From Devosia riboflavina (GTDB taxonomy: Bacteria; Pseudomonadota; Alphaproteobacteria; Rhizobiales; Devosiaceae): DNA of 64,000 nucleotides. The translations under genes and the position numbers were made by a program. The first letter of the stretch is position 1. The number at the start of each line of letters is the position of its first letter. Shown piece by piece: positions 1 to 64,000 of this stretch. The DNA lies in the NCBI RefSeq assembly GCF_000743575.1, contig NZ_JQGC01000001.1, positions 372,001-436,000 on the forward strand, given 5' to 3'. Below the pieces are notes generated by a model. It did not search any database. It was not told where the DNA came from and saw only the letters and a program-made list of their open reading frames with translations.

Positions 1-118
1 TCCAGCTTTCGACCGTCTGCGTCGGCCCGCTCGGCGGGGTGAGCAGCAGGTGAAAGACAGCCTGCACCGTGCCCTGCGGCACCGTCACGCTCAGTCGATG
101 GTCAATGGCAATCCGCAT
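1..118 (-). CDS. Transglutaminase-like family protein, N-terminal 39 residues (cut by window edge)
   Basis: Reading leftward from an ATG at 118 the frame is open to the window edge and begins MRIAIDHRLSVTVPQGTVQ. A short beta-rich start of this kind fits the N-terminal region of bacterial transglutaminase-like proteins; the catalytic Cys-His-Asp part would lie outside the window. It starts 9 bp after the stop of the alpha-E gene on the same strand. Genes for a circularly permuted ATP-grasp protein, an alpha-E protein and a transglutaminase-like protein are commonly adjacent in bacteria, so the identification leans on context. No more can be said from 39 residues. Confidence 0.6.
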   Translation of the reverse strand, partial: MRIAIDHRLSVTVPQGTVQAVFHLLLTPPSGPTQTVESW

Positions 119-127
119 GGAGAAGGC

Positions 128-1078
128 TCAGTAGAAATTGTAGCTGGCCGACAAGGTGTCGGTCACCCGGTTGTTGCCGTCGATGAAATCGTTGAGAAAT
201 TCGTGGAGGCCATGGGCAAAGATCTGATCCATGTTCGTGCCCTCGACAAGTTTGAGCAGATCATCCATCGCCTCGTGACACGCCTCCCGCCGCCCATAGA
301 GCCTGGCGAGGAGATTGAGATTGTCCCGCACGAAATGCGCGCAATAGACCAGCGAGCGCGGCATTTCCGTCCGAAGGATCAGGAAGTCGGCAATGTTATG
401 GGCCTTGTAGCGGTCATGATAGACATGCCCATAAGACCGATGCGCCGAGGCCGCCCGTAGGATCAGCGTCCATTGCTGGATATCGATCTCGCCGCCGACA
501 AGGCTCGAGCGCGGCAGCAGCACATAGTATTTCATGTCGAGAATCCGCGCCGTATTGTCGGCCCGCTCGACGAAATTGCCCGCCTGCAAAAACGCAAACC
601 CATCGTCGCGCAAAATGGTGCCCAGCAGCGCCCCACGAAATTCATGGCTGCGCTGCCGCACCCATTGCAGCAGGCCCAGCAGCTTCGCCCCGCGCACGTC
701 GCGCGGTTTGATCTGCGAGAATTCGAGCCAGGCCCCGTTCATGCTCTCCCACATATCCGTGGTGATCGCGGTGCGCACCGAACGCGCATTGGTGCGCGCG
801 GCCAAGAGGCACGAATAGACCGACGAGGGATTGGCCGGATCGAACATCATGAAATGAGCCACGGTGTCGACATCGGCGACCTCATGCCTTTCGGCAAAGG
901 CCTCGTCCATTTCCGCTGCCTTCAGCATGGAAACGAGATGCTCGCTCGCCCCGCCTTCGCGGCGGCTGGTGAGCGACATGCGGTAGCCGACTTCCAAGAG
1001 GCGCGCCATGTTCTCGGCGCGCTCCACATAGCGTGAAAGCCAGAAAAGGTTTTGTGCGGTACGTCCCAGCATTCTCAT
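128..1078 (-). CDS. Alpha-E domain-containing protein (DUF403)
   Basis: 316 residues, almost entirely predicted helical. It opens with MLGRTAQNLFWLSRYVERAE, the characteristic start of the alpha-E family (A-x-N-L-F-W-L-x-R-Y-x-E-R-A-E-N). The family is of unknown biochemical role; it is nearly always encoded with a circularly permuted ATP-grasp protein and a transglutaminase-like protein, and the trio has been proposed to make and process an amide-linked peptide product. Here the ATP-grasp gene ends 2 bp upstream and the transglutaminase-like gene starts 9 bp downstream, so the three form one minus-strand operon. The length is normal and nothing is missing. Confidence 0.9.
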   Translation of the reverse strand: MRMLGRTAQNLFWLSRYVERAENMARLLEVGYRMSLTSRREGGASEHLVSMLKAAEMDEAFAERHEVADVDTVAHFMMFDPANPSSVYSCLLAARTNARSVRTAITTDMWESMNGAWLEFSQIKPRDVRGAKLLGLLQWVRQRSHEFRGALLGTILRDDGFAFLQAGNFVERADNTARILDMKYYVLLPRSSLVGGEIDIQQWTLILRAASAHRSYGHVYHDRYKAHNIADFLILRTEMPRSLVYCAHFVRDNLNLLARLYGRREACHEAMDDLLKLVEGTNMDQIFAHGLHEFLNDFIDGNNRVTDTLSASYNFY

Positions 1079-1080
1079 GA

Positions 1081-2502
1081 CTAGTCTTCCAGCACCCAGG
1101 TATCCTTGGTCCCGCCGCCCTGCGACGAGTTCACGACCAAAGAACCCTTCTTCAACGCCACGCGCGTCAGCCCGCCGGGCGTAATCCGCACCTCGTCCCC
1201 CACCAGCACATAGGGCCGCAAATCGACGTGCCGCGGCGCGACATCGTTGTTGATATGCGTGGGACAGGTCGAGAGCGCCAAAGTCGGTTGCACGATGTAA
1301 TTGTCCGGCCGCGCGATGATCTTCTTCTTGAATTCCTCGTGCTGCGCCTTGGTCGAGGTCGGCCCAACCATCATGCCATAGCCGCCCGAACCATGGACTT
1401 CCTTGACCACGAGATCACCGATGTTTTCGAGAACCCATGCCCGCTGGTCCACATCGGTGCAATTATAGGTCGGCACGTTGTTCAAGAGCGCCTTTTCGCC
1501 GAGATAGAATTCGATGATTTCAGGCACATAGGTGTAAACAGCCTTGTCGTCGGCAATACCCGTCCCCGGTGCATTGACCAGCGTGACGTTCCCCGCCCGA
1601 TACGCATCGAAAATACCCGGCACGCCCAGCATGGAATCCGGCCTGAACGTCAAGGGATCGAGGTAATCATCGTCGATACGGCGATAGATGACGTCGACCC
1701 GCTCCGGCCCGGTCGTGGTCCGCATATAGACCTTACCGCCATCAACGAAGAGATCCTGCCCCTCGCAAAGCTGCGCGCCCATCTGGTCGGCAAGGAACGA
1801 GTGTTCGAAATAGGCCGAATTATAAATGCCCGGCGTCAACACCGCGATCACCGGATTGCGCCCAGCCCCCGCCGGCGCCACGCTTTCAAGCGTCCGCCTG
1901 AGGTTTTCCGGATAAGTCTCGACCGGCGCCACCTTAGAGCGCTGGAACAGGTCCGGCGCCAGCATCATCATCGCCTCGCGGTCCTCCAGCATATAGGAGA
2001 CACCCGAAGGCGTGCGGAGGTTATCCTCCAGCACATAGAATTCGTCCGGCCCGACGCGCACGATATCGACGCCGATAATGTGCGCATAAACGCCCCGCGC
2101 CGGCTCCAGCCCCATCATCTGCGGGCAGAAGGCCGCATTGTTGAGAATGAGCTTTTCCGGAATCCGCCCTGCCTTCAAAATCTCCTGGCGGTGATAGATG
2201 TCATAGAGAAAGGCATTGAGCGCCTTGACCCGCTGCTCGATGCCCCGCGACAGCTTGCGCCACTCATTGGCGGCAATGATGCGGGGAATGACATCGAAGG
2301 GAATGACCTTCTCGGTGCCCTCTTCCGAACCATAGACGGCAAAGGTGATGCCGAGCTTTCGGAAGATCGCCTCCGCGTCGACCTGCATCAGCGCCAGCCC
2401 TTTTTCGGGCTGTTCCCCCAGCCATTCGCTGAGAGCGCGGTAAGGTTCGCGGACGCTTCCATCCGCATTGTACATTTCGTCAAACGGCGTGTTTTCGCCC
2501 AT
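1081..2502 (-). CDS. Circularly permuted type 2 ATP-grasp protein (DUF404/DUF407)
   Basis: 473 residues, normal family length. Family landmarks visible include GIYNSAYFEHSFLADQMG in the middle, the nucleotide-binding stretch KEVHGSGGYGMMVGP and RPYVLVGDEVRITPGG near the C-terminus. ATP-grasp enzymes join a carboxylate to an amine or thiol through an acyl-phosphate; the circularly permuted type-2 group is predicted to be a peptide or amide ligase, but its substrate is not known. It is the first gene of the minus-strand operon with alpha-E and transglutaminase-like genes. The ATG at 2502 is preceded by a weak GAAGAG ribosome-binding sequence. It is divergent from the 2-hydroxyacid dehydrogenase gene across 224 bp. 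Confidence 0.92.
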   Translation of the reverse strand: MGENTPFDEMYNADGSVREPYRALSEWLGEQPEKGLALMQVDAEAIFRKLGITFAVYGSEEGTEKVIPFDVIPRIIAANEWRKLSRGIEQRVKALNAFLYDIYHRQEILKAGRIPEKLILNNAAFCPQMMGLEPARGVYAHIIGVDIVRVGPDEFYVLEDNLRTPSGVSYMLEDREAMMMLAPDLFQRSKVAPVETYPENLRRTLESVAPAGAGRNPVIAVLTPGIYNSAYFEHSFLADQMGAQLCEGQDLFVDGGKVYMRTTTGPERVDVIYRRIDDDYLDPLTFRPDSMLGVPGIFDAYRAGNVTLVNAPGTGIADDKAVYTYVPEIIEFYLGEKALLNNVPTYNCTDVDQRAWVLENIGDLVVKEVHGSGGYGMMVGPTSTKAQHEEFKKKIIARPDNYIVQPTLALSTCPTHINNDVAPRHVDLRPYVLVGDEVRITPGGLTRVALKKGSLVVNSSQGGGTKDTWVLED

Positions 2503-2726
2503 TACTCTTCGCAGGTTTGATACGGCTTTCCCATCGCCAAACCATTGCTACACAATTGGCCGCTGCCGTCCAGACGATCAAAGCCGCCGCTTGCCGCTTT
2601 TTAGTGCAGGTCAGCCTTGCGCAAAGCCCGCACAAAATGCTCTCATTCGCGCGGGACGATTTGTGCTCATCCTGCCTTGCCTCCTGGGCCTCAGCCGCTA
2701 GTCTTGGTCCGAGAGAGGAAATTCCC

Positions 2727-3656
2727 ATGACCATCGAGATTCTGCAGACCGGCCCGCTTCTGGCCTCCTGCGAAAAGGCCCTGGCCGAGCGCTATACCGT
2801 CCACAAGCTGCACGAGATTGCCGATAAGGACGCCTGGCTTGCCGCCAATGGCGCCCGCATCCGCGCCCATGCCGGCTCCGGCGTCCAGAAACCGTTGATG
2901 GAAAAACTCCCCAATCTCGAAATCATCGCCAGCTTCGGTGTCGGTTACGACAATATCGATACGGCAACGGCCAAGGCGAAAAACATCCGCGTCACCAATA
3001 CGCCCGACGTTCTCAACGACGCCGTCGCGGAAATCACCATTGGCCTGATGATTTCCCTCGCCCGCCGCATTCCGCAGGGCGACCAGTTCGTGCGCACCGG
3101 CAAGTGGCCCGGCAATAATTTCGGTCTCTTTTCCGAATTGACTGGCAAGACCGTCGGCATTCTCGGCCTCGGCCGCATCGGCAAGGAAATCGCCACCCGC
3201 GCCCAGGCCATGAAGATGCGCGTCGTCTATTACGGCCGCCATCAGCAGCCCTCCGTGCCCTATATCTACTATAACAATCTCGAAGACATGGCCCGCGACA
3301 GCGATTGGCTCGTCATCATCGCCCCCGGCGGCAAGGGCACCGAAGGCATCGTCTCGCGCCAGGTTCTGGAAGCGCTCGGTCCCCAGGGCATGCTGGTCAA
3401 CGTCGCCCGCGGCACGCTGATCGACGAGCCCGCCATGGTCGAACTGCTGCAGAATGGCGGTCTCGGCGGCGCCGCGCTCGACGTCTTCGAAAAGGAACCG
3501 CAGGTCCCCGAAGCCCTGTTCGGCCTCGACAATGTCGTCCTCTCTCCCCACCAGGGCAGCGCCACCAACCAGACCCGCGACGCCATGGGCGCACTGCTGG
3601 TAGCCAATCTCGAACGGCATTTTGCCGGTGAGCCGCTGATCTCGGCGGTGGTTTAG
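2727..3656 (+). CDS. D-isomer-specific 2-hydroxyacid dehydrogenase (glyoxylate/hydroxypyruvate reductase type)
   Basis: 309 residues from the ATG at 2727, which follows GAGAGAGGAA; the frame is open further upstream but that part has no family similarity. The NAD(P)-binding motif GLGRIG is near residue 147. The catalytic trio is recognisable: Arg in NVARGT (about 227), Glu in DVFEKEP (about 255) and His in LSPHQGSAT (about 275). The family reduces 2-keto acids such as glyoxylate, hydroxypyruvate or 2-ketogluconate; the order of motifs and the length fit the GhrB/GyaR-like branch, but the substrate cannot be fixed from sequence. It stands alone, followed by a mosaic inverted repeat. Confidence 0.88.
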   Translation: MTIEILQTGPLLASCEKALAERYTVHKLHEIADKDAWLAANGARIRAHAGSGVQKPLMEKLPNLEIIASFGVGYDNIDTATAKAKNIRVTNTPDVLNDAVAEITIGLMISLARRIPQGDQFVRTGKWPGNNFGLFSELTGKTVGILGLGRIGKEIATRAQAMKMRVVYYGRHQQPSVPYIYYNNLEDMARDSDWLVIIAPGGKGTEGIVSRQVLEALGPQGMLVNVARGTLIDEPAMVELLQNGGLGGAALDVFEKEPQVPEALFGLDNVVLSPHQGSATNQTRDAMGALLVANLERHFAGEPLISAVV

Positions 3657-3665
3657 GCTGAAAAT

Positions 3666-3793
3666 CCCCTCACCCTGACCCTCTCCCCAAAGGGGCGAGG
3701 GTACGCAGGAGCCGCAATATCTGTGTCGGTTCTTGCACCGCTATTCACCCCATCGTCCCCTCGCCCCTTTGGGGAGAGGGCTAGGGTGAGGGG
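3666..3793. repeat. Mosaic inverted repeat, CCCCTCACCC family
   Basis: Two 36-base arms (3666-3701 and 3758-3793) are inverted copies with only two mismatches, separated by 56 bases. Each arm also contains a small internal hairpin (CTCTCCCC AAA GGGG). It lies between the convergent ends of the hydroxyacid dehydrogenase and cupin genes. Related elements occur at 6434, 9800 and 33676. Such elements are widespread in Hyphomicrobiales; it may also act as a bidirectional terminator. Confidence 0.85.
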
Positions 3794-3816
3794 TTGCTCA
3801 GACGCCCGAGCATCAC

Positions 3817-4155
3817 CTACTCCAAATCCTCCTGCACCATCTCCCCCGCCGCATGGATGCAGACGATCTCTAGGCGATCGGGTCCCATATTGGTGAACTT
3901 GTGCGGCACATTGGCCGGCGCGATGGCGATATCGCCCGCGCCGAGCTCAAACGTCTCGTCCCCCGCCACCACCAGCGCCCGCCCGCGCTTGACGATCCAT
4001 GTCTCGGGATAGGGATGGATATGCAGCCCCGGGCCCTGCCCCGGCTCATTGTCGACCGAAAAGAACGAAATCGGCGTCCCATAGCCGCCGCCTTCGAAAC
4101 GAATGGTGCGGCTGGGTGAAACCGGCCGATCGGCAGCACGCAAAACATAGGCCAT
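3817..4155 (-). CDS. Small single-domain cupin protein
   Basis: 112 residues. Cupin motif 1 is complete (GLHIHPYPETWIVKRG: two His, a Glu and the closing Gly), and motif 2 is GDIAIAPANVPHKFTN with the last metal-binding His. A single small cupin of this kind binds one divalent metal; members range from isomerases and dioxygenases to sugar-binding proteins, and nothing here decides the role. The ATG at 4155 follows GAGGAGATTGTC. Just upstream there is an 8-bp inverted repeat (4165-4172 and 4185-4192, CTCTTGTT/AACAAGAG) that could be an operator. The acetyltransferase gene ends about 60 bp upstream on the same strand. Confidence 0.85.
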   Translation of the reverse strand: MAYVLRAADRPVSPSRTIRFEGGGYGTPISFFSVDNEPGQGPGLHIHPYPETWIVKRGRALVVAGDETFELGAGDIAIAPANVPHKFTNMGPDRLEIVCIHAAGEMVQEDLE

Positions 4156-4218
4156 GACAATCTCCTCTTGTTGTCACAACGACGAACAAGAGCGCCTCGT
4201 TTCGACAGCCCACTTACC

Positions 4219-4683
4219 CTAGAGCGCCGTCACGTAAATCCCGTGCACTTTGCCGCCCACCTCGACATTCTCTGCCAGCCGCCAGCCGGCATGATCGAAC
4301 AATTCGCGCGCTTCCGCCGTCAGCGCATGGAGCCGTGCAAAGCCAAGCCGCCGCGCCTCAACCTTTGCCCGCTCGACCAGCGTCCGTCCCACGCCCTGCC
4401 GCCGCAGGTTCGGTTCGACCAGCAAGCCGCCGATCCATGGCGACCGCTCCGTCACCAATCCGCCCGAACTCGTCGTCAGCGCGCAGGTCCCGGCGAGCTT
4501 GCCGTCGACAAAAGCCACAATCCCCAGCGGCAGCCGATTGCGCTCCAGCCGCTCTGACAGGTCCGCCCGTGCCGAAGCACCGCGCGGATTGTACCAATCG
4601 GCCCATTCGCTCTCGAAGAGATCGACGAGATCGCTCAGCACCTCGTCATGATCGATCAGCAAACCCGTGGTAATCACACTCAT
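4219..4683 (-). CDS. GNAT family N-acetyltransferase
   Basis: 154 residues from the ATG at 4683. An earlier ATG at 4698 is in frame, but the GGAGGG ribosome-binding sequence lies between the two and fits the later one. The acetyl-CoA pyrophosphate-binding loop is RRQGVGRTLVERAKVEARRLG-like (motif A, R-x-x-G-x-G), followed by the helix and the DHAGW segment typical of the fold. GNAT enzymes move an acetyl group from acetyl-CoA to an amine; the acceptor is unknown. The gene is divergent from the alpha-glucosidase gene, with 116 bp between the starts. Confidence 0.87.
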   Translation of the reverse strand: MSVITTGLLIDHDEVLSDLVDLFESEWADWYNPRGASARADLSERLERNRLPLGIVAFVDGKLAGTCALTTSSGGLVTERSPWIGGLLVEPNLRRQGVGRTLVERAKVEARRLGFARLHALTAEARELFDHAGWRLAENVEVGGKVHGIYVTAL

Positions 4684-4799
4684 AGGCCCTCCAGGCATGC
4701 CCGCTTTGCACCAAACTGCACGCGACCCCGATTAACAGTTTCACCAGAACCCGATAGCTTCAAACTGATTTGGCCCTTTGGCCAGCGAGGAGCAAGGCG

Positions 4800-6433
4800 A
4801 TGACCGAGTGGTGGCGCGGCGGAGTGATCTATCAGGTCTATCCGCGTTCGTTTCAGGACAGCAATGGCGATGGCGTCGGCGACCTGCCCGGCATTATCGA
4901 CCGGCTCGACCACATAGCCAGCCTCGGCGTCGACTGCATCTGGCTCTCGCCCATAACCCAGTCGCCCCAGGCCGATATGGGCTATGACGTCTCCGAATAT
5001 ATGCAGGTCGATCCACTCTTCGGCTCCCTGCAGGATTTCGACCAGTTGATGGAGCGGGCCCATGCGCTGGGCCTAAAAGTCATCATGGATCAGGTCGTCA
5101 GCCACACCTCGGATCAGCACCCCTGGTTCCGCGAATCCTGTTTCTCCCGCGATAACGCCAAATCGGACTGGTATGTCTGGGCCGATGCCAAGCCCGATGG
5201 CTCCCCGCCGAACAACTGGCTCTCCGTCTTCGGCGGTTCGGCCTGGGAATGGCACACATCGCGAAAACAATATTACCTCCACAACTTCCTGACCTCGCAG
5301 CCGGACCTCAATTTCCACAATCCGGCCGTGCAGGAAGCCGTCCTCGAAGTCATGCGCTTCTGGCTCGATCGCGGTCTCGATGGCTTCCGCCTCGACACGG
5401 TCAATTACTATTCCACGATGCGCAACTGCGCTCGAACCCGCCGCTGAAGTCCCTCAAAGGCAAGCCGGCGGTGAACCCCTACGACATGCAGAGCCACAAA
5501 TATTCCAAAAGCCAGCCCGAAAATGTCGGCTGGCTCAAGCGCGTGCGCAAGATGATGGACGCCTATCCCGGCGCCACCACCGTCGGCGAAGTCGGCGACG
5601 ACGAGCGCGGCCTGGAGCTCATGAAGCAGTACACGTCCGGCAAGGATCTGCTGCACATGTGCTATTCATTCGATTTCCTCGGGCCCAAATTCAGCGCCGA
5701 CCACTTCCGCTCGAAGGTCGCGCGCTTCTTCTCGGAAGACGAAACCGGCTGGCCCTGCTGGAGCTTTTCCAACCACGACGTCATCCGCCCCATGACCCGC
5801 TGGGCCAAATTCAGCGCCTCGCCGGCCGATCTGTCGCGCCAGGCCGCAGCCCTGGTCATGACCATAAAAGGTTCGGTCGGCCTCTATCAGGGCGAAGAAC
5901 TAGGCCTGCCCGAAGCCGATATTCTCTATGAGGAACTGACCGACCCACGCGGCATTCGCTTCTGGCCGGAAGACAAGGGCCGCGACGGCTGCCGCACGCC
6001 GATGCCGTGGCAACATGACCTTGCCCATGGCGGCTTTTCGACCGCCACGCCCTGGCTGCCCGTAAAGGCAGCGCATCTGGCGCTCAGCGTCGATGCGCAA
6101 AATGCCGATCCGGAATCGACGCTGAATTTCTTCCGCAAATTCATCGCCTGGCGCAAATCGCACCCGACCCTGCTGACGGGCTCCATCGCGTTCTTCAAGA
6201 CCGACGAACCCGTCCTCGCCTTCCGCCGCTCCGCCGGCAACAAGGACCTGATCTGCATCTTCAACCTCTCGGCCGAAGAGCGCGTGGTAACGGTCAGCAA
6301 GACCGGCACCACACTCGAACCCGTCAGCCACAATGCCAATCTCGAAGGCAAGGCGCTCACACTAGGCCCGAACGGTTTTGCCATCGTCGAAGCCCCAGCC
6401 GGCGAAGGGAAGGTGCGCTACAAGGCAGGCTAA
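4800..6433 (+). pseudogene. GH13 alpha-glucosidase, interrupted by a single-base frameshift
   Basis: The first frame runs from the ATG at 4800 (AGGAG just upstream) and carries WWRGGVIYQVYPRSFQDSNG and the nucleophile motif FRLDTVNYY (Asp near residue 199). It then goes out of phase at about 5411 and stops at 5447. The next frame resumes exactly at FHDAQLRSNPPLK and runs to 6433 with the acid/base Glu (VGEVGDDE) and the transition-state Asp (FSNHDV). One missing T in TATTCC (expected TATTTCC) restores an intact enzyme of about 545 residues, the normal size for cytoplasmic alpha-1,4-glucosidases/oligo-1,6-glucosidases acting on maltose-like sugars. It is either a recent pseudogene or a sequencing error in a T run; no downstream decay is seen. 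Confidence 0.85.
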
Positions 6434-6537
6434 CCCCCACCCTCATTCCCTCCCCACAAGGGGGAGGGAGGCGCTTGCCTCGATCTCCCAGCTCCATCGT
6501 CTCCCTCCCCCTTGTGGGGAGGGATTAAGGGTGGGGG
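6434..6537. repeat. Mosaic inverted repeat, CCCCCACCC family
   Basis: Inverted arms of 36 bases (6434-6469 and 6502-6537) match with two mismatches and flank 32 bases of unique sequence. The left arm starts directly after the TAA of the alpha-glucosidase. It sits between two convergent genes and belongs to the same family as the element at 9800. Confidence 0.85.
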
Positions 6538-6547
6538 TATGCGGGCG

Positions 6548-8788
6548 TTATCGCTGCCCCTTCCACGCCAACAACCGCAGCGCATTGGCCGTCACCAGCA
6601 GCGTCGCCCCGGTATCCGCCAGAATCGCCGGCCACAATCCGGTGACGCCAATGATCGTCGTCACCAAAAACACCGCCTTCAAGCCAAGCGCGATGGTGAT
6701 GTTCTGCCAGATGTTCGACATCGCCGCCCGCGAGATGCGGATCAGGTTGGCGACGTCCATCACCCGCCCGTGCAGCACCGCCGCATCGGCCGTCTCCAGC
6801 GCCACATCGGTGCCACCGCCCATGGCGATGCCGATATCGGCAGCCGCAAGCGCCGGCGCATCATTGATGCCATCACCGACCTTGGCGACCAGCTTCCCCT
6901 CCGCCTTGAGGCCCAGGACGATGCGCTGCTTGTCCTCCGGCAGCAATTCGGCATTCACGGCGATGCCGAGATCAGCCCCGATCGCCTTGGCGGTACGGAC
7001 ATTGTCACCCGTAAGCATGACCACATCGGCACCAAGGGCCTTGAGCGCTGCAAGGCCAGTCCGTGCATCGTCCCGCGGCTCGTCGCGCATGGCGATAAGG
7101 CCCGCCACTTCATTGCCCGCCAGCAAGACCGAAACCGTCTTGCCCTCGTCATTGAGCGCCCCGATGCGGATCGAAAAGTCCTCGCTGAGCGGCACACGAA
7201 CAGCCGCCGCCTTGGGCGAGCCAAGGAAAAGCTCGACCCCATCGAGCGTACCGACCACGCCCTTGCCGCCCAGCGCGCCGGCATTGCCGGCCGCAACCGG
7301 CTCGACACCAGCCGCCTTCGCCTTGGCCAGAATGGCGGTGGCCAGGGGATGGCTGGACCCGACTTCGAGACTCGCCGCAAGACGCAGCATTTCGGCCTCC
7401 GAACGGCCCACCGCGATGACGTCGGTCACCTGCGGACGACCTTCGGTCAGCGTACCGGTCTTGTCGAGCGCAACCATATTGATCTTGCCCAACTGCTCCA
7501 GCACCACGCCGCCCTTCATGAGCAGACCCTGCCGGGCACCGGCCGAAAGCGCCGCGGCAATGGCCGCCGGCGTGGAAATAACAAGCGCACAGGGGCAGCC
7601 GATGAGAAGGATAGCTAGCCCCTTATAGACCCACTCATCCCACGAAGCCCCGGTGAGAAGCGGCGGCAGAATGGCGACAAGGGCACCAACCAGCAGCACG
7701 CCAGGCGTGTAATATTTGGAAAAGCGATCAATGAACCGCTCGGTCGGCGCCTTGGATTCCTGCGCCTCTTCAACCAGCGAGACAATGCGGGCAATGGTAT
7801 TGTCCGCTGCCGCAGCAGTCACACGAATACGCAGCGCCCCGTCCTGATTGACCGTACCGGCAAAAACCTGATCGTCCGGCCCCTTGTGCCGCGGCACGGA
7901 TTCGCCCGTCACCGGCGCTTCATCCACCGCGCCTTCGCCCGACAGCACCAGGCCATCAGCCGGAATACGGTCGCCGGGCCGCACCAGAACCACATCGCCA
8001 AGAGCCAGCTCCGCCGCATCGACTTCGCTGATCCTGCCCTCGACCTCCCGCTGCGCCTTGCGCGGCACGAGATTGGCCAGTGCCTTGATGCTGGCGCGAG
8101 CCCTCCCCGTGGCAATGCCCTCGAGCAACTCGCCGACAAGGAAGAGCAGCACAACGATGGCCGCTTCCTCCGCCGCATCGATGAACACGGCGCCAACCGC
8201 CGCCACCGTCATCAGCGTTTCGATGGAAAAGGGGCTGCCATTCATCATCCCCATCCGCGCACGGCGGAAAATCGGCAGCAGTCCAACCAGCATGGCGAGA
8301 ATGAAAAGTTCATTGTGCCACTGGGGAAAGAAGCGCTCGAGCGCAAAGGCGGAGGCAACAGCGATACCGCAGAAAATGGTCAATTGCGCCTTGGCGGTCT
8401 TCCACCAAGGCCCGTCTTCGCTGCCATGGTCATGCCCATGCATGCCCTCAAGCGCGTCGGGCTTTTTGTCCGCGTGATCATGACCACGATCATCATCATG
8501 GTCGTGGTCATGATCCCCATGATCGTGATTGTGATCGTGCGGTTTGTTCGCAGGCTTTGGCGCGGCGCCGGCCAGCGGGGCGATGCGGTAGCCGAGATCA
8601 GTCACCTTTTTCTGTACCTGCGCGAGATCAGCACCCTTATGGCCAACAGTCATGGTGCCGGCCACAACCGAGACGGAAACATCCTCAACACCAGGCAGAC
8701 GCCGCACGGCGGTGTCGATCTTGCTGGCACAGCCGGCGCAATCCATGCCTTCGACACGGAAGCGTGTGCTGGTTTCCTCGGCGCTCAT
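6548..8788 (-). CDS. Heavy-metal-translocating P1B-type ATPase (Zn2+/Cd2+/Pb2+ exporter, ZntA/CadA-like)
   Basis: 746 residues, inner-membrane ATP-driven metal efflux pump. An N-terminal heavy-metal-associated domain carries GMDCAGC (Cys17 and Cys20). A His/Asp-rich linker follows at about residues 80-130 (NHDHGDHDHDHDDDRGHDH), a probable extra metal-binding segment. Then come the membrane helices, the CPC motif (GCPCALVIS), the phosphorylation motif DKTGTLTEG, the SSHPLA motif and the GDGINDAPAL hinge. CPC with this arrangement fits the Zn/Cd/Pb group (P1B-2). The ATG at 8788 follows AAGGAG. It is divergent from a MerR-type regulator that shares the operator at 8827-8843, so metal-induced expression is expected. 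Confidence 0.93.
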   Translation of the reverse strand: MSAEETSTRFRVEGMDCAGCASKIDTAVRRLPGVEDVSVSVVAGTMTVGHKGADLAQVQKKVTDLGYRIAPLAGAAPKPANKPHDHNHDHGDHDHDHDDDRGHDHADKKPDALEGMHGHDHGSEDGPWWKTAKAQLTIFCGIAVASAFALERFFPQWHNELFILAMLVGLLPIFRRARMGMMNGSPFSIETLMTVAAVGAVFIDAAEEAAIVVLLFLVGELLEGIATGRARASIKALANLVPRKAQREVEGRISEVDAAELALGDVVLVRPGDRIPADGLVLSGEGAVDEAPVTGESVPRHKGPDDQVFAGTVNQDGALRIRVTAAAADNTIARIVSLVEEAQESKAPTERFIDRFSKYYTPGVLLVGALVAILPPLLTGASWDEWVYKGLAILLIGCPCALVISTPAAIAAALSAGARQGLLMKGGVVLEQLGKINMVALDKTGTLTEGRPQVTDVIAVGRSEAEMLRLAASLEVGSSHPLATAILAKAKAAGVEPVAAGNAGALGGKGVVGTLDGVELFLGSPKAAAVRVPLSEDFSIRIGALNDEGKTVSVLLAGNEVAGLIAMRDEPRDDARTGLAALKALGADVVMLTGDNVRTAKAIGADLGIAVNAELLPEDKQRIVLGLKAEGKLVAKVGDGINDAPALAAADIGIAMGGGTDVALETADAAVLHGRVMDVANLIRISRAAMSNIWQNITIALGLKAVFLVTTIIGVTGLWPAILADTGATLLVTANALRLLAWKGQR

Positions 8789-8826
8789 CTTTCGGCTCCT
8801 TGATTTTATCTGGGACCGGCGTACAT

Positions 8827-8843
8827 CCTCTAGTGACTAGAGG
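8827..8843 (-). promoter_or_regulatory. MerR-type operator of the metal ATPase promoter
   Basis: A perfect palindrome, CCTCTAGT-G-ACTAGAGG, lies in the divergent gap. Read toward the ATPase, it sits between a -35-like TTGCTC (8848-8843) and a weak -10-like TACGCC about 19 bases further on. That is the long-spacer, dyad-in-spacer layout of zntA/cadA-type promoters bent by MerR regulators. The regulator gene begins 12 bases on the other side. Confidence 0.8.
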
Positions 8844-8855
8844 AGCAAGCGCAAA

Positions 8856-9281
8856 ATGCAGCAGGGCATCACCATCGGCAATGTGTCGCAGGCAAGCGGG
8901 GTAAAAGTACCCACCATCCGCTATTACGAGCAGATCGGCCTCCTCCCTTCTCCGCCCCGCACCGAGGGCAATCGGCGCAGCTATGACCACACGGACCTCG
9001 AACGCCTGACCTTCATCCGCCACTCGCGCGAGCTCGGTTTCGAAATCGATGAAATCCGCACGCTGCTCTCATTGCAGGATCAGCCGACCGTCTCCTGCGA
9101 AGACGCCGACGCCATCGCCAGCCGGCACCTGGCCGATGTGAAGCAAAAGATCGCAAGCCTGACGGCTTTGCAGCATGAACTGGAACGAATGGTGGAAGGC
9201 TGCTCGCATGGCCGCGTCGAGACCTGCAAGGTCATCGACATTTTAGCCGATCACGGAAAATGCAGGTTCCACGGCGACTAG
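8856..9281 (+). CDS. MerR-family metal-responsive transcriptional regulator (ZntR/CadR/PbrR-like)
   Basis: 141 residues. The N-terminal winged helix reads ITIGNVSQASGVKVPTIRYY, with EQIGLLPSPPRTEGNRRSY after it, the MerR signature. A dimerisation helix follows. Cys in VSCEDADAIA and two further Cys in GCSHGRVETCKV are placed like the metal ligands of Zn/Cd/Pb-sensing members. It should activate the divergent P-type ATPase when metal binds. The ATG at 8856 follows AGGAG, which overlaps the right half of the operator, so it probably controls its own expression too. Which metal it senses cannot be settled by reading alone. Confidence 0.9.
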   Translation: MQQGITIGNVSQASGVKVPTIRYYEQIGLLPSPPRTEGNRRSYDHTDLERLTFIRHSRELGFEIDEIRTLLSLQDQPTVSCEDADAIASRHLADVKQKIASLTALQHELERMVEGCSHGRVETCKVIDILADHGKCRFHGD

Positions 9282-9393
9282 TCGCCGCGAACAAGTCTGC
9301 CCCGCACTTCTTAGATATGGAGCACAAGGGGCTTGCTTCAAGCCCGGCCGGCTCCACTATAACCGCACTCCCACCGAGCCAAGGGAGTTTTGG

Positions 9394-9780
9394 ATGACCT
9401 ATTACCACGGCACCCGCGCCGACCTCAAAACCGGCGACCTGCTGTCGCCCGGCTACAATTCCAATTTCGGCCGGCGCAAGCCAGCCTCATGGATTTACTT
9501 CGCCGCCACGCTGGACGTCGCCATCTGGGGCGCCGAACTGGCCGAAGGCGAAGCCCACCAACGCATCTACATCGTCGAGCCGACCGGGGAATTTTTCGAT
9601 GACCCCAACCTCACCGACAAGAAATTTCCGGGCAATCCGACCAAATCCTACCGCAGCCGGCAGCCGCTGCGGATTGTCGGTGAAGTGGCGGAATGGGTGG
9701 GGCATCCGCCTGAAAAACTGCAAGCCATGAAGGACGGCGTGGAGCGAATGCGGCAAGCGGGCATCGAGGCGATAGACTAG
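9394..9780 (+). CDS. arr: NAD+-dependent rifampin ADP-ribosyltransferase
   Basis: 128 residues, close to the family's usual 135-150. It shows the family landmarks YYHGTRADLKTGDLLSPGY, WIYFAATLDVAIWGAELA, RIYIVEPTGEFFDDPNLTDK, FPGNPTKSYRSRQPLRIVGE and the GHPPEKLQAMKDG end. The enzyme modifies the ansa-bridge hydroxyl of rifamycins with ADP-ribose from NAD+ and so inactivates them. The gene stands alone with no transposase, integrase or resistance-cassette features nearby, which suggests a resident chromosomal copy. An AAGGGAGTTTTGG ribosome-binding stretch precedes the ATG. Confidence 0.9.
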   Translation: MTYYHGTRADLKTGDLLSPGYNSNFGRRKPASWIYFAATLDVAIWGAELAEGEAHQRIYIVEPTGEFFDDPNLTDKKFPGNPTKSYRSRQPLRIVGEVAEWVGHPPEKLQAMKDGVERMRQAGIEAID

Positions 9781-9799
9781 ATCTCGTTGACGCATCTCA

Positions 9800-9904
9800 C
9801 CCCCACCCTTGTTCCCTCCCCACAAGGGGGAGGGAGACGAAGGAACCGTGACGACTGTGGCTTGCGCCTCCCTCCCCTTGATGGGGAGGGAATGAGGGTG
9901 GGGT
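9800..9904. repeat. Mosaic inverted repeat, CCCCCACCC family
   Basis: Inverted arms (left from 9800, right ending 9904) of the same family as 6434-6537 flank about 30 unique bases between the convergent ends of the rifampin ADP-ribosyltransferase gene and the last gene of the Mn importer. Confidence 0.8.
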
Positions 9905-9928
9905 GACCGGCGGACTGGGAGCGAATGG

Positions 9929-10774
9929 CTAAGCCATCTCCTGACTTTCCACCCGCGCCGCTTTGCCCGTCGAATAGATAAACGCGCAGACAAAAACCAC
10001 CGTCAGCAACAGCACGATCGTCGGCGCCGGCGCACTATCCATGAAGAAGGACAGATAGACGCCCAATAGCGACCCCACGAGCGCAATCACCGTCGCCAGC
10101 ACCAGCATGGTCGAAAACCGCTTGGTCAGCAGAAAGGCGATCGCTCCCGGCGCAATCAACATGGCAATCGAGAGAATAATCCCCACCGCCTGTAGCGCAC
10201 CCACAATGGTCAGCGAAATCATCGCCAAGAGCCCATAATGCAGCAGACCGACCCGCAGCCCCACGGCCCGCGCCTGTCCGGGATCGAAGGCATGCAGCAG
10301 AAAATCCTTCCACTTGATGCCAATGATGCCAGCGACCACCAGCGCAATCACCAGCGCCTGGACGATATCGACCATGCTGACGCCGAGCATGTCGCCGAAG
10401 AGGATGTGGTCGAGATGCACGTCCGACTGGATTTTGACATAGAGCACCAGCCCCAACCCGAACATGCCGGAGAAGACCACGCCCATCACCGTATCCTGCT
10501 TGATACGGCTATTGTCCTTGAGAAAGCCCGTGGCGACGGCCGAAAACATGCCGGCAACAAAGGCGCCGATGGCGAGCGGAATACCGAGAATGTAAGCGAT
10601 CACCACGCCGGGAAACACGGCATGGGAAATCGCGTCGCCCATCAGCGACCAGCCCTTCAGCACCAGGAAGCACGACAGCAACGCCATCGGCACGGCGACC
10701 AGCGCCGAGATGATGAGCGCATTGTTCATGAACTCGAACTGGAAGGGGAGGATGAGAAAGTCCCAAAAATTCAT
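9929..10774 (-). CDS. sitD: Manganese/iron ABC transporter, second permease (SitD-like)
   Basis: 281 residues, hydrophobic throughout, with eight to nine predicted membrane segments of the ABC-3 (zinc/manganese) permease family; the conserved SLMGDAISHAVFPGV segment is near residue 45. It pairs with the upstream permease to form the membrane channel of a Mn2+ (possibly also Fe2+) importer in the inner membrane. Its start overlaps the end of the other permease by 4 bases (ATGA), which implies coupled translation. Last gene of the four-gene operon. Confidence 0.88.
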   Translation of the reverse strand: MNFWDFLILPFQFEFMNNALIISALVAVPMALLSCFLVLKGWSLMGDAISHAVFPGVVIAYILGIPLAIGAFVAGMFSAVATGFLKDNSRIKQDTVMGVVFSGMFGLGLVLYVKIQSDVHLDHILFGDMLGVSMVDIVQALVIALVVAGIIGIKWKDFLLHAFDPGQARAVGLRVGLLHYGLLAMISLTIVGALQAVGIILSIAMLIAPGAIAFLLTKRFSTMLVLATVIALVGSLLGVYLSFFMDSAPAPTIVLLLTVVFVCAFIYSTGKAARVESQEMA

Positions 10775-11628
10775 TGGCCGGCCTCCAGAGCTTCGGCGGC
10801 ACGACGACGGGCCGCAAGGAGTCCATGCTTGGGCGCAAAGAAGAAGGCGAGCAGGAAGATCGCCGTCTGCGACACCACGATGATGCCGCCCGTGGCGCCA
10901 TCGAGAAAATAGCTGGCATAGGCGCCCACGAAACTTGTCACGGTGCCGATGGCAACGGCGATGACAAGCAGACGCGGGAAGCGGTCGGTGAGGAGATAGG
11001 CGGTGGCGCCGGGGGTGACGACGAGGCAGATGACGAGGAAAGCCCCCACCGTCTGCATGGCCGCAACCGTCGAAGCCGAGAGCAGCACGAAAAACACGGC
11101 CCGCAGAACCGTCGGCTTCAACCCGATGGACCGCGCATGGTTCTCATCAAAGAAGGTGACCATCAGGTCTTTCCACTTGGCGAGGAGTATCGCCAACGAG
11201 ACGAAGCCGATAATGGCAAGCTGCAGCGTATCTTCCGGCGTGATGGCGAGGATATTGCCGAGCACAATGGTCTGGATATTCACCGAGACCGGCGAGACCG
11301 AGACCATGAAGAGCCCCAACCCGAAAAAGGCCGAGAAGATGAGGCCGATGATTGCGTCTTCCTTGAGCTTGGTGCGCTGATTGAGAAACAGCATGGCCGC
11401 CGCAGCCAGCCCGCCCGAAAAGAACGCCCCCACCGCAAAAGGCAGGCCCAGCATATAGGCGCCGGCCACGCCGGGCACGATGGAGTGGCTCAGCGCATCG
11501 CCGATCAGTGACCAGCCCTTGAGCATCAAATAACAGGAGAGAAAGGCACAGACCCCGCCAACCAGGGCCGAGACCCACATGGCATTGGTCATATAGCCAT
11601 AGGAAAAGGGTTCGAGCAGCAGCTCCAT
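10771..11628 (-). CDS. sitC: Manganese/iron ABC transporter, first permease (SitC-like)
   Basis: 285 residues, ABC-3 permease family, with SLIGDALSHSIVPGVAGAY in the equivalent place to the second permease and similar helix spacing, so the two are paralogues. It forms the translocation pore with that partner. It directly follows the ATPase gene without a gap (11628/11629) and overlaps the second permease by 4 bases. Two different permease genes, rather than one homodimer-forming gene, is the SitABCD arrangement. Confidence 0.88.
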   Translation of the reverse strand: MELLLEPFSYGYMTNAMWVSALVGGVCAFLSCYLMLKGWSLIGDALSHSIVPGVAGAYMLGLPFAVGAFFSGGLAAAAMLFLNQRTKLKEDAIIGLIFSAFFGLGLFMVSVSPVSVNIQTIVLGNILAITPEDTLQLAIIGFVSLAILLAKWKDLMVTFFDENHARSIGLKPTVLRAVFFVLLSASTVAAMQTVGAFLVICLVVTPGATAYLLTDRFPRLLVIAVAIGTVTSFVGAYASYFLDGATGGIIVVSQTAIFLLAFFFAPKHGLLAARRRAAEALEAGQ

Positions 11629-12525
11629 TTATGGCTGCTCCTCTTTGCTCTCGTCGGGCGAATGCCGCCGCGCTTTGCCGCCCTCGAAGAGCAGTGGACG
11701 CTCGTCATCGGTAAAGACGCGGACGCCAGAATCCGCACCGCCATTGGGCGCATGATTGATCACGAAATGCCTGAGCACCCCGCCAAAAGCCTTTTCGAGG
11801 TTTTCCTGCGTAAAAGTTTCCTCGGTCGGACCATAGGCCAGCACCGTGCCCTTGATGAGAATGGTGCGATCGCAGAATTCGGGGACGGAGCCGAGATTGT
11901 GCGTGGACACCAGCATCACCCTGCCCTCGTCACGCAGCTCGCGAAGAAGGGTGATGATCTGGTCCTCGGTCTTCACATCGACGCCGGTAAAGGGCTCGTC
12001 GAGGAGAATAACGCGCCCATCCTGCGCCAGTGCGCGGGCGAGAAAGACGCGCTTCTTCTGCCCGCCCGAAAGCTCACCAATTTGGCGCTTGCGGAATTCG
12101 CTCATGTTGACGCGGCGAAGGGCGGCTTCCACGGCGTCATGATCCGCCTTCTTGGGAATGCGCAGCATGCCCATATGGCCATAGCGGCCCATCATCACGA
12201 CATCTTCGACCAGCACCGGAAAATTCCAGTCGACCTCTTCGGCCTGCGGCACATAGGCGACGAGGTTTTTTCGCAGCGCCTGCGCCACCGGCATGCCGAG
12301 CACGGTGATGTCGCCGCGGGCGAGCCGCACGAAACCCATGATGGCCTTGAAGAGGGTCGACTTGCCCGAGCCATTGACGCCCACCAGCGCCGCAATGGTG
12401 CCAGTGGGAATGGCAAAGCTCGCATCGCGAATGGCGGTGAGGCCGTTGCGATAGGTGACGGTCGCGCCTGACACGGCGATGCCAGTGCCGGTCTCAACCT
12501 CGGCATGGCGAAGTGGGGCATTCAT
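11629..12525 (-). CDS. sitB: Manganese/iron ABC transporter, ATP-binding protein (SitB-like)
   Basis: 298 residues. Walker A is [16 protein letters not shown], the signature is LSGGQKKR, and Walker B with its neighbour reads [12 protein letters not shown]; the H-loop His follows in LVSTHNLGS. It powers the importer on the cytoplasmic side. The ATG at 12525 overlaps the stop of the binding-protein gene by 4 bases. The C-terminal tail (about the last 40 residues, acidic and charged) is longer than in many relatives and has no recognisable domain. Confidence 0.9.
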
Positions 12526-13430
12526 TCCGTAAGGCCTTTGGCAATGGTTTCGGAGGTGACGCGAAGAAGATCGATATAGGTTGGCACCGGACCATCGGCT
12601 TCGGTCAAGGAGTCGACATAGAGCACGCCGCCATATTTGGCGCCGGTCTCGCGGGCGACCTGTTCGGCCGGTGCCGGGGAAATGGTGCTTTCCGAGAAGA
12701 TGACGCCGATGGAATGCTCACGCATGGCGTCGATCACCTTTCGCACCTGCTGCGGCGTGCCCTGCTGGTCGGCATTGATCGGCCACAGGTAAAGCTCCTT
12801 CAAACCGAAATCGCGCGCGAGGTATGAAAACGCGCCTTCCGAGGTAACGAGCCAACGCTTCTCCTCGGGCACGGACGCGAGCTCGGCCTGGATCGGCTCG
12901 ATCATCGCGGAGATTTTCGCCTTATAGGCCTCGGCATTGGCCTTATAGGTCTCGGCATTGGCCGGATCGTGTTCCACGAAGGCATCGCGGATATTGTCGA
13001 CATAGATCATGGCAATGCTGGGCGACATCCAGGCATGCGGATTGGGCTTGCCCTGATAGGGCCCCTCGGCAATGCCCATGGGTTCGATACCGTCGGACAC
13101 GACGACGCTGGGCACATCATGCAGATTGGCAAAGAAGCGCTCGAACCACAGTTCGAGATTGAGCCCATTATAAAGCACAAGATCGGCACCCTGCGCGCGC
13201 TGAATATCGCCCGGGGTCGGCTGGTAATTGTGAATCTCGGCGCCCGCCTTGGTGATGGATTCAACCACCGCGGCGTCACCGGCAACATTCTGCGCGATAT
13301 CGGCAATGACGGTAAAACTGGTGACAGCCTTGAACTTGTCCTGGGCGAAGGCCGGCAGGGCGGGAAGCGCGACCGACAGACCCACAGCAAGCAGCGTCCC
13401 AAGGGCCTGGCGTCGTGTACCGAAGAGCAT
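12522..13430 (-). CDS. sitA: Manganese/iron ABC transporter, periplasmic metal-binding protein (SitA-like)
   Basis: 302 residues from the ATG at 13430. A GTG 12 codons earlier is in frame, but AAGGA stands 7 bases before the ATG, and the upstream codons coincide with the Mur/Fur-like box. A signal peptide ([14 protein letters not shown]) precedes the cluster A-I (ZnuA/TroA) fold. Ligand candidates are His in [12 protein letters not shown], His in NPHAWMSP, a Glu in VTSEGAFSY and Asp/Glu near the C-terminus. It captures Mn2+ (or Fe2+) in the periplasm. No His-rich loop is present, which argues against a zinc-specific ZnuA. Confidence 0.9.
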
Positions 13431-13444
13431 AAAGCGATCCTTGT

Positions 13445-13459
13445 TGCGAATGATTTGCA
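13445..13459 (-). promoter_or_regulatory. Mur/Fur-like operator of the sitABCD operon
   Basis: TGCAAATCATTCGCA on the minus strand is a 7-1-7 dyad with one mismatched pair, the geometry of Fur-superfamily boxes. It lies 15 bases upstream of the sitA ATG and a few bases downstream of the proposed -10, where a bound repressor would block transcription. In rhizobia Mur represses sitABCD when manganese is plentiful; assignment to Mur rather than Fur is inference. Confidence 0.65.
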
Positions 13460-13468
13460 TTTTCACTC

Positions 13469-13496
13469 AATGTATCGATCGCCGGAAAAGTTGCAA
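13469..13496 (-). promoter_or_regulatory. Predicted sitABCD promoter
   Basis: A TTGCAA -35 (13496-13491), a 16-base spacer and a TACATT -10 (13474-13469) on the minus strand place the start site at about 13462, next to the Mur/Fur-like box. Further TTGCAA/TTTGCAA words lie just upstream (13491-13525). Confidence 0.5.
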
Positions 13497-13771
13497 GTAG
13501 GAATGGTTTGCAAAAAGCATGGTTGCGAAGAGGCACTTTGCGGCAGTTAACAAAGTGTGTTTGACGGGGACAAAACCTCTCCCCCGCCTATGTCCCTATA
13601 TCTCCACGACGAATCCCTTTTGACCGTGGGGAGCATCCCCAGCATTTTCCACAAGAGCAAAATTTGAACGATTTTTGACACTGGGGGGCGTGCGCTGCGA
13701 CCCGCGAATCTGACAGGCTTAAAAAACGCTAAATTCCGGCATTTTTTGATCACAATTGCCCTGTCAAGCCA

Positions 13772-13840
13772 TTGATGACAGGACTGACACAAACCATATA
13801 CCTTGCAGTAAGGATTGGTGCCGCATACTACATATAGCGT
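13772..13840 (+). promoter_or_regulatory. Predicted nrdHIEF promoter with NrdR-like boxes
   Basis: TTGATG (13772-13777), 17 bases and CATATA (13795-13800) make a plausible promoter. The 16-base site at 13825-13840 (ATACTACATATAGCGT) matches the NrdR box consensus acaCwATATATwGtgt at most positions. A weaker copy at 13791-13806 overlaps the -10. NrdR represses ribonucleotide reductase genes when dATP is high. The 34-bp spacing of the two boxes is slightly more than the usual three helical turns, so the upstream one is uncertain. The leader of about 170 bases to nrdH contains a GCCGGTC/GACCGGC inverted pair at about 13881-13917. Confidence 0.55.
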
Positions 13841-13981
13841 TCAGGGCTTGTTCGATTCGAAAGAGTGGGATGGAGCCCAAGGCCGGTCGAAACCGTTATA
13901 TCTGGCGACAGACCGGCGCGCGTTTCTAGTAGTTTTAAAGCGTTGAACCCCGTTTTTAGAACCATCCCTCGTGAGGATCCG

Positions 13982-14203
13982 ATGACTATCACCGTCTATT
14001 CCAAGCCTGCCTGCGTCCAGTGCACCGCAACCACGCGCGCGCTTGACCGAAAGGGCATTGATTACACGGTGGTCGACATTTCCGAAGACGCTGACGCCTA
14101 TGCGCGCGTCGAAGAAATGGGCTACCGTCAGGTTCCGGTCGTCGTTGCCGGCGATCAGCACTGGGCCGGTTTCCGTCCCGACATGATCGGCAGCCTCGCC
14201 TGA
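13982..14203 (+). CDS. nrdH: Glutaredoxin-like protein NrdH
   Basis: 73 residues from the ATG at 13982, preceded by GTGAGGATCC; an open stretch upstream has no similarity to the family. The redox motif is CVQC (in [16 protein letters not shown]) and the typical NrdH end is present ([20 protein letters not shown]). It is the thioredoxin-reductase-fed electron donor to class Ib ribonucleotide reductase. First gene of nrdHIEF; nrdI follows after 47 bases. Confidence 0.95.
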
Positions 14204-14250
14204 GGAGCGAAGTCGCGCGGTGCGCCGCGCGACAGGAACGAGGTGCAGGC

Positions 14251-14636
14251 ATGGGCCAGATCGTCTATTATTCCAGCACCTCGGAAAACACCCATCGTTT
14301 CGTCGCGAAACTTGGGCTTGCAAGCGTAAGGCTGCCGGTCGATGCCGGCAGCGAGCCACCACAGGTGGACGAACCCTATGTTCTGGTGGTTCCCACTTAT
14401 GGCGGCGCCAATGGCAAGGGTACCGTACCCAAGCCGGTCATTCACTTTTTGAACAATCCAGCCAATCGCAGCCTCATTCGAGGCGTGATTGCGGCCGGGA
14501 ACACCAATTTTGGCGCAGCTTATGGCGAGGCGGGCAAGATCGTCAGCCAGAAATGCGCCGTGCCTCTCCTCTACCGTTTCGAGCTTCTCGGCACGGAAGA
14601 GGACGTAGAAAACGTCAAGCAAGGACTCGAACGGTT

Positions 14637-14655
<19 letters not shown>
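14251..14655 (+). CDS. nrdI: Flavodoxin-like protein NrdI
   Basis: 134 residues. FMN-binding loops are visible: [17 protein letters not shown] (phosphate loop), [16 protein letters not shown] and [15 protein letters not shown]. NrdI supplies the oxidant that assembles the dimanganese-tyrosyl radical of NrdF. The ATG follows GGAACGAGG. Its last 19 bases overlap the proposed TTG start of nrdE, so translation of the two is probably coupled. Confidence 0.95.
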
Positions 14656-17803
<3,148 letters not shown>

Positions 17804-17823
17804 TTTTTTGATCCATCGAATAC

Positions 17824-17856
17824 AAAAGGGCGCAACAAGGCGCCCTTTTGTTTTCT
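17824..17856 (+). terminator. Rho-independent terminator of nrdHIEF
   Basis: A perfect 10-bp stem, AAAAGGGCGC (17824-17833) with GCGCCCTTTT (17840-17849), encloses a six-base loop (AACAAG) and runs into GTTTTCT. It lies 20 bases after the nrdF stop. Confidence 0.92.
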
Positions 17857-17880
17857 AGCGCTCGCACCAGTACCCGTCAT

Positions 17881-17944
17881 AGCCCAGTATCTTCATAGCC
17901 CAGTATCTTCATAGCTCAGGCCCCTCATAGCCCAGTAGCGCTGA
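17881..17944. repeat. Four imperfect 16-bp tandem repeats
   Basis: Units start at 17881, 17897, 17913 and 17929. The first two are identical (AGCCCAGTATCTTCAT), the third is AGCTCAGGCCCCTCAT and the fourth AGCCCAGTAGCGCTGA. They fill part of the 600-base gap after nrdF, between the terminator and the mosaic repeats. No coding potential is seen. Confidence 0.75.
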
Positions 17945-17977
17945 TGGCCCCCAGCAACCCCAATACCCCTCAGTAAC

Positions 17978-18226
17978 CCTCATGGTGAGGCGCTTTGCAA
18001 AGCAAAGCCTCGAACCACGAGGGTGTGCCCGGATGCCCGCCAAGGCACCACGGCAAGCCGCCCTCGTCCTTCGAGGCTACGCTGCGCTCCGCACCTCAGG
18101 ATGAGGGCTCGGGGAAAATCGCAACTCGGCAAAACTCCCAATTGCCGCAATCCATTGTTCCGTGGACTGTCCCAGTAGTCCTCATGGTGAGGTGCGAAGC
18201 GCCAGCGTAGCCTCGAAGGACGAAGG
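17978..18226. repeat. Mosaic repeat cluster, CCCTCATGGTGAGG family
   Basis: A 47-base arm at 17978-18024 and an inverted arm at 18061-18107 form one element. A further single arm at 18180-18226 is a second, solo copy. The arms contain the words GTGAGG, GCGTAGCCTCGAA and GGACGA typical of Hyphomicrobiales interspersed repeats. They occupy the gap between nrdF and prpC. Confidence 0.75.
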
Positions 18227-18304
18227 CGTGCCCCCAAATCCTCCAGTCGCCACCCCCAGGGTTTCGCGCCCAAGGCAGAACAATCCAGCACCCCGCCATC
18301 TCCA

Positions 18305-18386
18305 CTTTTCTGTCGACACATTGATGCCATTTGGGGCAAAGTCCGACACAAAGGAATAAAAACACAAAAATCTGTTGACAGAAAAG
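18305..18386. promoter_or_regulatory. Widely spaced inverted repeat upstream of prpC
   Basis: CTTTTCTGTCGACA (18305-18318) and TGTTGACAGAAAAG (18373-18386) are inverted copies, 13 of 14 bases matching, with 54 bases between. The right half ends 18 bases before the prpC ATG. The pair may be two operator half-sites of a regulator that loops or brackets the promoter. No regulator gene for it is in the window. Confidence 0.5.
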
Positions 18387-18403
18387 CGCCGGGAGAGCTC
18401 TGC

Positions 18404-19540
18404 ATGGCCGAATTCAAGCCCAAGAAATCCGTGGCCCTGTCGGGCGTCGTCGCCGGCAATACGGCGCTCTGCACCGTCGGTCGCAGCGGCAATGACCTGC
18501 ACTATCGCGGCTACGATATCCTGGACCTGGCGCGCAATTGTGAATTCGAGGAAGTCGCCCATCTCCTCGTCCACGGCACCCTGCCCACCCACCCGGAACT
18601 CGCCGCCTACAAGGCCAAACTGAAATCCCTGCGTGGCCTCCCCGCCGCCGTCCGCCAGTCGCTCGAACTCCTCCCCGCTGCCACCCACCCCATGGATGTG
18701 CTGCGCTCAGGCGTCTCGGCCCTCGGCTGCATTCTCCCCGAAGCGCACGACCACAACCACGCCGGCGCCCGCGACATTGCCGACCGCCTGATCGCCAGCC
18801 AGGGCTCCATGCTGCTCTACTGGTATCATTTCTCCCAGAACGGCCGCCGCATCGAGGTCGAAACCGACGATGACTCCGTCGGCGGCCACTTCCTCCACCT
18901 GCTGCACGGCAAGGCCCCGAGCCCGAGCCACGTCAAGGCCATGCATGTCTCGCTGATCCTCTACGCCGAGCACGAATTCAACGCTTCCACTTTCACCGCC
19001 CGCGTCATCGCCGGCACGGGCTCGGACATCTATTCCGCCCTTGCCGGCGCCATCGGCGCCCTGCGCGGCCCCAAACATGGCGGCGCCAATGAAGTCGCCT
19101 TCGACATCCAGAAGCGCTATGCCAATCCCGACGAAGCCGAGGCCGACATTCGCCAGCGCGTCGAAAACAAGGAAGTCATCATCGGCTTCGGCCACCCCGT
19201 CTATACGGTCTCCGACCCGCGCAACGAGGTCATCAAGACCGTATCCGAAGAGCTGTCGAAAGAAGCCGGCTCGACCAAGATGTACGACATCGCAGAGCGC
19301 ATCGAATGCACCATGATGGATGCCAAAAAGATGTTCCCCAATCTCGATTGGTTCAGCGCCGTCTCCTACCACATGATGGGCGTGCCCACCGCCATGTTCA
19401 CCCCCCTCTTCGTCATCGCGCGCACCTCGGGCTGGTCGGCCCATGTCATCGAGCAGCGCCAAGACAACAAGATCATCCGCCCTTCGGCCAATTATACCGG
19501 CCCCGACGATCTGGCTTTCGTGCCGATCGATCAGCGCTAA
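18404..19540 (+). CDS. prpC: 2-methylcitrate synthase (citrate synthase family)
   Basis: 378 residues, the size of small (type II-short) citrate synthases. The start follows GGGAG. Catalytic His are in [10 protein letters not shown] (about residue 224) and [15 protein letters not shown] (about 264); the catalytic Asp lies in the later [10 protein letters not shown] segment. The enzyme condenses propionyl-CoA with oxaloacetate to 2-methylcitrate, often with some citrate synthase activity. The call as PrpC rather than GltA rests on the GLP-TxxEL N-terminal pattern and on prpB starting 15 bases downstream. The dehydratase gene prpD is not in the window. Confidence 0.9.
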
Positions 19541-19555
19541 TCCAGGAAAACAGCC

Positions 19556-20470
19556 ATGCCCTATCTCCTCTCCTCGGACCTTCCGACCGAACCCGCAGGC
19601 CTGCGTTTCCGCGCGCTGATCGAGCGCGGCGGCATTCTGCGCCTGCCCGGCGCGCACAATGGCATGGCCTCGCTCCAGGCCAGAGCCGCCGGCTTCGAAG
19701 CCCTATATCTCTCGGGCGCCGCCATGACCGCCTCCATGGGCCTGCCCGATCTGGGCATCATCACCGTCGATGAAGTGTCATTCTTCATCAAACAGGTGGC
19801 CCGCGCCTCCGGCCTTCCCGTGCTGGTCGATGGCGATACCGGCTATGGCGAAGCGCTCAATGTCATGCACATGGTCCGCGCCTTCGAAGAAGCCGGCGCT
19901 GGCGCCGTGCATCTCGAAGACCAGCTCCTCCCCAAGAAGTGCGGCCATCTCAACGACAAGAAACTGGCAACGGCCCACGACATGGCCGCCAAGGTCAACG
20001 CCGCCGCCAAGGCCCGCAGAAACCTCTACATCATCGCCCGCACCGATGCCGCCGCCAGCGAAGGCATCGATGGCGCTGTCGCCCGCGCCAAGATGTATAT
20101 GGAAGCCGGCGCCGACGCGATTTTCCCCGAAGCGCTGAACACCGCCGAAATGTTCCGCGAATTCGCTTCCCGAATGCCCGGCGTACCGCTCCTCGCCAAC
20201 ATGACTGAATTCGGCAAGACTCCCTTCTTTACCGCCTCCGAGTTCGAAGACATGGGCTACCGCATGGTCATCTGGCCGGTGTCGTCCCTGCGCGTCGCCA
20301 ACAAGGCCCAGGAAAAGCTCTACGCCACCCTTGCCGCCGATGGCTCGACCAAAGCCATGGTCCCCGAAATGCAGACCCGCGCAGAACTTTATGCCACCAT
20401 CGGGCTGGCGGATTATGAGGCGCTGGATGCGTCGATCGTGGCGACGATTGTGCCGGAGCCGATTAACTAG
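19556..20470 (+). CDS. prpB: Methylisocitrate lyase
   Basis: 304 residues of the isocitrate lyase/PEP mutase fold. The hallmark catalytic loop KKCGH is present ([18 protein letters not shown]), as are the metal-binding [12 protein letters not shown] and IIARTDA segments. It splits 2-methylisocitrate into succinate and pyruvate, the last step of the methylcitrate cycle for propionyl-CoA. It follows prpC by 15 bases as an operon. A mosaic inverted repeat lies after the stop. Confidence 0.93.
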
Positions 20471-20490
20471 TTGGCGCTCATCCTACCCCA

Positions 20491-20593
20491 CCCACCGCGC
20501 TGCCCTCGGGCTTGACCCGAGGGTCACTTTGGGAGCCCCCCAACTTGGGTGTGGCAAATGGCCCTCGGGTCAAGCCCGAGGGCAGCACGGTGG
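20491..20593. repeat. Mosaic inverted repeat, CCCTCGGGCTTGACCCGAGGG family
   Basis: Inverted arms (about 20491-20523 and 20562-20593) each carry a small internal palindrome (CCTCGGGCTTGACCCGAGG). The same element occurs at 33893-33974. It lies between prpB and queH. Confidence 0.82.
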
Positions 20594-20669
20594 TTGTGAT
20601 GATGCTGGCGCGCACATCCCCGGCCATAAAAACTGGAAATCCCACCCAGCTTTTGCTATGCACCCGCCC

Positions 20670-21335
20670 ATGAGCGAAGAATTTGAACGTCCCGTCCTGA
20701 CGCCCCCCACCGGCGAGAAAAAAGTGCTGCTCCATTCCTGCTGCGCCCCCTGTTCGGGCGAGGTGATGGAGGCAATGCTGGCCTCGGGCGTCGAATATAC
20801 GATCTTCTTCTATAATCCCAACATTCACCCCAAGCGCGAATATCTCCTGCGCAAGGACGAGAATGTGCGCTTTGCCGAGAAGAACAACGTGCCGTTCATC
20901 GACGCGGACTATGACCGCGACAACTGGTTCGCCCGTGCCAAAGGCATGGAGCACGAGCCCGAGCGCGGCATCCGCTGCACCATGTGCTTCGACATGCGTT
21001 TCGAGCGCACCGCGCTCTACGCCCATGAGCACGGTTTTCCGGTGATGACGAGTTCGCTCGGCATTTCGCGCTGGAAAAACATGGCTCAGATCAATGAGAG
21101 CGGCAAACGCGCCGTCGCGCCCTATGAGGGCCTCTCCTATTGGGACTACAACTGGCGCAAGGGCGGCGGTTCGGCCCGCATGATCGAGATTTCCAAGCGC
21201 GAAGAATTCTACCAGCAGGAATATTGCGGCTGCGTCTATTCGCTGCGCGATACCAACGAGCACCGCGTCTCGACCGGCCGCGAGCGCATCGTTCTTGGCC
21301 AGAACTACTATGGCAAGGACACGACGTCCGAATAG
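20670..21335 (+). CDS. queH: Epoxyqueuosine reductase QueH
   Basis: 221 residues from the ATG at 20670; an ATG at 20658 in the same frame is an alternative and neither has a strong ribosome-binding site. QueH replaces the B12-dependent QueG in the last step of tRNA queuosine synthesis, reducing epoxyqueuosine to queuosine with Fe-S and diiron-type centres. The conserved cysteines are all visible: [25 protein letters not shown] and [11 protein letters not shown] near the end. Length is normal. It stands alone after prpB. Confidence 0.92.
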
Positions 21336-21375
21336 TCGCGGCGTCGGCAAGTCAATAATTGTGGCCAAAAGATGT

Positions 21376-21396
21376 TCCGCAGTGAAACACTGCGGA
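21376..21396. other. Short perfect hairpin downstream of queH
   Basis: TCCGCAGTG-AAA-CACTGCGGA, 9-bp stem and 3-base loop. There is no T run on either side, so it is at best a weak terminator or transcript-end stabiliser for queH; an operator is also possible. Confidence 0.5.
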
Positions 21397-21405
21397 TATG
21401 CACCA

Positions 21406-21459
21406 TTAATTCACCCTTCGGACATTTGACTGAAAATGTTACCGGACTTGGTGAATTAA
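21406..21459. promoter_or_regulatory. Inverted repeat upstream of the cellulose operon
   Basis: TTAATTCACC (21406-21415) and GGTGAATTAA (21450-21459) are perfect inverted copies with a 34-base spacer. The bcsN start is 114 bases further on. The AT-rich composition stands out against the surroundings and marks the likely promoter region of the operon. Three TTAA-N7-T words in 21406-21500 faintly resemble degenerate CtrA boxes, but none is complete. Confidence 0.5.
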
Positions 21460-21573
21460 CAAGGTATGAAATTAGGTTTTCGTTAACCCTGTATTGCCTA
21501 GCTTGGTGATCGCTAATCAGCAGGCGGAGGGCCGTTGCTAGCGTTTCTGGGCTAGAATCGGGTTTGACCTCAT

Positions 21574-22497
21574 ATGCGGGACACGAGAAAACTTTGGCGC
21601 GCAGCCGGCCACCTGCTGCGAAACGGCATGCTTGCCGGCCTTTCGGCGTGCCTCCTTGCCGCCTGTTCTACCACCAGCGACATGCCGGCTTCCGAAGCCC
21701 AGATCGTCCGCGCCTCCTCCTCCTTCATCCTGCCCCCGCCCGGCGGCCCGGCCATCGTCACCGTGGTCGAAACGCGTTTCCCCAATGCCATCCGCCAGGA
21801 CATTTCCCTCGCAACGGAAGCGCGCAGCGTCGGCGAAAACAAGATCAGCATCATCCGCTTCACTGGGAAAGGCGGCGATGGCAGCGACGCGGCGCTCAAG
21901 GACATTCCCTTCACCCAGGTCAACCTGACCGAGGAGGCGCTCGCCGCCTGGCCCAATTCGGGCATGGCCGTCTCGCCCTATTATGTGCAGAACGCCTATG
22001 GCCCCTTCGGCTATGCCATCGCCAAGCCGCCCAACGGCGATAGCTGCCTCTATGCCTGGCAGCGCATCGAGCCGGCCCTGAAACCCTCCGGCGCTGTGGA
22101 TCGCGGCGCCATCATCATCCGCCTGCAGCTCTGCCGCCGCGGCGTCTCTGAAGAGGCGCTGCTGAGCACCATGTATAATCTACGCCTCAACATAGAGGCC
22201 TTCCCCGCCCTAAAGGCCCCCGCCGCCATCGGCCGGATCGCAGCCCCGATAAAGCCCATCGGCGCCGCCGGCTTTGCCGAAGTCATCCCCACGAGCCAGC
22301 CCGCGCCCCGCCCCGCAGCCACTCAGCCGCGCCCAGCCCCGGTCGCAACGCCCGCCGTCACCACCATGCCCGTACCGCCCCCCGGCGCGCCCATCGTCCC
22401 CGGCCCAACCGGCACCGGCGGCCAGTCCGGACCCATCGTGCCGCGCCCGCCCACCACGTCCGTCATCGTTCCCTCGCCGAGCGCGAGCGGAAACTGA
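21574..22497 (+). CDS. bcsN: Cellulose biosynthesis protein BcsN (predicted lipoprotein)
   Basis: 307 residues. A lipoprotein signal peptide ends in LLAAC (Cys31), so the mature protein should be anchored in the outer membrane facing the periplasm. The middle part (about 45-215) contains the conserved SPYYVQNAYGPFGYAIA segment of BcsN. The last 80 residues are a Pro/Ala-rich, disordered tail (PVPPPGAPIVPGPTGTG). BcsN is found in alphaproteobacterial cellulose operons and its biochemical job is not known. It precedes bcsA by 18 bases. The ATG at 21574 has only a weak ribosome-binding site. Confidence 0.85.
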   Translation: MRDTRKLWRAAGHLLRNGMLAGLSACLLAACSTTSDMPASEAQIVRASSSFILPPPGGPAIVTVVETRFPNAIRQDISLATEARSVGENKISIIRFTGKGGDGSDAALKDIPFTQVNLTEEALAAWPNSGMAVSPYYVQNAYGPFGYAIAKPPNGDSCLYAWQRIEPALKPSGAVDRGAIIIRLQLCRRGVSEEALLSTMYNLRLNIEAFPALKAPAAIGRIAAPIKPIGAAGFAEVIPTSQPAPRPAATQPRPAPVATPAVTTMPVPPPGAPIVPGPTGTGGQSGPIVPRPPTTSVIVPSPSASGN

Positions 22498-22515
22498 CGC
22501 CCAGAGGAGCCCAGG

Positions 22516-24687
22516 ATGAACAAGGCGCTCACCGTCGTCATCTGGATCGCCATCTCGGCGATCGTGCTGCTCCTTGTCACCGTGCCCGTGAGCCTCCAGG
22601 CACATCTGGTTATGGGCGCCATCCTGCTCGGCGCCATGCTGGTCATCAAGATTCTGCGGCTCGACGGCAATTGGCGCCTCCTGCTCCTCACCTTCGGCAC
22701 CATCATCGTGCTGCGCTATGCCTTCTGGCGCACCACCAGCACCCTGCCGCCGATCGAACAATGGATGGACTTCATCCCCGGCCTGATCCTGTATCTCGCT
22801 GAGATGTACTGCATTCTCATGCTCTTCCTCAGCCTCTTCGTGGTCGTGCGGCCCATGCCCAGCCACGTCTCGATCCGCCTCAACAAGGACGAGCCGGTGC
22901 CCACGGTGGATGTCTTCATCCCCAGCTATAACGAGGATTATGAGCTCCTCGCCGGCACGCTCGCCGCCGCCCGCGACATGGATTATCCCGAGGATCGCTT
23001 CACCGTCTGGCTGCTCGACGACGGCTCGACCGAAGCCAAGCGCAACCACCCCGATCCCGAACAGGCCGCATCGGCCCAGGAGCGGCACGAACAGCTCCAG
23101 CAGCTCTGCGAAGAACTCGGCTGCCGCTACCTCACCCGCGCCCGCAACGAGCACGCCAAGGCCGGCAATCTCAACAATGGCCTTGCCAATTCAACGGGCG
23201 AATTCGTCGCCGTCTTCGATGCCGACCACGCCCCGGCCCGCGATTTCCTCCAGGAAACGGTTCCCCACTTCGCCCGCGACAATCAGCTCTTCCTCGTCCA
23301 GACGCCGCACTTCTTCCTCAATCCAGACCCGCTCGAACGGAACCTCAGAACCTTCGAAGTCATGCCGTCGGAAAACGAGATGTTCTACGGCATCATCCAG
23401 CGCGGGCTCGATCGCTGGAACGCCGCTTTCTTCTGCGGCTCCGCCGCCCTCCTCCGCCGCGAGGCCCTTGCCACCAATAATGGCTTTTCCGGCAAGAGCA
23501 TCACCGAGGATTGCGAAACCGCCATCGAGCTCCATAGCCGCGGCTGGAACTCGATCTATATCGACAAGCCTCTCGTTGCCGGCCTCCAGCCGGTCACCTT
23601 TGCCAGCTTCATCGGCCAGCGCACCCGATGGGCCCAGGGCATGATGCAGATCCTCTTGTTCAGCTTCCCGCTGTTCAAGTCCGGCCTCAGCCTCCCCCAG
23701 CGCCTCTGCTATCTTTCCTCGACGCTGTTCTGGCTCTTCCCGCTGCCGCGCATGATCTTTCTCTTTGCGCCCTTCTTTTATCTCTTCCTCGACCTGCAAA
23801 TCTTTACCGCCTCGGCCGGCGAATTCGCCGCCTATACCCTCACCTATGTGGTAGTGAATCTCGTCATGCAGAACTCGCTCTTCGGGCGCTGGCGCTGGCC
23901 GTGGATTTCCGAACTCTACGAATATATCCAGTCGGTGCACCTCTTGGGCGCGCTCTTTTCAGTCGCGAGAAATCCCTACAAACCGAGCTTCAAGGTCACC
24001 GCCAAGGACGAGAGCGTCGAAACCGCGCGCCTCTCCGAACTCGCCCGCCCCTTTTACCTTATCTTCCTGCTCCTCATCCTCGCCGTCGCCATGACCATCT
24101 ACAAGATCGGCGCCGAGCCCTATCAGGCCGAGGTGACCATGGTCGTCGGCGGCTGGAACATTTTTAATCTCATCCTCGCCGGCTGCGCCCTCGGCGTCGT
24201 CTCCGAGCGCCGCGAGGGCTGGGGCAGCCGCCGGGTCGCCGTCGAACGGCGCTGCGAAGTGCGCGGCGCCGATGGCAATTGGGTCAAGGCCGGCTTCGTC
24301 AATGTCTCGAGCGGCGGCGTCGCCGTGCGCATGCCCAATGGCGCCGCCGGCCTCGGCCGCGGCATGCCCACCACCGTCCGCTTCACCCCGCTCGCCGACA
24401 ATATCGGCATCGATGAAATGCCCGTCTTCATCCGCTCCGTCACCCAGGAGAACAAGGGCGTCATCTTCGGCTGCCGCTACATGCCCGAGCGCGGTCAGCA
24501 CTATCGTCTGATCGCCGACCTCATCTATGCCAATTCGGGCAACTGGCAGGCGCGTCAGAGCGCCCGTCAGGTTAATATCGGCATCATCCGCGGCACCATC
24601 CGCTTCCTCGGCATAGCCCTCTACCAGACCGGCCGCGGCCTCGGCTATCTGCTCCGTTTCGGTTCGGGAAGGGTGCTCGGCAAATGA
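22516..24687 (+). CDS. bcsA: Cellulose synthase catalytic subunit (UDP-forming), BcsA
   Basis: 723 residues, inner membrane. N-terminal helices are followed by a family 2 glycosyltransferase domain with DDGST (about residue 168), FDADHAP (about 235), the catalytic base TED (about 329) and QRTRW (about 368). More helices follow, then a C-terminal PilZ domain (RRVAVERR and NVSSGG, about 571-605) for c-di-GMP activation. It polymerises beta-1,4-glucan from UDP-glucose and extrudes it. AGGAG precedes the ATG; the end overlaps bcsB by 4 bases. A GGDEF-EAL protein that could set c-di-GMP levels is encoded at 37795. Confidence 0.95.
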   Translation: MNKALTVVIWIAISAIVLLLVTVPVSLQAHLVMGAILLGAMLVIKILRLDGNWRLLLLTFGTIIVLRYAFWRTTSTLPPIEQWMDFIPGLILYLAEMYCILMLFLSLFVVVRPMPSHVSIRLNKDEPVPTVDVFIPSYNEDYELLAGTLAAARDMDYPEDRFTVWLLDDGSTEAKRNHPDPEQAASAQERHEQLQQLCEELGCRYLTRARNEHAKAGNLNNGLANSTGEFVAVFDADHAPARDFLQETVPHFARDNQLFLVQTPHFFLNPDPLERNLRTFEVMPSENEMFYGIIQRGLDRWNAAFFCGSAALLRREALATNNGFSGKSITEDCETAIELHSRGWNSIYIDKPLVAGLQPVTFASFIGQRTRWAQGMMQILLFSFPLFKSGLSLPQRLCYLSSTLFWLFPLPRMIFLFAPFFYLFLDLQIFTASAGEFAAYTLTYVVVNLVMQNSLFGRWRWPWISELYEYIQSVHLLGALFSVARNPYKPSFKVTAKDESVETARLSELARPFYLIFLLLILAVAMTIYKIGAEPYQAEVTMVVGGWNIFNLILAGCALGVVSERREGWGSRRVAVERRCEVRGADGNWVKAGFVNVSSGGVAVRMPNGAAGLGRGMPTTVRFTPLADNIGIDEMPVFIRSVTQENKGVIFGCRYMPERGQHYRLIADLIYANSGNWQARQSARQVNIGIIRGTIRFLGIALYQTGRGLGYLLRFGSGRVLGK

Positions 24688-26924
24688 AGCGGCACACCCT
24701 TCTCGCCTCGGTCGCGCTCCTCACAACGCTCGGCCCCGTCCTGGCCCAGCCCGCCCCCTTCGACATGTCGCCCGAAAGCAACCGCGTCGTCGCCCCGGCG
24801 CCGGCAGAGCCGGGCGAAACCGTTCCGGCGCCGGTTGAAGAGGTCGCGCCATCGGCCTTTTCGCGCTTTCTCGTGCCCGGCGCCAGTCTGCGCCTTGTGG
24901 GCGAAGAGGCCCAGCAGGGCGTCGTCGTCTATCTCACCGACGCCCAGGCCGCTGCCCCCGCCACCCTTAATTTCTCGCTCCTCAATGCCCTCGTCGTCGC
25001 GCCCGAAATTTCAAGCCTGCGCGTCCGCATCAACCAGACCGAGATCGCGGCAACCCCCATCGCCTCCTCGTCCGGCGCTACCCCCGTCAGCATCGCTGTT
25101 CCCGCGGGCGTCCTCCGCCCCGGCGCCAATATCGTCGAATTCCGCGCCACCCAGCGCCACCGCACCGACTGCACGGTGGAATCGACCTATCAGCTCTGGA
25201 CCGAAATAGCCGGCAACAGTGCCCAACTCGTCTTCGAGGGCGAAAACCTAGAGCGTATCACGCAACTGACCGATATCGGCGCCGTCGGCGTCGATGAAAC
25301 CGGCAATACCACACTGCGTCTCATCGCGCCCGACATGGCCGACCCCGCGGCGCAGGCAGCGGCCCTGCATCTGGTCCAGCAGATCGGCCTCGCTTTGCGC
25401 ACGCCAAAACTCAGCGTGATCCTCGCCGAGGCCCCCGCCGAGGAACGCCTGCCCGGCGTCCTTGATGTCGCCATCATGCCCGCAGCAGAACTGCCGCCTG
25501 CCTTTGAGGCCGCGCAAGCCCAAGCCAGCGCCGGCCCGCTCGCCGCCATGCTGCCCATGCCCTCCGGCGCCGATACGCTCGTGGTTTCGGGCCCCACCTG
25601 GGACACCATTGTGCGCGCCGGCGACGCCCTGCTCACGGCCGCTCCCGTCTCGCCCGAGCGGCCGCGCTTCGACCTGCCAAATCCCCTGCCCCTCTTGCAA
25701 GGCGGCGCCACGGCGACCCTTGCCAGCCTCGGCATCGACCGGCTCGAATTCAACGGCCGGCGCTTTACCACCCAATTACAGTTCGAACTGCCGCCCGATT
25801 TCTACGCCTATCGCTATGGCGAACTGGAACTTGTGCTCGATGCGGCCTATTCGAGCGACGTGCTGCCCGGCAGCGAGATCGACATCTACACCAATGGCGA
25901 GATCGCTTCCGCAACGCCCCTGCTGCGCACCGATGGCGGCACGCTCAAGGATACGCGCATCCGTATCCCCATGACCAATCTGCGCCCCGGCCGCAATGAG
26001 GCAACGCTGGCCGTCAACCTTCTGACCCGGTCCGACGCGGTCTGCAATCCCGGCTGGACCGGCGCCGCGCCCGCCCGCTTCGTTCTCTCCAGCAACAGCT
26101 ATCTGCGCCTGCCCGATTACGCCCGCGCCACTGCCGTGCCCGATCTTCAGGTGCTTACCGGCTCGGCCTGGCCCTATGCCGATGATGAAGCCGTGCCCCT
26201 GGCCCTCGGCCAGGACCAGGATTCGCTGGTCGCGGCCATGATGTTCGCCGCCCGTATCGCCACGGCATCGGGCCGGGTCATCACCTTCGATATCGTGCCG
26301 CAGGACAATCTGGCCCCCGAGGCCAATGCCATCCTCGTCATGCCCACCACGGCTCTGTCGCCGCTCAATCTCGGCCGTACCGGCATCGGCACCGCCTCTT
26401 CGGTCCAGGGCAGCGACGATACCCTGCTCGACCAGTTCGGCAATAGCCGCCCCGAGGGCCCGCTTTCCGGCATTTCCAACTGGCTCCAGGAGACCGTGGG
26501 ACTCGACCTCGCCGATCTCAGGCTCGTCCCCGCCCCCGACCTGCCCTATGCCCCGGCCGCCGAAGCGCTCGTCGTCTCGCAGGTCCGCCAGCCCGAGGGC
26601 GGCATATGGACGGTCCTGACCTCCACCACCGCTCCGGCCCTTCACGCCGGCACCGAGAGACTGATCGATACCCCAAAATGGCGCAGCATTGCCGGCCGCG
26701 TCAGCGCCCTGGCGCCGGGCGAAGACGACATCGCTGTCGTTCCCGCCAATGCGGTGTCCATCGTCACGCCGGAACCCGCCTCCCCCTTCAACCTGCGCCG
26801 CGTCGCCGCCAACTGGTTCTCGGGCAACATCTTGTACTTCGCCCTCGCCATCGTGGTCGGTGCCGTGCTCCTGATGCTGATCACCTCTCGCGTCCTGACC
26901 AAGATCGGGAGACCCTCGCCATGA
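24684..26924 (+). CDS. bcsB: Cellulose synthase periplasmic subunit BcsB
   Basis: 746 residues. An N-terminal signal peptide (LLASVALLTTLGPVLAQP), long beta-rich periplasmic carbohydrate-binding and flavodoxin-like domains, and a single C-terminal membrane anchor (ILYFALAIVVGAVLLMLITS) give the BcsB layout. It pairs with BcsA and guides the emerging glucan through the periplasm. Both ends overlap neighbouring genes by 4 bases (bcsA and bcsZ), a sign of tight translational coupling. Confidence 0.93.
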   Translation: MKRHTLLASVALLTTLGPVLAQPAPFDMSPESNRVVAPAPAEPGETVPAPVEEVAPSAFSRFLVPGASLRLVGEEAQQGVVVYLTDAQAAAPATLNFSLLNALVVAPEISSLRVRINQTEIAATPIASSSGATPVSIAVPAGVLRPGANIVEFRATQRHRTDCTVESTYQLWTEIAGNSAQLVFEGENLERITQLTDIGAVGVDETGNTTLRLIAPDMADPAAQAAALHLVQQIGLALRTPKLSVILAEAPAEERLPGVLDVAIMPAAELPPAFEAAQAQASAGPLAAMLPMPSGADTLVVSGPTWDTIVRAGDALLTAAPVSPERPRFDLPNPLPLLQGGATATLASLGIDRLEFNGRRFTTQLQFELPPDFYAYRYGELELVLDAAYSSDVLPGSEIDIYTNGEIASATPLLRTDGGTLKDTRIRIPMTNLRPGRNEATLAVNLLTRSDAVCNPGWTGAAPARFVLSSNSYLRLPDYARATAVPDLQVLTGSAWPYADDEAVPLALGQDQDSLVAAMMFAARIATASGRVITFDIVPQDNLAPEANAILVMPTTALSPLNLGRTGIGTASSVQGSDDTLLDQFGNSRPEGPLSGISNWLQETVGLDLADLRLVPAPDLPYAPAAEALVVSQVRQPEGGIWTVLTSTTAPALHAGTERLIDTPKWRSIAGRVSALAPGEDDIAVVPANAVSIVTPEPASPFNLRRVAANWFSGNILYFALAIVVGAVLLMLITSRVLTKIGRPSP

Positions 26925-27967
26925 AGCGCCTGGCAACGCTCCTCCTTGGAGGCCTCATGACGGTTCCCGCCTTTGCCGCGCCCGCCATCACGCCGGAGGA
27001 ATGGCAGAGCTATCTCGATGCCTATGTCAGCCCCGAAGGCCGGGTCATCGACACCGGCAATGGCAATATCAGCCATAGCGAAAGCCAGGGCTATGGTCTC
27101 GTCCTTGCCGCACTGGCGGAAGACCGGCCCAGTTTCGACCGCATCCTCAATTTCACCAAAACCGAGCTCATGATCCGCGACGATGGCCTTGCCGCCTGGC
27201 GCTGGGAGCCGGATGCCGACCCGCACGTCACCGACACGAACAATGCCACTGACGGCGATATGCTCATCGCCTATGGCCTGCTGCTCGCCAGTGACCTCTG
27301 GGGCGAAACCGCCTTCTTCACCGAGGCCGCCGCCATGGTCGGGACCATGGGCCGCAATCTCCTCGTCCCCGCCGATGGCCTGCCGGCCATTCTTCCCGGC
27401 ACGGAGGGCTTTGCCGGCAATGACGCGACCGCCGGTCAGCCCATCCTCAATCCCTCCTACTGGATTTTCGAAACCCTGCCGCGTTTCGACAGCCTCGATC
27501 CCGTCATCGACTGGAATGCCGTAGCCGAAACCGGTCTCGAACTCCTCCGTCGCGCCTCCACGACACCCGCCGGCATTCCCGGCGACTGGGTCGTCATGGC
27601 CGGCGGCGCCATCGGCCCAGCCCCCGATTTTCCCGCAGAGTTCGGGTATAACGGCATCCGCATTCCGCTCTATCTGATGCGCGCCGGGCTCGATCCCGCT
27701 TTTCTCGAACCCTTCCGCGCCAAGGCCTCTTCGGCCGGCCTCTTCAAGATCGATCTCGCGACCGGCAATGCCATAGAGCCCATTGAAGAACCGGGCTATC
27801 GTCTCATTCAGGCTGCCATGGAATGCGTCGCCACCGGCCAGCCCGTACCCGAGGAGCTGCGCACCCTGCAAACCACCAGCTACTACGCCGCGACCCTGCA
27901 ATTGCTGATGCTCGACAACCTGCGCCGCCAGCGCCCAAACTGCCTTGGCCTTGGGGCGCAATCATGA
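26921..27967 (+). CDS. bcsZ: Periplasmic endo-1,4-beta-glucanase (GH8), BcsZ
   Basis: 348 residues from the ATG at 26921, which overlaps the bcsB stop (ATGA); the frame is open upstream but only inside bcsB. A signal peptide (LLLGGLMTVPAFAAP) leads into a glycoside hydrolase family 8 fold. ISHSESQGYGLVLA holds the proton-donor Glu (about residue 48), and TDGDMLIAYGLLLA carries the conserved Asp. BcsZ trims misfolded or excess glucan during cellulose synthesis. It overlaps the next gene by 4 bases. Confidence 0.93.
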   Translation: MKRLATLLLGGLMTVPAFAAPAITPEEWQSYLDAYVSPEGRVIDTGNGNISHSESQGYGLVLAALAEDRPSFDRILNFTKTELMIRDDGLAAWRWEPDADPHVTDTNNATDGDMLIAYGLLLASDLWGETAFFTEAAAMVGTMGRNLLVPADGLPAILPGTEGFAGNDATAGQPILNPSYWIFETLPRFDSLDPVIDWNAVAETGLELLRRASTTPAGIPGDWVVMAGGAIGPAPDFPAEFGYNGIRIPLYLMRAGLDPAFLEPFRAKASSAGLFKIDLATGNAIEPIEEPGYRLIQAAMECVATGQPVPEELRTLQTTSYYAATLQLLMLDNLRRQRPNCLGLGAQS

Positions 27968-30105
27968 AGCGCCTCGCCCTCACCCTCTGCCTCATCGGCA
28001 TCTCCCTGCCCGCCATGGCTCAGTCCGTCGCCCCCTTCGGCGTCGACCCCATGACCGTATCGGAAACCGGACCCGCGCCCTCCACCGTCCCCGCGCCGCC
28101 TCCCTTCGCGACCGAAATGCCGGTTCAGACCGAGATCGGCACCACGCTCCCCGATCCCATCCTCACCGCCCAGGCGCCCGCCCAGCCCTCCGCTTCCGGC
28201 CCCGACGAAACCGCCCTGCGCTATTTCGCCCAGCAGGGCGACACCGTCCGCCTGCAACGCGAAATCGAGCGCCTCCGCGCCCTCTATCCCAATTGGCAGC
28301 CGCCCGCCGATCCCCTGACCACCGATTTCGTGCCCGACCAGTCCATCGTGCGCATCTGGGATCTCGTCACCGCCGGCGACTATGCCGGCGCCCGCGCCGC
28401 CATCGCCGAAAAGAAAGCCGCCGATCCCAGCTTCGTGCCCACCGCCGATCTCACCGAAACCATCGCGCGCGGCGAAGCCGGCACGCGCCTCCGCGCCGCG
28501 TCCGACGCCGGTCAATATGACGAAGTCATCTCCATTGCTGCCAATGCGCCGCAGCTCCTGACCTGCGCCAGCGTCGACAATCTCTGGCGGCTCGCCGAAG
28601 CTTTCATCAAGACTGATGCCACCCAGCGCGGCACCGACGCCTATTCCTATATCCTCACCAATTGCACCGATGCGCCCGAGCGCTTCGCCACCATGCAAAA
28701 GGCCACCGACCTTCTCGACCGCGCCGCCCTGACGCCGCTCCTCGCGCTCGAAAAGGACGGCGAATTCACGACCCTCCGCCTCGATCTCGCCCGCCGCGCC
28801 GTCGCTGCCGCGCTCGAAGAGGACGGCGCCACCCCGGCAAGTGATGATGTCGACCTCCTCGCCAAATCCGCCATGGCCGACAAGAATGCCGAAGACCTGC
28901 GCCTCCTCGGCTATTTCGAACTGGACCGCAACCGCCCGAGCGAAGCCCGCCGCTTCTTCGAAGCCGCCAACGCCACCGACCCCTCCGCCGCCTCCGCCCA
29001 GGGCCTCGGCGTCGCCCTCGTGCAATTGAACGATCCCGCTGCCGCCGAAGCGGCCCTCGCCGAATATCGCGATGACAACGAAGACATCGCCAAAGTCTAT
29101 CGCGACGCCGCCGCAGCAACCCTCGCCCGCGAACCCCGCCTCGCCATTTCCGAAACCATTCTGGGCCGCATTGTCGAAACCACGATCGCCACCCGCGACG
29201 CGGGCCTTGCCCAGGAACTTGGTTGGTACGCCTATGCCTTCAACCAGCCCCAGACCGCGCTCGAATGGTTTCAGACCGCCCTCGGCTGGCAGGCCGATCT
29301 CGAACCCGCCGCCTATGGCCTCATGGTCTCCGCCAACGCTCTTGGCGACGCCGCCCGCGTCGAGGAAATCCGCCGCACCTGGGGCGGCCGCTCCGTTCGC
29401 ATCGCCCAGTTCGGCAACCTGACTTCGCTGACCGCACCCCCTTCCGTCGTCCCGCTGCCAAAACCGCGCCCGGCCCACCTCACCCAGGTCCAGACCGTGC
29501 GTGTGGCCCAGCAAGAAGCCCCAAGGCAAGTCAAGCAAGCCGAAGCCCCCTCCGGCGGAGGAGGTGGTGGTGGCGGCAGCGGCGGCGGATGCCAGACCTT
29601 CCGGCCGCCAAACTCCCTCTCCCCCGGCGGCGCTCTCACCCATGCCTGGTGTCTGATGGATCTCAACCGCCCCGCCCAGGCGGTTGATCATTTTGGTCGG
29701 GCCCTCGACTCGGCCAATCAGGCGACCCGCAGCGACGCCGCCTATGGCCGCGCCCTCGCCTTTGTCCGCCTCGGCCTTCCCGATGAAGCCGCCGTCGCCG
29801 CCGCTGCCGCCCCCCTTTCGGACAAGCGCGTGGTCGAATTGCAAACCGCCATCCTCACCCTAAAGGCCACCAGCGCCTATAATATCGGCAAATATCAGCT
29901 CGCCCTCGCCATGCTCGACGCCCGCGCCCAATACGCGGCCGAGCGCAACGATCTCCTGACCCTGCGCGCCTGGAGCTACTATCACCTGCGCCGTTTCCGC
30001 GAAGCCGAGCGCATCTTCGCAGCCGTCGCCGCCACCGGCTATGGCGATGCCGTCTCCGGGCTCGATGCTGCCCGCGCCTCGCTCCGCAGCGCCCAAAGCC
30101 AGTAA
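27964..30105 (+). CDS. Periplasmic tetratricopeptide-repeat protein of the cellulose operon (BcsC-N-terminus-like)
   Basis: 713 residues from the ATG at 27964 overlapping the bcsZ stop. A signal peptide (LCLIGISLPAMAQS) is followed by a Pro-rich stretch, then helical TPR-type repeats to about residue 510. A poly-Gly linker (SGGGGGGGGSGGG, about 530-543) and a second helical repeat block complete it. It resembles the periplasmic scaffold half of BcsC/BcsK. There is no C-terminal beta-barrel, so it cannot itself be the outer-membrane exit pore. It ends 3 bases before the convergent glpK stop. Confidence 0.8.
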   Translation: MKRLALTLCLIGISLPAMAQSVAPFGVDPMTVSETGPAPSTVPAPPPFATEMPVQTEIGTTLPDPILTAQAPAQPSASGPDETALRYFAQQGDTVRLQREIERLRALYPNWQPPADPLTTDFVPDQSIVRIWDLVTAGDYAGARAAIAEKKAADPSFVPTADLTETIARGEAGTRLRAASDAGQYDEVISIAANAPQLLTCASVDNLWRLAEAFIKTDATQRGTDAYSYILTNCTDAPERFATMQKATDLLDRAALTPLLALEKDGEFTTLRLDLARRAVAAALEEDGATPASDDVDLLAKSAMADKNAEDLRLLGYFELDRNRPSEARRFFEAANATDPSAASAQGLGVALVQLNDPAAAEAALAEYRDDNEDIAKVYRDAAAATLAREPRLAISETILGRIVETTIATRDAGLAQELGWYAYAFNQPQTALEWFQTALGWQADLEPAAYGLMVSANALGDAARVEEIRRTWGGRSVRIAQFGNLTSLTAPPSVVPLPKPRPAHLTQVQTVRVAQQEAPRQVKQAEAPSGGGGGGGGSGGGCQTFRPPNSLSPGGALTHAWCLMDLNRPAQAVDHFGRALDSANQATRSDAAYGRALAFVRLGLPDEAAVAAAAAPLSDKRVVELQTAILTLKATSAYNIGKYQLALAMLDARAQYAAERNDLLTLRAWSYYHLRRFREAERIFAAVAATGYGDAVSGLDAARASLRSAQSQ

Positions 30106-30108
30106 AAA

Positions 30109-31638
30109 TCAGCCGAACGGCCGCCGCGCCTTCTCGAACGCCACCGCCCCCGTCAGCGTCTTGCCCAGCGCCTGGCGCCACCCCTTGAGCTTGGCCTTGC
30201 GCATGACCGGCGCCATGCGCGGCAAAAACTCCTGGTGAAAATCCCGCCGCGCCCCGAACCGGTCTGCCTCGGGCCAGAGCCCGGTCTTCCACGCCGTCAG
30301 CCACGCCGCCCCCAGCGCCGTCACCTCCGGCACCCGCGTGCAATCGACCGGCAGGTCCAGAATATCGGCCAGGAACTGCATGGTCCAATCCGAAGCCACC
30401 ATGCCGCCATCGACGCGCAGCACCATGGCCTGCTCCAGCTTGAGATCGCGCCGCATCGCCTCGAACATGTCGCGCGATTGATACCCCACCGCCTCCAGCG
30501 CCGCCCGCACCAGCTCCGCCCGGCGACTATTGCGCGTCAGCCCCACCAGCGCCCCGCGCGCCTCATTGTCCCACCACGGCGCCCCGAGCCCCGAAAACGC
30601 CGGCACGAGATAAACCGCTTCATCAGGATCGGAAGCCGCCGCCAGGGCATCTGCCTCCGGCCAATCCCGAATAATCCCCAGATCATCGCGCAGCCATTGC
30701 AGCGCCCCGCCAATGGTGAAGATCACCCCCTCGAGCGCATAAGTGGTCTTGCCCCCAAGCCGATAGGCCACCGTCGTCAGCAGCCGGTGGCTGGATTTGA
30801 CGCATGTGCTCCCGGTATTGAGGAGGGCAAAGCAGCTCGTCCCATAGGTCGATTTCGCCATGCCGGGCGCAAAACATCCCTGCCCGATCAGTGCCGCCTG
30901 CTGGTCCCCCACGACGCCATGGATGGGCACCGCCGCCCCGAGCACATCGGGATCGGTCAGCCCGAAATCATCGGCGCTATCGAGCACGCGCGGCAGCATG
31001 GAGTGCGGCACATCGAAGAGATCGACGAGGTCCTCATGCCAGTCGCCGGATTTGAGATCATAAAACAGCGTCCGGCTGGCATTGGTGGCATCGGTCGCAT
31101 GCACCCTGCCCCCGGTCAGCCGCCAGATCAGCCAGCTATCCACCGTCCCAAAGGCCAATTCGCCCCGCCGCGCCCGCTGCCGCGCACCCTTCACATGGTC
31201 GAGGATCCATTTGACCTTGGGCGCCGAAAAATACGGCGCCAGCATCAACCCCGACCGGCGCCGCACCAATTTGCCCGCCTCCGGCCGCTTCTCGAGCAGG
31301 CGCTGGCACGTCTCTGTCGCCCTGATATCGCGCCACACGATCGCATTGTGGATCGCCTTGCCGGTCTTGCGATCCCAGACCACCGTCGTCTCGCGCTGAT
31401 TGGTAATGCTGATCCCGGCGAGATCAGTTGCGCTAATCCCCGCCTTGCGCAGCGCCGTCTTGCTGGCCCAGAGACACGTGGCCCAGATTTCCTCGGGCAC
31501 ATGCTCCAGCATGCCGGGCGCGGGCTGGTGCTGGGTAAAATCCATGCGCCCCATGCCCACGATATTCTGCGCGGCATCGAAAATCACGGCGCGGCTCGAC
31601 GTCGTGCCCTGGTCTATGACCAGAATATAGGCTCCCAT
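30109..31638 (-). CDS. glpK: Glycerol kinase
   Basis: 509 residues from the ATG at 31638; an ATG at 31683 adds 15 residues without similarity. The N-terminal phosphate loop is VIDQGTTSSRAVIFD, followed by WDRKTGK and the family motifs YGTSCFALLNTG and GLGAPWWDNEARGALVGLTR. The enzyme phosphorylates glycerol to glycerol 3-phosphate in the cytoplasm. No glpD, glpF or glycerol ABC transporter gene is adjacent. It is divergent from the cyclase gene across 128 bases. The C-terminus is slightly longer than usual. Confidence 0.92.
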   Translation of the reverse strand: MGAYILVIDQGTTSSRAVIFDAAQNIVGMGRMDFTQHQPAPGMLEHVPEEIWATCLWASKTALRKAGISATDLAGISITNQRETTVVWDRKTGKAIHNAIVWRDIRATETCQRLLEKRPEAGKLVRRRSGLMLAPYFSAPKVKWILDHVKGARQRARRGELAFGTVDSWLIWRLTGGRVHATDATNASRTLFYDLKSGDWHEDLVDLFDVPHSMLPRVLDSADDFGLTDPDVLGAAVPIHGVVGDQQAALIGQGCFAPGMAKSTYGTSCFALLNTGSTCVKSSHRLLTTVAYRLGGKTTYALEGVIFTIGGALQWLRDDLGIIRDWPEADALAAASDPDEAVYLVPAFSGLGAPWWDNEARGALVGLTRNSRRAELVRAALEAVGYQSRDMFEAMRRDLKLEQAMVLRVDGGMVASDWTMQFLADILDLPVDCTRVPEVTALGAAWLTAWKTGLWPEADRFGARRDFHQEFLPRMAPVMRKAKLKGWRQALGKTLTGAVAFEKARRPFG

Positions 31639-31766
31639 GACGCCGCCCGCCCCTATACTTGCCCATTTCAAGTAGAGCGCCAAAAAACCACTTTGGGCAA
31701 TCGCTTCATCTCGTGCAGAGCGCCGGGAAATGCTAGATTTGATCGCCCTTGCGAAAGCACACGTTC

Positions 31767-33554
31767 ATGGTGAAGTCCGAGCGTCGTCTGGTTCCCATAG
31801 TCTCGGTCGATGTCGTCGGCTTCTCCCGGCTCGTCCAGCACGATGAGCCCAAGACGGTACGCCTCGTCCGCCAGACCTATGGCCACTTCACCAAGGACAT
31901 TGCCGAACGCGGCGGCACCATCTTCAAGACCATGGGCGATGGCTTCCTCGCCGAGTTCAGCAGCGCCCTCACCGCGCTCGATTGGGTTGCCGACGCCCAG
32001 CGCGAATTGCACCAGCGCCAGATCAAGGCGCCGGGCGGGGAGATCCTGCAGGTGCGCGCCGGCATCGTCATGGCCGATGTGCTGGTGCATGGCGACGATC
32101 TCTTCGGCAATGGCGTCAATCTCGCCGTGCGCGTCCAAGGCGTTTCCCCGCCCGGCGGCATGGCCGTCACCAAATGGATGCACGCCTATCTCGGCGCAGA
32201 AACCGATCTTGCCTTCACCGATATCGGCCCGACGATCCTCAAAAACATCCCGCGCACCGTGCATCTCTATGTCTGGCACCCGAGCGGCGCGGCAAAAGCC
32301 CTGCCCAAGAAGGACGAGCAACCCATCGTCGCTCCGTCGAGCCGCCCTTCGGTCGTGGTCCTCCCCTTCGACAATCTTTCGGGCGAGGCCGACCAGGCCT
32401 ATTTCGCCGATGCCGTGGTCGAAGAAATCACCGCCACCCTGGCGCGCATTCGCGATTTCTTCGTCATCGCCCGCAATTCCGCCTTTTCCTACAAGGGCCG
32501 CTCGCTCGACGTGCGCCAGGTCGGCCGCGAATTGGGCGTGCGCTATGCCGTGGAAGGCAGCGTGCGCCGCGTCGGCCACAAGGTGCGGATAACAGCCCAA
32601 TTGGTCGAAACCGAAAGCGGCAACCACATCTGGTCCGACAAGGTCAATGGCACCGTAGAGGACCTCTTCGATCTACAGGACACCATGGCCGCTCTCGTCG
32701 CCAGCGCCATCCAGCCCTCCATCCGCCAGGCCGAAATCGAACGCGCCCTCTCAAAGCGCCCCGATACGCTCGCCGCCTACGATCTCGTCATGCGCGCCAT
32801 GCCCCAGCTCTGGGCCCACCAGCCCTCCGCCAATCGCGAAGCCATCGTGCTTTTGCAGCAGGCACTGGCACTCGAACCCAATTACGGCCTCGCCGCCGCC
32901 CTTGTCGGTTGGGCCCATGGCCAGCAGATCGCCTACAATTGGACCGACGACATTCCGGGCGAGCGCGCCGAGGCCCAAAAGGCCATCGACCGTGCCTCGG
33001 AAACCGCCATCGGCAATCCCACCGCCATGGCGGCTCTCGCCTCCGCCATCATGCAGACCGGCGGCGATGTCGCCCGCGCTAAAGACCTTGCCGAGCGTGC
33101 CCTGGTGCTCGACCCCAACCACGCCTGGGCCTGGCTCAGAAAAGCCTTCGGCCTTGTCTATCTCGGCCAGCCCGACGAGGCGATCAAGGCGTTCCAGGCC
33201 TCGCTGCGCCTCAGCCCCATGGACCCCTTCGCCTTCAACATGCTGCTGGGCACGGCCCTCGCCCATTTCGCAGCCGGTCGCCCAGAGGAGGCTGTGGATT
33301 TTGCCAGCCGGGCCCTCGCCGAGCGCCCGAACCTCAATTGGCCGTTTCGCGATCTCGCGAGCTATTATGGGGCTTTGGGCGACCTGACCGCGGCTACCGC
33401 CGCCCTCGAAAAATTCCGTGCCGCCCGCCCCGGTATAGACCTCGCCACCATCCGCGACAGCCTGCGCTTCATGCACCCGGATTTGCTGGAAAAATATGTC
33501 GACGGCCTTGCCAGGGCCGGGCTGGAGGAAAAGGCGGAAGCGATCTCGCCATAA
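31767..33554 (+). CDS. Class III adenylate/guanylate cyclase with TolB-like and TPR domains
   Basis: 595 residues from the ATG at 31767 (a TTG at 31749 is also in frame). The cyclase domain (about 5-165) has both metal-binding Asp positions (VDVVGFSRL and KTMGDGFLAEF) and the Asn/Arg transition-state pair (NGVNLAVRV), so it looks catalytically competent. A TolB-like N-terminal domain follows (about 195-300, VVVLPFDNLSGEADQAYFAD), then at least five TPR repeats. There is no membrane segment, so it is cytoplasmic. This architecture is common in Hyphomicrobiales; it is presumed to make cAMP, with the repeats binding partners or sensing. Confidence 0.88.
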   Translation: MVKSERRLVPIVSVDVVGFSRLVQHDEPKTVRLVRQTYGHFTKDIAERGGTIFKTMGDGFLAEFSSALTALDWVADAQRELHQRQIKAPGGEILQVRAGIVMADVLVHGDDLFGNGVNLAVRVQGVSPPGGMAVTKWMHAYLGAETDLAFTDIGPTILKNIPRTVHLYVWHPSGAAKALPKKDEQPIVAPSSRPSVVVLPFDNLSGEADQAYFADAVVEEITATLARIRDFFVIARNSAFSYKGRSLDVRQVGRELGVRYAVEGSVRRVGHKVRITAQLVETESGNHIWSDKVNGTVEDLFDLQDTMAALVASAIQPSIRQAEIERALSKRPDTLAAYDLVMRAMPQLWAHQPSANREAIVLLQQALALEPNYGLAAALVGWAHGQQIAYNWTDDIPGERAEAQKAIDRASETAIGNPTAMAALASAIMQTGGDVARAKDLAERALVLDPNHAWAWLRKAFGLVYLGQPDEAIKAFQASLRLSPMDPFAFNMLLGTALAHFAAGRPEEAVDFASRALAERPNLNWPFRDLASYYGALGDLTAATAALEKFRAARPGIDLATIRDSLRFMHPDLLEKYVDGLARAGLEEKAEAISP

Positions 33555-33675
33555 ACGGAAGCGAGCCATTCCCACCCACCGGCTGTCACCCCGGCCTTGA
33601 GCCTGGGCCCATCCCGAGATCTCAAGATGGATCCCGCCCTTCGCCGTCCCTCCACCTCCCCCCGAGCGTATCGGC

Positions 33676-33791
33676 ACCCCCTCCCATCCTCCCCCGTCAA
33701 GGGGGAGGTGCGATATCGAGTATGTGGCTGGATATTGCTGAAGCCACCGGCCCAGCACCCTCCCCCTTGCGGGGAGGGCTGGGGAGGGGGA
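33676..33791. repeat. Mosaic inverted repeat, CCTCCCC family
   Basis: Inverted arms at about 33676-33709 and 33757-33791 share CCCCCTCCC...CCTCCCCC...GGGGGAGG and flank about 47 unique bases. It is related to the elements at 3666, 6434 and 9800 and occupies the gap between the cyclase and SCO genes. Confidence 0.7.
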
Positions 33792-33892
33792 TGACGCGGC
33801 AGGATGCGGAGCCGTACGCGATAGCCCCCATGCTGGGGAGTGTTCGCTTGGGACGCATTTGGGGCGCTGAAGCTTCCAAAAACACCGGGCCT

Positions 33893-33974
33893 CCCTCGGG
33901 CTTGACCCGAGGGCCGGTGCGGGAGCCACGGCGCTTATGCTTGTAATGGTTGGCCCTCGGGTCAAGCCCGAGGG
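33893..33974. repeat. Mosaic inverted repeat, CCCTCGGGCTTGACCCGAGGG family
   Basis: Arms at 33893-33913 and 33954-33974 are inverted copies, each itself palindromic, and match the element at 20491-20593. With the 33676 element it fills most of the 519-base gap 33555-34073, in which I see no gene. Confidence 0.82.
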
Positions 33975-34073
33975 CAGCCCGGTGGATGGGATGGAAAGCT
34001 CCCAAAACCCACACTCCACCCTTTCATGGAGGGAGGCTGGGGAGCGATGCCCCCCACCCCCAACCCAAGTGAC

Positions 34074-34667
34074 CTACCCCTCCGCCAGCAACTTCCGCAG
34101 CTTGGCCAAAGCCGTCGCGCTATCCTCGCGATAGGCGATGGTGCCCTCGAAATTTCCTTCCCTGTTGAGCAGGAAAATCGAAGCCGTATGGTCCATCGTA
34201 TAGTCGCCGTCTTCGAGCGGCACCTTCTGGTAGTAGATCGCCCAGGCCTTTGCCGCCTTCTCGATCTCTTCCGGCGTGCCGGTCACCCCGGTGACATGCC
34301 CCGTCCAGGCGACATAATCGCCGATGATATCGGCCGTATCTCGCTCCGGATCGATCGTCACGAAATAGGCCTTGAGGTCCTTGGCCTCCTCGCCCAGCGC
34401 CTCGTACCACGAGGTCATTTCAGCGAGCGAGGTCGGGCACACTTCCGGGCAATGGGTAAAGCCGAAGAACAGCATGGAGGGCGCGCCGGCAAAACTCTGC
34501 CGGTCGAACGCTTCCCCACTCGCCGTCGTCAACTGATAGTCGCCATCGCCAAGGTTCTGCGTGAGGCTAGGGCGCGTCGCCGAATAGGTATAGAGCCCGA
34601 CAGCGCCGAGCCCGGCCACCGCAACCAGCGTCCAGAGAACGGCACGCAGGAGCCCGAGATTACTCAT
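34074..34667 (-). CDS. SCO1/SenC/PrrC family copper-delivery protein
   Basis: 197 residues from the ATG at 34667, overlapping the end of the PCuAC gene by 8 bases. One N-terminal membrane anchor (LWTLVAVAGLGAVGLYTYSA) is followed by a thioredoxin fold. The copper ligands are CPEVCPTS (two Cys) and the later His in YTMDHTASIFLL. SCO proteins deliver copper to the CuA site of cytochrome c oxidase from the periplasmic side of the membrane. Pairing with a PCuAC gene is a standard copper-insertion cassette. Confidence 0.92.
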   Translation of the reverse strand: MSNLGLLRAVLWTLVAVAGLGAVGLYTYSATRPSLTQNLGDGDYQLTTASGEAFDRQSFAGAPSMLFFGFTHCPEVCPTSLAEMTSWYEALGEEAKDLKAYFVTIDPERDTADIIGDYVAWTGHVTGVTGTPEEIEKAAKAWAIYYQKVPLEDGDYTMDHTASIFLLNREGNFEGTIAYREDSATALAKLRKLLAEG

Positions 34668-35211
34668 GGCTCGCCTTGTCCCCATGTTCGCAACCGGCCG
34701 GCGCATCGGCGGAAGCCGCGCCCGCCACCAGATCCACGACCACCGTGCCGGCCTTTTCGAAGGTCAGCGTGACGGGAACGACATCGCCTTCCTTGATCGT
34801 GCCATTGAGGCCCATGAACATCAGGTGGAAGCCACCGGGCTCCAGGGCGACAGTTTCGCCGGCCGGGATTTCGAGCCCGTCCTTGAGCTGCCGCATCTTC
34901 ATGACATCGCCTTCCATGGCCATTTCATGAATCTGGGCTTCCCTGGCGATATCGGTCGTGACCGAAACCAGCCGATCGGCTTCCGTGCCGGTATTGGTAA
35001 TGGTGAAGAAGCCACCGCCCACAGGAGCATTGGGCAGCGTGGCGCGGGTGAATGCACCGCTGATTTCAAGCGCGCCAAGTTTTACAGCAGCCCCAGCATG
35101 CTCGGCGGTTTCCGTAGCATCATGGCTATGGCCCTCATGGGCAAAGACCGGCAGGGCGGGCGAAAAGGCAGCAAGAAAGGCCATGGCAATGGCGGAACGA
35201 CGAAGCGTCAT
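34660..35211 (-). CDS. Periplasmic copper chaperone PCu(A)C
   Basis: 183 residues from the ATG at 35211 (GAGGATCAC upstream); longer reading upstream has no similarity. A signal peptide (IAMAFLAAFSPALPVFAHEG) and a His-rich start (HEGHSHD) precede the PCuAC domain. The Cu(I) motif H-x-M...M...H-x-M is visible as AQIHEMAMEGDVMKMRQL and GGFHLMFMGL. It hands Cu(I) to cytochrome oxidase, with SCO as the redox partner. The C-terminal CEHGDKASHE could be an extra metal-binding tail. Confidence 0.92.
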   Translation of the reverse strand: MTLRRSAIAMAFLAAFSPALPVFAHEGHSHDATETAEHAGAAVKLGALEISGAFTRATLPNAPVGGGFFTITNTGTEADRLVSVTTDIAREAQIHEMAMEGDVMKMRQLKDGLEIPAGETVALEPGGFHLMFMGLNGTIKEGDVVPVTLTFEKAGTVVVDLVAGAASADAPAGCEHGDKASHE

Positions 35212-35272
35212 GTGATCCTCGAAGGAAACAGGAAGTGGCCGCAAGGCAGCCGGAAAAGCGAAAAACCGTGGA

Positions 35273-35662
35273 TCAGGCGGTTTGAGGCGGGCCGCGCGGC
35301 TGCCCCGGATGCTCCATCGGCCTTGCTGGGCCCGCTTGAGCATTGGCTTCGAAGTGAACGGGATCGGCATTGCGCAGCAGCGGCGGCTGCGCCAGCGGCG
35401 GCAGCACGGCCACGAACTGGGATTTACCGACACCGGTCAGAGGGCATTTCGCCGCCGTCGGCGTGTCGCTGTCGCCGCGCCCGGGATTGGCCACCGACGT
35501 ACAGACCGACCAGGAAACGCTGGATTCAAATCCGAGCCGCGCCAGTTCGCGCTGCAGCCCCGCCCCCTGGTGCAGCGGCGCCAGCAGCACGAGCATATAA
35601 AGCGCCAGAACCGCAATGGCGGCGCCCACTTCTCGTCCGATCTGGCGCATGCGATTGGGCAT
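35273..35662 (-). CDS. DUF2946-like small membrane-anchored protein of the copper cassette
   Basis: 129 residues from the ATG at 35662. The frame continues upstream but there only encodes part of an interspersed repeat. One membrane helix (AAIAVLALYMLVLLAPLH) is followed by a short domain with Cys in WSVCTSV and KCPLTG and a Pro-rich end (PPLAQPPLL). This pattern fits the DUF2946 family seen beside copper genes, but the second Cys of the usual C-x-x-C is not present, so the assignment is moderate. It is 61 bases upstream of the PCuAC gene on the same strand. Function unknown. Confidence 0.6.
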   Translation of the reverse strand: MPNRMRQIGREVGAAIAVLALYMLVLLAPLHQGAGLQRELARLGFESSVSWSVCTSVANPGRGDSDTPTAAKCPLTGVGKSQFVAVLPPLAQPPLLRNADPVHFEANAQAGPARPMEHPGQPRGPPQTA

Positions 35663-35744
35663 GACGTCTCCCCGATATGGGATTGCTGCTACGCCTTGCA
35701 CGTTCAAGAAGCAAGGCACGCAGTGTCGCAGAGCCAAAATCCTA

Positions 35745-35846
35745 GCGCATGTCTCCCGAAAGTGGGTACCGGTTTCGGGAGACATGCGCAAAACCAGAGA
35801 CCTAAAGCGCAGGAAGCGAACCTGAAGGATCGCGACGCGCTTTAGG
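35745..35846. repeat. Interspersed repeat with two nested palindromes
   Basis: A perfect 17-bp stem (GCGCATGTCTCCCGAAA at 35745-35761 and its inverse at 35773-35789, 11-base loop) is followed by a perfect 10-bp pair (CCTAAAGCGC at 35801-35810, GCGCTTTAGG at 35837-35846). The pair's right half contains the stop codon of the HPP-CBS gene (35842-35844). The combination resembles the interspersed repeats common in Hyphomicrobiales. Confidence 0.82.
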
Positions 35847-36999
35847 CCGTTCGGGCAAGCTCTGCCTGATTGACATGGAACAGCGCCGCCACCACGTCCG
35901 ATTGCGTCACCATGCCGGCCAGCGTGCCGGCCGCATCGACCACCGGCACATGATGGTGGCCGGTCTCGGCCATCACCTGCACCACCCGCGCGATCGGCGT
36001 CGTCACTGGAACAGAGCGTACGTCGCTCGTCATCACGTCCCGCACCTTGCCGCGCAGCGGCCGGTCCGAATTACCGATGGACCGCAGCCGCCAGCCCAGC
36101 CCGGACCCCGTCGCCGAGGGCCCCCAATCCGCCTTGTCCAAAAGATCGGTCTGCGTGACGATCCCCACCACGCGCCGCTCCGCATCCACCACCGGCAGCG
36201 CCTTGACGCCATTGGCGCGCAGCAATCTGAGCGCGATCCGCAGCGATGTGCCCGGCATGACGCTGGCCACCTTCTGCGACATCACCGCCGAAGCGACCAC
36301 TCCGCCCGAACGCCGGTTGAACGCCAGCACTTCGGCCCGCTGCAACACCTCTTCGAGATCATCGGGATCGACCGGCACCACCTCATCGCGCTCGCGAATG
36401 GCCGTGGTGAGATCATCGATCGTCACCCCCAGCCCGCCCGAGCGTCCCGCCGAAGCGACAGGCACATGCACCTGCGCCCGGTGCGGATAGACCTTCCCCG
36501 TCAGCTTGTTATAGCCGACTGCCGCCACGAGCAGCGCGAACGATCCCGCCAGCACCGGCCAGAGCACGTAGAAAAATCCCAGATCATGAATGGCCGGTCC
36601 GCCCAGCACCGCCGTCAGCGCCACCGCCCCGCTCGGCGGATGCAGGCATTTGAAGGTCAGCAGCAAGCCGATGCTCACCCCCAGCGCCAGCGCTGCCGCC
36701 ACGCTCTGGTCCGGCACCAGCATGGCCGCCACGACCCCCACCACCGCCGCAATCCCATTGCCCCCGATGATCGACCAGGGCTGTGCCAGGGGACTTGCCG
36801 GCACCGCAAAGAGCAAAACCGCCGAAGCTCCCAGCGGCGCAATCAGCAGCGGCGCCGCCGCGGCCGGCAAAGCCAGCCGCCCGATAATTCCGACCACCAG
36901 AATGCCAAGACACGCCCCCACGGCCGCGCGCAGGCGCTCAACCGGACTGACGGCGACAAGATGGGGCACGAGGCGGGAGAAGAAGGAGGGAATGGTCAT
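35842..36999 (-). CDS. HPP family membrane protein with two C-terminal CBS domains
   Basis: 385 residues from the ATG at 36999 (AGGAAG 8 bases upstream); an ATG 21 codons earlier is weaker. The N-terminal half has about five membrane helices with the family's HPP motif (FKCLHPPSGAVALTAVLGGP). The C-terminal half has a CBS pair (VMSQKVASVMPG... and VMTSDVRSVPVTTP...), which usually binds adenine nucleotides and gates the attached protein. HPP proteins are little studied; some plant members are nitrite transporters. The stop codon lies inside an interspersed repeat. It is divergent from the hemerythrin-like gene. Confidence 0.88.
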   Translation of the reverse strand: MTIPSFFSRLVPHLVAVSPVERLRAAVGACLGILVVGIIGRLALPAAAAPLLIAPLGASAVLLFAVPASPLAQPWSIIGGNGIAAVVGVVAAMLVPDQSVAAALALGVSIGLLLTFKCLHPPSGAVALTAVLGGPAIHDLGFFYVLWPVLAGSFALLVAAVGYNKLTGKVYPHRAQVHVPVASAGRSGGLGVTIDDLTTAIRERDEVVPVDPDDLEEVLQRAEVLAFNRRSGGVVASAVMSQKVASVMPGTSLRIALRLLRANGVKALPVVDAERRVVGIVTQTDLLDKADWGPSATGSGLGWRLRSIGNSDRPLRGKVRDVMTSDVRSVPVTTPIARVVQVMAETGHHHVPVVDAAGTLAGMVTQSDVVAALFHVNQAELARTA

Positions 37000-37235
37000 G
37001 GCCCGCTTCCTAAGGCCAGAGCCCGCCTTCGCCAAGGCATGCCCAACCAAATGCATCGGCAAAACTAAAACGGCCTTCTTCTTTCACCAATCAGCCGCCG
37101 ATGCGACGCTCAACGTTACCAGTCTGCTAACCAATAGACGTCCGAACCCGCTCTCAATCCCCACGCTTTGATCCCGAGCAAAGCACGGCCGAAACAATCG
37201 GCTAGCGTCTCCCAAAATTTCGCAAGGGCACCATC

Positions 37236-37664
37236 ATGAGCGCGCCGATTGAAACATTGAACCGCCGCTACGCCGATCTGCTCGGCCTCTGCGACCAGCT
37301 CGAAGCGGTCGCAGACAGCTTGCCCAACAATGTCTCCGCCAGCCAATGCGGTCAGCTTACGATTGAAATCGTTGATCTTTTGGCCCTCACGCATCGCGAA
37401 GAAGAAACCATCCTGCTCCCCCTCCTCGCGGCCTCATCTCGCCCCGAACTGCGCCAGCTCGCCCGTCGCCTCCGCGAGGAACACGACTATGACGACGACG
37501 CCGTGATCGAAGTCCGCGAAACCCTTCTCGCCCTCGCCGCGCACCATCCCCTCCAGTCCGCCGACGCCACCGGCTACCTCCTCCGCTCCTTCTTCGAAAG
37601 CCTCCGCCGTCATGTCCGGGCCGACAAAGATCTCCTCGCCATCATCTCGAACCTTACGCCTTAG
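37236..37664 (+). CDS. Hemerythrin-like HHE domain protein
   Basis: 142 residues, four-helix bundle. Candidate diiron ligands are THREEETILLP (His, Glu), REEHDYDDD (Glu, His) and LRRHVRADKDLL (His plus acidic residue). HHE proteins bind O2, NO or act in iron and redox sensing; nothing decides which applies here. It starts after a weak ribosome-binding stretch (GCAAGGGCACC) and is followed 130 bases later by the GGDEF-EAL gene on the same strand, so it could feed a signal into it, but this is only proximity. Confidence 0.75.
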   Translation: MSAPIETLNRRYADLLGLCDQLEAVADSLPNNVSASQCGQLTIEIVDLLALTHREEETILLPLLAASSRPELRQLARRLREEHDYDDDAVIEVRETLLALAAHHPLQSADATGYLLRSFFESLRRHVRADKDLLAIISNLTP

Positions 37665-37794
37665 TCTTTGCCACATAAGGGAAATTTTCACCGTATTTAA
37701 CAAAGGTCTCCCGCGACCACGCAGAAATGGCGGGGTCGGATAAACCAATTCGTCACTTCGCTGGTGCATATCTGAATGAATCAGAGGCAGCACC

Positions 37795-39981
37795 ATGACG
37801 CTTTCGCCTTCTCCTGAGGGCCATTCCGTTTCTGCACAAATCGTCTGGGCCGCTGTGGTTCTGGCGATCTGCCTCGCTGTCGTCGCCGTCGTTTCGGTCT
37901 CCTGGGCCATGGGGCGTATCGATGACCGCGCCCTTGGCGAGCAAAGGCAAACCATTGAAGTTGCTCTATTTGAGGCCCGCGCCCGCCTCGCCGCCGACCA
38001 GGCCGCAACCACCGTTACGCTTGAAGAAGTTGCTTCCGAAACGGAAGAGCTCGACCGCCGCCTGACGACGGCACTCGGACACGACCGCGCCTATATCCTG
38101 GCGCCCGATGGCAAGGTCCTCCGTGCCTCGGTCGATGGCCACTATGCCGGCAAGATATTTACCCTCGCCGATTCCTTCGTCCTGCAACCGATCATCGACC
38201 GCCTGCGCCTGCGGATCGCCAGGGCCGCCTTCGACGACCCCAGCCTGCGCTCCAACGATGCCGCGGGCATCCTGGCGCTGAGAACGGTGGGATTTGCTGA
38301 TAGCGGCCAAGGCTTTGTCAGCATTCGCCCCATGACGTCCCTCAGCGACGACGAGGCCATCGACGATCACCTGCTCATCTCGATCAAGCTGATCGACCAG
38401 ACCATGTTGCACGATATCGGCAAGCAGTTCGGCATAGCCAATATCAGGCGCGTCGCCCATCCCAGCAGCGTCGGCTGGCTTCCGATACTCAATTGGGAAG
38501 GCGCTACGCTGACCTATCTCGCCTGGACGCCGGCCAAGCCGGCACAGGCCCTGCTGGGCGAGGCGGCGCCGGCCCTGATCACCATGCTGGCAATGGTGGG
38601 CGTCGCCATGGCCGCCCTGCTGGTCTGGCTGCGGCGAACCTCGCTCACCATGGAGGCGAGCCGTGCCCACGCCACCTATTTCGCCCTGCACGATCCCCTG
38701 ACGGGCCTCGCCAATCGCGCCCTCTTCGAAACGCGCCTCAGGCAGGCGAAGGACTATGAATTCCTGGCTGAAACCAAGGTGTTGCTGATCTCGGTGGACA
38801 TCGACCGCTTCAAGGAGATCAATGATTCATGGGGGCATGCCGCGGGCGATCAATTGCTCCGCGAAGTCGCCAAACGCCTGATGATCGAGATGCCCGAAGA
38901 GGCGACCGTCGCCCGCCTCGGCGGCGACGAATTCGCCATCATCCATCCTGGGATTCTGAGCGAGGGCCAGGCGCGCTGGATCTGCCAGCGGCTGGTCCAA
39001 TATACTCGGACACCCCTGACCATCGGCAGCGAGCGGATCAATGTGACGCTGAGCCTGGGCGCCGCCCTCGAAAAGGGAGACGAGGTGACACCGGAGGAGA
39101 TCCTGCGCCGCGCCGACGTTGCTCTCTATGCCGCAAAACTGGCCGGACGCGACGGCTTCGCGCTCTACAGCCCCGACATGGACCGCGAAAAGCGCGAGCG
39201 GCGCACGCTCGAAATCGAGTTGCGCAATGCTCTTCTGACCGGAGAAGGCCTGCATCTCCTCTACCAGCCCATCCATGGCAGCCTCAGCAGCAAGATCGCG
39301 GGGGCCGAAGCGCTGATCCGCTGGATGCATCCTACGCGGGGCCTGCTCTCCCCCGACCATTTCATCGCCCTCGCCGAAGAGTGCGACATCATCGATCAAC
39401 TGGGCGAATGGGTTCTGCGCGAGGCATGCCGCTTCGCCGTGTCGTCCGACCTGCCCCGGATCGCCGTGAACGTCTCGCCGGTCCAGTTCCACAATGCCCG
39501 GCTTGCCGAGCGCATCCTGGCAATCCTCGTCGAAACAGGCCTGGCGCCGGACCGGCTGGAAGTGGAAATTACCGAAGGCGTCTTGCTGCAAAACTCCACC
39601 CAGACCCAGGAAATCCTCGCTACACTCCGACAGGCGGGCGTCAGCATAGCGCTCGATGATTTCGGCACGGGCTATGCATCGATCAGCTATCTGCGCAGCT
39701 ATGCCGTAGACAAACTCAAGATCGACAAATCCTATTCTCAGCTCGTCGGTACCGATCCGGTTGTGGGCCATATCGTTCGCCTGATCGTCGAAACGGCGCG
39801 TGCTCTGGGCATGTCCGTTACGGCGGAAGGGGTCGAAAACCAGGACCAGCGCCGCAAGCTGACATCCATGGGCTGCACCTATCTCCAAGGCTATTTTTTT
39901 GCTCGCCCACTCTCGCCTGACGACATGCGGGACGCCTTCTCCCGGAACATGAAGACCGGCATCGACCAGAAGCTCGCCTGA
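37795..39981 (+). CDS. Membrane-bound GGDEF-EAL cyclic-di-GMP protein with CHASE4-like sensor
   Basis: 728 residues. A membrane helix at about 15-40, a roughly 215-residue periplasmic sensor region (CHASE4-like) and a second helix (about 257-282) lead to a GGDEF domain with intact RLGGDEFAII. The product-inhibition RxxD site is not seen. The EAL domain is complete: GAEALIRWMHP, VNVSPVQF, EITEGVLLQ, ALDDFGTGYAS and AEGVENQDQ. Both synthesis and breakdown of c-di-GMP are therefore possible. The likely local target is the PilZ domain of BcsA. An inverted TCTGA/TCAGA pair lies just upstream. Confidence 0.9.
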   Translation: MTLSPSPEGHSVSAQIVWAAVVLAICLAVVAVVSVSWAMGRIDDRALGEQRQTIEVALFEARARLAADQAATTVTLEEVASETEELDRRLTTALGHDRAYILAPDGKVLRASVDGHYAGKIFTLADSFVLQPIIDRLRLRIARAAFDDPSLRSNDAAGILALRTVGFADSGQGFVSIRPMTSLSDDEAIDDHLLISIKLIDQTMLHDIGKQFGIANIRRVAHPSSVGWLPILNWEGATLTYLAWTPAKPAQALLGEAAPALITMLAMVGVAMAALLVWLRRTSLTMEASRAHATYFALHDPLTGLANRALFETRLRQAKDYEFLAETKVLLISVDIDRFKEINDSWGHAAGDQLLREVAKRLMIEMPEEATVARLGGDEFAIIHPGILSEGQARWICQRLVQYTRTPLTIGSERINVTLSLGAALEKGDEVTPEEILRRADVALYAAKLAGRDGFALYSPDMDREKRERRTLEIELRNALLTGEGLHLLYQPIHGSLSSKIAGAEALIRWMHPTRGLLSPDHFIALAEECDIIDQLGEWVLREACRFAVSSDLPRIAVNVSPVQFHNARLAERILAILVETGLAPDRLEVEITEGVLLQNSTQTQEILATLRQAGVSIALDDFGTGYASISYLRSYAVDKLKIDKSYSQLVGTDPVVGHIVRLIVETARALGMSVTAEGVENQDQRRKLTSMGCTYLQGYFFARPLSPDDMRDAFSRNMKTGIDQKLA

Positions 39982-40119
39982 TCCCCTCGGGCTTCACGCA
40001 AAGGTCACGCGCAGCGCATAAGCGCTTTCCCCAAGGAAACACCATGTGGCTGGAGAGTCGGGTTGGGTTCCTTCGTCTCAGCATTATGTATAAAACGCAG
40101 CAGGTCGGGGAGCATCGCT

Positions 40120-41460
40120 ATGCGCATCACCATGATAGGCAGTGGCTATGTCGGCCTCGTCAGCGGCGCCTGTTTTGCCGATTTCGGCCATGACGTCACC
40201 TGCGTCGATCTCAATGAACAAAAGATCGAAGCCCTCAAGGCCGGCAGAATTCCGATTTTCGAGCCCGGTCTCGAGGTGCTCGTCGCCGACAATGCCCGAG
40301 CCGGCCGCCTGACTTTTACCACCGATCTTGCCCCCGCCGTTGCCAATTCCGACGTCGTGTTCATTGCCGTGGGCACGCCGTCCCGCCGCGGCGATGGCCA
40401 TGCCGACCTCTCCTATGTCTACGCCGCCGCCGCCGATATCGCCCGGGCCGTCAAAGGCTTTACGGTCATCGTCACAAAATCCACGGCGCCGGTCGGCACC
40501 GGCGACGAGGTGGAACGCATCATCCGCGAAACCAATCCGGCCGCAGACGTGGTGGTCGTGACCAATCCTGAATTCCTGCGCGAAGGCTCGGCCATCGAGG
40601 ATTTCAAGCGGCCCGACCGCATTGTCGTCGGCCTCGAGGACGACCGCGCCCGCGAGGTGATGACCGACGTCTATCGCCCGCTCTATCTCAATCAGGCGCC
40701 GCTCATGTTCACCGGACGCCGCACCGCCGAGCTGATCAAATATGCCGGCAATGCCTTTCTCGCCATGAAGATCACCTTCATCAACGAGATCGCCGATCTC
40801 TGCGAACGCACCGGCGCCAATGTTCAGGACGTCGCCCGCGGCATCGGCATGGACAACCGAATCGGCGGCAAATTCCTCAATGCCGGCCCCGGCTATGGCG
40901 GCTCCTGCTTCCCCAAGGACACGCTGGCCCTCGTCAAGACCGGCCAGGATTTCGAGACGCCCCTGCGGCTCGTCGAAACCACCATCGAAGTCAACGACCG
41001 CCGCAAGCGCGCCATGGGCCGCAAGGTCATATCGGCCATGGGCGGCAATGTGCGCGGTAAAACCATCGGCATCCTGGGCCTGACTTTCAAACCCAATACC
41101 GACGACATGCGCGACGCCCCTTCGATCGCCATCATCCAATCGCTACAGGATGCCGGGGTCAGGATCCGCGCCTATGACCCCGAAGGCATGGAAGCGGCCA
41201 AGACGTTTCTGAGCGGCGTGGACTATGCCGCGGACGTCTACGACGCTGCATCCGGAGCCGACGCGCTGGTTCTGATCACCGAATGGAACGCCTTCCGCTC
41301 GCTCGACCTCAAGCGGATTGAACAGGCAATGGCCGGGAACGTGTTCATCGACCTGCGCAATGTCTATCGCCGCAAGGAAGTCGAGACGGCGGGCCTAAAC
41401 TATGTCAGCATCGGCCGCCCGCAAGGCGCTACAGATACGGCGGCGCAAGCGGCAGAATAG
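40120..41460 (+). CDS. ugd: UDP-glucose 6-dehydrogenase
   Basis: 446 residues from the ATG at 40120, which follows GGGGAG. The N-terminal NAD-binding fold has GSGYVGLVSGACFADFGH. The thiol nucleophile is Cys264 in GPGYGGSCFPKD, with Lys in ELIKYAGNAFLAMKITFINE. It oxidises UDP-glucose to UDP-glucuronate, a precursor for acidic exopolysaccharides and lipid modification. TATGTATAAA about 30 bases upstream could be the -10 region. It is followed after 39 bases by gmd, so the two may form one sugar-nucleotide unit. Confidence 0.93.
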   Translation: MRITMIGSGYVGLVSGACFADFGHDVTCVDLNEQKIEALKAGRIPIFEPGLEVLVADNARAGRLTFTTDLAPAVANSDVVFIAVGTPSRRGDGHADLSYVYAAAADIARAVKGFTVIVTKSTAPVGTGDEVERIIRETNPAADVVVVTNPEFLREGSAIEDFKRPDRIVVGLEDDRAREVMTDVYRPLYLNQAPLMFTGRRTAELIKYAGNAFLAMKITFINEIADLCERTGANVQDVARGIGMDNRIGGKFLNAGPGYGGSCFPKDTLALVKTGQDFETPLRLVETTIEVNDRRKRAMGRKVISAMGGNVRGKTIGILGLTFKPNTDDMRDAPSIAIIQSLQDAGVRIRAYDPEGMEAAKTFLSGVDYAADVYDAASGADALVLITEWNAFRSLDLKRIEQAMAGNVFIDLRNVYRRKEVETAGLNYVSIGRPQGATDTAAQAAE

Positions 41461-41499
41461 ACCGGACTAATACCGTATTTCATAAACTGTGGGGGCAGT

Positions 41500-42645
41500 A
41501 TGAATTCGGGCAAGGTTGCTCTGATCACTGGCATTACCGGACAAGACGGTTCCTATCTCGCCGAATTTTTGCTGGAAAAGGGATATCGGGTCCACGGAAT
41601 ACAGCGTCGAGCCTCGCTCCCGAACGACCAACGCATTGGTCATCTCGTCGACGCGGAAACCTCCTCATCCGGCGTCACCCTGCACTATGGCGACCTTACG
41701 GATGGCTCGGGCCTGACGCGATTGGTCCGGGATATTGCGCCCGACGAGATCTACAATCTTGGGGCGCAATCGGACGTGAAGGTGTCGTTCGACGCGCCCG
41801 AATATACCGCCGATGTCGACGGCCTCGGCACCTTGCGGCTGCTGGAAGCAATCCGCCTGCTTGGGCTCGAGAACAAGACCCGCTTTTATCAGGCGTCCAC
41901 CTCGGAGCTTTATGGTCTCGCCCAGGAGACGCCGCAGCGGGAAACGACGCCATTTTACCCGCGCTCGCCTTATGCCGTGGCCAAGCTTTTCGCCCACTGC
42001 ACCACGATCAACTATCGCGAGGCCTATGGCATCTATGCCTGCAATGGCATTCTCTTCAATCACGAAAGCCCGCGTCGCGGCGAGACTTTTGCGACGCGCA
42101 AAATTACGCGTGGCCTCTGCAATATCGCGCTGGGATTGGAGCGCTGCCTCCATATGGGAAACATCGACGCGCTGCGTGACTGGGGCCATGCGAGGGACTA
42201 TGTCCGCATGCAATGGCTGATGCTGCAGCAGGCGGTTCCAGAGGATTTCGTGATTGCCACCGGCAAGCAATATTCCGTCCGCGAATTCATTCGCTGGGCG
42301 GCTTCCGACCTCGGCATCACGCTGGAATTTTCCGGTTCCGGGACAAGCGAGATTGGGATAGTCGCGCATGTGGCAGGCGACAGGGCGTCCCAAGTTTCAG
42401 AGGGAGACGTGATCCTGCGCATCGACCCGCAATATTTTCGCCCGACCGAGGCCGACGCCCTGCTCGGCGATCCCACCAAAGCGCGGGAAAAGCTGGGTTG
42501 GGTTCCCGAGATCAGCGCCCGGGAAATGTGCCGTGAAATGGTCGAGGCCGACTACCGCGCTGCACTGCGCCATGTCTCGAACCAACCCAACCCTGCGCTC
42601 GTGCCAGCCTTGGGCCGATATTCCGCGCCGACCCAGCCGGAGTAA
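41500..42645 (+). CDS. gmd: GDP-mannose 4,6-dehydratase
   Basis: 381 residues, about 15-20 longer than usual because of the C-terminal tail. The NADP-binding start is [21 protein letters not shown]. The active site shows QASTSELYG (Thr/Ser and Glu) and the Tyr-Lys pair in PYAVAKLF (about residue 156). The later [16 protein letters not shown] is typical. It converts GDP-mannose to GDP-4-keto-6-deoxymannose for fucose, rhamnose or perosamine-type sugars; the next enzyme is not encoded nearby. The last 94 bases overlap, antiparallel, the end of the hyi gene; the conserved Gmd sequence finishes about where the overlap begins. Confidence 0.92.
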
Positions 42646-43340
42646 CCGGCTTCGTCCAGGACCTTGAAGATATTGGCATAATTGATCTCGCCCGTACCCG
42701 GCTCGTGGCGGCCGGGATGATCGGCGATCTGGACATGGCCGATGCGGGACTGGAGGCGCTGGAACGTTGGGATCAGGTCGCCCTGAACGATCTGCATGTG
42801 GTAGAAATCGTATTGCAGATAGAGGTTCTCGTGGCCGACTGCGGCGGCGATGCGCTCGTAATCATCGGTGGAGTTGATCAGGAAGCCCGGCATGTCGCGG
42901 GTGTTGATTGGCTCTAGTAGGAGCATGATGCCTTCCGCGGCGAGGCGTGGGGCGGCGTAGCGGAGATTCTCGGCGAGCACGCTTTCGAGTTCAGCGCGGG
43001 CGACGCCAGCCGGGGCGATGCCGGCGAGGCAATTGACCTGGGTGCAGCCATTCGCCTTGGCATACTCGATGGCCTTGTCGACGCTTTCGCGGAATTCTGC
43101 GACGCGATCTGGATGGCAGGCGATGCCGCGCTCGCCGGCGGCCCAGTTTCCGGCGGGCAGGTTGAAAAGGGCCTGAGTGAGGCCGTGTTCTTGCAGGAGG
43201 TCCACCAGAACGGCTGTGGGCTGGTCGTAGGCGCCGACATATTCGACAGCCTTGAAGCCATCTGATGCTGCTGCCGCGAAGCGGTCGAGGAAGGGCAGCT
43301 CGGGGTAGAGCATCGAAATATTGGCCGAGAAACGCGGCAT
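42552..43340 (-). CDS. hyi: Hydroxypyruvate isomerase family protein (TIM-barrel sugar isomerase)
   Basis: 262 residues from the ATG at 43340, preceded by GGAG. It belongs to the AP-endonuclease-2/xylose-isomerase-like TIM barrels. Hyi-like metal and catalytic residues are Glu in [13 protein letters not shown], the QYDFYHMQ strand, [14 protein letters not shown] and Glu in [10 protein letters not shown]. The classical reaction interconverts hydroxypyruvate and tartronate semialdehyde; related proteins act on other keto sugars. It is the last gene of the long minus-strand peptide operon and has a 23-bp palindrome just upstream. Its 3' end overlaps gmd by 94 bases. Confidence 0.85.
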
Positions 43341-43356
43341 GTCTGGGGGCTCCGAT

Positions 43357-43379
43357 GTGAGTGGGTAGTACCCACTCAC
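43357..43379. promoter_or_regulatory. Perfect 23-bp palindrome upstream of hyi
   Basis: GTGAGTGGGTA-G-TACCCACTCAC: two perfect 11-base arms around a single G, 16 bases before the hyi ATG and 27 bases after the amidohydrolase stop. There is no T run, so an operator for a dimeric repressor is more likely than a terminator. I found no second copy in the window. Confidence 0.7.
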
Positions 43380-43406
43380 TCAGATAGCCGAGTGCACGAA
43401 CTTGGA

Positions 43407-44642
43407 CTAGTTCAGCGCGTTCTTCACGATACGGCCACTGGCCATGATGATGGGCATGTTGGCGCCGTCGTCCTGTAAGAGGGAGATGTCCGAAAGCGGG
43501 TCGCCGTCGACCACGAGGAGATCGGCAAAGGCGCCTTCGGCGACGACACCCACCTGTCCCTCGAGGCGGCAGAGCTTGGCGCCGATGACGGTGGCGGAGC
43601 GGATGATTTCTTGTGGTGTGAGGACCCTGGCGAGGAGTTCGAATTCCATGCCATGGTATTTTCGCAGTTGCCCGAGGAGGTCGGAGCCAAAGGCCATGGG
43701 CAGGCCCGCATCGCGCATGATTTCGAGGGAGCGCAGTCCACCGCTGCGGACGACGTCGATCTTGGCGAATTCGGCTGCGCCGAGACCGAGCGCTTCGCCT
43801 TCGAGGGCGAGCGCATCATAGGCGACGAGGGTGGGGACGGCGATGCAGCCCTTCTCAGCCGCCTTTCTGGCGGTGTCGGGTTCGATCAGGTTGCAGTGTT
43901 CGAGCGAGTGCACGCCGAGTTCGACGCAGCGAGCGATAGACTTGTCGGTATAGACGTGGGCGGCGACATAGAGGCCGGCGTTTTCGGCCTCTTCGACCAT
44001 GGCGCTGATTTCGTCGCGCGAATACTGGATGGAGTGGATCGGGTCATTGGGCGAGGAGACGCCGCCATTGGCCATGACCTTGATGAAGTTGGCGCCTTCC
44101 TTGATCATGGTGCGGCAGGCGGCGCGGACATTGTCGACGCCATCGACGATGAGGCCCATGGAGCCCAAGCGATCGGAGAAAAGGCCCGGACGATCATCGG
44201 TGCGCTGGCGCAGGTCGGCATGGCCGCCGGTGGTGGTGAGGCCCTTGCCGCAGATGATGAGGCGGGGGCCGGCGATAAGGCCCTCGTTAACCGCACGGAC
44301 GAGGCCGTAATCGGCACCGCCGAGATCGCGCAGCGTGGTGAAACCGCGCTGTAGGGCTTCTTCCATAACCCGCGCGGAGCGCAGGGCGGCGAGGGAAGCA
44401 GGGGCGATCATATTGGCCCAAAGGTCGAGGGTTTCGGCGACGACATGGACGTGGCAATCGACGAGGCCGGGCATGATGGTCTTGCCGGCGAGGTCGATCA
44501 CTTCCACGCCTTCGGGCCGCGCAAGGCCGGTGCCGATGGCGGCGATGCGCTGGTTGGTGACCAGCACGTCGAGACCCTGCCGCAGGATGCCGGCTTCGGC
44601 GTCGAGAACATTGCCGCCGGTGAAAAGATAGGACGTGGTCAT
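43407..44642 (-). CDS. Metal-dependent amidohydrolase (imidazolonepropionase/prolidase-like)
   Basis: 411 residues of the amidohydrolase superfamily. Metal ligands can be followed: HVH in MPGLVDCHVHV, a likely carboxylated Lys in NFIKVMANGG, His in YVAAHVYTD, His in VHSLEHCNL and Asp in PMAFGSDLLG. The subgroup includes Xaa-Pro dipeptidases and enzymes that open small cyclic amides, so it may cleave a dipeptide or cyclic imide taken up by the linked transporter. It starts 9 bases after the end of an ABC ATPase gene in the same operon. Confidence 0.88.
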   Translation of the reverse strand: MTTSYLFTGGNVLDAEAGILRQGLDVLVTNQRIAAIGTGLARPEGVEVIDLAGKTIMPGLVDCHVHVVAETLDLWANMIAPASLAALRSARVMEEALQRGFTTLRDLGGADYGLVRAVNEGLIAGPRLIICGKGLTTTGGHADLRQRTDDRPGLFSDRLGSMGLIVDGVDNVRAACRTMIKEGANFIKVMANGGVSSPNDPIHSIQYSRDEISAMVEEAENAGLYVAAHVYTDKSIARCVELGVHSLEHCNLIEPDTARKAAEKGCIAVPTLVAYDALALEGEALGLGAAEFAKIDVVRSGGLRSLEIMRDAGLPMAFGSDLLGQLRKYHGMEFELLARVLTPQEIIRSATVIGAKLCRLEGQVGVVAEGAFADLLVVDGDPLSDISLLQDDGANMPIIMASGRIVKNALN

Positions 44643-44651
44643 GAAAGCAAC

Positions 44652-45626
44652 TCAGCGGTTGTGGCAGGCGACCATCTGGCCACCTTCGCGGGCGGTCAGG
44701 GCGGGTTCGGTGGTCTTGCAGACGGCGGTGACGAGGGGGCAGCGCGTGTGGAACGGGCAGCCACTCGGCTTCTTCGTTGCGCTCGGGATGTCGTCATTGG
44801 TGGCGCTAAAACTGTGGCGCTTGCGCGGGTCGCGGGAGGGCGCCGAGCGCATCAGCAGTTCGGTATAGGGATGGCCCGGCTCGGCAAAGATACGCGTCTT
44901 GGGGGCGATCTCGACGATCTTGCCCAGATACATGACGGCGACGCGGTGCGAGATGAATTCGACCACGCCAAGATCGTGCGAAATCGACAGGTAGGAAACG
45001 CCGAGATCGCGCTGCAGGTCGCTGAGGAGATTGAGGATCTGCGCCTGCACCGACACGTCGAGCGCTGAAACCGGCTCGTCGCAGACGATGACGTCGGGGT
45101 TAAGCGCCAGGGCGCGGGCAATGCCGATACGCTGGCGCTGGCCGCCCGAGAATTGGTGGGCGAAATTGTCGGCCTGATCGGGACGGAGGCCGACGCGTTC
45201 CATGAGTTCTGCAACGCGCGTCTCGCGCTCGGCCGGGGTGCCGACCTTATGGATGTCGAGCGGGGCGCGAATAATGTCCTTCACGCGCTGGCGGGGATTG
45301 AGGGACGAGAAGGGATCCTGGAAGACAATCTGCATGCGTCGGCGATAGCTTTTCAGCGCCGCGCGATTGAAGCCGCGGATTTCCTGGCCGTCGAACTGCA
45401 CGCGGCCACCGGTCGGCTTGACGAGGCCCATGAGGGCCAGGCCGGTGGTCGACTTGCCGCAGCCGCTCTCGCCCACAAGGCTCAGGGTTTCGCCGCGATT
45501 GAGCGAAAAGCTGACGCCATCGACGGCCTTGACCGCGCCGACCTGCCGCTGGAGCACGCCGGCACGGATGGGGAAGTGGACTTCGAGGTTCTCGACCGAG
45601 AGCAAGGGGGTGCGATCAGGCTGCAT
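44652..45626 (-). CDS. Peptide-type ABC transporter ATP-binding protein (DppF/OppF-like)
   Basis: 324 residues from the ATG at 45626 (GGGAG upstream), overlapping the preceding ATPase gene by 11 bases. Walker A is GESGCGKSTTGLALMG, the signature FSGGQRQRIGIARAL and Walker B VIVCDEPVSALD. The C-terminal oligopeptide/dipeptide transporter domain with Cys in SGCPFHTRCPLVTAVC fits the OppF/DppF group, where such Cys may hold an Fe-S cluster. It energises import together with the second ATPase. Confidence 0.9.
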   Translation of the reverse strand: MQPDRTPLLSVENLEVHFPIRAGVLQRQVGAVKAVDGVSFSLNRGETLSLVGESGCGKSTTGLALMGLVKPTGGRVQFDGQEIRGFNRAALKSYRRRMQIVFQDPFSSLNPRQRVKDIIRAPLDIHKVGTPAERETRVAELMERVGLRPDQADNFAHQFSGGQRQRIGIARALALNPDVIVCDEPVSALDVSVQAQILNLLSDLQRDLGVSYLSISHDLGVVEFISHRVAVMYLGKIVEIAPKTRIFAEPGHPYTELLMRSAPSRDPRKRHSFSATNDDIPSATKKPSGCPFHTRCPLVTAVCKTTEPALTAREGGQMVACHNR

Positions 45627-46620
45627 CGTCGTGCTCCCAGCAGGCGGCCCAGTGTCCGGGGCGTTTTTCTTCAAATGGCGGGCGCTCTTCGAGGCACCGA
45701 GCCGAGGCGCCCGGGCAACGCGGGGCAAAGGCGCAGCCCTTGGGCAGGTTCCAGAGCGGAGGAACGGTGCCCGGAATATCGGCGAGACGATCGCCGGCTT
45801 CGCTTGAGGCGCCAGCACCCGGAACCGCGCCCATCAGCCCGATCGTGTAGGGATGAAACGGGCGATCGAAGAGGTCGAAAATGCTCGCTTCCTCGACCTT
45901 GCGGCCCGCATACATGACGATGACGCGGTCGGCGACTTCCGAGACGACGCCGAGATCGTGGGTGATGAGGATCTGCGCGGTGCCGAGGCGCTTCTGCAGG
46001 TCGGAAATCAAGCCGAGGATCTGCGCCTGAATGGTCACGTCGAGCGCCGTGGTCGGCTCGTCGGCGATGATGATCTTGGGGTCGCAGGCGAGCGCCAAAG
46101 CGATCATGGCGCGCTGGCGCATACCGCCGGAAAGCTCATGCGGGAACTGGCTGGCGCGGCGCTCGGGATCGGGCATCTGCACGAGACGCAACACGTCGAC
46201 GGCGCGGGCATCGGCCTCGCGGCGGCTGCACTTGCGGTGCTGGCGGACGGATTCGGCGATCTGTTCGCCGATGCGCAGCACCGGATTGAGCGCGGTGAGC
46301 GGCTCCTGAAAAATCATGGCGATCTTCTCACCGCGGAAATCTTCGACCTGCCGCTGATCCATGGCGAGGAAATCCTGGCCCTCGATCAGCACCTTGCCAC
46401 CGGCAATGGTGGCAGCATCGGGCAGGAGCCGCAGGAGGGACAGGGCGGTCATGGATTTGCCGCAGCCGCTTTCCCCGACGATGCAGAGGGTCTCCCCTGC
46501 CCTGACCGAGAAATTCATGTCGGAGACGACGGCAAAAGCGCCATTCACGCCTCTGATCTCGATATCGAGACCGGAGACTTCCAGAACCGGGACATGGGTT
46601 GCTGTGTTCATTTCGCTCAT
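45616..46620 (-). CDS. Peptide-type ABC transporter ATP-binding protein (DppD/OppD-like)
   Basis: 334 residues from the ATG at 46620, with GGAG 9 bases upstream; a TTG five codons earlier is possible. Walker A is GESGCGKSMTALSLLRLL, the signature LSGGMRQRAMIALAL and Walker B IIIADEPTTALD. The C-terminal Cys-containing extension (GCAFAPRCPGASARC) marks the OppD/DppD type. It heterodimerises with the following ATPase. The gene lies between the deacylase gene and its partner in the same operon. Confidence 0.9.
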   Translation of the reverse strand: MSEMNTATHVPVLEVSGLDIEIRGVNGAFAVVSDMNFSVRAGETLCIVGESGCGKSMTALSLLRLLPDAATIAGGKVLIEGQDFLAMDQRQVEDFRGEKIAMIFQEPLTALNPVLRIGEQIAESVRQHRKCSRREADARAVDVLRLVQMPDPERRASQFPHELSGGMRQRAMIALALACDPKIIIADEPTTALDVTIQAQILGLISDLQKRLGTAQILITHDLGVVSEVADRVIVMYAGRKVEEASIFDLFDRPFHPYTIGLMGAVPGAGASSEAGDRLADIPGTVPPLWNLPKGCAFAPRCPGASARCLEERPPFEEKRPGHWAACWEHDDAA

Positions 46621-46686
46621 TGCCGTCGTCTCCAATGCCGGGCTAGTGGGGCACGCCCGGCATGTTTGGGGTCGCTTTCGCGCGTC

Positions 46687-47631
46687 TTAGTCGGTGGAGC
46701 CTTCGAGGTTACCGACCATGAAACCGTAGTCGCCGCTGTGGACGAGATTGCGGGTGAGGTGCTGCATGATCATCACGCCATTGGCGAAGGGCGTCGGGAT
46801 CTCTTCGAGCACTTCGAACGTGTAGGGGCTGACGACGCGACCAAGGAGCTGGCCGCCCTTGATGACTTCGCCATTGGCCGGAGCCAGCGGTTCGAGCCAG
46901 CCGCCCTGGGTCGGGCGGATGCCGGCCAGTTCGTTGACGACGATCTGCTTGGGATTGGTCCACGGATCGCCCGGAATGGCGCCGATGGTTTTCAGCATAT
47001 TGAGCACGCCGTCGACCGTCTGCTTCACATAGGGGGTCTGGTCGACAATGCCGCCGCCGAGCTCGATCACGGCCACCGGGATATTGCGGGTGTCGATGGT
47101 CACCGACTTGGTGGTGCCGCCGAAGACGGTGCCCTGCTTGTTCTCGACCGGACGGTAGAGGAGTTTTGAGCCGAAGGCGCGCGACAGGCGCTCGTCGTTC
47201 CAGATGTAGACGTAGTCGACGGTCGGGCGATCGGTGCCCGAATGCAGGTCGATATGCACGTCGATGACATTGAGGAACTCATTGGTCATCGCGTGGGCGA
47301 GCTGCTGGGAATAGGTGCCCTTGGGATTGCCCGGAAACTGGCGATTGAGATCGACCTTGTCGATGGTAGCAAAGCGCTCGTTGACGGCGAAGGCATAGGG
47401 ATTGGCGACCGGCAGCAAGAGGATGCGGCCCTTGAGGGGCTGGTCCTTTAGCGCGCGATAGAGATCGAGAATGGCCTGGGAGCCGGTGTTCTCGTTGCCG
47501 TGGATGGAGGCGGAAATGCCGATGGTGGGACCATCCTCTTCGCCGACCAGCTCATGGATGAACAGCACTGCATCGCTGCCATCGGCATGCGTCGTGAACT
47601 TGGGACGAAGCTGGTTGATGGATTTGACCAT
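46687..47631 (-). CDS. Succinylglutamate desuccinylase/aspartoacylase family deacylase
   Basis: 314 residues, zinc carboxypeptidase-like (M14) fold. Zinc ligands are His and Glu in SIHGNENTGS and His in VIDVHIDLHSGTD; a catalytic Glu candidate lies in VAVIELGGGIVD. The C-terminal beta domain (residues about 225-314) is typical of the AstE/AspA group. Members remove acyl groups from N-acyl amino acids or related amides. Its place between permease and ATPase genes suggests that the imported substrate is N-acylated. Confidence 0.88.
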   Translation of the reverse strand: MVKSINQLRPKFTTHADGSDAVLFIHELVGEEDGPTIGISASIHGNENTGSQAILDLYRALKDQPLKGRILLLPVANPYAFAVNERFATIDKVDLNRQFPGNPKGTYSQQLAHAMTNEFLNVIDVHIDLHSGTDRPTVDYVYIWNDERLSRAFGSKLLYRPVENKQGTVFGGTTKSVTIDTRNIPVAVIELGGGIVDQTPYVKQTVDGVLNMLKTIGAIPGDPWTNPKQIVVNELAGIRPTQGGWLEPLAPANGEVIKGGQLLGRVVSPYTFEVLEEIPTPFANGVMIMQHLTRNLVHSGDYGFMVGNLEGSTD

Positions 47632-47647
47632 TCGAATATTCCTTTAG

Positions 47648-48508
47648 TTACTTTGCCTTGGCGGACTTGCCGCCGCCGCGAGAGAGCTGGCGGGGGTCGA
47701 GCACATCGCGCAGACCATCGCCGAGTAGATTGAAGCCGAGCACCGTCACCATGATGGTCGCGCCCGAGACGATGGAGAGCCACGGCGCGTCGCGCATGAA
47801 GCGGGTGCCATAGGCAAGGGTCCATCCCCAGGTCGGGGCCGGTGGCGGCAGACCGAAGCCGAGGAAGCTCAGGGCCGATTCCGAGATGATCGCCGTGCCG
47901 AGGCCAAGCGAGGCCAGCACGATGATCGGGCCCAAAGCGTTGGGCAGGATTTCCCGGAAGATGATGCGGGCAGGGCTGGCGCCGATGGCTTTGGCCGCCT
48001 GCACATAGTTCTGTTCGCGCAGCACCAGGGTCGTCGAGCGCACGACGCGGGCATATTCGGTCCAGGCGACGACAATGATCGCGAGCGACACGTTCATGAT
48101 GCCCGGGCCGAGAACCGCGACAATGGCGAGGGCCAGGACGATGGCCGGGAAGCCGAGGAAGATATCGGTGATCCGCATCAGGACCTGATCGACCCAGCCG
48201 CCGAAATAGCCGGCGACGAGACCGACCACGGTGCCGATGGCAGCCGAGACCGTCACTGCGATGACGGCGATGGTGAGCGAGATGCGGGCGCCGAAGACGA
48301 GGCGGGACCAGAGGTCACGACCGAAATTGTCGGTGCCGAGGATGTGCTCCATGGTCGGGCCATCGAAGCGGTTGCGCATGTCCATCTGCTCGATGCCATG
48401 GGTCGCGACATAGGGCGCGAAAATGGCGAGGAGGATGATGGTCAGCGAGATCAGCGCGCCGACGACGAGCGACACATTGGTGAAGGCTTTAGGCAAACGC
48501 ATGATCAT
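47648..48508 (-). CDS. Peptide-type ABC transporter permease (DppC-like)
   Basis: 286 residues with about six membrane helices, N-terminal TM followed by HGIEQMDMRNRF and GTDNFGRDLWSRLVFGARIS, the standard opening of DppC/OppC permeases. The coupling EAA-like loop is AAKAIGASPARIIFREILPN. The start at 48508 overlaps the preceding permease's stop by one base (TGATG). Together with that permease it forms the inner-membrane pore. Confidence 0.9.
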   Translation of the reverse strand: MIMRLPKAFTNVSLVVGALISLTIILLAIFAPYVATHGIEQMDMRNRFDGPTMEHILGTDNFGRDLWSRLVFGARISLTIAVIAVTVSAAIGTVVGLVAGYFGGWVDQVLMRITDIFLGFPAIVLALAIVAVLGPGIMNVSLAIIVVAWTEYARVVRSTTLVLREQNYVQAAKAIGASPARIIFREILPNALGPIIVLASLGLGTAIISESALSFLGFGLPPPAPTWGWTLAYGTRFMRDAPWLSIVSGATIMVTVLGFNLLGDGLRDVLDPRQLSRGGGKSAKAK

Positions 48509-49488
48509 CAACCCAACCGAATACGCGGGTCGACCGCTGCGTAGAGAAGATCCACCACCAGGTTCACGAGCGCGAAGACGATGGCGAAGGTGAGCACGAT
48601 GCCCTGGATCAGCGGCAGGTCACGCTGCGAAATCGCGGCGATGGTGAGCTGTCCGAGGCCGGGCCAGGCGAAGATGGATTCGGTGAGCACGGCGCCACCA
48701 AGGAGGGCACCGAAGCGGAGGCCGATGACGCTGAGTACCGGCAGGAGTGCGTTTCGGAGGGCGTGGCGGATGACGACGCGCCCCTTGCGCAGGCCCTTGG
48801 CATAGGCGGTGCGGACAAAGTCTTCACGCAGCACTTCGAGCATGGAGACACGAACGAGGCGCGAGATGATGGCCGCCGAGTTTGCCGCGAGGGCCAGCGC
48901 CGGCAGGGCGATGTGGCCGATCGAATCCCAGAGAACCTGCGGACGGCCGGTGATGGCGGCAAGGAAAGCTTCGGGCAGCGGCACGCCGCGGCCGATGGCG
49001 GGGAGCCAGCCGAGCTGCACGGCAAAGAGCAGCATCAAAAGGAGGCCGAGCCAATAGACCGGCATGGAGACGCCAAGCTGGGCAAAGAGCATGGTGACCG
49101 TATCCACCCACGTACCCTGGCGGATCGCCGCGAGGACGCCGAGCGTCAGGCCGATGAGGGTCGCAAGGATCAGGGCGACGACGGCGAGTTCGATGGTCGC
49201 ACCGAGGCGGCCGAGGATGATCTCGGAGACCGGCTGGTTCTGGAAGATCGAGCGGCCCATATCGCCCTGCAGCAGCGAGGCGAAGTAGTCCCAGAGGCGG
49301 ATGTACCAGGGGTCATTCAGGCCCAGCGTATTGCGCAGGGTTTCGATCGCTTCTGGCGTCGCGTCCTGACCGAGGAGGACGGCGGCCGGATCGCCTGGGA
49401 TAATGAGCAAGAGGCCGAAGGTGACCACCACCATGCCGATGGCCATGGGGATGAGCAGCAGGAGCCTGCGGATGACATAGGCTACCAT
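48508..49488 (-). CDS. Peptide-type ABC transporter permease (DppB-like)
   Basis: 326 residues. The N-terminus (YVIRRLLLLIPMAIGMVVVT) and the P-G-D-P segment (IIPGDPAAVLLGQDA) are signatures of the DppB/OppB/GsiC group. The coupling loop is RTAYAKGLRKGRVVIRHALRN. It forms the pore with the DppC-like protein. It lies 30 bases after the M24 gene in the operon. Confidence 0.9.
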   Translation of the reverse strand: MVAYVIRRLLLLIPMAIGMVVVTFGLLLIIPGDPAAVLLGQDATPEAIETLRNTLGLNDPWYIRLWDYFASLLQGDMGRSIFQNQPVSEIILGRLGATIELAVVALILATLIGLTLGVLAAIRQGTWVDTVTMLFAQLGVSMPVYWLGLLLMLLFAVQLGWLPAIGRGVPLPEAFLAAITGRPQVLWDSIGHIALPALALAANSAAIISRLVRVSMLEVLREDFVRTAYAKGLRKGRVVIRHALRNALLPVLSVIGLRFGALLGGAVLTESIFAWPGLGQLTIAAISQRDLPLIQGIVLTFAIVFALVNLVVDLLYAAVDPRIRLG

Positions 49489-49518
49489 TGGCTTTGCCTC
49501 TGCGGGACTGGATTACGC

Positions 49519-50691
49519 TCAGCCAAGGATCACCTCATCGAGCTTGCGGGGGTACTTGGTGAGGCTATCGGGCCCCTGTCCGGTGACGAGAACCGTGTCG
49601 GCAAGGCGGAAGCCGCCGAGGCCGGGCACGTAGAGAGCGGGTTCGGAGGAGCAGACCATGTTGGGGAGAAGCAGAGTGTCGTCGCCCCCTTCCACCCACG
49701 GCGGCTCGTGGAACATGACGCCCATGCCGTGGCCGACGCGATGGAGGCAGAATTCGCTGACGCCCTGCTCGCGGATGAAGCCGAGAGCTCGGTCGTCGGC
49801 GGAGGAACAGGTGGCGCCGGCAATCAGGCCCATCGTGCCGATGGCCTGGGCCTGCTGGGCCAGATTGTAGAAGCGTTCCTGCTCCTTGCTCGGCTCGCCC
49901 AGAATGAAGGTGCGCTCGCTTTCGGCGGCGCGCCCACCCACCCGGCAGCCGAGAGAAAGAATCATGCTTTCTCCGCGTTGCGGGCGGTGGCCGGTCGGCA
50001 TTCCGTGAGGGAAAGCGGAACGCAGGCCGGAATAGACAAGCCCACCGGCAATGCCCTGGACGAGCATGATGTCCTCGTGCTCGCGATACATTGTATCGAG
50101 CGCATGACGGATGATGTGGGCCTCGATCTCGATTTCGGTCGGCATGGTTTTGCCGGTGCGGAGCGCCTCGTCGATGACGGCGACGCCGGCGGCAACCATG
50201 GAGTCGGAAATGCGCGCGGCTTCGCGCTGCAGCACCAGTTCTTCAGGGCGCTTGGTGAGGCGCATTTTGCCCACGATGCCGGAGGCGCGTACCTTGGCAT
50301 TGGGGAAGGCCGCTTCGATCTGGCCGACGCGGGCGAGAGAGATGCCCGGTGAATGCGCGACGGTGCCCTTGATGTCGCCGACAGTGCGGGCGAGCACGGC
50401 AAAGGGCCGGTCGCGGCCGGGGAATTCGAAATAGACGACGAGTTCGGCTGCGGTCTTCTGGTCGAGCGCATGGTGGCGCTCAAGCTCGGGGATCAGCAGG
50501 TAGGCATCGGTTTGCGTCAGCGCGAAAACGACGGGACGCTCGGTGGTGTAGTGGGAAAAGCCGGTCGTGTAGATGACGTCGTCATTGGAATCGAGCAGCA
50601 GCACGTCGACGCCGTCTTCGGCCATGCGCGCACGAATGTCGCGATGTACGGATGCGTAATAGTCGGCGCTGAGGCGCTGGGAGAAGGCCAT
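49519..50691 (-). CDS. M24 family creatinase/aminopeptidase P-like protein with altered metal site
   Basis: 390 residues from the ATG at 50691 (AAGGA upstream). An N-terminal creatinase-type domain (about 1-150) precedes a pita-bread catalytic domain. The HRVGHGMGVMFHEPP segment is conserved. However, the two Asp ligands expected in the D-x-G...D-x-T-R-T stretch are replaced (MILSLGCRVGGRAAESERTF: Ser and Glu positions). Creatinase itself uses this fold without metal, so a non-metal C-N hydrolase is likelier than a metallo-aminopeptidase. It follows the binding-protein gene in the operon. Confidence 0.85.
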   Translation of the reverse strand: MAFSQRLSADYYASVHRDIRARMAEDGVDVLLLDSNDDVIYTTGFSHYTTERPVVFALTQTDAYLLIPELERHHALDQKTAAELVVYFEFPGRDRPFAVLARTVGDIKGTVAHSPGISLARVGQIEAAFPNAKVRASGIVGKMRLTKRPEELVLQREAARISDSMVAAGVAVIDEALRTGKTMPTEIEIEAHIIRHALDTMYREHEDIMLVQGIAGGLVYSGLRSAFPHGMPTGHRPQRGESMILSLGCRVGGRAAESERTFILGEPSKEQERFYNLAQQAQAIGTMGLIAGATCSSADDRALGFIREQGVSEFCLHRVGHGMGVMFHEPPWVEGGDDTLLLPNMVCSSEPALYVPGLGGFRLADTVLVTGQGPDSLTKYPRKLDEVILG

Positions 50692-50757
50692 GGCGATGTC
50701 CTTGGAGTGGGGCCACAAGGCCGGCCGGCACCGAAGCGCCGGCCGGGATAGTCACGA

Positions 50758-52296
50758 TCAGTCGGTGAAGCCGATCAGGCCGCGGAGATTGCCGCGCGGC
50801 GTGGCCTGCACTTCGACCGGCAGGTCCTTGGCGTAGAACAGCTGATAGCCCTGAGCCGAGATGATGTAGTAGGGCAGCTCTTCGGCCAGGATGGTTGCGG
50901 CCTTCTGATAGGCAGCGGCGCGGCCAGCCTGGTCGAGGGTCGAACGGCCCTCCTGGAGGAGCGCGTCGACTTCAGGGTTGGAATAGCCACCCCAGTTGGT
51001 CGGGCCACCCGTGGACAGCTGGGCGAACATCAGGCGATCGGGATCGACGATGTTGAGCCAGCCGAGGAGCGCGATCTGGTGCTTGCCCTGCTGCACGTAG
51101 TTGGTCGAGAAGGACGGCCAGTCGCTGATCTGGGCGGTTGCCTTGACGCCGGCGGCTTCAAACAGAGCCTGCAGGAACTCGACGCTCTGGACGCGGTTGG
51201 TGTCTTCGCTGTGGGTCGAGAGAACCACTTCGAGGTCCTTACCGTCCTTGTCGAGTACGCCGTCGGCATTGCTGTCGGTCCAGCCGAGTTCGTTGAACTG
51301 GGCAATGGCCGCTTCGATGTCGAAGGTCGGCTGCGCGATGGCATCCGAGAAGGCCCAGGACGATGGCAGGATGATCGAGTGTGCTTCCTGATCGACGCCC
51401 TGGTAGATGTCGTTCACGATGGTTGCCTGATCGACGAGCTTGGCGAAGGCCTGGCGCATCTTGGGATCAGACAGCAGCGGATCGTTGACGTTGAAGTTGA
51501 GGTAGTTCACGCCGAGACCGGCGGTGATGACATTGCCGAAGCGGTCATCGGCCTTGAGGCGTTCGATATCCTGCGGGGCCAGAGGAGACTGGATGACGTC
51601 GAGATCGCCAGCTTCGAAAGCCTGCGAACGGGCCGAGTTGTCGCCGATGATCTTGAGGGTGACGTTCTCGATCGTCGGCTTGCCGCGCCAGTAGTTTTCG
51701 TTGGCTGCGAGCACGATCTCGCTGCCGCGGTTCCACGAGACGAGCTTCATCGGGCCGGCGCCGACCGGGTTGAGCGCGATATCGGTGCCGCCTTCGACGA
51801 GGGCCTTCGGCACGATGCCGATATCGAGATAGGTGAGGAGCGGTGCATAGGGCGCAGAGAGCGTGAACTTCACGGTCTGCGGACCGACGGCTTCGACGGC
51901 CGAGATCGGCGCATAGAGTGCGCGGCTCGGGGCGTTGAAGTCGGGATTGACCAGCGTCGTATAGGTATAGACGACGTCATCGGCGGTCAGCGGGCTGCCA
52001 TCCGAGAACTTCAGGTCCGGGCGGAGCTTGAAGATGAAGGTCTGCGGATCGGGCGTTTCCCAGCTTTCGGCCAGGTCCGGCACCGGTTCGAGGCTCGGGG
52101 TGATGTGAACGAGACCAGAATAGATCAGGTCAGCGGTGCGCGAGGCTGTCGTATCGCGCATCAGGCGCGGATCGAGCGTACCGGCATCCACGTCCATCCC
52201 CACGATGAGCGCGTTGCTGTCCTGTGCGAAAACGGTCTGCACCGGCATGAGGCTCAGCGCTATCAAGGCGCTGGTCGTCAACAAAAATTTCTTCAT
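50758..52296 (-). CDS. Peptide-type ABC transporter substrate-binding protein (family 5)
   Basis: 512 residues. A signal peptide (LIALSLMPVQTVFAQ) precedes the family 5 solute-binding fold. Typical segments are LAESWETPDPQTFIFKLRPD, LKFSDGSPLTADDVVYTY and NPVGAGPMKLVSW. It would capture dipeptides, oligopeptides or similar amides in the periplasm and deliver them to the two permeases downstream in the operon. AGGGA precedes the ATG. The regulator gene ends only 24 bases upstream on the same strand, so both probably share a transcript. Confidence 0.9.
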   Translation of the reverse strand: MKKFLLTTSALIALSLMPVQTVFAQDSNALIVGMDVDAGTLDPRLMRDTTASRTADLIYSGLVHITPSLEPVPDLAESWETPDPQTFIFKLRPDLKFSDGSPLTADDVVYTYTTLVNPDFNAPSRALYAPISAVEAVGPQTVKFTLSAPYAPLLTYLDIGIVPKALVEGGTDIALNPVGAGPMKLVSWNRGSEIVLAANENYWRGKPTIENVTLKIIGDNSARSQAFEAGDLDVIQSPLAPQDIERLKADDRFGNVITAGLGVNYLNFNVNDPLLSDPKMRQAFAKLVDQATIVNDIYQGVDQEAHSIILPSSWAFSDAIAQPTFDIEAAIAQFNELGWTDSNADGVLDKDGKDLEVVLSTHSEDTNRVQSVEFLQALFEAAGVKATAQISDWPSFSTNYVQQGKHQIALLGWLNIVDPDRLMFAQLSTGGPTNWGGYSNPEVDALLQEGRSTLDQAGRAAAYQKAATILAEELPYYIISAQGYQLFYAKDLPVEVQATPRGNLRGLIGFTD

Positions 52297-52320
52297 TCCC
52301 TGTTCCCTTGCTGTGACTAA

Positions 52321-53325
52321 TTAAGCGGATAGTCGGCCCGCTAGCTGACCACCCTTGGCGCGCCTGAGATCGGCGAGCCGCGGAGCCAGAATGGTGTCGA
52401 GAGCGCCGGTATCGGGCGCGTGGCGATATTCGAAACACTGCACGCCGGGCCGCACGAGCTGGGCCACGTGATCAGCGCCGGAAGCGTAGACGACGGCGTC
52501 CGACCCCTCGATCACCTCCGCCAGATCGGGCGCGGAGGACCAGGTGACGCGGATGTCGGAAATGTGCGGCGCGAACTCGCGCACGCTGGGGCGCATGATC
52601 GCGATATATTCCTTGAAGTGAGTGATGGCGGCGACGCGGGCGCGGGAGTCGAGGCCCGCAAGGTTCTGCCGCGTGCGCTGCGAAGGGATGAAGCGCAGAC
52701 CGAGCACTTCGCCGCCTTCGACGAGGGAGCGCACTTCCGCTTCCCTGTGGCTGAAGGTCAGCACGATATCGGCGGCGGCACAGGCCCGGCGCTGCGGACC
52801 ATCGGCGCGGATGCTGTCGAGCGTGACGAGTTCGATCTGGTCATTGCTGGCAAGCGCGGGGCGGATTTCCTCGACATAGTCGCGGCCCGGACCTTCGAAG
52901 ATGCAGACAAAGACGATGTTGAGCCCGGTGGCCGGGCGGCGCATCTGCGCGCCGGCATTGATCATCGACACCAGCGCCATGGACGAGACGCCAAGCGCCT
53001 CGGCCTTGGAGAGGATGGCCTCGATATCGGCACGGAGGGCATTGATCGGCTGCCCTGAGGCGGCGAGCGCCAACGGGTCGCGCGCCGTGAAGGCACCAAG
53101 GCCCGCGCGCATCTCGATCAGGCCTTCATCGCGGAGTTGCTGATAAACCTGACTGACGGTCATCGGGGCGATGCCGAGCTCGCTCGCGAGCTGCCGGACC
53201 GATTGCAGCTTGGTGCCATAGGGCATGTCGCTGAAGGCCAGCACGTAGCTCAAGAGCCCATGCAATTGCGTCCCGACCGGGACGGGAAGCGACTTGTCGA
53301 TGCTGGACGCGTCTATCGTGAACAT
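52321..53325 (-). CDS. GntR-type transcriptional regulator with a non-standard effector domain
   Basis: 334 residues from the ATG at 53325; the frame is open to 53439 but the upstream part has no similarity. The winged-helix DNA-binding domain is LPVPVGTQLHGLL..., KLQSVRQLASELGIAPMTVS and QVYQQLRDEGLIEMRAGLGAF (about 10-80). The remaining 250 residues are alpha/beta and do not show UTRA, FCD or aminotransferase motifs I know; LNIVFVCIFEGPGRDYVEEI and IVLTFSHREAEV look like a Rossmann-type ligand-binding core. First gene of the peptide operon and divergent from the aldo/keto reductase, so it probably controls both. Confidence 0.82.
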   Translation of the reverse strand: MFTIDASSIDKSLPVPVGTQLHGLLSYVLAFSDMPYGTKLQSVRQLASELGIAPMTVSQVYQQLRDEGLIEMRAGLGAFTARDPLALAASGQPINALRADIEAILSKAEALGVSSMALVSMINAGAQMRRPATGLNIVFVCIFEGPGRDYVEEIRPALASNDQIELVTLDSIRADGPQRRACAAADIVLTFSHREAEVRSLVEGGEVLGLRFIPSQRTRQNLAGLDSRARVAAITHFKEYIAIMRPSVREFAPHISDIRVTWSSAPDLAEVIEGSDAVVYASGADHVAQLVRPGVQCFEYRHAPDTGALDTILAPRLADLRRAKGGQLAGRLSA

Positions 53326-53416
53326 GTGTTCTACCACGTTGATACACTGACCGTAACCACGAGTTCCCGACACCGCAATAGGGTCTGCAATTTTTTTGCA
53401 CACCGTTTGATTTCGC

Positions 53417-53430
53417 TGCACGAATGTGCA
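53417..53430. promoter_or_regulatory. Candidate operator between the GntR regulator and aldo/keto reductase genes
   Basis: TGCAC-GAAT-GTGCA is a perfect 5-4-5 palindrome in the 193-base divergent gap. Related TGCA words sit nearby (TTTTGCACACC at 53395 and ATGCATGAAATC at 53434). It is a plausible autoregulatory site for the adjacent GntR-type protein. Confidence 0.45.
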
Positions 53431-53518
53431 CAAATGCATGAAATCAGGCGAATTTTACCGGCTTTTGCGCTGGGCTATCGCCGTTTGCCGGTCGTTTTCT
53501 GCGTCTTGAGGTGTACTA

Positions 53519-54490
53519 ATGGAATATACCAACCTGGGCCGGACGGGCCTGAAAGTGTCGCAGCTGGCGCTCGGCTGCATGACCTTCGGCTCGCCAACCT
53601 GGGCCCCATGGGTGCTGGATGAAGCGGCCTCGCGGCCGATCATCGACAAGGCCGTGGACCACGGGATCAACTTCTTCGATCTGGCGGACATGTATTCGGC
53701 CGGTGCAAGCGAAGAGGTGGTCGGCAAGGTGCTGTCCGCGCGGAAGCGGCAGAACCTTGTGCTGGCGACAAAGCTCTACAATCCGATGAGCGGCGACCCC
53801 AACGATCGGGGCCTGTCGCGCAAGCACATCTTTGAGGCCGTGGACGGCAGCCTGAAGCGGTTGGGTACCGACTATATCGACCTCTACCAGCTGCATCGCT
53901 TCGACTATGGCACCCCGCTCGAAGAGACGCTGGATGCACTCAATGACGTCGTTCGCGCCGGCAAGGTGCGCTATCTCGGCGCCTCCTCCATGCACGCCTG
54001 GCAGTTCATGAAGGCGCTCGGCATGCAGCGCGCCAATGGCTGGGCGCCCTTTGTGTCCATGCAGCCGCACTACAACCTGATCTATCGCGAGGAAGAGCGC
54101 GAAATGCTGCCGCTCTGCCGCTCGGAAGGTATTGGCGTCATCCCCTGGAGCCCCCTCGCCCGCGGGCGTCTGGCGGCCCGCACCGACGCCGATACGACGC
54201 GTTCGCAGACCGACAAGACCGCCTCGGCGCTTTATGATCGGTCGCGTGAACAGGACGATGCCGTTGTTGCTGCCGTGCGCACCGTGGCCGAGCGCCATGG
54301 CCGGCCGCCGGCCCAGATCGCCTATGCCTGGGTCGCCACAAGGCCGGGGATCACCGCGCCTATCGTCGGCATTTCCAAGCTCCATCAGTTCGATGATGCC
54401 GTCGCTGCGCTTGAGGTGAAGCTCAGCGACGAGGATGTGGCGCTGATGGAAGCCCCCTACTATCCCAAGCCGGTTGCCGGCCACCAATAG
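53519..54490 (+). CDS. Aldo/keto reductase
   Basis: 323 residues, (beta/alpha)8 barrel. The catalytic tetrad is visible: Asp and Tyr in FFDLADMYSAGASEEVVG, Lys in LVLATKLYNP and His in DLYQLHRFDYGTPLEE. The C-terminal GISKLHQFDDAVAALEVKLS matches NADPH-dependent members of the YajO/AKR11-13-like type. Substrate unknown. It begins the divergent arm of the peptide locus and is followed by a metallopeptidase-like gene after 11 bases. Confidence 0.9.
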   Translation: MEYTNLGRTGLKVSQLALGCMTFGSPTWAPWVLDEAASRPIIDKAVDHGINFFDLADMYSAGASEEVVGKVLSARKRQNLVLATKLYNPMSGDPNDRGLSRKHIFEAVDGSLKRLGTDYIDLYQLHRFDYGTPLEETLDALNDVVRAGKVRYLGASSMHAWQFMKALGMQRANGWAPFVSMQPHYNLIYREEEREMLPLCRSEGIGVIPWSPLARGRLAARTDADTTRSQTDKTASALYDRSREQDDAVVAAVRTVAERHGRPPAQIAYAWVATRPGITAPIVGISKLHQFDDAVAALEVKLSDEDVALMEAPYYPKPVAGHQ

Positions 54491-54501
54491 GAGTTTTGGC
54501 C

Positions 54502-55668
54502 ATGCTGATTGGCAATGAACTGGCGGGCCTGACGGCCGGCATCGACGCGCTCTATCGCAGCACGCCGCGCAGCGACGGCTTTTTGGACAAGGAAGGCCTG
54601 ATCCCAGTCGCCATGGCCGAAGTCGAGCCGATCAAGCTGCGCGACTATGCCGAGGCTCGGGAAAAGCTCGAAGCGCTGGCGGTGCGGAATGCCGGCGAGG
54701 CGGAAACGCAGTTGCGTGGTGGCTATGTCGCCGAGATGATCGACTCGCTCCTGGCGCTGGTGACGACGTTTGAGGAAAAGCCGATCAGCTTTGCTGACCG
54801 CGTGGCCCGGCAGATCCGGGTTGAGACGCAGCTCGTGCCGGACAGTGAGCTGGAAGGCTATCGCCAGACTATCCGCGAAAAGCTCGATGAGCTTGGCTAT
54901 GCGGGCGGCAGCCTCAGCGAGGATTTCAACCGCTGGGAAGCACAGGCGCGCGTGCCGAGGGAAGCCGTTCTGGCTGAACTGAAGGCGCTGATCCTGGAGG
55001 GTCGAGAACGCGTGACGGCAAGCATGTATCCCTTCTCGCATGAATGGATGGAGCCTGCAGGTGTCACGGCCGTGCCCTTCTCGGCCTATTGCGACTACCC
55101 AACGCGAAAAGTGCTGCTGAACCTCGATTTCCCGTACACTCGGTTTTCGCTGAAGCATCTGGCGACGCACGAAGTGTTCCCGGGGCATCTGGTGCACATG
55201 AACCTGCGCGAGCGCTATGTCCTCGAGGGCAAGATGCCGCTTGACGGGGCGCAGGTGGTAACGAGTTCGGCGAGCAGCGCGCTTTTCGAAGGCATTGCCG
55301 ACAATGGCATGTTCTTCCTCGATTGGGTCAATGGGCCCGAGGACGAACTGGGCGTGGCGCTGCAGCGTCTGCGGAGCGCCATGCGCTGCAATGCGGCCTG
55401 GATGATGCACGCGCAAGGGATGAGCCTTGATGAGATCGTGCCGATCATGGCCGACAAGGCGCTGCAGGACCCGGTGACAGTGCGCTCGCGGCTCGCCTTC
55501 CTCAGCCACAACCTCAGGGCACCGTTCGTCTACGCCTATTACGGCGGCGACATGGCCGTACACGAGGTGTGGAAGACTGTCGCGCCGGAAGAGCGCAAGG
55601 ACTTCTGGAGCTTCCTCTACGACAACATGCACACGTCGACGACGCTCAAGAAATACTGGAAGGCCTGA
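54502..55668 (+). CDS. DUF885-like metallopeptidase (HExxxGH)
   Basis: 388 residues from the ATG at 54502, with AGGAG 9 bases upstream. The zinc site reads LATHEVFPGHLVHMNLRE (His-Glu...His) with a downstream Glu in ALFEGIADNG, as in the DUF885 group of gluzincin-like proteins. It is shorter than typical DUF885 proteins (about 550-600) and has no signal peptide, so it should act in the cytoplasm, perhaps on the imported peptide. It shares an operon with the aldo/keto reductase and ends at a strong terminator. Confidence 0.78.
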   Translation: MLIGNELAGLTAGIDALYRSTPRSDGFLDKEGLIPVAMAEVEPIKLRDYAEAREKLEALAVRNAGEAETQLRGGYVAEMIDSLLALVTTFEEKPISFADRVARQIRVETQLVPDSELEGYRQTIREKLDELGYAGGSLSEDFNRWEAQARVPREAVLAELKALILEGRERVTASMYPFSHEWMEPAGVTAVPFSAYCDYPTRKVLLNLDFPYTRFSLKHLATHEVFPGHLVHMNLRERYVLEGKMPLDGAQVVTSSASSALFEGIADNGMFFLDWVNGPEDELGVALQRLRSAMRCNAAWMMHAQGMSLDEIVPIMADKALQDPVTVRSRLAFLSHNLRAPFVYAYYGGDMAVHEVWKTVAPEERKDFWSFLYDNMHTSTTLKKYWKA

Positions 55669-55686
55669 TCGGCTGACTGCAAAAGG

Positions 55687-55723
55687 AAAGGCCGGCGAGA
55701 GCGATCTCGCCGGCCTTTTATTT
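55687..55723. terminator. Bidirectional Rho-independent terminator
   Basis: A perfect 14-bp stem (AAAGGCCGGCGAGA at 55687-55700 with its inverse at 55705-55718) encloses a four-base loop and is followed by TATTTC on the plus strand and CCTTTT on the minus strand. It lies between the convergent metallopeptidase and Bax-inhibitor-1 genes and can serve both. Confidence 0.92.
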
Positions 55724-55740
55724 CGGGTGCCTGGAAGCGC

Positions 55741-56463
55741 CTATTCTTCCGTCTGGCCGGTGAGGCTGAGGAGAAGCTGGAAGATGTTGATGAAGCTCAG
55801 GTAGAGCGACAGCGCGCCCATGACGGCGAGCTTCTGGTTGGCTTCAGCGCCGTTGTTTTCGGCAAACTGCTCTTTGATGGACTGGGTATCCCAGGCGGTG
55901 AGGCCGAGGAAAACGAGGATGCCGACCACCGAAACGATGAACTGCAGCATGCTCGAGCCGAGGAAGATGTTGACGATCGAGGCGATGACGACGCCGACGA
56001 GGCCCATGATCAGGAACGAGCCGAACTTGGTCAGGTCGGTCTTGGTCGTATAGCCGTAAAGGCTCATCGCGCCGAACATGGCGGCCGAGATGAAGAAGGT
56101 GCGGGCGATGCTGGCGCCGGTGAACACCAGGAAGATCGAGGCCATGGAGAGGCCCATGACGGCGCAAAAAGCCCAGAACATGGTCTGTGCGGCGCCGGCC
56201 GAGATCGAATTGACCTTGAACGAAAAAAACATCACGAAGGCGAGCGGGGCGAACATCACCACCCATTTGAGCGGCGAGCCGAAGATCGGCACATAGAGCG
56301 CCGGGGTCGAGCCGACGAAGAAGGCGACGAGGCCGGTAATGACGAGACCAAGGCCCATATAATTGTAGACGCGCAGCATGTGCTTGCGCAGGCCCTCGTC
56401 AAAGGCGGCACCGGACATGGTGGATGCCGGATTGCTCCAGCGCGTTTGTGGCTGCAAAGCCAT
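55741..56463 (-). CDS. Bax inhibitor-1/YccA family membrane protein
   Basis: 240 residues with seven predicted membrane segments and the BI-1 signature stretch LGLTAWDTQSIKEQF near the C-terminus. Bacterial members are proton-sensitive calcium-leak channels or stress-related membrane proteins in the inner membrane. It starts 12 bases after the anti-sigma gene on the same strand and so is probably a member of that operon. Confidence 0.9.
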   Translation of the reverse strand: MALQPQTRWSNPASTMSGAAFDEGLRKHMLRVYNYMGLGLVITGLVAFFVGSTPALYVPIFGSPLKWVVMFAPLAFVMFFSFKVNSISAGAAQTMFWAFCAVMGLSMASIFLVFTGASIARTFFISAAMFGAMSLYGYTTKTDLTKFGSFLIMGLVGVVIASIVNIFLGSSMLQFIVSVVGILVFLGLTAWDTQSIKEQFAENNGAEANQKLAVMGALSLYLSFINIFQLLLSLTGQTEE

Positions 56464-56475
56464 CGTCAGTCTCCG

Positions 56476-57243
56476 TCAGTATAAGGAATCGAAAAGGGAG
56501 CCGGCGGCGCGGGACACCTCGCCGGGCGGAGCGCTCGCAACGAGCGCATAGGCAATGTCGCCGAACTGCCAATAGGCCGTGGTCGTATCGTCGACATGGC
56601 GCGTGGAGGGACGCTCCACGATGAACTGGCCCGGCCGCGCCGCAAAGAGCGAGACGGCACCGAGTTCGCCGGCATTGACGGCAAGCTCGACACTGGGGCC
56701 GAAATGGGAGGGATAGACCTGCACATCGGTCACCGACCAGCCGGCCGGCAGCTTTGGCATGCGGATGGCCGTCTCGGCGAGGAGTTCGGCCGGGTCATAA
56801 TCGGTAACGCGCGGCTGCGAATGCATGCCGGCGCGGAGGGTCGTGATGTGGTGGGCTTCGACGGCGGCGGTGACATATTCCGGCACGGCGCTGGAGGCCT
56901 GGGCCGGCACGGTGCCGCCAAGCTGCGCATGAGCGATCCAGCCCGCGCTGAGGAGGAAGGACGCGGCCGCAAGGGGACGCAGGCGACGGAAGAACTGGCC
57001 GCGGTGGAGGCGACCTTCGAGGCGACGGGCCATTTCGCTGGTCGCCGGCATGGGCGGGACTTCGTCGCCGGCAAGGGCCAGGCGCAGTTCATCGCGCATG
57101 CGCAGGTCCGTCATGACCTGGGCCGCCACATCGGGGTTCTGGGAGAGCCAGTGCTCGATTTCGATACGGCGCGAGACGTCGAGCTGGTCGTCGACATAGG
57201 CCGCAAGTTCCAGGGGGTCTACGGTTTCAATGTTCCGCATCAT
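56476..57243 (-). CDS. Anti-sigma factor, membrane-anchored
   Basis: 255 residues. The first 75 residues form a helical zinc-less anti-sigma-type domain (PLELAAYVDDQLDVSRRIEI, EHWLSQNPDVAAQVMTDLRM). One membrane helix lies at about 88-108, and a periplasmic domain of about 145 residues follows. It should hold the ECF sigma factor encoded immediately upstream until a periplasmic signal releases it. The ATG at 57243 overlaps the sigma stop (ATGATG), which couples their synthesis. The residues of a ZAS motif (H-x3-C-x2-C) are absent. Confidence 0.85.
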   Translation of the reverse strand: MMRNIETVDPLELAAYVDDQLDVSRRIEIEHWLSQNPDVAAQVMTDLRMRDELRLALAGDEVPPMPATSEMARRLEGRLHRGQFFRRLRPLAAASFLLSAGWIAHAQLGGTVPAQASSAVPEYVTAAVEAHHITTLRAGMHSQPRVTDYDPAELLAETAIRMPKLPAGWSVTDVQVYPSHFGPSVELAVNAGELGAVSLFAARPGQFIVERPSTRHVDDTTTAYWQFGDIAYALVASAPPGEVSRAAGSLFDSLY

Positions 57244-57725
57244 TCGCCTCCTTTGATCAGTCTCAGGGCCGGGCCGCTTTCCCAGCGCCGCAGGGCCTCT
57301 CTTCCGCGCGAAATGCGCGACATCACCGTGCCGGCGGGGACACCGAGCACTGCGGCGGCCTCCTCGTAGCTGAGGCCTTCGATGGTCACCAGATGCATGG
57401 CCTCGCGCTGCTCGTCGGGCAGCGTATCGAAGGCGCGGCGCACCTGATTGAGCCTCACGCTATCGAGCTGGTTGGGCGGCAGGGTTTCGGCGGTCTGGGC
57501 GGCAAAATCGCGGTCGCGGGCTGCCGAACTCTTGCCGGAGCGGACGCGGTCGATGTGCAGGTTGTGGAGGATGGACATCAGCCAACCGCGGAGGTTGCCC
57601 GCGGGATTGTAGGTGACGCTGCGTTCCATCGCCCGCACCAGCGCGTCATGCACGAGATCCTCGGCATCGGTCGGATGCCGCGTCAGGCTCAGCGCATAGC
57701 GGCGCAGAGCCGGAAGCTCGTTCAT
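57240..57725 (-). CDS. ECF-family RNA polymerase sigma factor
   Basis: 161 residues from the ATG at 57725 (GAGG just upstream). An ATG at 57758 gives 172 residues but coincides with the predicted transcription start. Region 2 reads RRYALSLTRHPTDAEDLVHD and GWLMSILHNLHIDRVRSGK; region 4 reads LPDEQREAMHLVTIEGLSY, EEAAAVLGVPAGTVMSRISR and GREALRRW. It lacks region 3, as ECF factors do. It is expected to direct its own operon, which includes the anti-sigma factor and a BI-1 protein. Its signal is unknown. Confidence 0.92.
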   Translation of the reverse strand: MNELPALRRYALSLTRHPTDAEDLVHDALVRAMERSVTYNPAGNLRGWLMSILHNLHIDRVRSGKSSAARDRDFAAQTAETLPPNQLDSVRLNQVRRAFDTLPDEQREAMHLVTIEGLSYEEAAAVLGVPAGTVMSRISRGREALRRWESGPALRLIKGGE

Positions 57726-57764
57726 GACCTCGGATTTGCGGGGCTTTGGCGGGACCATGCGCTA

Positions 57765-57792
57765 TATACGGACAAAACCGCTGGGCTCTTCC
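57765..57792 (-). promoter_or_regulatory. Predicted ECF-type promoter of the sigma operon
   Basis: On the minus strand GGAAG (57792-57788), 17 bases and CGTATA (57770-57765) match the GGAAC/CGT layout of ECF-dependent promoters. It stands about 40 bases before the preferred ATG, consistent with autoregulation. Confidence 0.45.
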
Positions 57793-57810
57793 ATCGTGGA
57801 AGAGAAAAAC

Positions 57811-58422
57811 TTACGCCGAAACCAATTGGGCTTCGGGCGCGGGTTCGCGGACGCCGGGCTCGAAGAGGTCGAGGAGCTGGCCCGCATAGAGATCGAGATC
57901 GATCGTCGCGTCATGGGCCCATTGAAGGAGGCCGCTTTCGAGGGCGCCTGATATGGCCGTGGCGACGACGCCGGCATCGAAAGGCTTGAAGGCGCCGCGG
58001 TCCTGCCCGGCCGTCAGGGTGCCGACGAGCCAGTCCTTCTGTTCGCGCCAGATGGCGAGGTGGTCGGAGACTTCCGAGCCCCCGGCCCGCGTGGATGCGA
58101 GATGGCGCAGGGCCAGCACTTCGGCGCGGTGCTTTCGGACATAGCGCAGGTGGCCGGTGACGAAGGCGGCGACGCGCTGCCATTCGTCGTCGAGAGTTTC
58201 GGCATCTTCGACGACGGCGTCCACCATGCGCTCTCGCACGCTTGCAAGGACAGCGTCGAAAAGGCCGTCCTTGCTGCCGAAATAGTAGCAGATGATGCCC
58301 TTGGCGACTTTCGCCTCGGACGCCACCTGCGAGAGCGAGGTGCCAACGACGCCGTTCCGCACCAGAACGGCGATCGTGCAATTGATGATGTGCCTGCGTC
58401 GCTGTGCTTCGAGGGACTTCAT
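57811..58422 (-). CDS. TetR-family transcriptional regulator
   Basis: 203 residues from the ATG at 58422; an open stretch upstream overlaps the ATPase gene and is not similar to the family. The helix-turn-helix is GVVGTSLSQVASEAKVAKGI with ICYYFGSKDGLFDAVL, the TetR signature. The C-terminal part resembles the BetI-type ligand-binding domain. It follows the end of the ABC ATPase gene by 16 bases, so it is the last gene of the second peptide-transport operon and may repress that operon when the substrate is absent. Confidence 0.9.
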   Translation of the reverse strand: MKSLEAQRRRHIINCTIAVLVRNGVVGTSLSQVASEAKVAKGIICYYFGSKDGLFDAVLASVRERMVDAVVEDAETLDDEWQRVAAFVTGHLRYVRKHRAEVLALRHLASTRAGGSEVSDHLAIWREQKDWLVGTLTAGQDRGAFKPFDAGVVATAISGALESGLLQWAHDATIDLDLYAGQLLDLFEPGVREPAPEAQLVSA

Positions 58423-58438
58423 CTTTTGCACGCCTCGC

Positions 58439-60079
58439 TCAGGCGACTTTTGAGATGTCTGGAACGGCGTCCAGAAGCATTCTCGTATAGTCGGCCTGCG
58501 GACTGTCGAAGATCGCGTCGGTTGGTCCACGTTCCACGAGCACGCCATTGTGCAAGACGCCGACGGAGGTCGACATCTGGCGCACGACGGCGAGGTTGTG
58601 GCTGATGAGGAGATAGGTCAGCCCGAATTCGGACTGCAATTCGCTCATCAGGTCCAGCACCTGCGCCTGCACTGACACGTCGAGGGCCGAGGTCGGCTCG
58701 TCGCAGACGATGAACTCGGGCTGGCTCGAAAGGGCCCGGGCGATGGCGATGCGCTGACGCTGGCCGCCGGAGAATTCATGCGGGAATTTGCGCATGACGG
58801 AGGGATCGAGACGGACCTTGTTGAGGAGTTCGGCTACGCGGTGCTCGACTTCGGTCTTGTTGCGGGCAAGGCCAAGCGTGCGCATGGGTTCGGCGATGAT
58901 ATCTTTCACCCGCCAGCGCGGATTGAGGCTGGCATAGGGATCTTGAAAGATCATCTGCACACGCTTGCGGCGCTCCTTATGTCCGGCGCCACCGGCCCAG
59001 ATGTCGTGGCCATCGACCGTAATATGGCCCGAGGACGGACGCACGAGGCCCACAATCATTTTCGCGCAGGTCGATTTGCCCGAACCGCTTTCGCCCACGA
59101 GCCCAAAAGTCTGGCCCTTTGGGATCGAGAAGCTGACATCGCTGACCGCCCGGAACATTTCGACCTTGCCTGGGATGAGCTTGGTAAAACTGCCGCGGCC
59201 GAGTTCGAAATCGCGAACGAGGTTTTTCACCTGCACATAGGCGCTGTCGTCATTGGCCGGTGTCGCCGCGGCGATCTGGCCTTCCTTGCGCTCGATGGTC
59301 GGGATCGAGTCGATGAGTTTGACCGTATAGGGCTCGCGTGGACGGCGGATGATGTCGCCCACGGTGCCGGTCTCGACCACCTTGCCGTGATGCATCACCA
59401 CGAGCCGATCGGCCGTCTGGGCGATGACACCCATGTCGTGGGTGATGAGCATGACGGCGGCGCCATGATTGGTGCAGAGCTTTTTCAGCACCTTGATGAT
59501 CTGGGCCTGCACCGAGACGTCGAGTGCCGAGGTCGGTTCGTCGGCGATGATCAGTTCGGGCTCGGCGGCGATGGCGAGTGCAATGACCACGCGCTGCCGC
59601 ATGCCGCCCGAGAACTGGTGCGGATAGGAGTCGATGCGCTCGGCGGCCTTGGGAATGCCCGCCTCGGTGAGGAGGTCGATGGCCTTCTGTCTCGCTTCCG
59701 CTTCGTTGAGCGGCAGGTGGGCCCGGATGGTTTCGACGAGCTGTCGGCCAACCGTGTAGAGCGGATTGAGGCTCGTCAGCGGGTCCTGGAACACCATGCC
59801 GATACGCTTGCCGCGCAGTTTTGCTTTTTCGGGTTCGCTTAGATTGTCGATGCGCTCGCCCTTGAGGCGGATTTCGCCGCTCGATATGCGGCCGGGCCGC
59901 TCGATGAGGCCGATGACGGCTGACCCCGTCATCGACTTACCGGCGCCCGATTCCCCAACGACGCCGACGACTTCGCCGGGCATGATGTCGAAAGAGACAC
60001 CATTCACCGCGCGAAAAACTTCGTCGTGGAACGGAAAATCGACGACGAGATCTCTAATGGACAGAACAGGTGTGGTCAT
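58439..60079 (-). CDS. Peptide-type ABC transporter, fused tandem ATP-binding protein (GsiA-like)
   Basis: 546 residues, two complete ATPase domains in one chain. The first has GESGAGKSMTGSAVIGL, FSGGMRQRVVIALAI and LIIADEPTSALD. The second has GESGSGKSTCAKMIVGL, FSGGQRQRIAIARAL and FIVCDEPTSALD. This DppD-DppF fusion energises import of oligopeptides, glutathione-like or glycopeptide substrates. Its start overlaps the stop of the upstream permease by one base (TGATG). The first peptide operon, by contrast, has separate D and F genes. Confidence 0.92.
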   Translation of the reverse strand: MTTPVLSIRDLVVDFPFHDEVFRAVNGVSFDIMPGEVVGVVGESGAGKSMTGSAVIGLIERPGRISSGEIRLKGERIDNLSEPEKAKLRGKRIGMVFQDPLTSLNPLYTVGRQLVETIRAHLPLNEAEARQKAIDLLTEAGIPKAAERIDSYPHQFSGGMRQRVVIALAIAAEPELIIADEPTSALDVSVQAQIIKVLKKLCTNHGAAVMLITHDMGVIAQTADRLVVMHHGKVVETGTVGDIIRRPREPYTVKLIDSIPTIERKEGQIAAATPANDDSAYVQVKNLVRDFELGRGSFTKLIPGKVEMFRAVSDVSFSIPKGQTFGLVGESGSGKSTCAKMIVGLVRPSSGHITVDGHDIWAGGAGHKERRKRVQMIFQDPYASLNPRWRVKDIIAEPMRTLGLARNKTEVEHRVAELLNKVRLDPSVMRKFPHEFSGGQRQRIAIARALSSQPEFIVCDEPTSALDVSVQAQVLDLMSELQSEFGLTYLLISHNLAVVRQMSTSVGVLHNGVLVERGPTDAIFDSPQADYTRMLLDAVPDISKVA

Positions 60080-61020
60080 CAGCGCAACTTCGGATTGAGG
60101 GCGTCGCGCAGCCAGTCACCCAGAAGGTTGACCGAGAGCGCCAAGAGCACCAGCGTGATGGCGGGGAAGAGCAGGATCCACCACTCTCCGGAGAACAGGA
60201 ACTGCTGGCCGATACGGATCAGCGTTCCCAATGACGGCTGGGTCGGGGGTACGCCGACGCCGAGATAGGAGAGCGTTGCTTCCTCGATGATGGCGAGCGC
60301 AAGGCCAATGGTGCCGATGACCAGCACCGGACCGACGACATTGGGAAGGACATGGCGAAGGAGGATGATGAACGGATTGACACCCAAAATGCGCGCCGCC
60401 GCCACATAATCCTTCTGCCGCTCGACCATGGTTGCACCGCGCACTGTGCGGGCGAACTGCGCCCAATTGGCAAGGCCGATGGCGATGATGAGCACCCAGA
60501 TGGCCGCGCCTTCCTGCTGGTTGGGCGGAATGATGCCGCGGGCAACGCCGAAGATGAGGAGGGCAATGAGGATGGCGGGGAACGAGAGCTGCACGTCGGC
60601 GACGCGCATGATGACGGCGTCCCAGAGGCCGCCGACATAGCCGGCGACGAGGCCGAGGCCGACACCCATGACCATGGCGAAGAGCGTCGCCATGGCGCCA
60701 ACGAAGAGCGAGACGCGCGAGCCATACATGATCGTCGAGAGCACGTCGCGGCCCTGGCTGTCGGTCCCGAGGGTGAAGTAGCGCCCGCCCATGGAACTGG
60801 AATTGGGCGGCGTGAAGCCGTCCATGAGATTGAGGGTTGCCGGATTGAACGGATTGTAGGGCGCCAAAAGCGGCGCGAAGACCGCCATGAAGATCAGGAG
60901 GAACGCCACGATGGAAGCGACCACCGTGACCGGCGAACGGCGATAGGACCAGACGATGTCCGAGCGAAGGAAGGTTTTCCAGCGCGAGGTTTTTGGAGGG
61001 GACTGGGGCAGATCGGTCAC
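60079..61020 (-). CDS. Peptide-type ABC transporter permease (DppC-like)
   Basis: 313 residues from a GTG at 61020. The choice rests on the strong GGGAGG 7 bases upstream and on a 4-base gap to the preceding permease; the frame is open to 61152 but only inside that gene. It has an N-terminal TM, then YFTLGTDSQGRDVLSTIMYG, and the coupling loop AARILGVNPFIILLRHVLPN. It forms the inner-membrane channel with the DppB-like partner. Confidence 0.9.
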   Translation of the reverse strand: MTDLPQSPPKTSRWKTFLRSDIVWSYRRSPVTVVASIVAFLLIFMAVFAPLLAPYNPFNPATLNLMDGFTPPNSSSMGGRYFTLGTDSQGRDVLSTIMYGSRVSLFVGAMATLFAMVMGVGLGLVAGYVGGLWDAVIMRVADVQLSFPAILIALLIFGVARGIIPPNQQEGAAIWVLIIAIGLANWAQFARTVRGATMVERQKDYVAAARILGVNPFIILLRHVLPNVVGPVLVIGTIGLALAIIEEATLSYLGVGVPPTQPSLGTLIRIGQQFLFSGEWWILLFPAITLVLLALSVNLLGDWLRDALNPKLR

Positions 61021-61024
61021 GATG

Positions 61025-62005
61025 CTACCTCCCGGATTTGGCGCCGTCGCGCAGGCGCGGATCGACGATGAAATAGAGGATGTCGACGATGAGGTTGATG
61101 ATGACAAAAACCAGCGCGACGAAGACGAGGTAGGCGGCCATGACGGGCACATCGACCGCAGCCACCGAATTGACGAAGAGCGAACCGACGCCCGGCCACT
61201 GGAACACCGTCTCGGTGATGATGGCGAAGGCGATGACCGAGCCCAGCTGCAGGCCGGTAATGGTGATCACCGGCACCATGGTGTTTTTCAGCGCATGGCC
61301 GAAATTGATGGCGCGCGAGCTGAGGCCACGGGCCCTGGCGAAGCGGATATAGTCGGTGCGGAGCACTTCCATCATTTCCGCGCGCACGAGGCGCATGATC
61401 AGCGTCAACTGGAAGAGCGACAGCGTGATCGCCGGCAGGATCAGTGAGCGCAGGCCCGACTGGGTGAGCAGACCCGTGCGCCACCAGCCGATCTGGATGA
61501 CCTCGCCGCGCCCGAAGGACGGCAGCCACTTCAACTCGACGGCAAAGACATAGATGAGCCCGATGCCGATGAGGAAGGTGGGCAGCGATACGCCGATCAG
61601 CGACAGGGTCATGATGACGCCGGTCGAAAAGGCGCGCTGCTTGAGTGCGGTATAGACGCCGAGGAAGACGCCGAAGACGAGCGCAATGATCGAGGAGGCG
61701 ACGGCAAGCTCGATGGTTGCCGGCAGGCGTTCGAGGATCAACTGGCTGACAGGCTGCTGCAGGCGATAGGACACGCCGAACTGGCCCTGCAGGGCGTTGA
61801 CCACGAAGTGGTAGAACTGGACGTAGAAGGGCTGGTTGAGCCCGAGGCGTTCGCGCGCCTCTTCGTAGTCGGCCATGGTCGCGTCCTGGCTGAGCAGGTT
61901 CGCCAGCGGGTCACCGACATAGCGGAAGACGAGGAAGGCAATAAACGCCACGACAAGCATGACGATGACGGACTGCATGAGCCGTCGGGCGATAAAGGCA
62001 AGCAT
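61025..62005 (-). CDS. Peptide-type ABC transporter permease (DppB-like)
   Basis: 326 residues. The opening FIARRLMQSVIVMLVVAFIA, the VGDPLANLLSQDA segment and the coupling loop FARARGLSSRAINFGHALKN mark it as DppB/GsiC-like. It follows the binding-protein gene after 71 bases and precedes the second permease by 4 bases. Confidence 0.9.
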   Translation of the reverse strand: MLAFIARRLMQSVIVMLVVAFIAFLVFRYVGDPLANLLSQDATMADYEEARERLGLNQPFYVQFYHFVVNALQGQFGVSYRLQQPVSQLILERLPATIELAVASSIIALVFGVFLGVYTALKQRAFSTGVIMTLSLIGVSLPTFLIGIGLIYVFAVELKWLPSFGRGEVIQIGWWRTGLLTQSGLRSLILPAITLSLFQLTLIMRLVRAEMMEVLRTDYIRFARARGLSSRAINFGHALKNTMVPVITITGLQLGSVIAFAIITETVFQWPGVGSLFVNSVAAVDVPVMAAYLVFVALVFVIINLIVDILYFIVDPRLRDGAKSGR

Positions 62006-62076
62006 GGGCGCCCCTTAAAAGGCGGACCGCCGCTAGAGCATAAAAACTCCACGCGGCGGCCCGGGATTTCAGCGCT

Positions 62077-63654
62077 TTACTCGAAGGTGACCGTGGTCAT
62101 GTTCGGCTGGTTTTCCGGCTGAACCGGCAGCGTCACGCCGGAACGCATCGCATAGGCCAGCACCTGGTTGTGCACCGGCAGCAGGACGCGGTCGGCCTTA
62201 ACGGTGGCCCAGATGTCAGCGACACTCGCGTCACGCTTGGCCTGGTCGCTCTCGGTGCCGAGCGAGATGATTTTCTCGTCGAGCTCGGGATTGGTATAGA
62301 GGCCGACATTGTAGGTGCCGTGTGTTTCGGTCTTGGTGTGCACGAGGTCGTTGAACACATAGGCGCTGTCGAAGGTCGGAACGCCCCAACCGAGCAGGTA
62401 GAAGTCGGACTCGTTGGCGAGGATGATCGGCGAGTGTTCGGCGACCGGACGCGAGGCCAGGGTCACCTGGATGCCGATCTGGCCGAGCATGCCGACATAG
62501 GCGGTCGAGATCGCTTCGTCGTTGACGTAACGATTGTTCGGCGTGTCGAGGGTGACGGTGAAACCATCGGCATAGCCGGCTTCGGCCATCAGTTCCTTGG
62601 CACGTTCCACGTTCGGCGCGGGATAGGCGTCGAGTTCTTCGGTCCAGCCAGCCACGAATGGCGGGTTCGGGATACCGGTCGGGATCGACTGGCCGCGCAT
62701 CACCACCTTCTGGATGGCGTCGCGATCGAGCACCAGTTCCATGGCCTCGCGCACCAGCGGATTGTTGAACGGGTTGCTATCGGTGATGTTGGACGACTTC
62801 AGCGGCGCATCGCCGAACTTGTAGCCGAAATAGATGAAGCGGTTTTCGGGGCCCGTTTCGACCTTGAAGCCTTCGGTCGAGGAGAGACGCTCGATATCCT
62901 GCGGCGGCACGTCCTGCACGATGTCGACTTCACCCGAGAGTAGAGCCGAGATGCGGGTCTGCGCATCGGCAATGGTCAGGTACTCGACGCCGGTCACGGC
63001 CGGGGCTTCGCCCCACCATTCCGGGTTGGACGCGAGGACGGTCTTTACGTCGACTTCACGCGACACCAGCGTATAGGGGCCGGTGCCATTGGTGTTGAGC
63101 ACGGCATGGTTGGTGGCGCCGCTGGCGAAATCCTGGACGACGGCGAGATCGTTCTCGTCGGCCCAGGTCTTGTCCATGATGAAAGTGTTGGTGAGGTTGT
63201 TCGGGTAGATGAGCGAGGGGCCGGCCATCTGGAACTCGACGGTATAGTCGTCGACCGCAGTCACGCCTTCCACCACGGAATGCAGCTGCTTCATGTTCGA
63301 GAATTCGCTCTTGGCGCGGGTGATGGAGTAGACCACGTCCTCGGCGGTGAAGTCGGCGCCGTTGTGGAATTTGACGCCTTCGCGCAGCTTGAACACCCAG
63401 ACGGTGTCGTCGCCTTCCTTAAGTGCCCATTCGGTGGCGAGGCGTGGCGTCAGGATGCCGGCATTGTCGCGGCCGACCAGCGTCTCATAGATGTGGTGGG
63501 CCAGCGTGTGCGTATTGCCCTGGTTCTGCGAATGCGGGTCCAGCGTGAGCGCATCCGATGAGCGGGCCCAGCGGATGGTCTCGGCATTGGCCACACCGGC
63601 GAGCATGGTCGAAGCGACAAGCGCCACGGCAATGCGAGTCAGTGAAGTGTGCAT
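62077..63654 (-). CDS. Peptide-type ABC transporter substrate-binding protein (family 5)
   Basis: 525 residues with a signal peptide (IAVALVASTMLAGVANAETI). The family 5 binding fold shows LTLDPHSQNQGNTHTLAHHI, LREGVKFHNGADFTAEDVVY and GTGPYTLVSREVD. It starts the second peptide-type operon (binding protein, two permeases, fused ATPase, TetR). It differs in the binding-cleft region from the protein at 50758, so the two operons probably import different ligands. The ATG follows GGAGAG. Confidence 0.9.
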   Translation of the reverse strand: MHTSLTRIAVALVASTMLAGVANAETIRWARSSDALTLDPHSQNQGNTHTLAHHIYETLVGRDNAGILTPRLATEWALKEGDDTVWVFKLREGVKFHNGADFTAEDVVYSITRAKSEFSNMKQLHSVVEGVTAVDDYTVEFQMAGPSLIYPNNLTNTFIMDKTWADENDLAVVQDFASGATNHAVLNTNGTGPYTLVSREVDVKTVLASNPEWWGEAPAVTGVEYLTIADAQTRISALLSGEVDIVQDVPPQDIERLSSTEGFKVETGPENRFIYFGYKFGDAPLKSSNITDSNPFNNPLVREAMELVLDRDAIQKVVMRGQSIPTGIPNPPFVAGWTEELDAYPAPNVERAKELMAEAGYADGFTVTLDTPNNRYVNDEAISTAYVGMLGQIGIQVTLASRPVAEHSPIILANESDFYLLGWGVPTFDSAYVFNDLVHTKTETHGTYNVGLYTNPELDEKIISLGTESDQAKRDASVADIWATVKADRVLLPVHNQVLAYAMRSGVTLPVQPENQPNMTTVTFE

Positions 63655-63740
63655 TAGCGTTCTCTCCGTTCCTGAATATACGCCTTCTCGAAATAGATGT
63701 TTGGAAGGCTTGGAGCATACGAAAGCCCAATTTTATCAGG

Positions 63741-63780
63741 AGCGCAATTGCACAAACCGCAGCGCAATAGTCACAACCGC
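63741..63780. promoter_or_regulatory. Two 20-bp direct repeats upstream of the second peptide operon
   Basis: Units at 63741-63760 and 63761-63780 both begin AGCGCAAT and end CCGC (15 of 20 bases identical). They lie 87-126 bases upstream of the binding-protein start. The 20-bp period is about two helical turns, which would place two protein molecules on one face of the DNA. The TetR regulator of the operon is one candidate binder. Confidence 0.5.
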
Positions 63781-63860
63781 ACCACAAAGCTGTTATAAAC
63801 ACTGCACCGAACGCACTTTATGAAATCAGTTCGGCAATTTACCGAAAGAATTCTTCAAAA

Positions 63861-63892
63861 ATACATGACGTGCTGTTTTGCACGTCATGTAT
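63861..63892 (-). terminator. Perfect 13-bp hairpin, likely leftward terminator of a gene beyond the window
   Basis: ATACATGACGTGC (63861-63873) and its exact inverse (63880-63892) enclose TGTTTT. On the minus strand the stem is followed by TTTTTGAAG; on the plus strand no T run follows. It therefore could end a transcript entering from the right edge; an operator is the alternative. In 63893-64000 short open frames exist in all three minus frames but none is recognisable. Confidence 0.55.
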
Positions 63893-64000
63893 ACGGATGG
63901 AAGATGGGATTTCTTCCATGCCCGCATAAAAATTCGCGCGACCGCTGGAATAGCTCCCCGGAGGCGGGCGGAAGCCATCGCGCCGTTGCCCTGCCCATTT

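Follow-up and report, generated by a model that had tools for sequence, protein, structure and literature searches.

Hairpins are a known route to uneven decay along the operons of E. coli, and in the account that PMC5927463 gives of it, 26 of the 34 operons of the class concerned have a stable hairpin without a uridine tract where the stabilised part reaches its 3' end. The stabilising hairpins of the malE-malF and puf type, as presented in that account, are stable, free of a U-tract and located between two same-strand genes (PMC5927463). A perfect palindrome between an amidohydrolase gene and hyi in a Devosia operon (Table 1) shares these properties, and the operon too has a hairpin behind its solute-binding-protein gene. 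Unlike the examples described there, the Devosia hairpin precedes the last gene of its operon and lies at a junction present in two sister species only, and its effect on mRNA decay is a prediction of the present analysis. Operators of the GntR/FadR type are likewise short perfect palindromes, with what we take to be a GT...AC consensus about the centre, as in the Devosia site; unlike such operators, this site differs in spacing in the sister species G047, occurs as a single copy and has none at the operon head. Finally, the hairpins attributed to template switching in the treatment of short stems by PMC8794818 combine a perfect stem with compensatory change, as does the Devosia hairpin, although the latter comes with neither an ancestral sequence nor a source copy that would reveal the event.

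Table 1. Features of the Devosia locus, with positions in the window
Feature	Position (strand)	Description	Basis
hyi	42552..43340 (-)	hydroxypyruvate isomerase / 2-oxo-tetronate isomerase family, 262 aa	family profile matches
Gap, amidohydrolase stop to hyi start	43341..43406 (-)	66 nt	
3' side of predicted outer stem	43348..43355 (-)	would pair the Shine-Dalgarno with 43380-43384 and 43387-43389	predicted
Presumed Shine-Dalgarno of hyi, GGAG	43350..43353 (-)	9 nt before the ATG	inferred from sequence
Perfect palindrome GTGAGTGGGTA-G-TACCCACTCAC	43357..43379	in minus-strand operon; 11-nt arms, 1 central base, 0 mismatches	
RNA form of the palindrome	43357..43379 (-)	10-bp stem with 3-nt loop, GUGAGUGGGU-ACU-ACCCACUCAC	predicted fold
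Amidohydrolase (Amidohydro_1)	43407..44642 (-)	gene directly upstream of hyi	domain match
Second hairpin	50721..50746 (-)	GC-rich, between solute-binding-protein gene and M24 peptidase gene	
GntR-type regulator	52321..53439 (-)	operon head; candidate regulator; true start possibly further in	

The palindrome and its gap

By the window we mean the whole 64-kb stretch of DNA that was analysed. The perfect 23-bp palindrome pointed out in an earlier note on this DNA is exact in sequence and coordinates, and read along the minus strand the locus passes from the amidohydrolase stop codon TAG (43409-43407) through TCCAAGTTCGTGCACTCGGCTATCTGA, GTGAGTGGGTACTACCCACTCAC and ATCGGAGCCCCCAGAC to the ATG of hyi (43340). 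Allowing up to 3 mismatches, the full 23-bp site is found nowhere else in the window; allowing up to 2, its inner 15-mer is unique in the genome (5.05 Mb, 113 contigs); and a genome-wide search for the exact 11-nt half-site, the check proposed in the earlier note, returned the palindrome's own two arms and nothing else. A dispersed (REP-like) repeat is ruled out by this single-copy status, in agreement with what had been claimed.

A perfect repeat of size 11 is not, taken alone, beyond chance. Palindromes with an arm of at least 11 and a loop of at most 8 occur at 4 places in the window; the chance expectation has a mean of 0.47 and a largest value of 2 counts per 64 kb in 15 simulations of first-order Markov sequence, a count in which one palindrome may figure more than once. 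The presence of the palindrome in G047 is the better evidence for a real feature. As RNA, the 91 nt at 43325-43415 fold with z = -3.7, and equally stable folds were seen in 0 of 200 shuffles. An Rfam scan of 2101 bases (up to E 1) gave a single match, which scored 13.6 bits (gathering score 50) and lies at 44361-44423, away from the palindrome; a known Rfam RNA family is thus ruled out, with no match at the palindrome and none above the gathering score.

Being stable and located where two genes meet, the stem could in principle act as a terminator or attenuator ahead of hyi. However, no T-run follows the palindrome on either strand, which bears out the earlier observation of a missing terminator tail, and the palindrome is absent from the 6 terminator-like sites found by scanning 42400-53700. 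An intrinsic terminator was rejected, the U-tract directly after the stem being missing. Given further that hyi looks constrained (see below) and so is probably still expressed, we regard termination or attenuation as highly improbable.

The hyi gene and its start

The hyi product passes the TIGR03234 hydroxypyruvate isomerase profile with 356.6 bits (cut-off 353.45) and also scores above the cut-off of the 2-oxo-tetronate isomerase profile NF043033; among the papers searched, none named hydroxypyruvate isomerase together with Devosia. The start at 43340 put forward in the earlier note is upheld by two observations. Among the best 30 matches to hyi in the genus, own gene included, the alignment begins at query residue 1 in 28 and at residue 3 in the other 2; moreover, the in-frame upstream extension of hyi is absent in G047, because there the stretch from GTG to ATG, counted on the sequence, measures 37 nt and is out of frame. 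Differences between hyi and its G047 counterpart amount to 0.061, 0.072 and 0.319 at codon positions 1, 2 and 3, respectively; the gene looks constrained, which makes its continued expression probable.

The gap as an operon junction

Upstream of the amidohydrolase gene the operon encodes two ABC ATPases, an AstE/AspA-type deacylase, two permeases, an M24 peptidase, a family-5 solute-binding protein and the GntR-type regulator, where the ATPases and permeases are presumed from their sequence. The second hairpin is identical in G047, G051 and G038, with the surrounding gap nearly identical in G047 and G051, and a perfect repeat (arm at least 7, loop 3-8) was not found in the corresponding gap between the solute-binding-protein and M24 genes of G035, G033 and G026. 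The M24 peptidase gene itself probably starts at the ATG at 50691 rather than at the TTG at 50718.

The genome G051 contains the same operon at 92% DNA identity over 11.1 kb, with operon, gmd and hyi on one contig. There, about 11.4 kb separate the amidohydrolase gene from hyi (L170 3718-15139) and about 1 kb separates hyi from gmd. Domain scans of eight ORFs identified a LacI-family regulator, a solute-binding protein, a GHL6-type protein, a permease, an ATPase, a Gfo/Idh/MocA oxidoreductase and a TIM-barrel protein in the amidohydrolase-hyi interval, and a 3-hydroxyisobutyrate dehydrogenase-like reductase on the gmd side. This block of about 11.4 kb, comprising the LacI regulator, a transporter and two sugar-metabolism-type genes, is missing from the genome studied here, and hyi therefore now lies directly behind the amidohydrolase gene. 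In G038, hyi is found near gmd with the TIM-barrel gene behind it. Copies of that TIM-barrel gene at 97-100% identity, plus an additional relative at 74-75%, are present in G051, G038 and G035; the own genome and G047 have only a 76% identical relative, at another place.

Amidohydrolase matches at E up to 1e-100 were obtained in 60 of 300 genomes. Among the best 30 of these 60, hyi lies within 180 nt behind the amidohydrolase stop only in the own genome and in G047, and both have the hairpin. No counterpart of the 62 nt at 43341-43402, hairpin included, was detected in the compared G051 stretch, and a short-word blastn search for a source of this filler, with the gap as query and the compared stretches of G051, G047 and G038 as targets, yielded, besides self and orthologous ends, only chance-level matches of 9-13 nt. 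On this comparative evidence the gap is the junction that formed when hyi lost its former neighbours, and the simplest history would be a gene loss in the common ancestor of the own genome and G047 that put hyi behind the amidohydrolase gene.

At the opposite end of hyi (minus strand), its 3' end overlaps that of gmd (plus strand) by 94 nt (42552-42645), and the final 26 or so gmd residues are read from sequence antisense to the end of hyi. In G051, gmd stops about 10 residues past the shared part, with the reductase gene between hyi and gmd. This overlap looks like a second deletion scar.

Conservation of the hairpin in G047

Of the 75 genus genomes searched with a relaxed pattern, two contain the hairpin, namely the own genome and G047. 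When the genus was queried with the 76-nt gap, these two were accompanied by weak matches only (E 0.02-1), and four of the weak matches (G029, G024, G012, G060) contain no perfect inverted repeat with an arm of at least 6. The G047 copy, GTGAGCGGGT-T-ACCCGCTCAC, has one arm pair changed on both sides, from T:A to C:G, and a middle shortened by 2 nt that brings the arms 2 nt closer together. All ten arm pairs are kept despite the divergence around them; pairing is thus retained, with one compensatory pair, in the sole other carrier among the 75 genomes. With the arms aligned by hand, differences are seen at 2 of 20 arm positions and at 14 of the 44 other aligned positions of the gap, and MAFFT gave identical arm pairing; fourfold sites of the two flanking genes differ at 74/245 and 43/125.

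Starting from a perfect ancestor, simulated neutral change left both lineages perfect with P of 0.0015 at 29% divergence, 0.0004 at 34% and 0.04 at 15%. Since the site was picked for being perfect in the own genome, the fairer figure is that for G047 alone remaining perfect, about 0.02-0.04 (the square roots of 0.0004 and 0.0015), which is suggestive but no more than that. Changes at no more than 2 of 20 arm sites would arise by chance with a probability of 0.015-0.043, which is mildly unusual.

These figures bear directly on the possibility that the palindrome is a scar without function, a perfect repeat that arose through replication template switching at or after formation of the junction and kept symmetrical by the same process. 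We consider this unlikely, but it is a serious rival, because only two sequences are informative. The repeat does lie inside junction sequence that lacks a detected G051 counterpart, and if symmetry were always repaired, 1 changed pair of 10 would be unremarkable (P about 0.17 at 29% divergence to 0.10 at 34%). Template switching can create perfect stems in one event, according to what PMC8794818 says of the process, yet that same discussion calls the upkeep of short stems by template switching less clear and its evidence circumstantial. In the absence of such repair the pairing would probably have been lost to neutral change, and no source copy for a template switch was identified, the gap having given only the short matches mentioned above in the G051, G047 and G038 stretches.

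A proposed hairpin in the polycistronic mRNA

The reading we prefer, although we would put it at slightly below an even chance, is that the palindrome acts as an RNA hairpin in the polycistronic mRNA, where it would shield the upstream message from 3'-5' decay and set hyi apart, and that it has been maintained by selection. A stable predicted stem-loop is found between same-strand genes with no U-tract behind the stem, as is the case for intercistronic stabilising hairpins, and the compensatory pair, the 2-nt change in the middle and the fold z of -3.7 fit this reading as well. The case rests on two informative sequences and is accordingly suggestive. In the mechanism that we propose, hyi, its former operon neighbours gone, came to be placed behind the end of the amidohydrolase operon, with the hairpin at that junction. 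Transcription would pass through the hairpin region, where no stop is expected because there is no U-tract. Following an endonucleolytic cut within hyi, the hairpin could halt 3'-5' exonucleases, to which it would be resistant, such that the transporter and amidohydrolase part of the mRNA might outlive the hyi part and leave hyi at a different level.

The earlier note had instead suggested a high-affinity operator with separate control of hyi, that is, a putative DNA site bound by a dimeric regulator such as one of the GntR type. The perfect symmetry of the site and the GntR-type regulator at the operon head speak for it, as does the GT-AGT-AC centre, which presumably resembles the FadR-subfamily consensus. 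However, the spacing between half-sites is 2 nt shorter in G047, albeit in one comparison, and the arms of that copy carry a symmetric base change; these two changes suit a hairpin better than an operator for a dimer of fixed spacing. The 11-nt half-site has no further copies in the genome, although not every operator has such copies, and at the operon head (53301-53560) four 7-nt half-site words were all absent, one of them, GAGTGGG, being present inside the operon at 50705. In addition, the NCBIfam subfamily matches of the GntR-type regulator lie far below their cut-offs, and no sigma-70-like promoter was found, which is weak evidence as such promoters may not fit the genus. The changed spacing, the absence of a second copy and an operon head free of half-site words lead us to disfavour an operator, which we regard as improbable; separate control of hyi through such a site goes unsupported, and the call shifts toward an mRNA hairpin at an operon junction.

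Folding predictions raise a further option, translational control by a hairpin that hides the Shine-Dalgarno of hyi in the outer stem (Table 1). In the own genome the predicted unpaired probability of this site is only 0.04-0.07, and the mean of 0.16 over -15..-7 is the lowest of 17 genus hyi leaders compared. In G047, however, the site is predicted to be largely open (0.50-0.59, and 0.63 in the leader comparison), for which reason occlusion is not conserved and was rejected as a conserved function. Such control is accordingly improbable, if less so than termination.

The palindrome is real but ordinary, a further example of a known hairpin type whose interest, stemming from its position at an operon-fusion junction, is modest. 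Its occurrence in two sister species and in none of the other 73 genus genomes searched points to a limited age. If an mRNA hairpin is the correct reading, there is a case for asking whether intercistronic hairpins are by-products of rearrangement that are later kept for uneven expression.

Hairpins before hyi in other operons

A perfect repeat (arm at least 9, loop 0-8) was found in the 150 nt upstream of hyi in 16 of 80 loci from named genomes; no enrichment at hyi is claimed, because many of the 16 loci are close relatives and some repeats are distant from hyi or fall within the gene before it. By eye, a GCCCC...GGGGC hairpin with a C-rich 5' arm was recognised in gaps of roughly 50-70 nt in 18 of 22 Pseudomonas-labelled loci and in the Pantoea-labelled L126, and was not visible in the Pseudomonas-labelled L130, L135, L152 and L153. 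In 14 of these 19 gaps, rows that are close relatives, 95.9% of cells pair (88.7% in shuffles), 11 cells are changed on both sides (4.8 in shuffles, 0/500 reaching the observed value), and the covariation score is 0.267 (0.141 shuffled, 0/500; sliding controls 0.004-0.021). The pairs changed on both sides (3 of 9; 100/500 shuffles) and the number of pair types (6; 345/500) are not above shuffles. In L126, L128 and L132, which are Pantoea- or Pseudomonas-labelled, the stem in the hyi gap is much longer than in relatives, possibly through stem extension.

The hyi hairpins of Pseudomonas and Oceanimonas resemble that of Devosia in lying in a gap of roughly 50-75 nt, with arms that covary in the Pseudomonas set. 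The distance from the hairpin end to hyi is about 22-24 nt in most Pseudomonas rows, about 35 nt in Oceanimonas L111 and 16-17 nt in the own genome. They have another sequence and another upstream gene, which we take to be gcl (glyoxylate carboligase), and nothing indicates that they are homologous to the Devosia hairpin. As a base rate, a perfect hairpin with an arm of at least 9 was present in 11 of 106 same-strand gaps of 30-120 nt: 2/21 in Devosia, 2/39 in Pseudomonas (with one Pantoea-labelled locus), 5/37 in Rhizobiaceae and 2/9 in Oceanimonas/Zobellella. This control is crude, in that rough ORF starts miss many real gaps, own included, related loci are recounted, and two of the 11 positives are themselves gaps before hyi (L113, L111). 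Since about one in ten comparable gaps holds such a hairpin by this measure, hyi is not claimed to be special. It is conceivable, though we think it unlikely, that hairpins arose independently before hyi in unrelated operons, behind the amidohydrolase gene of two Devosia species following gene loss and behind the presumed gcl of Pseudomonas and Oceanimonas, because hyi needs expression below or apart from that of its upstream neighbour; were this so, the Devosia case would represent a regulatory hairpin caught when newly born at the site of an operon fusion.

Other inverted repeats in the window

Two pairs of TCCCTCCCC...GGGGAGGGA inverted repeats occur at 6447-6524 and 9813-9891. Similar elements follow the amidohydrolase gene in L041 and precede hyi in L108, and the elements perhaps constitute a dispersed repeat family of the genus. 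A further inverted repeat with 13-nt arms, ATACATGACGTGC...GCACGTCATGTAT, lies at 63861-63892, some 200 nt ahead of another solute-binding-protein gene, which starts at 63654 on the minus strand; this repeat is perhaps a better operator candidate than the palindrome before hyi.
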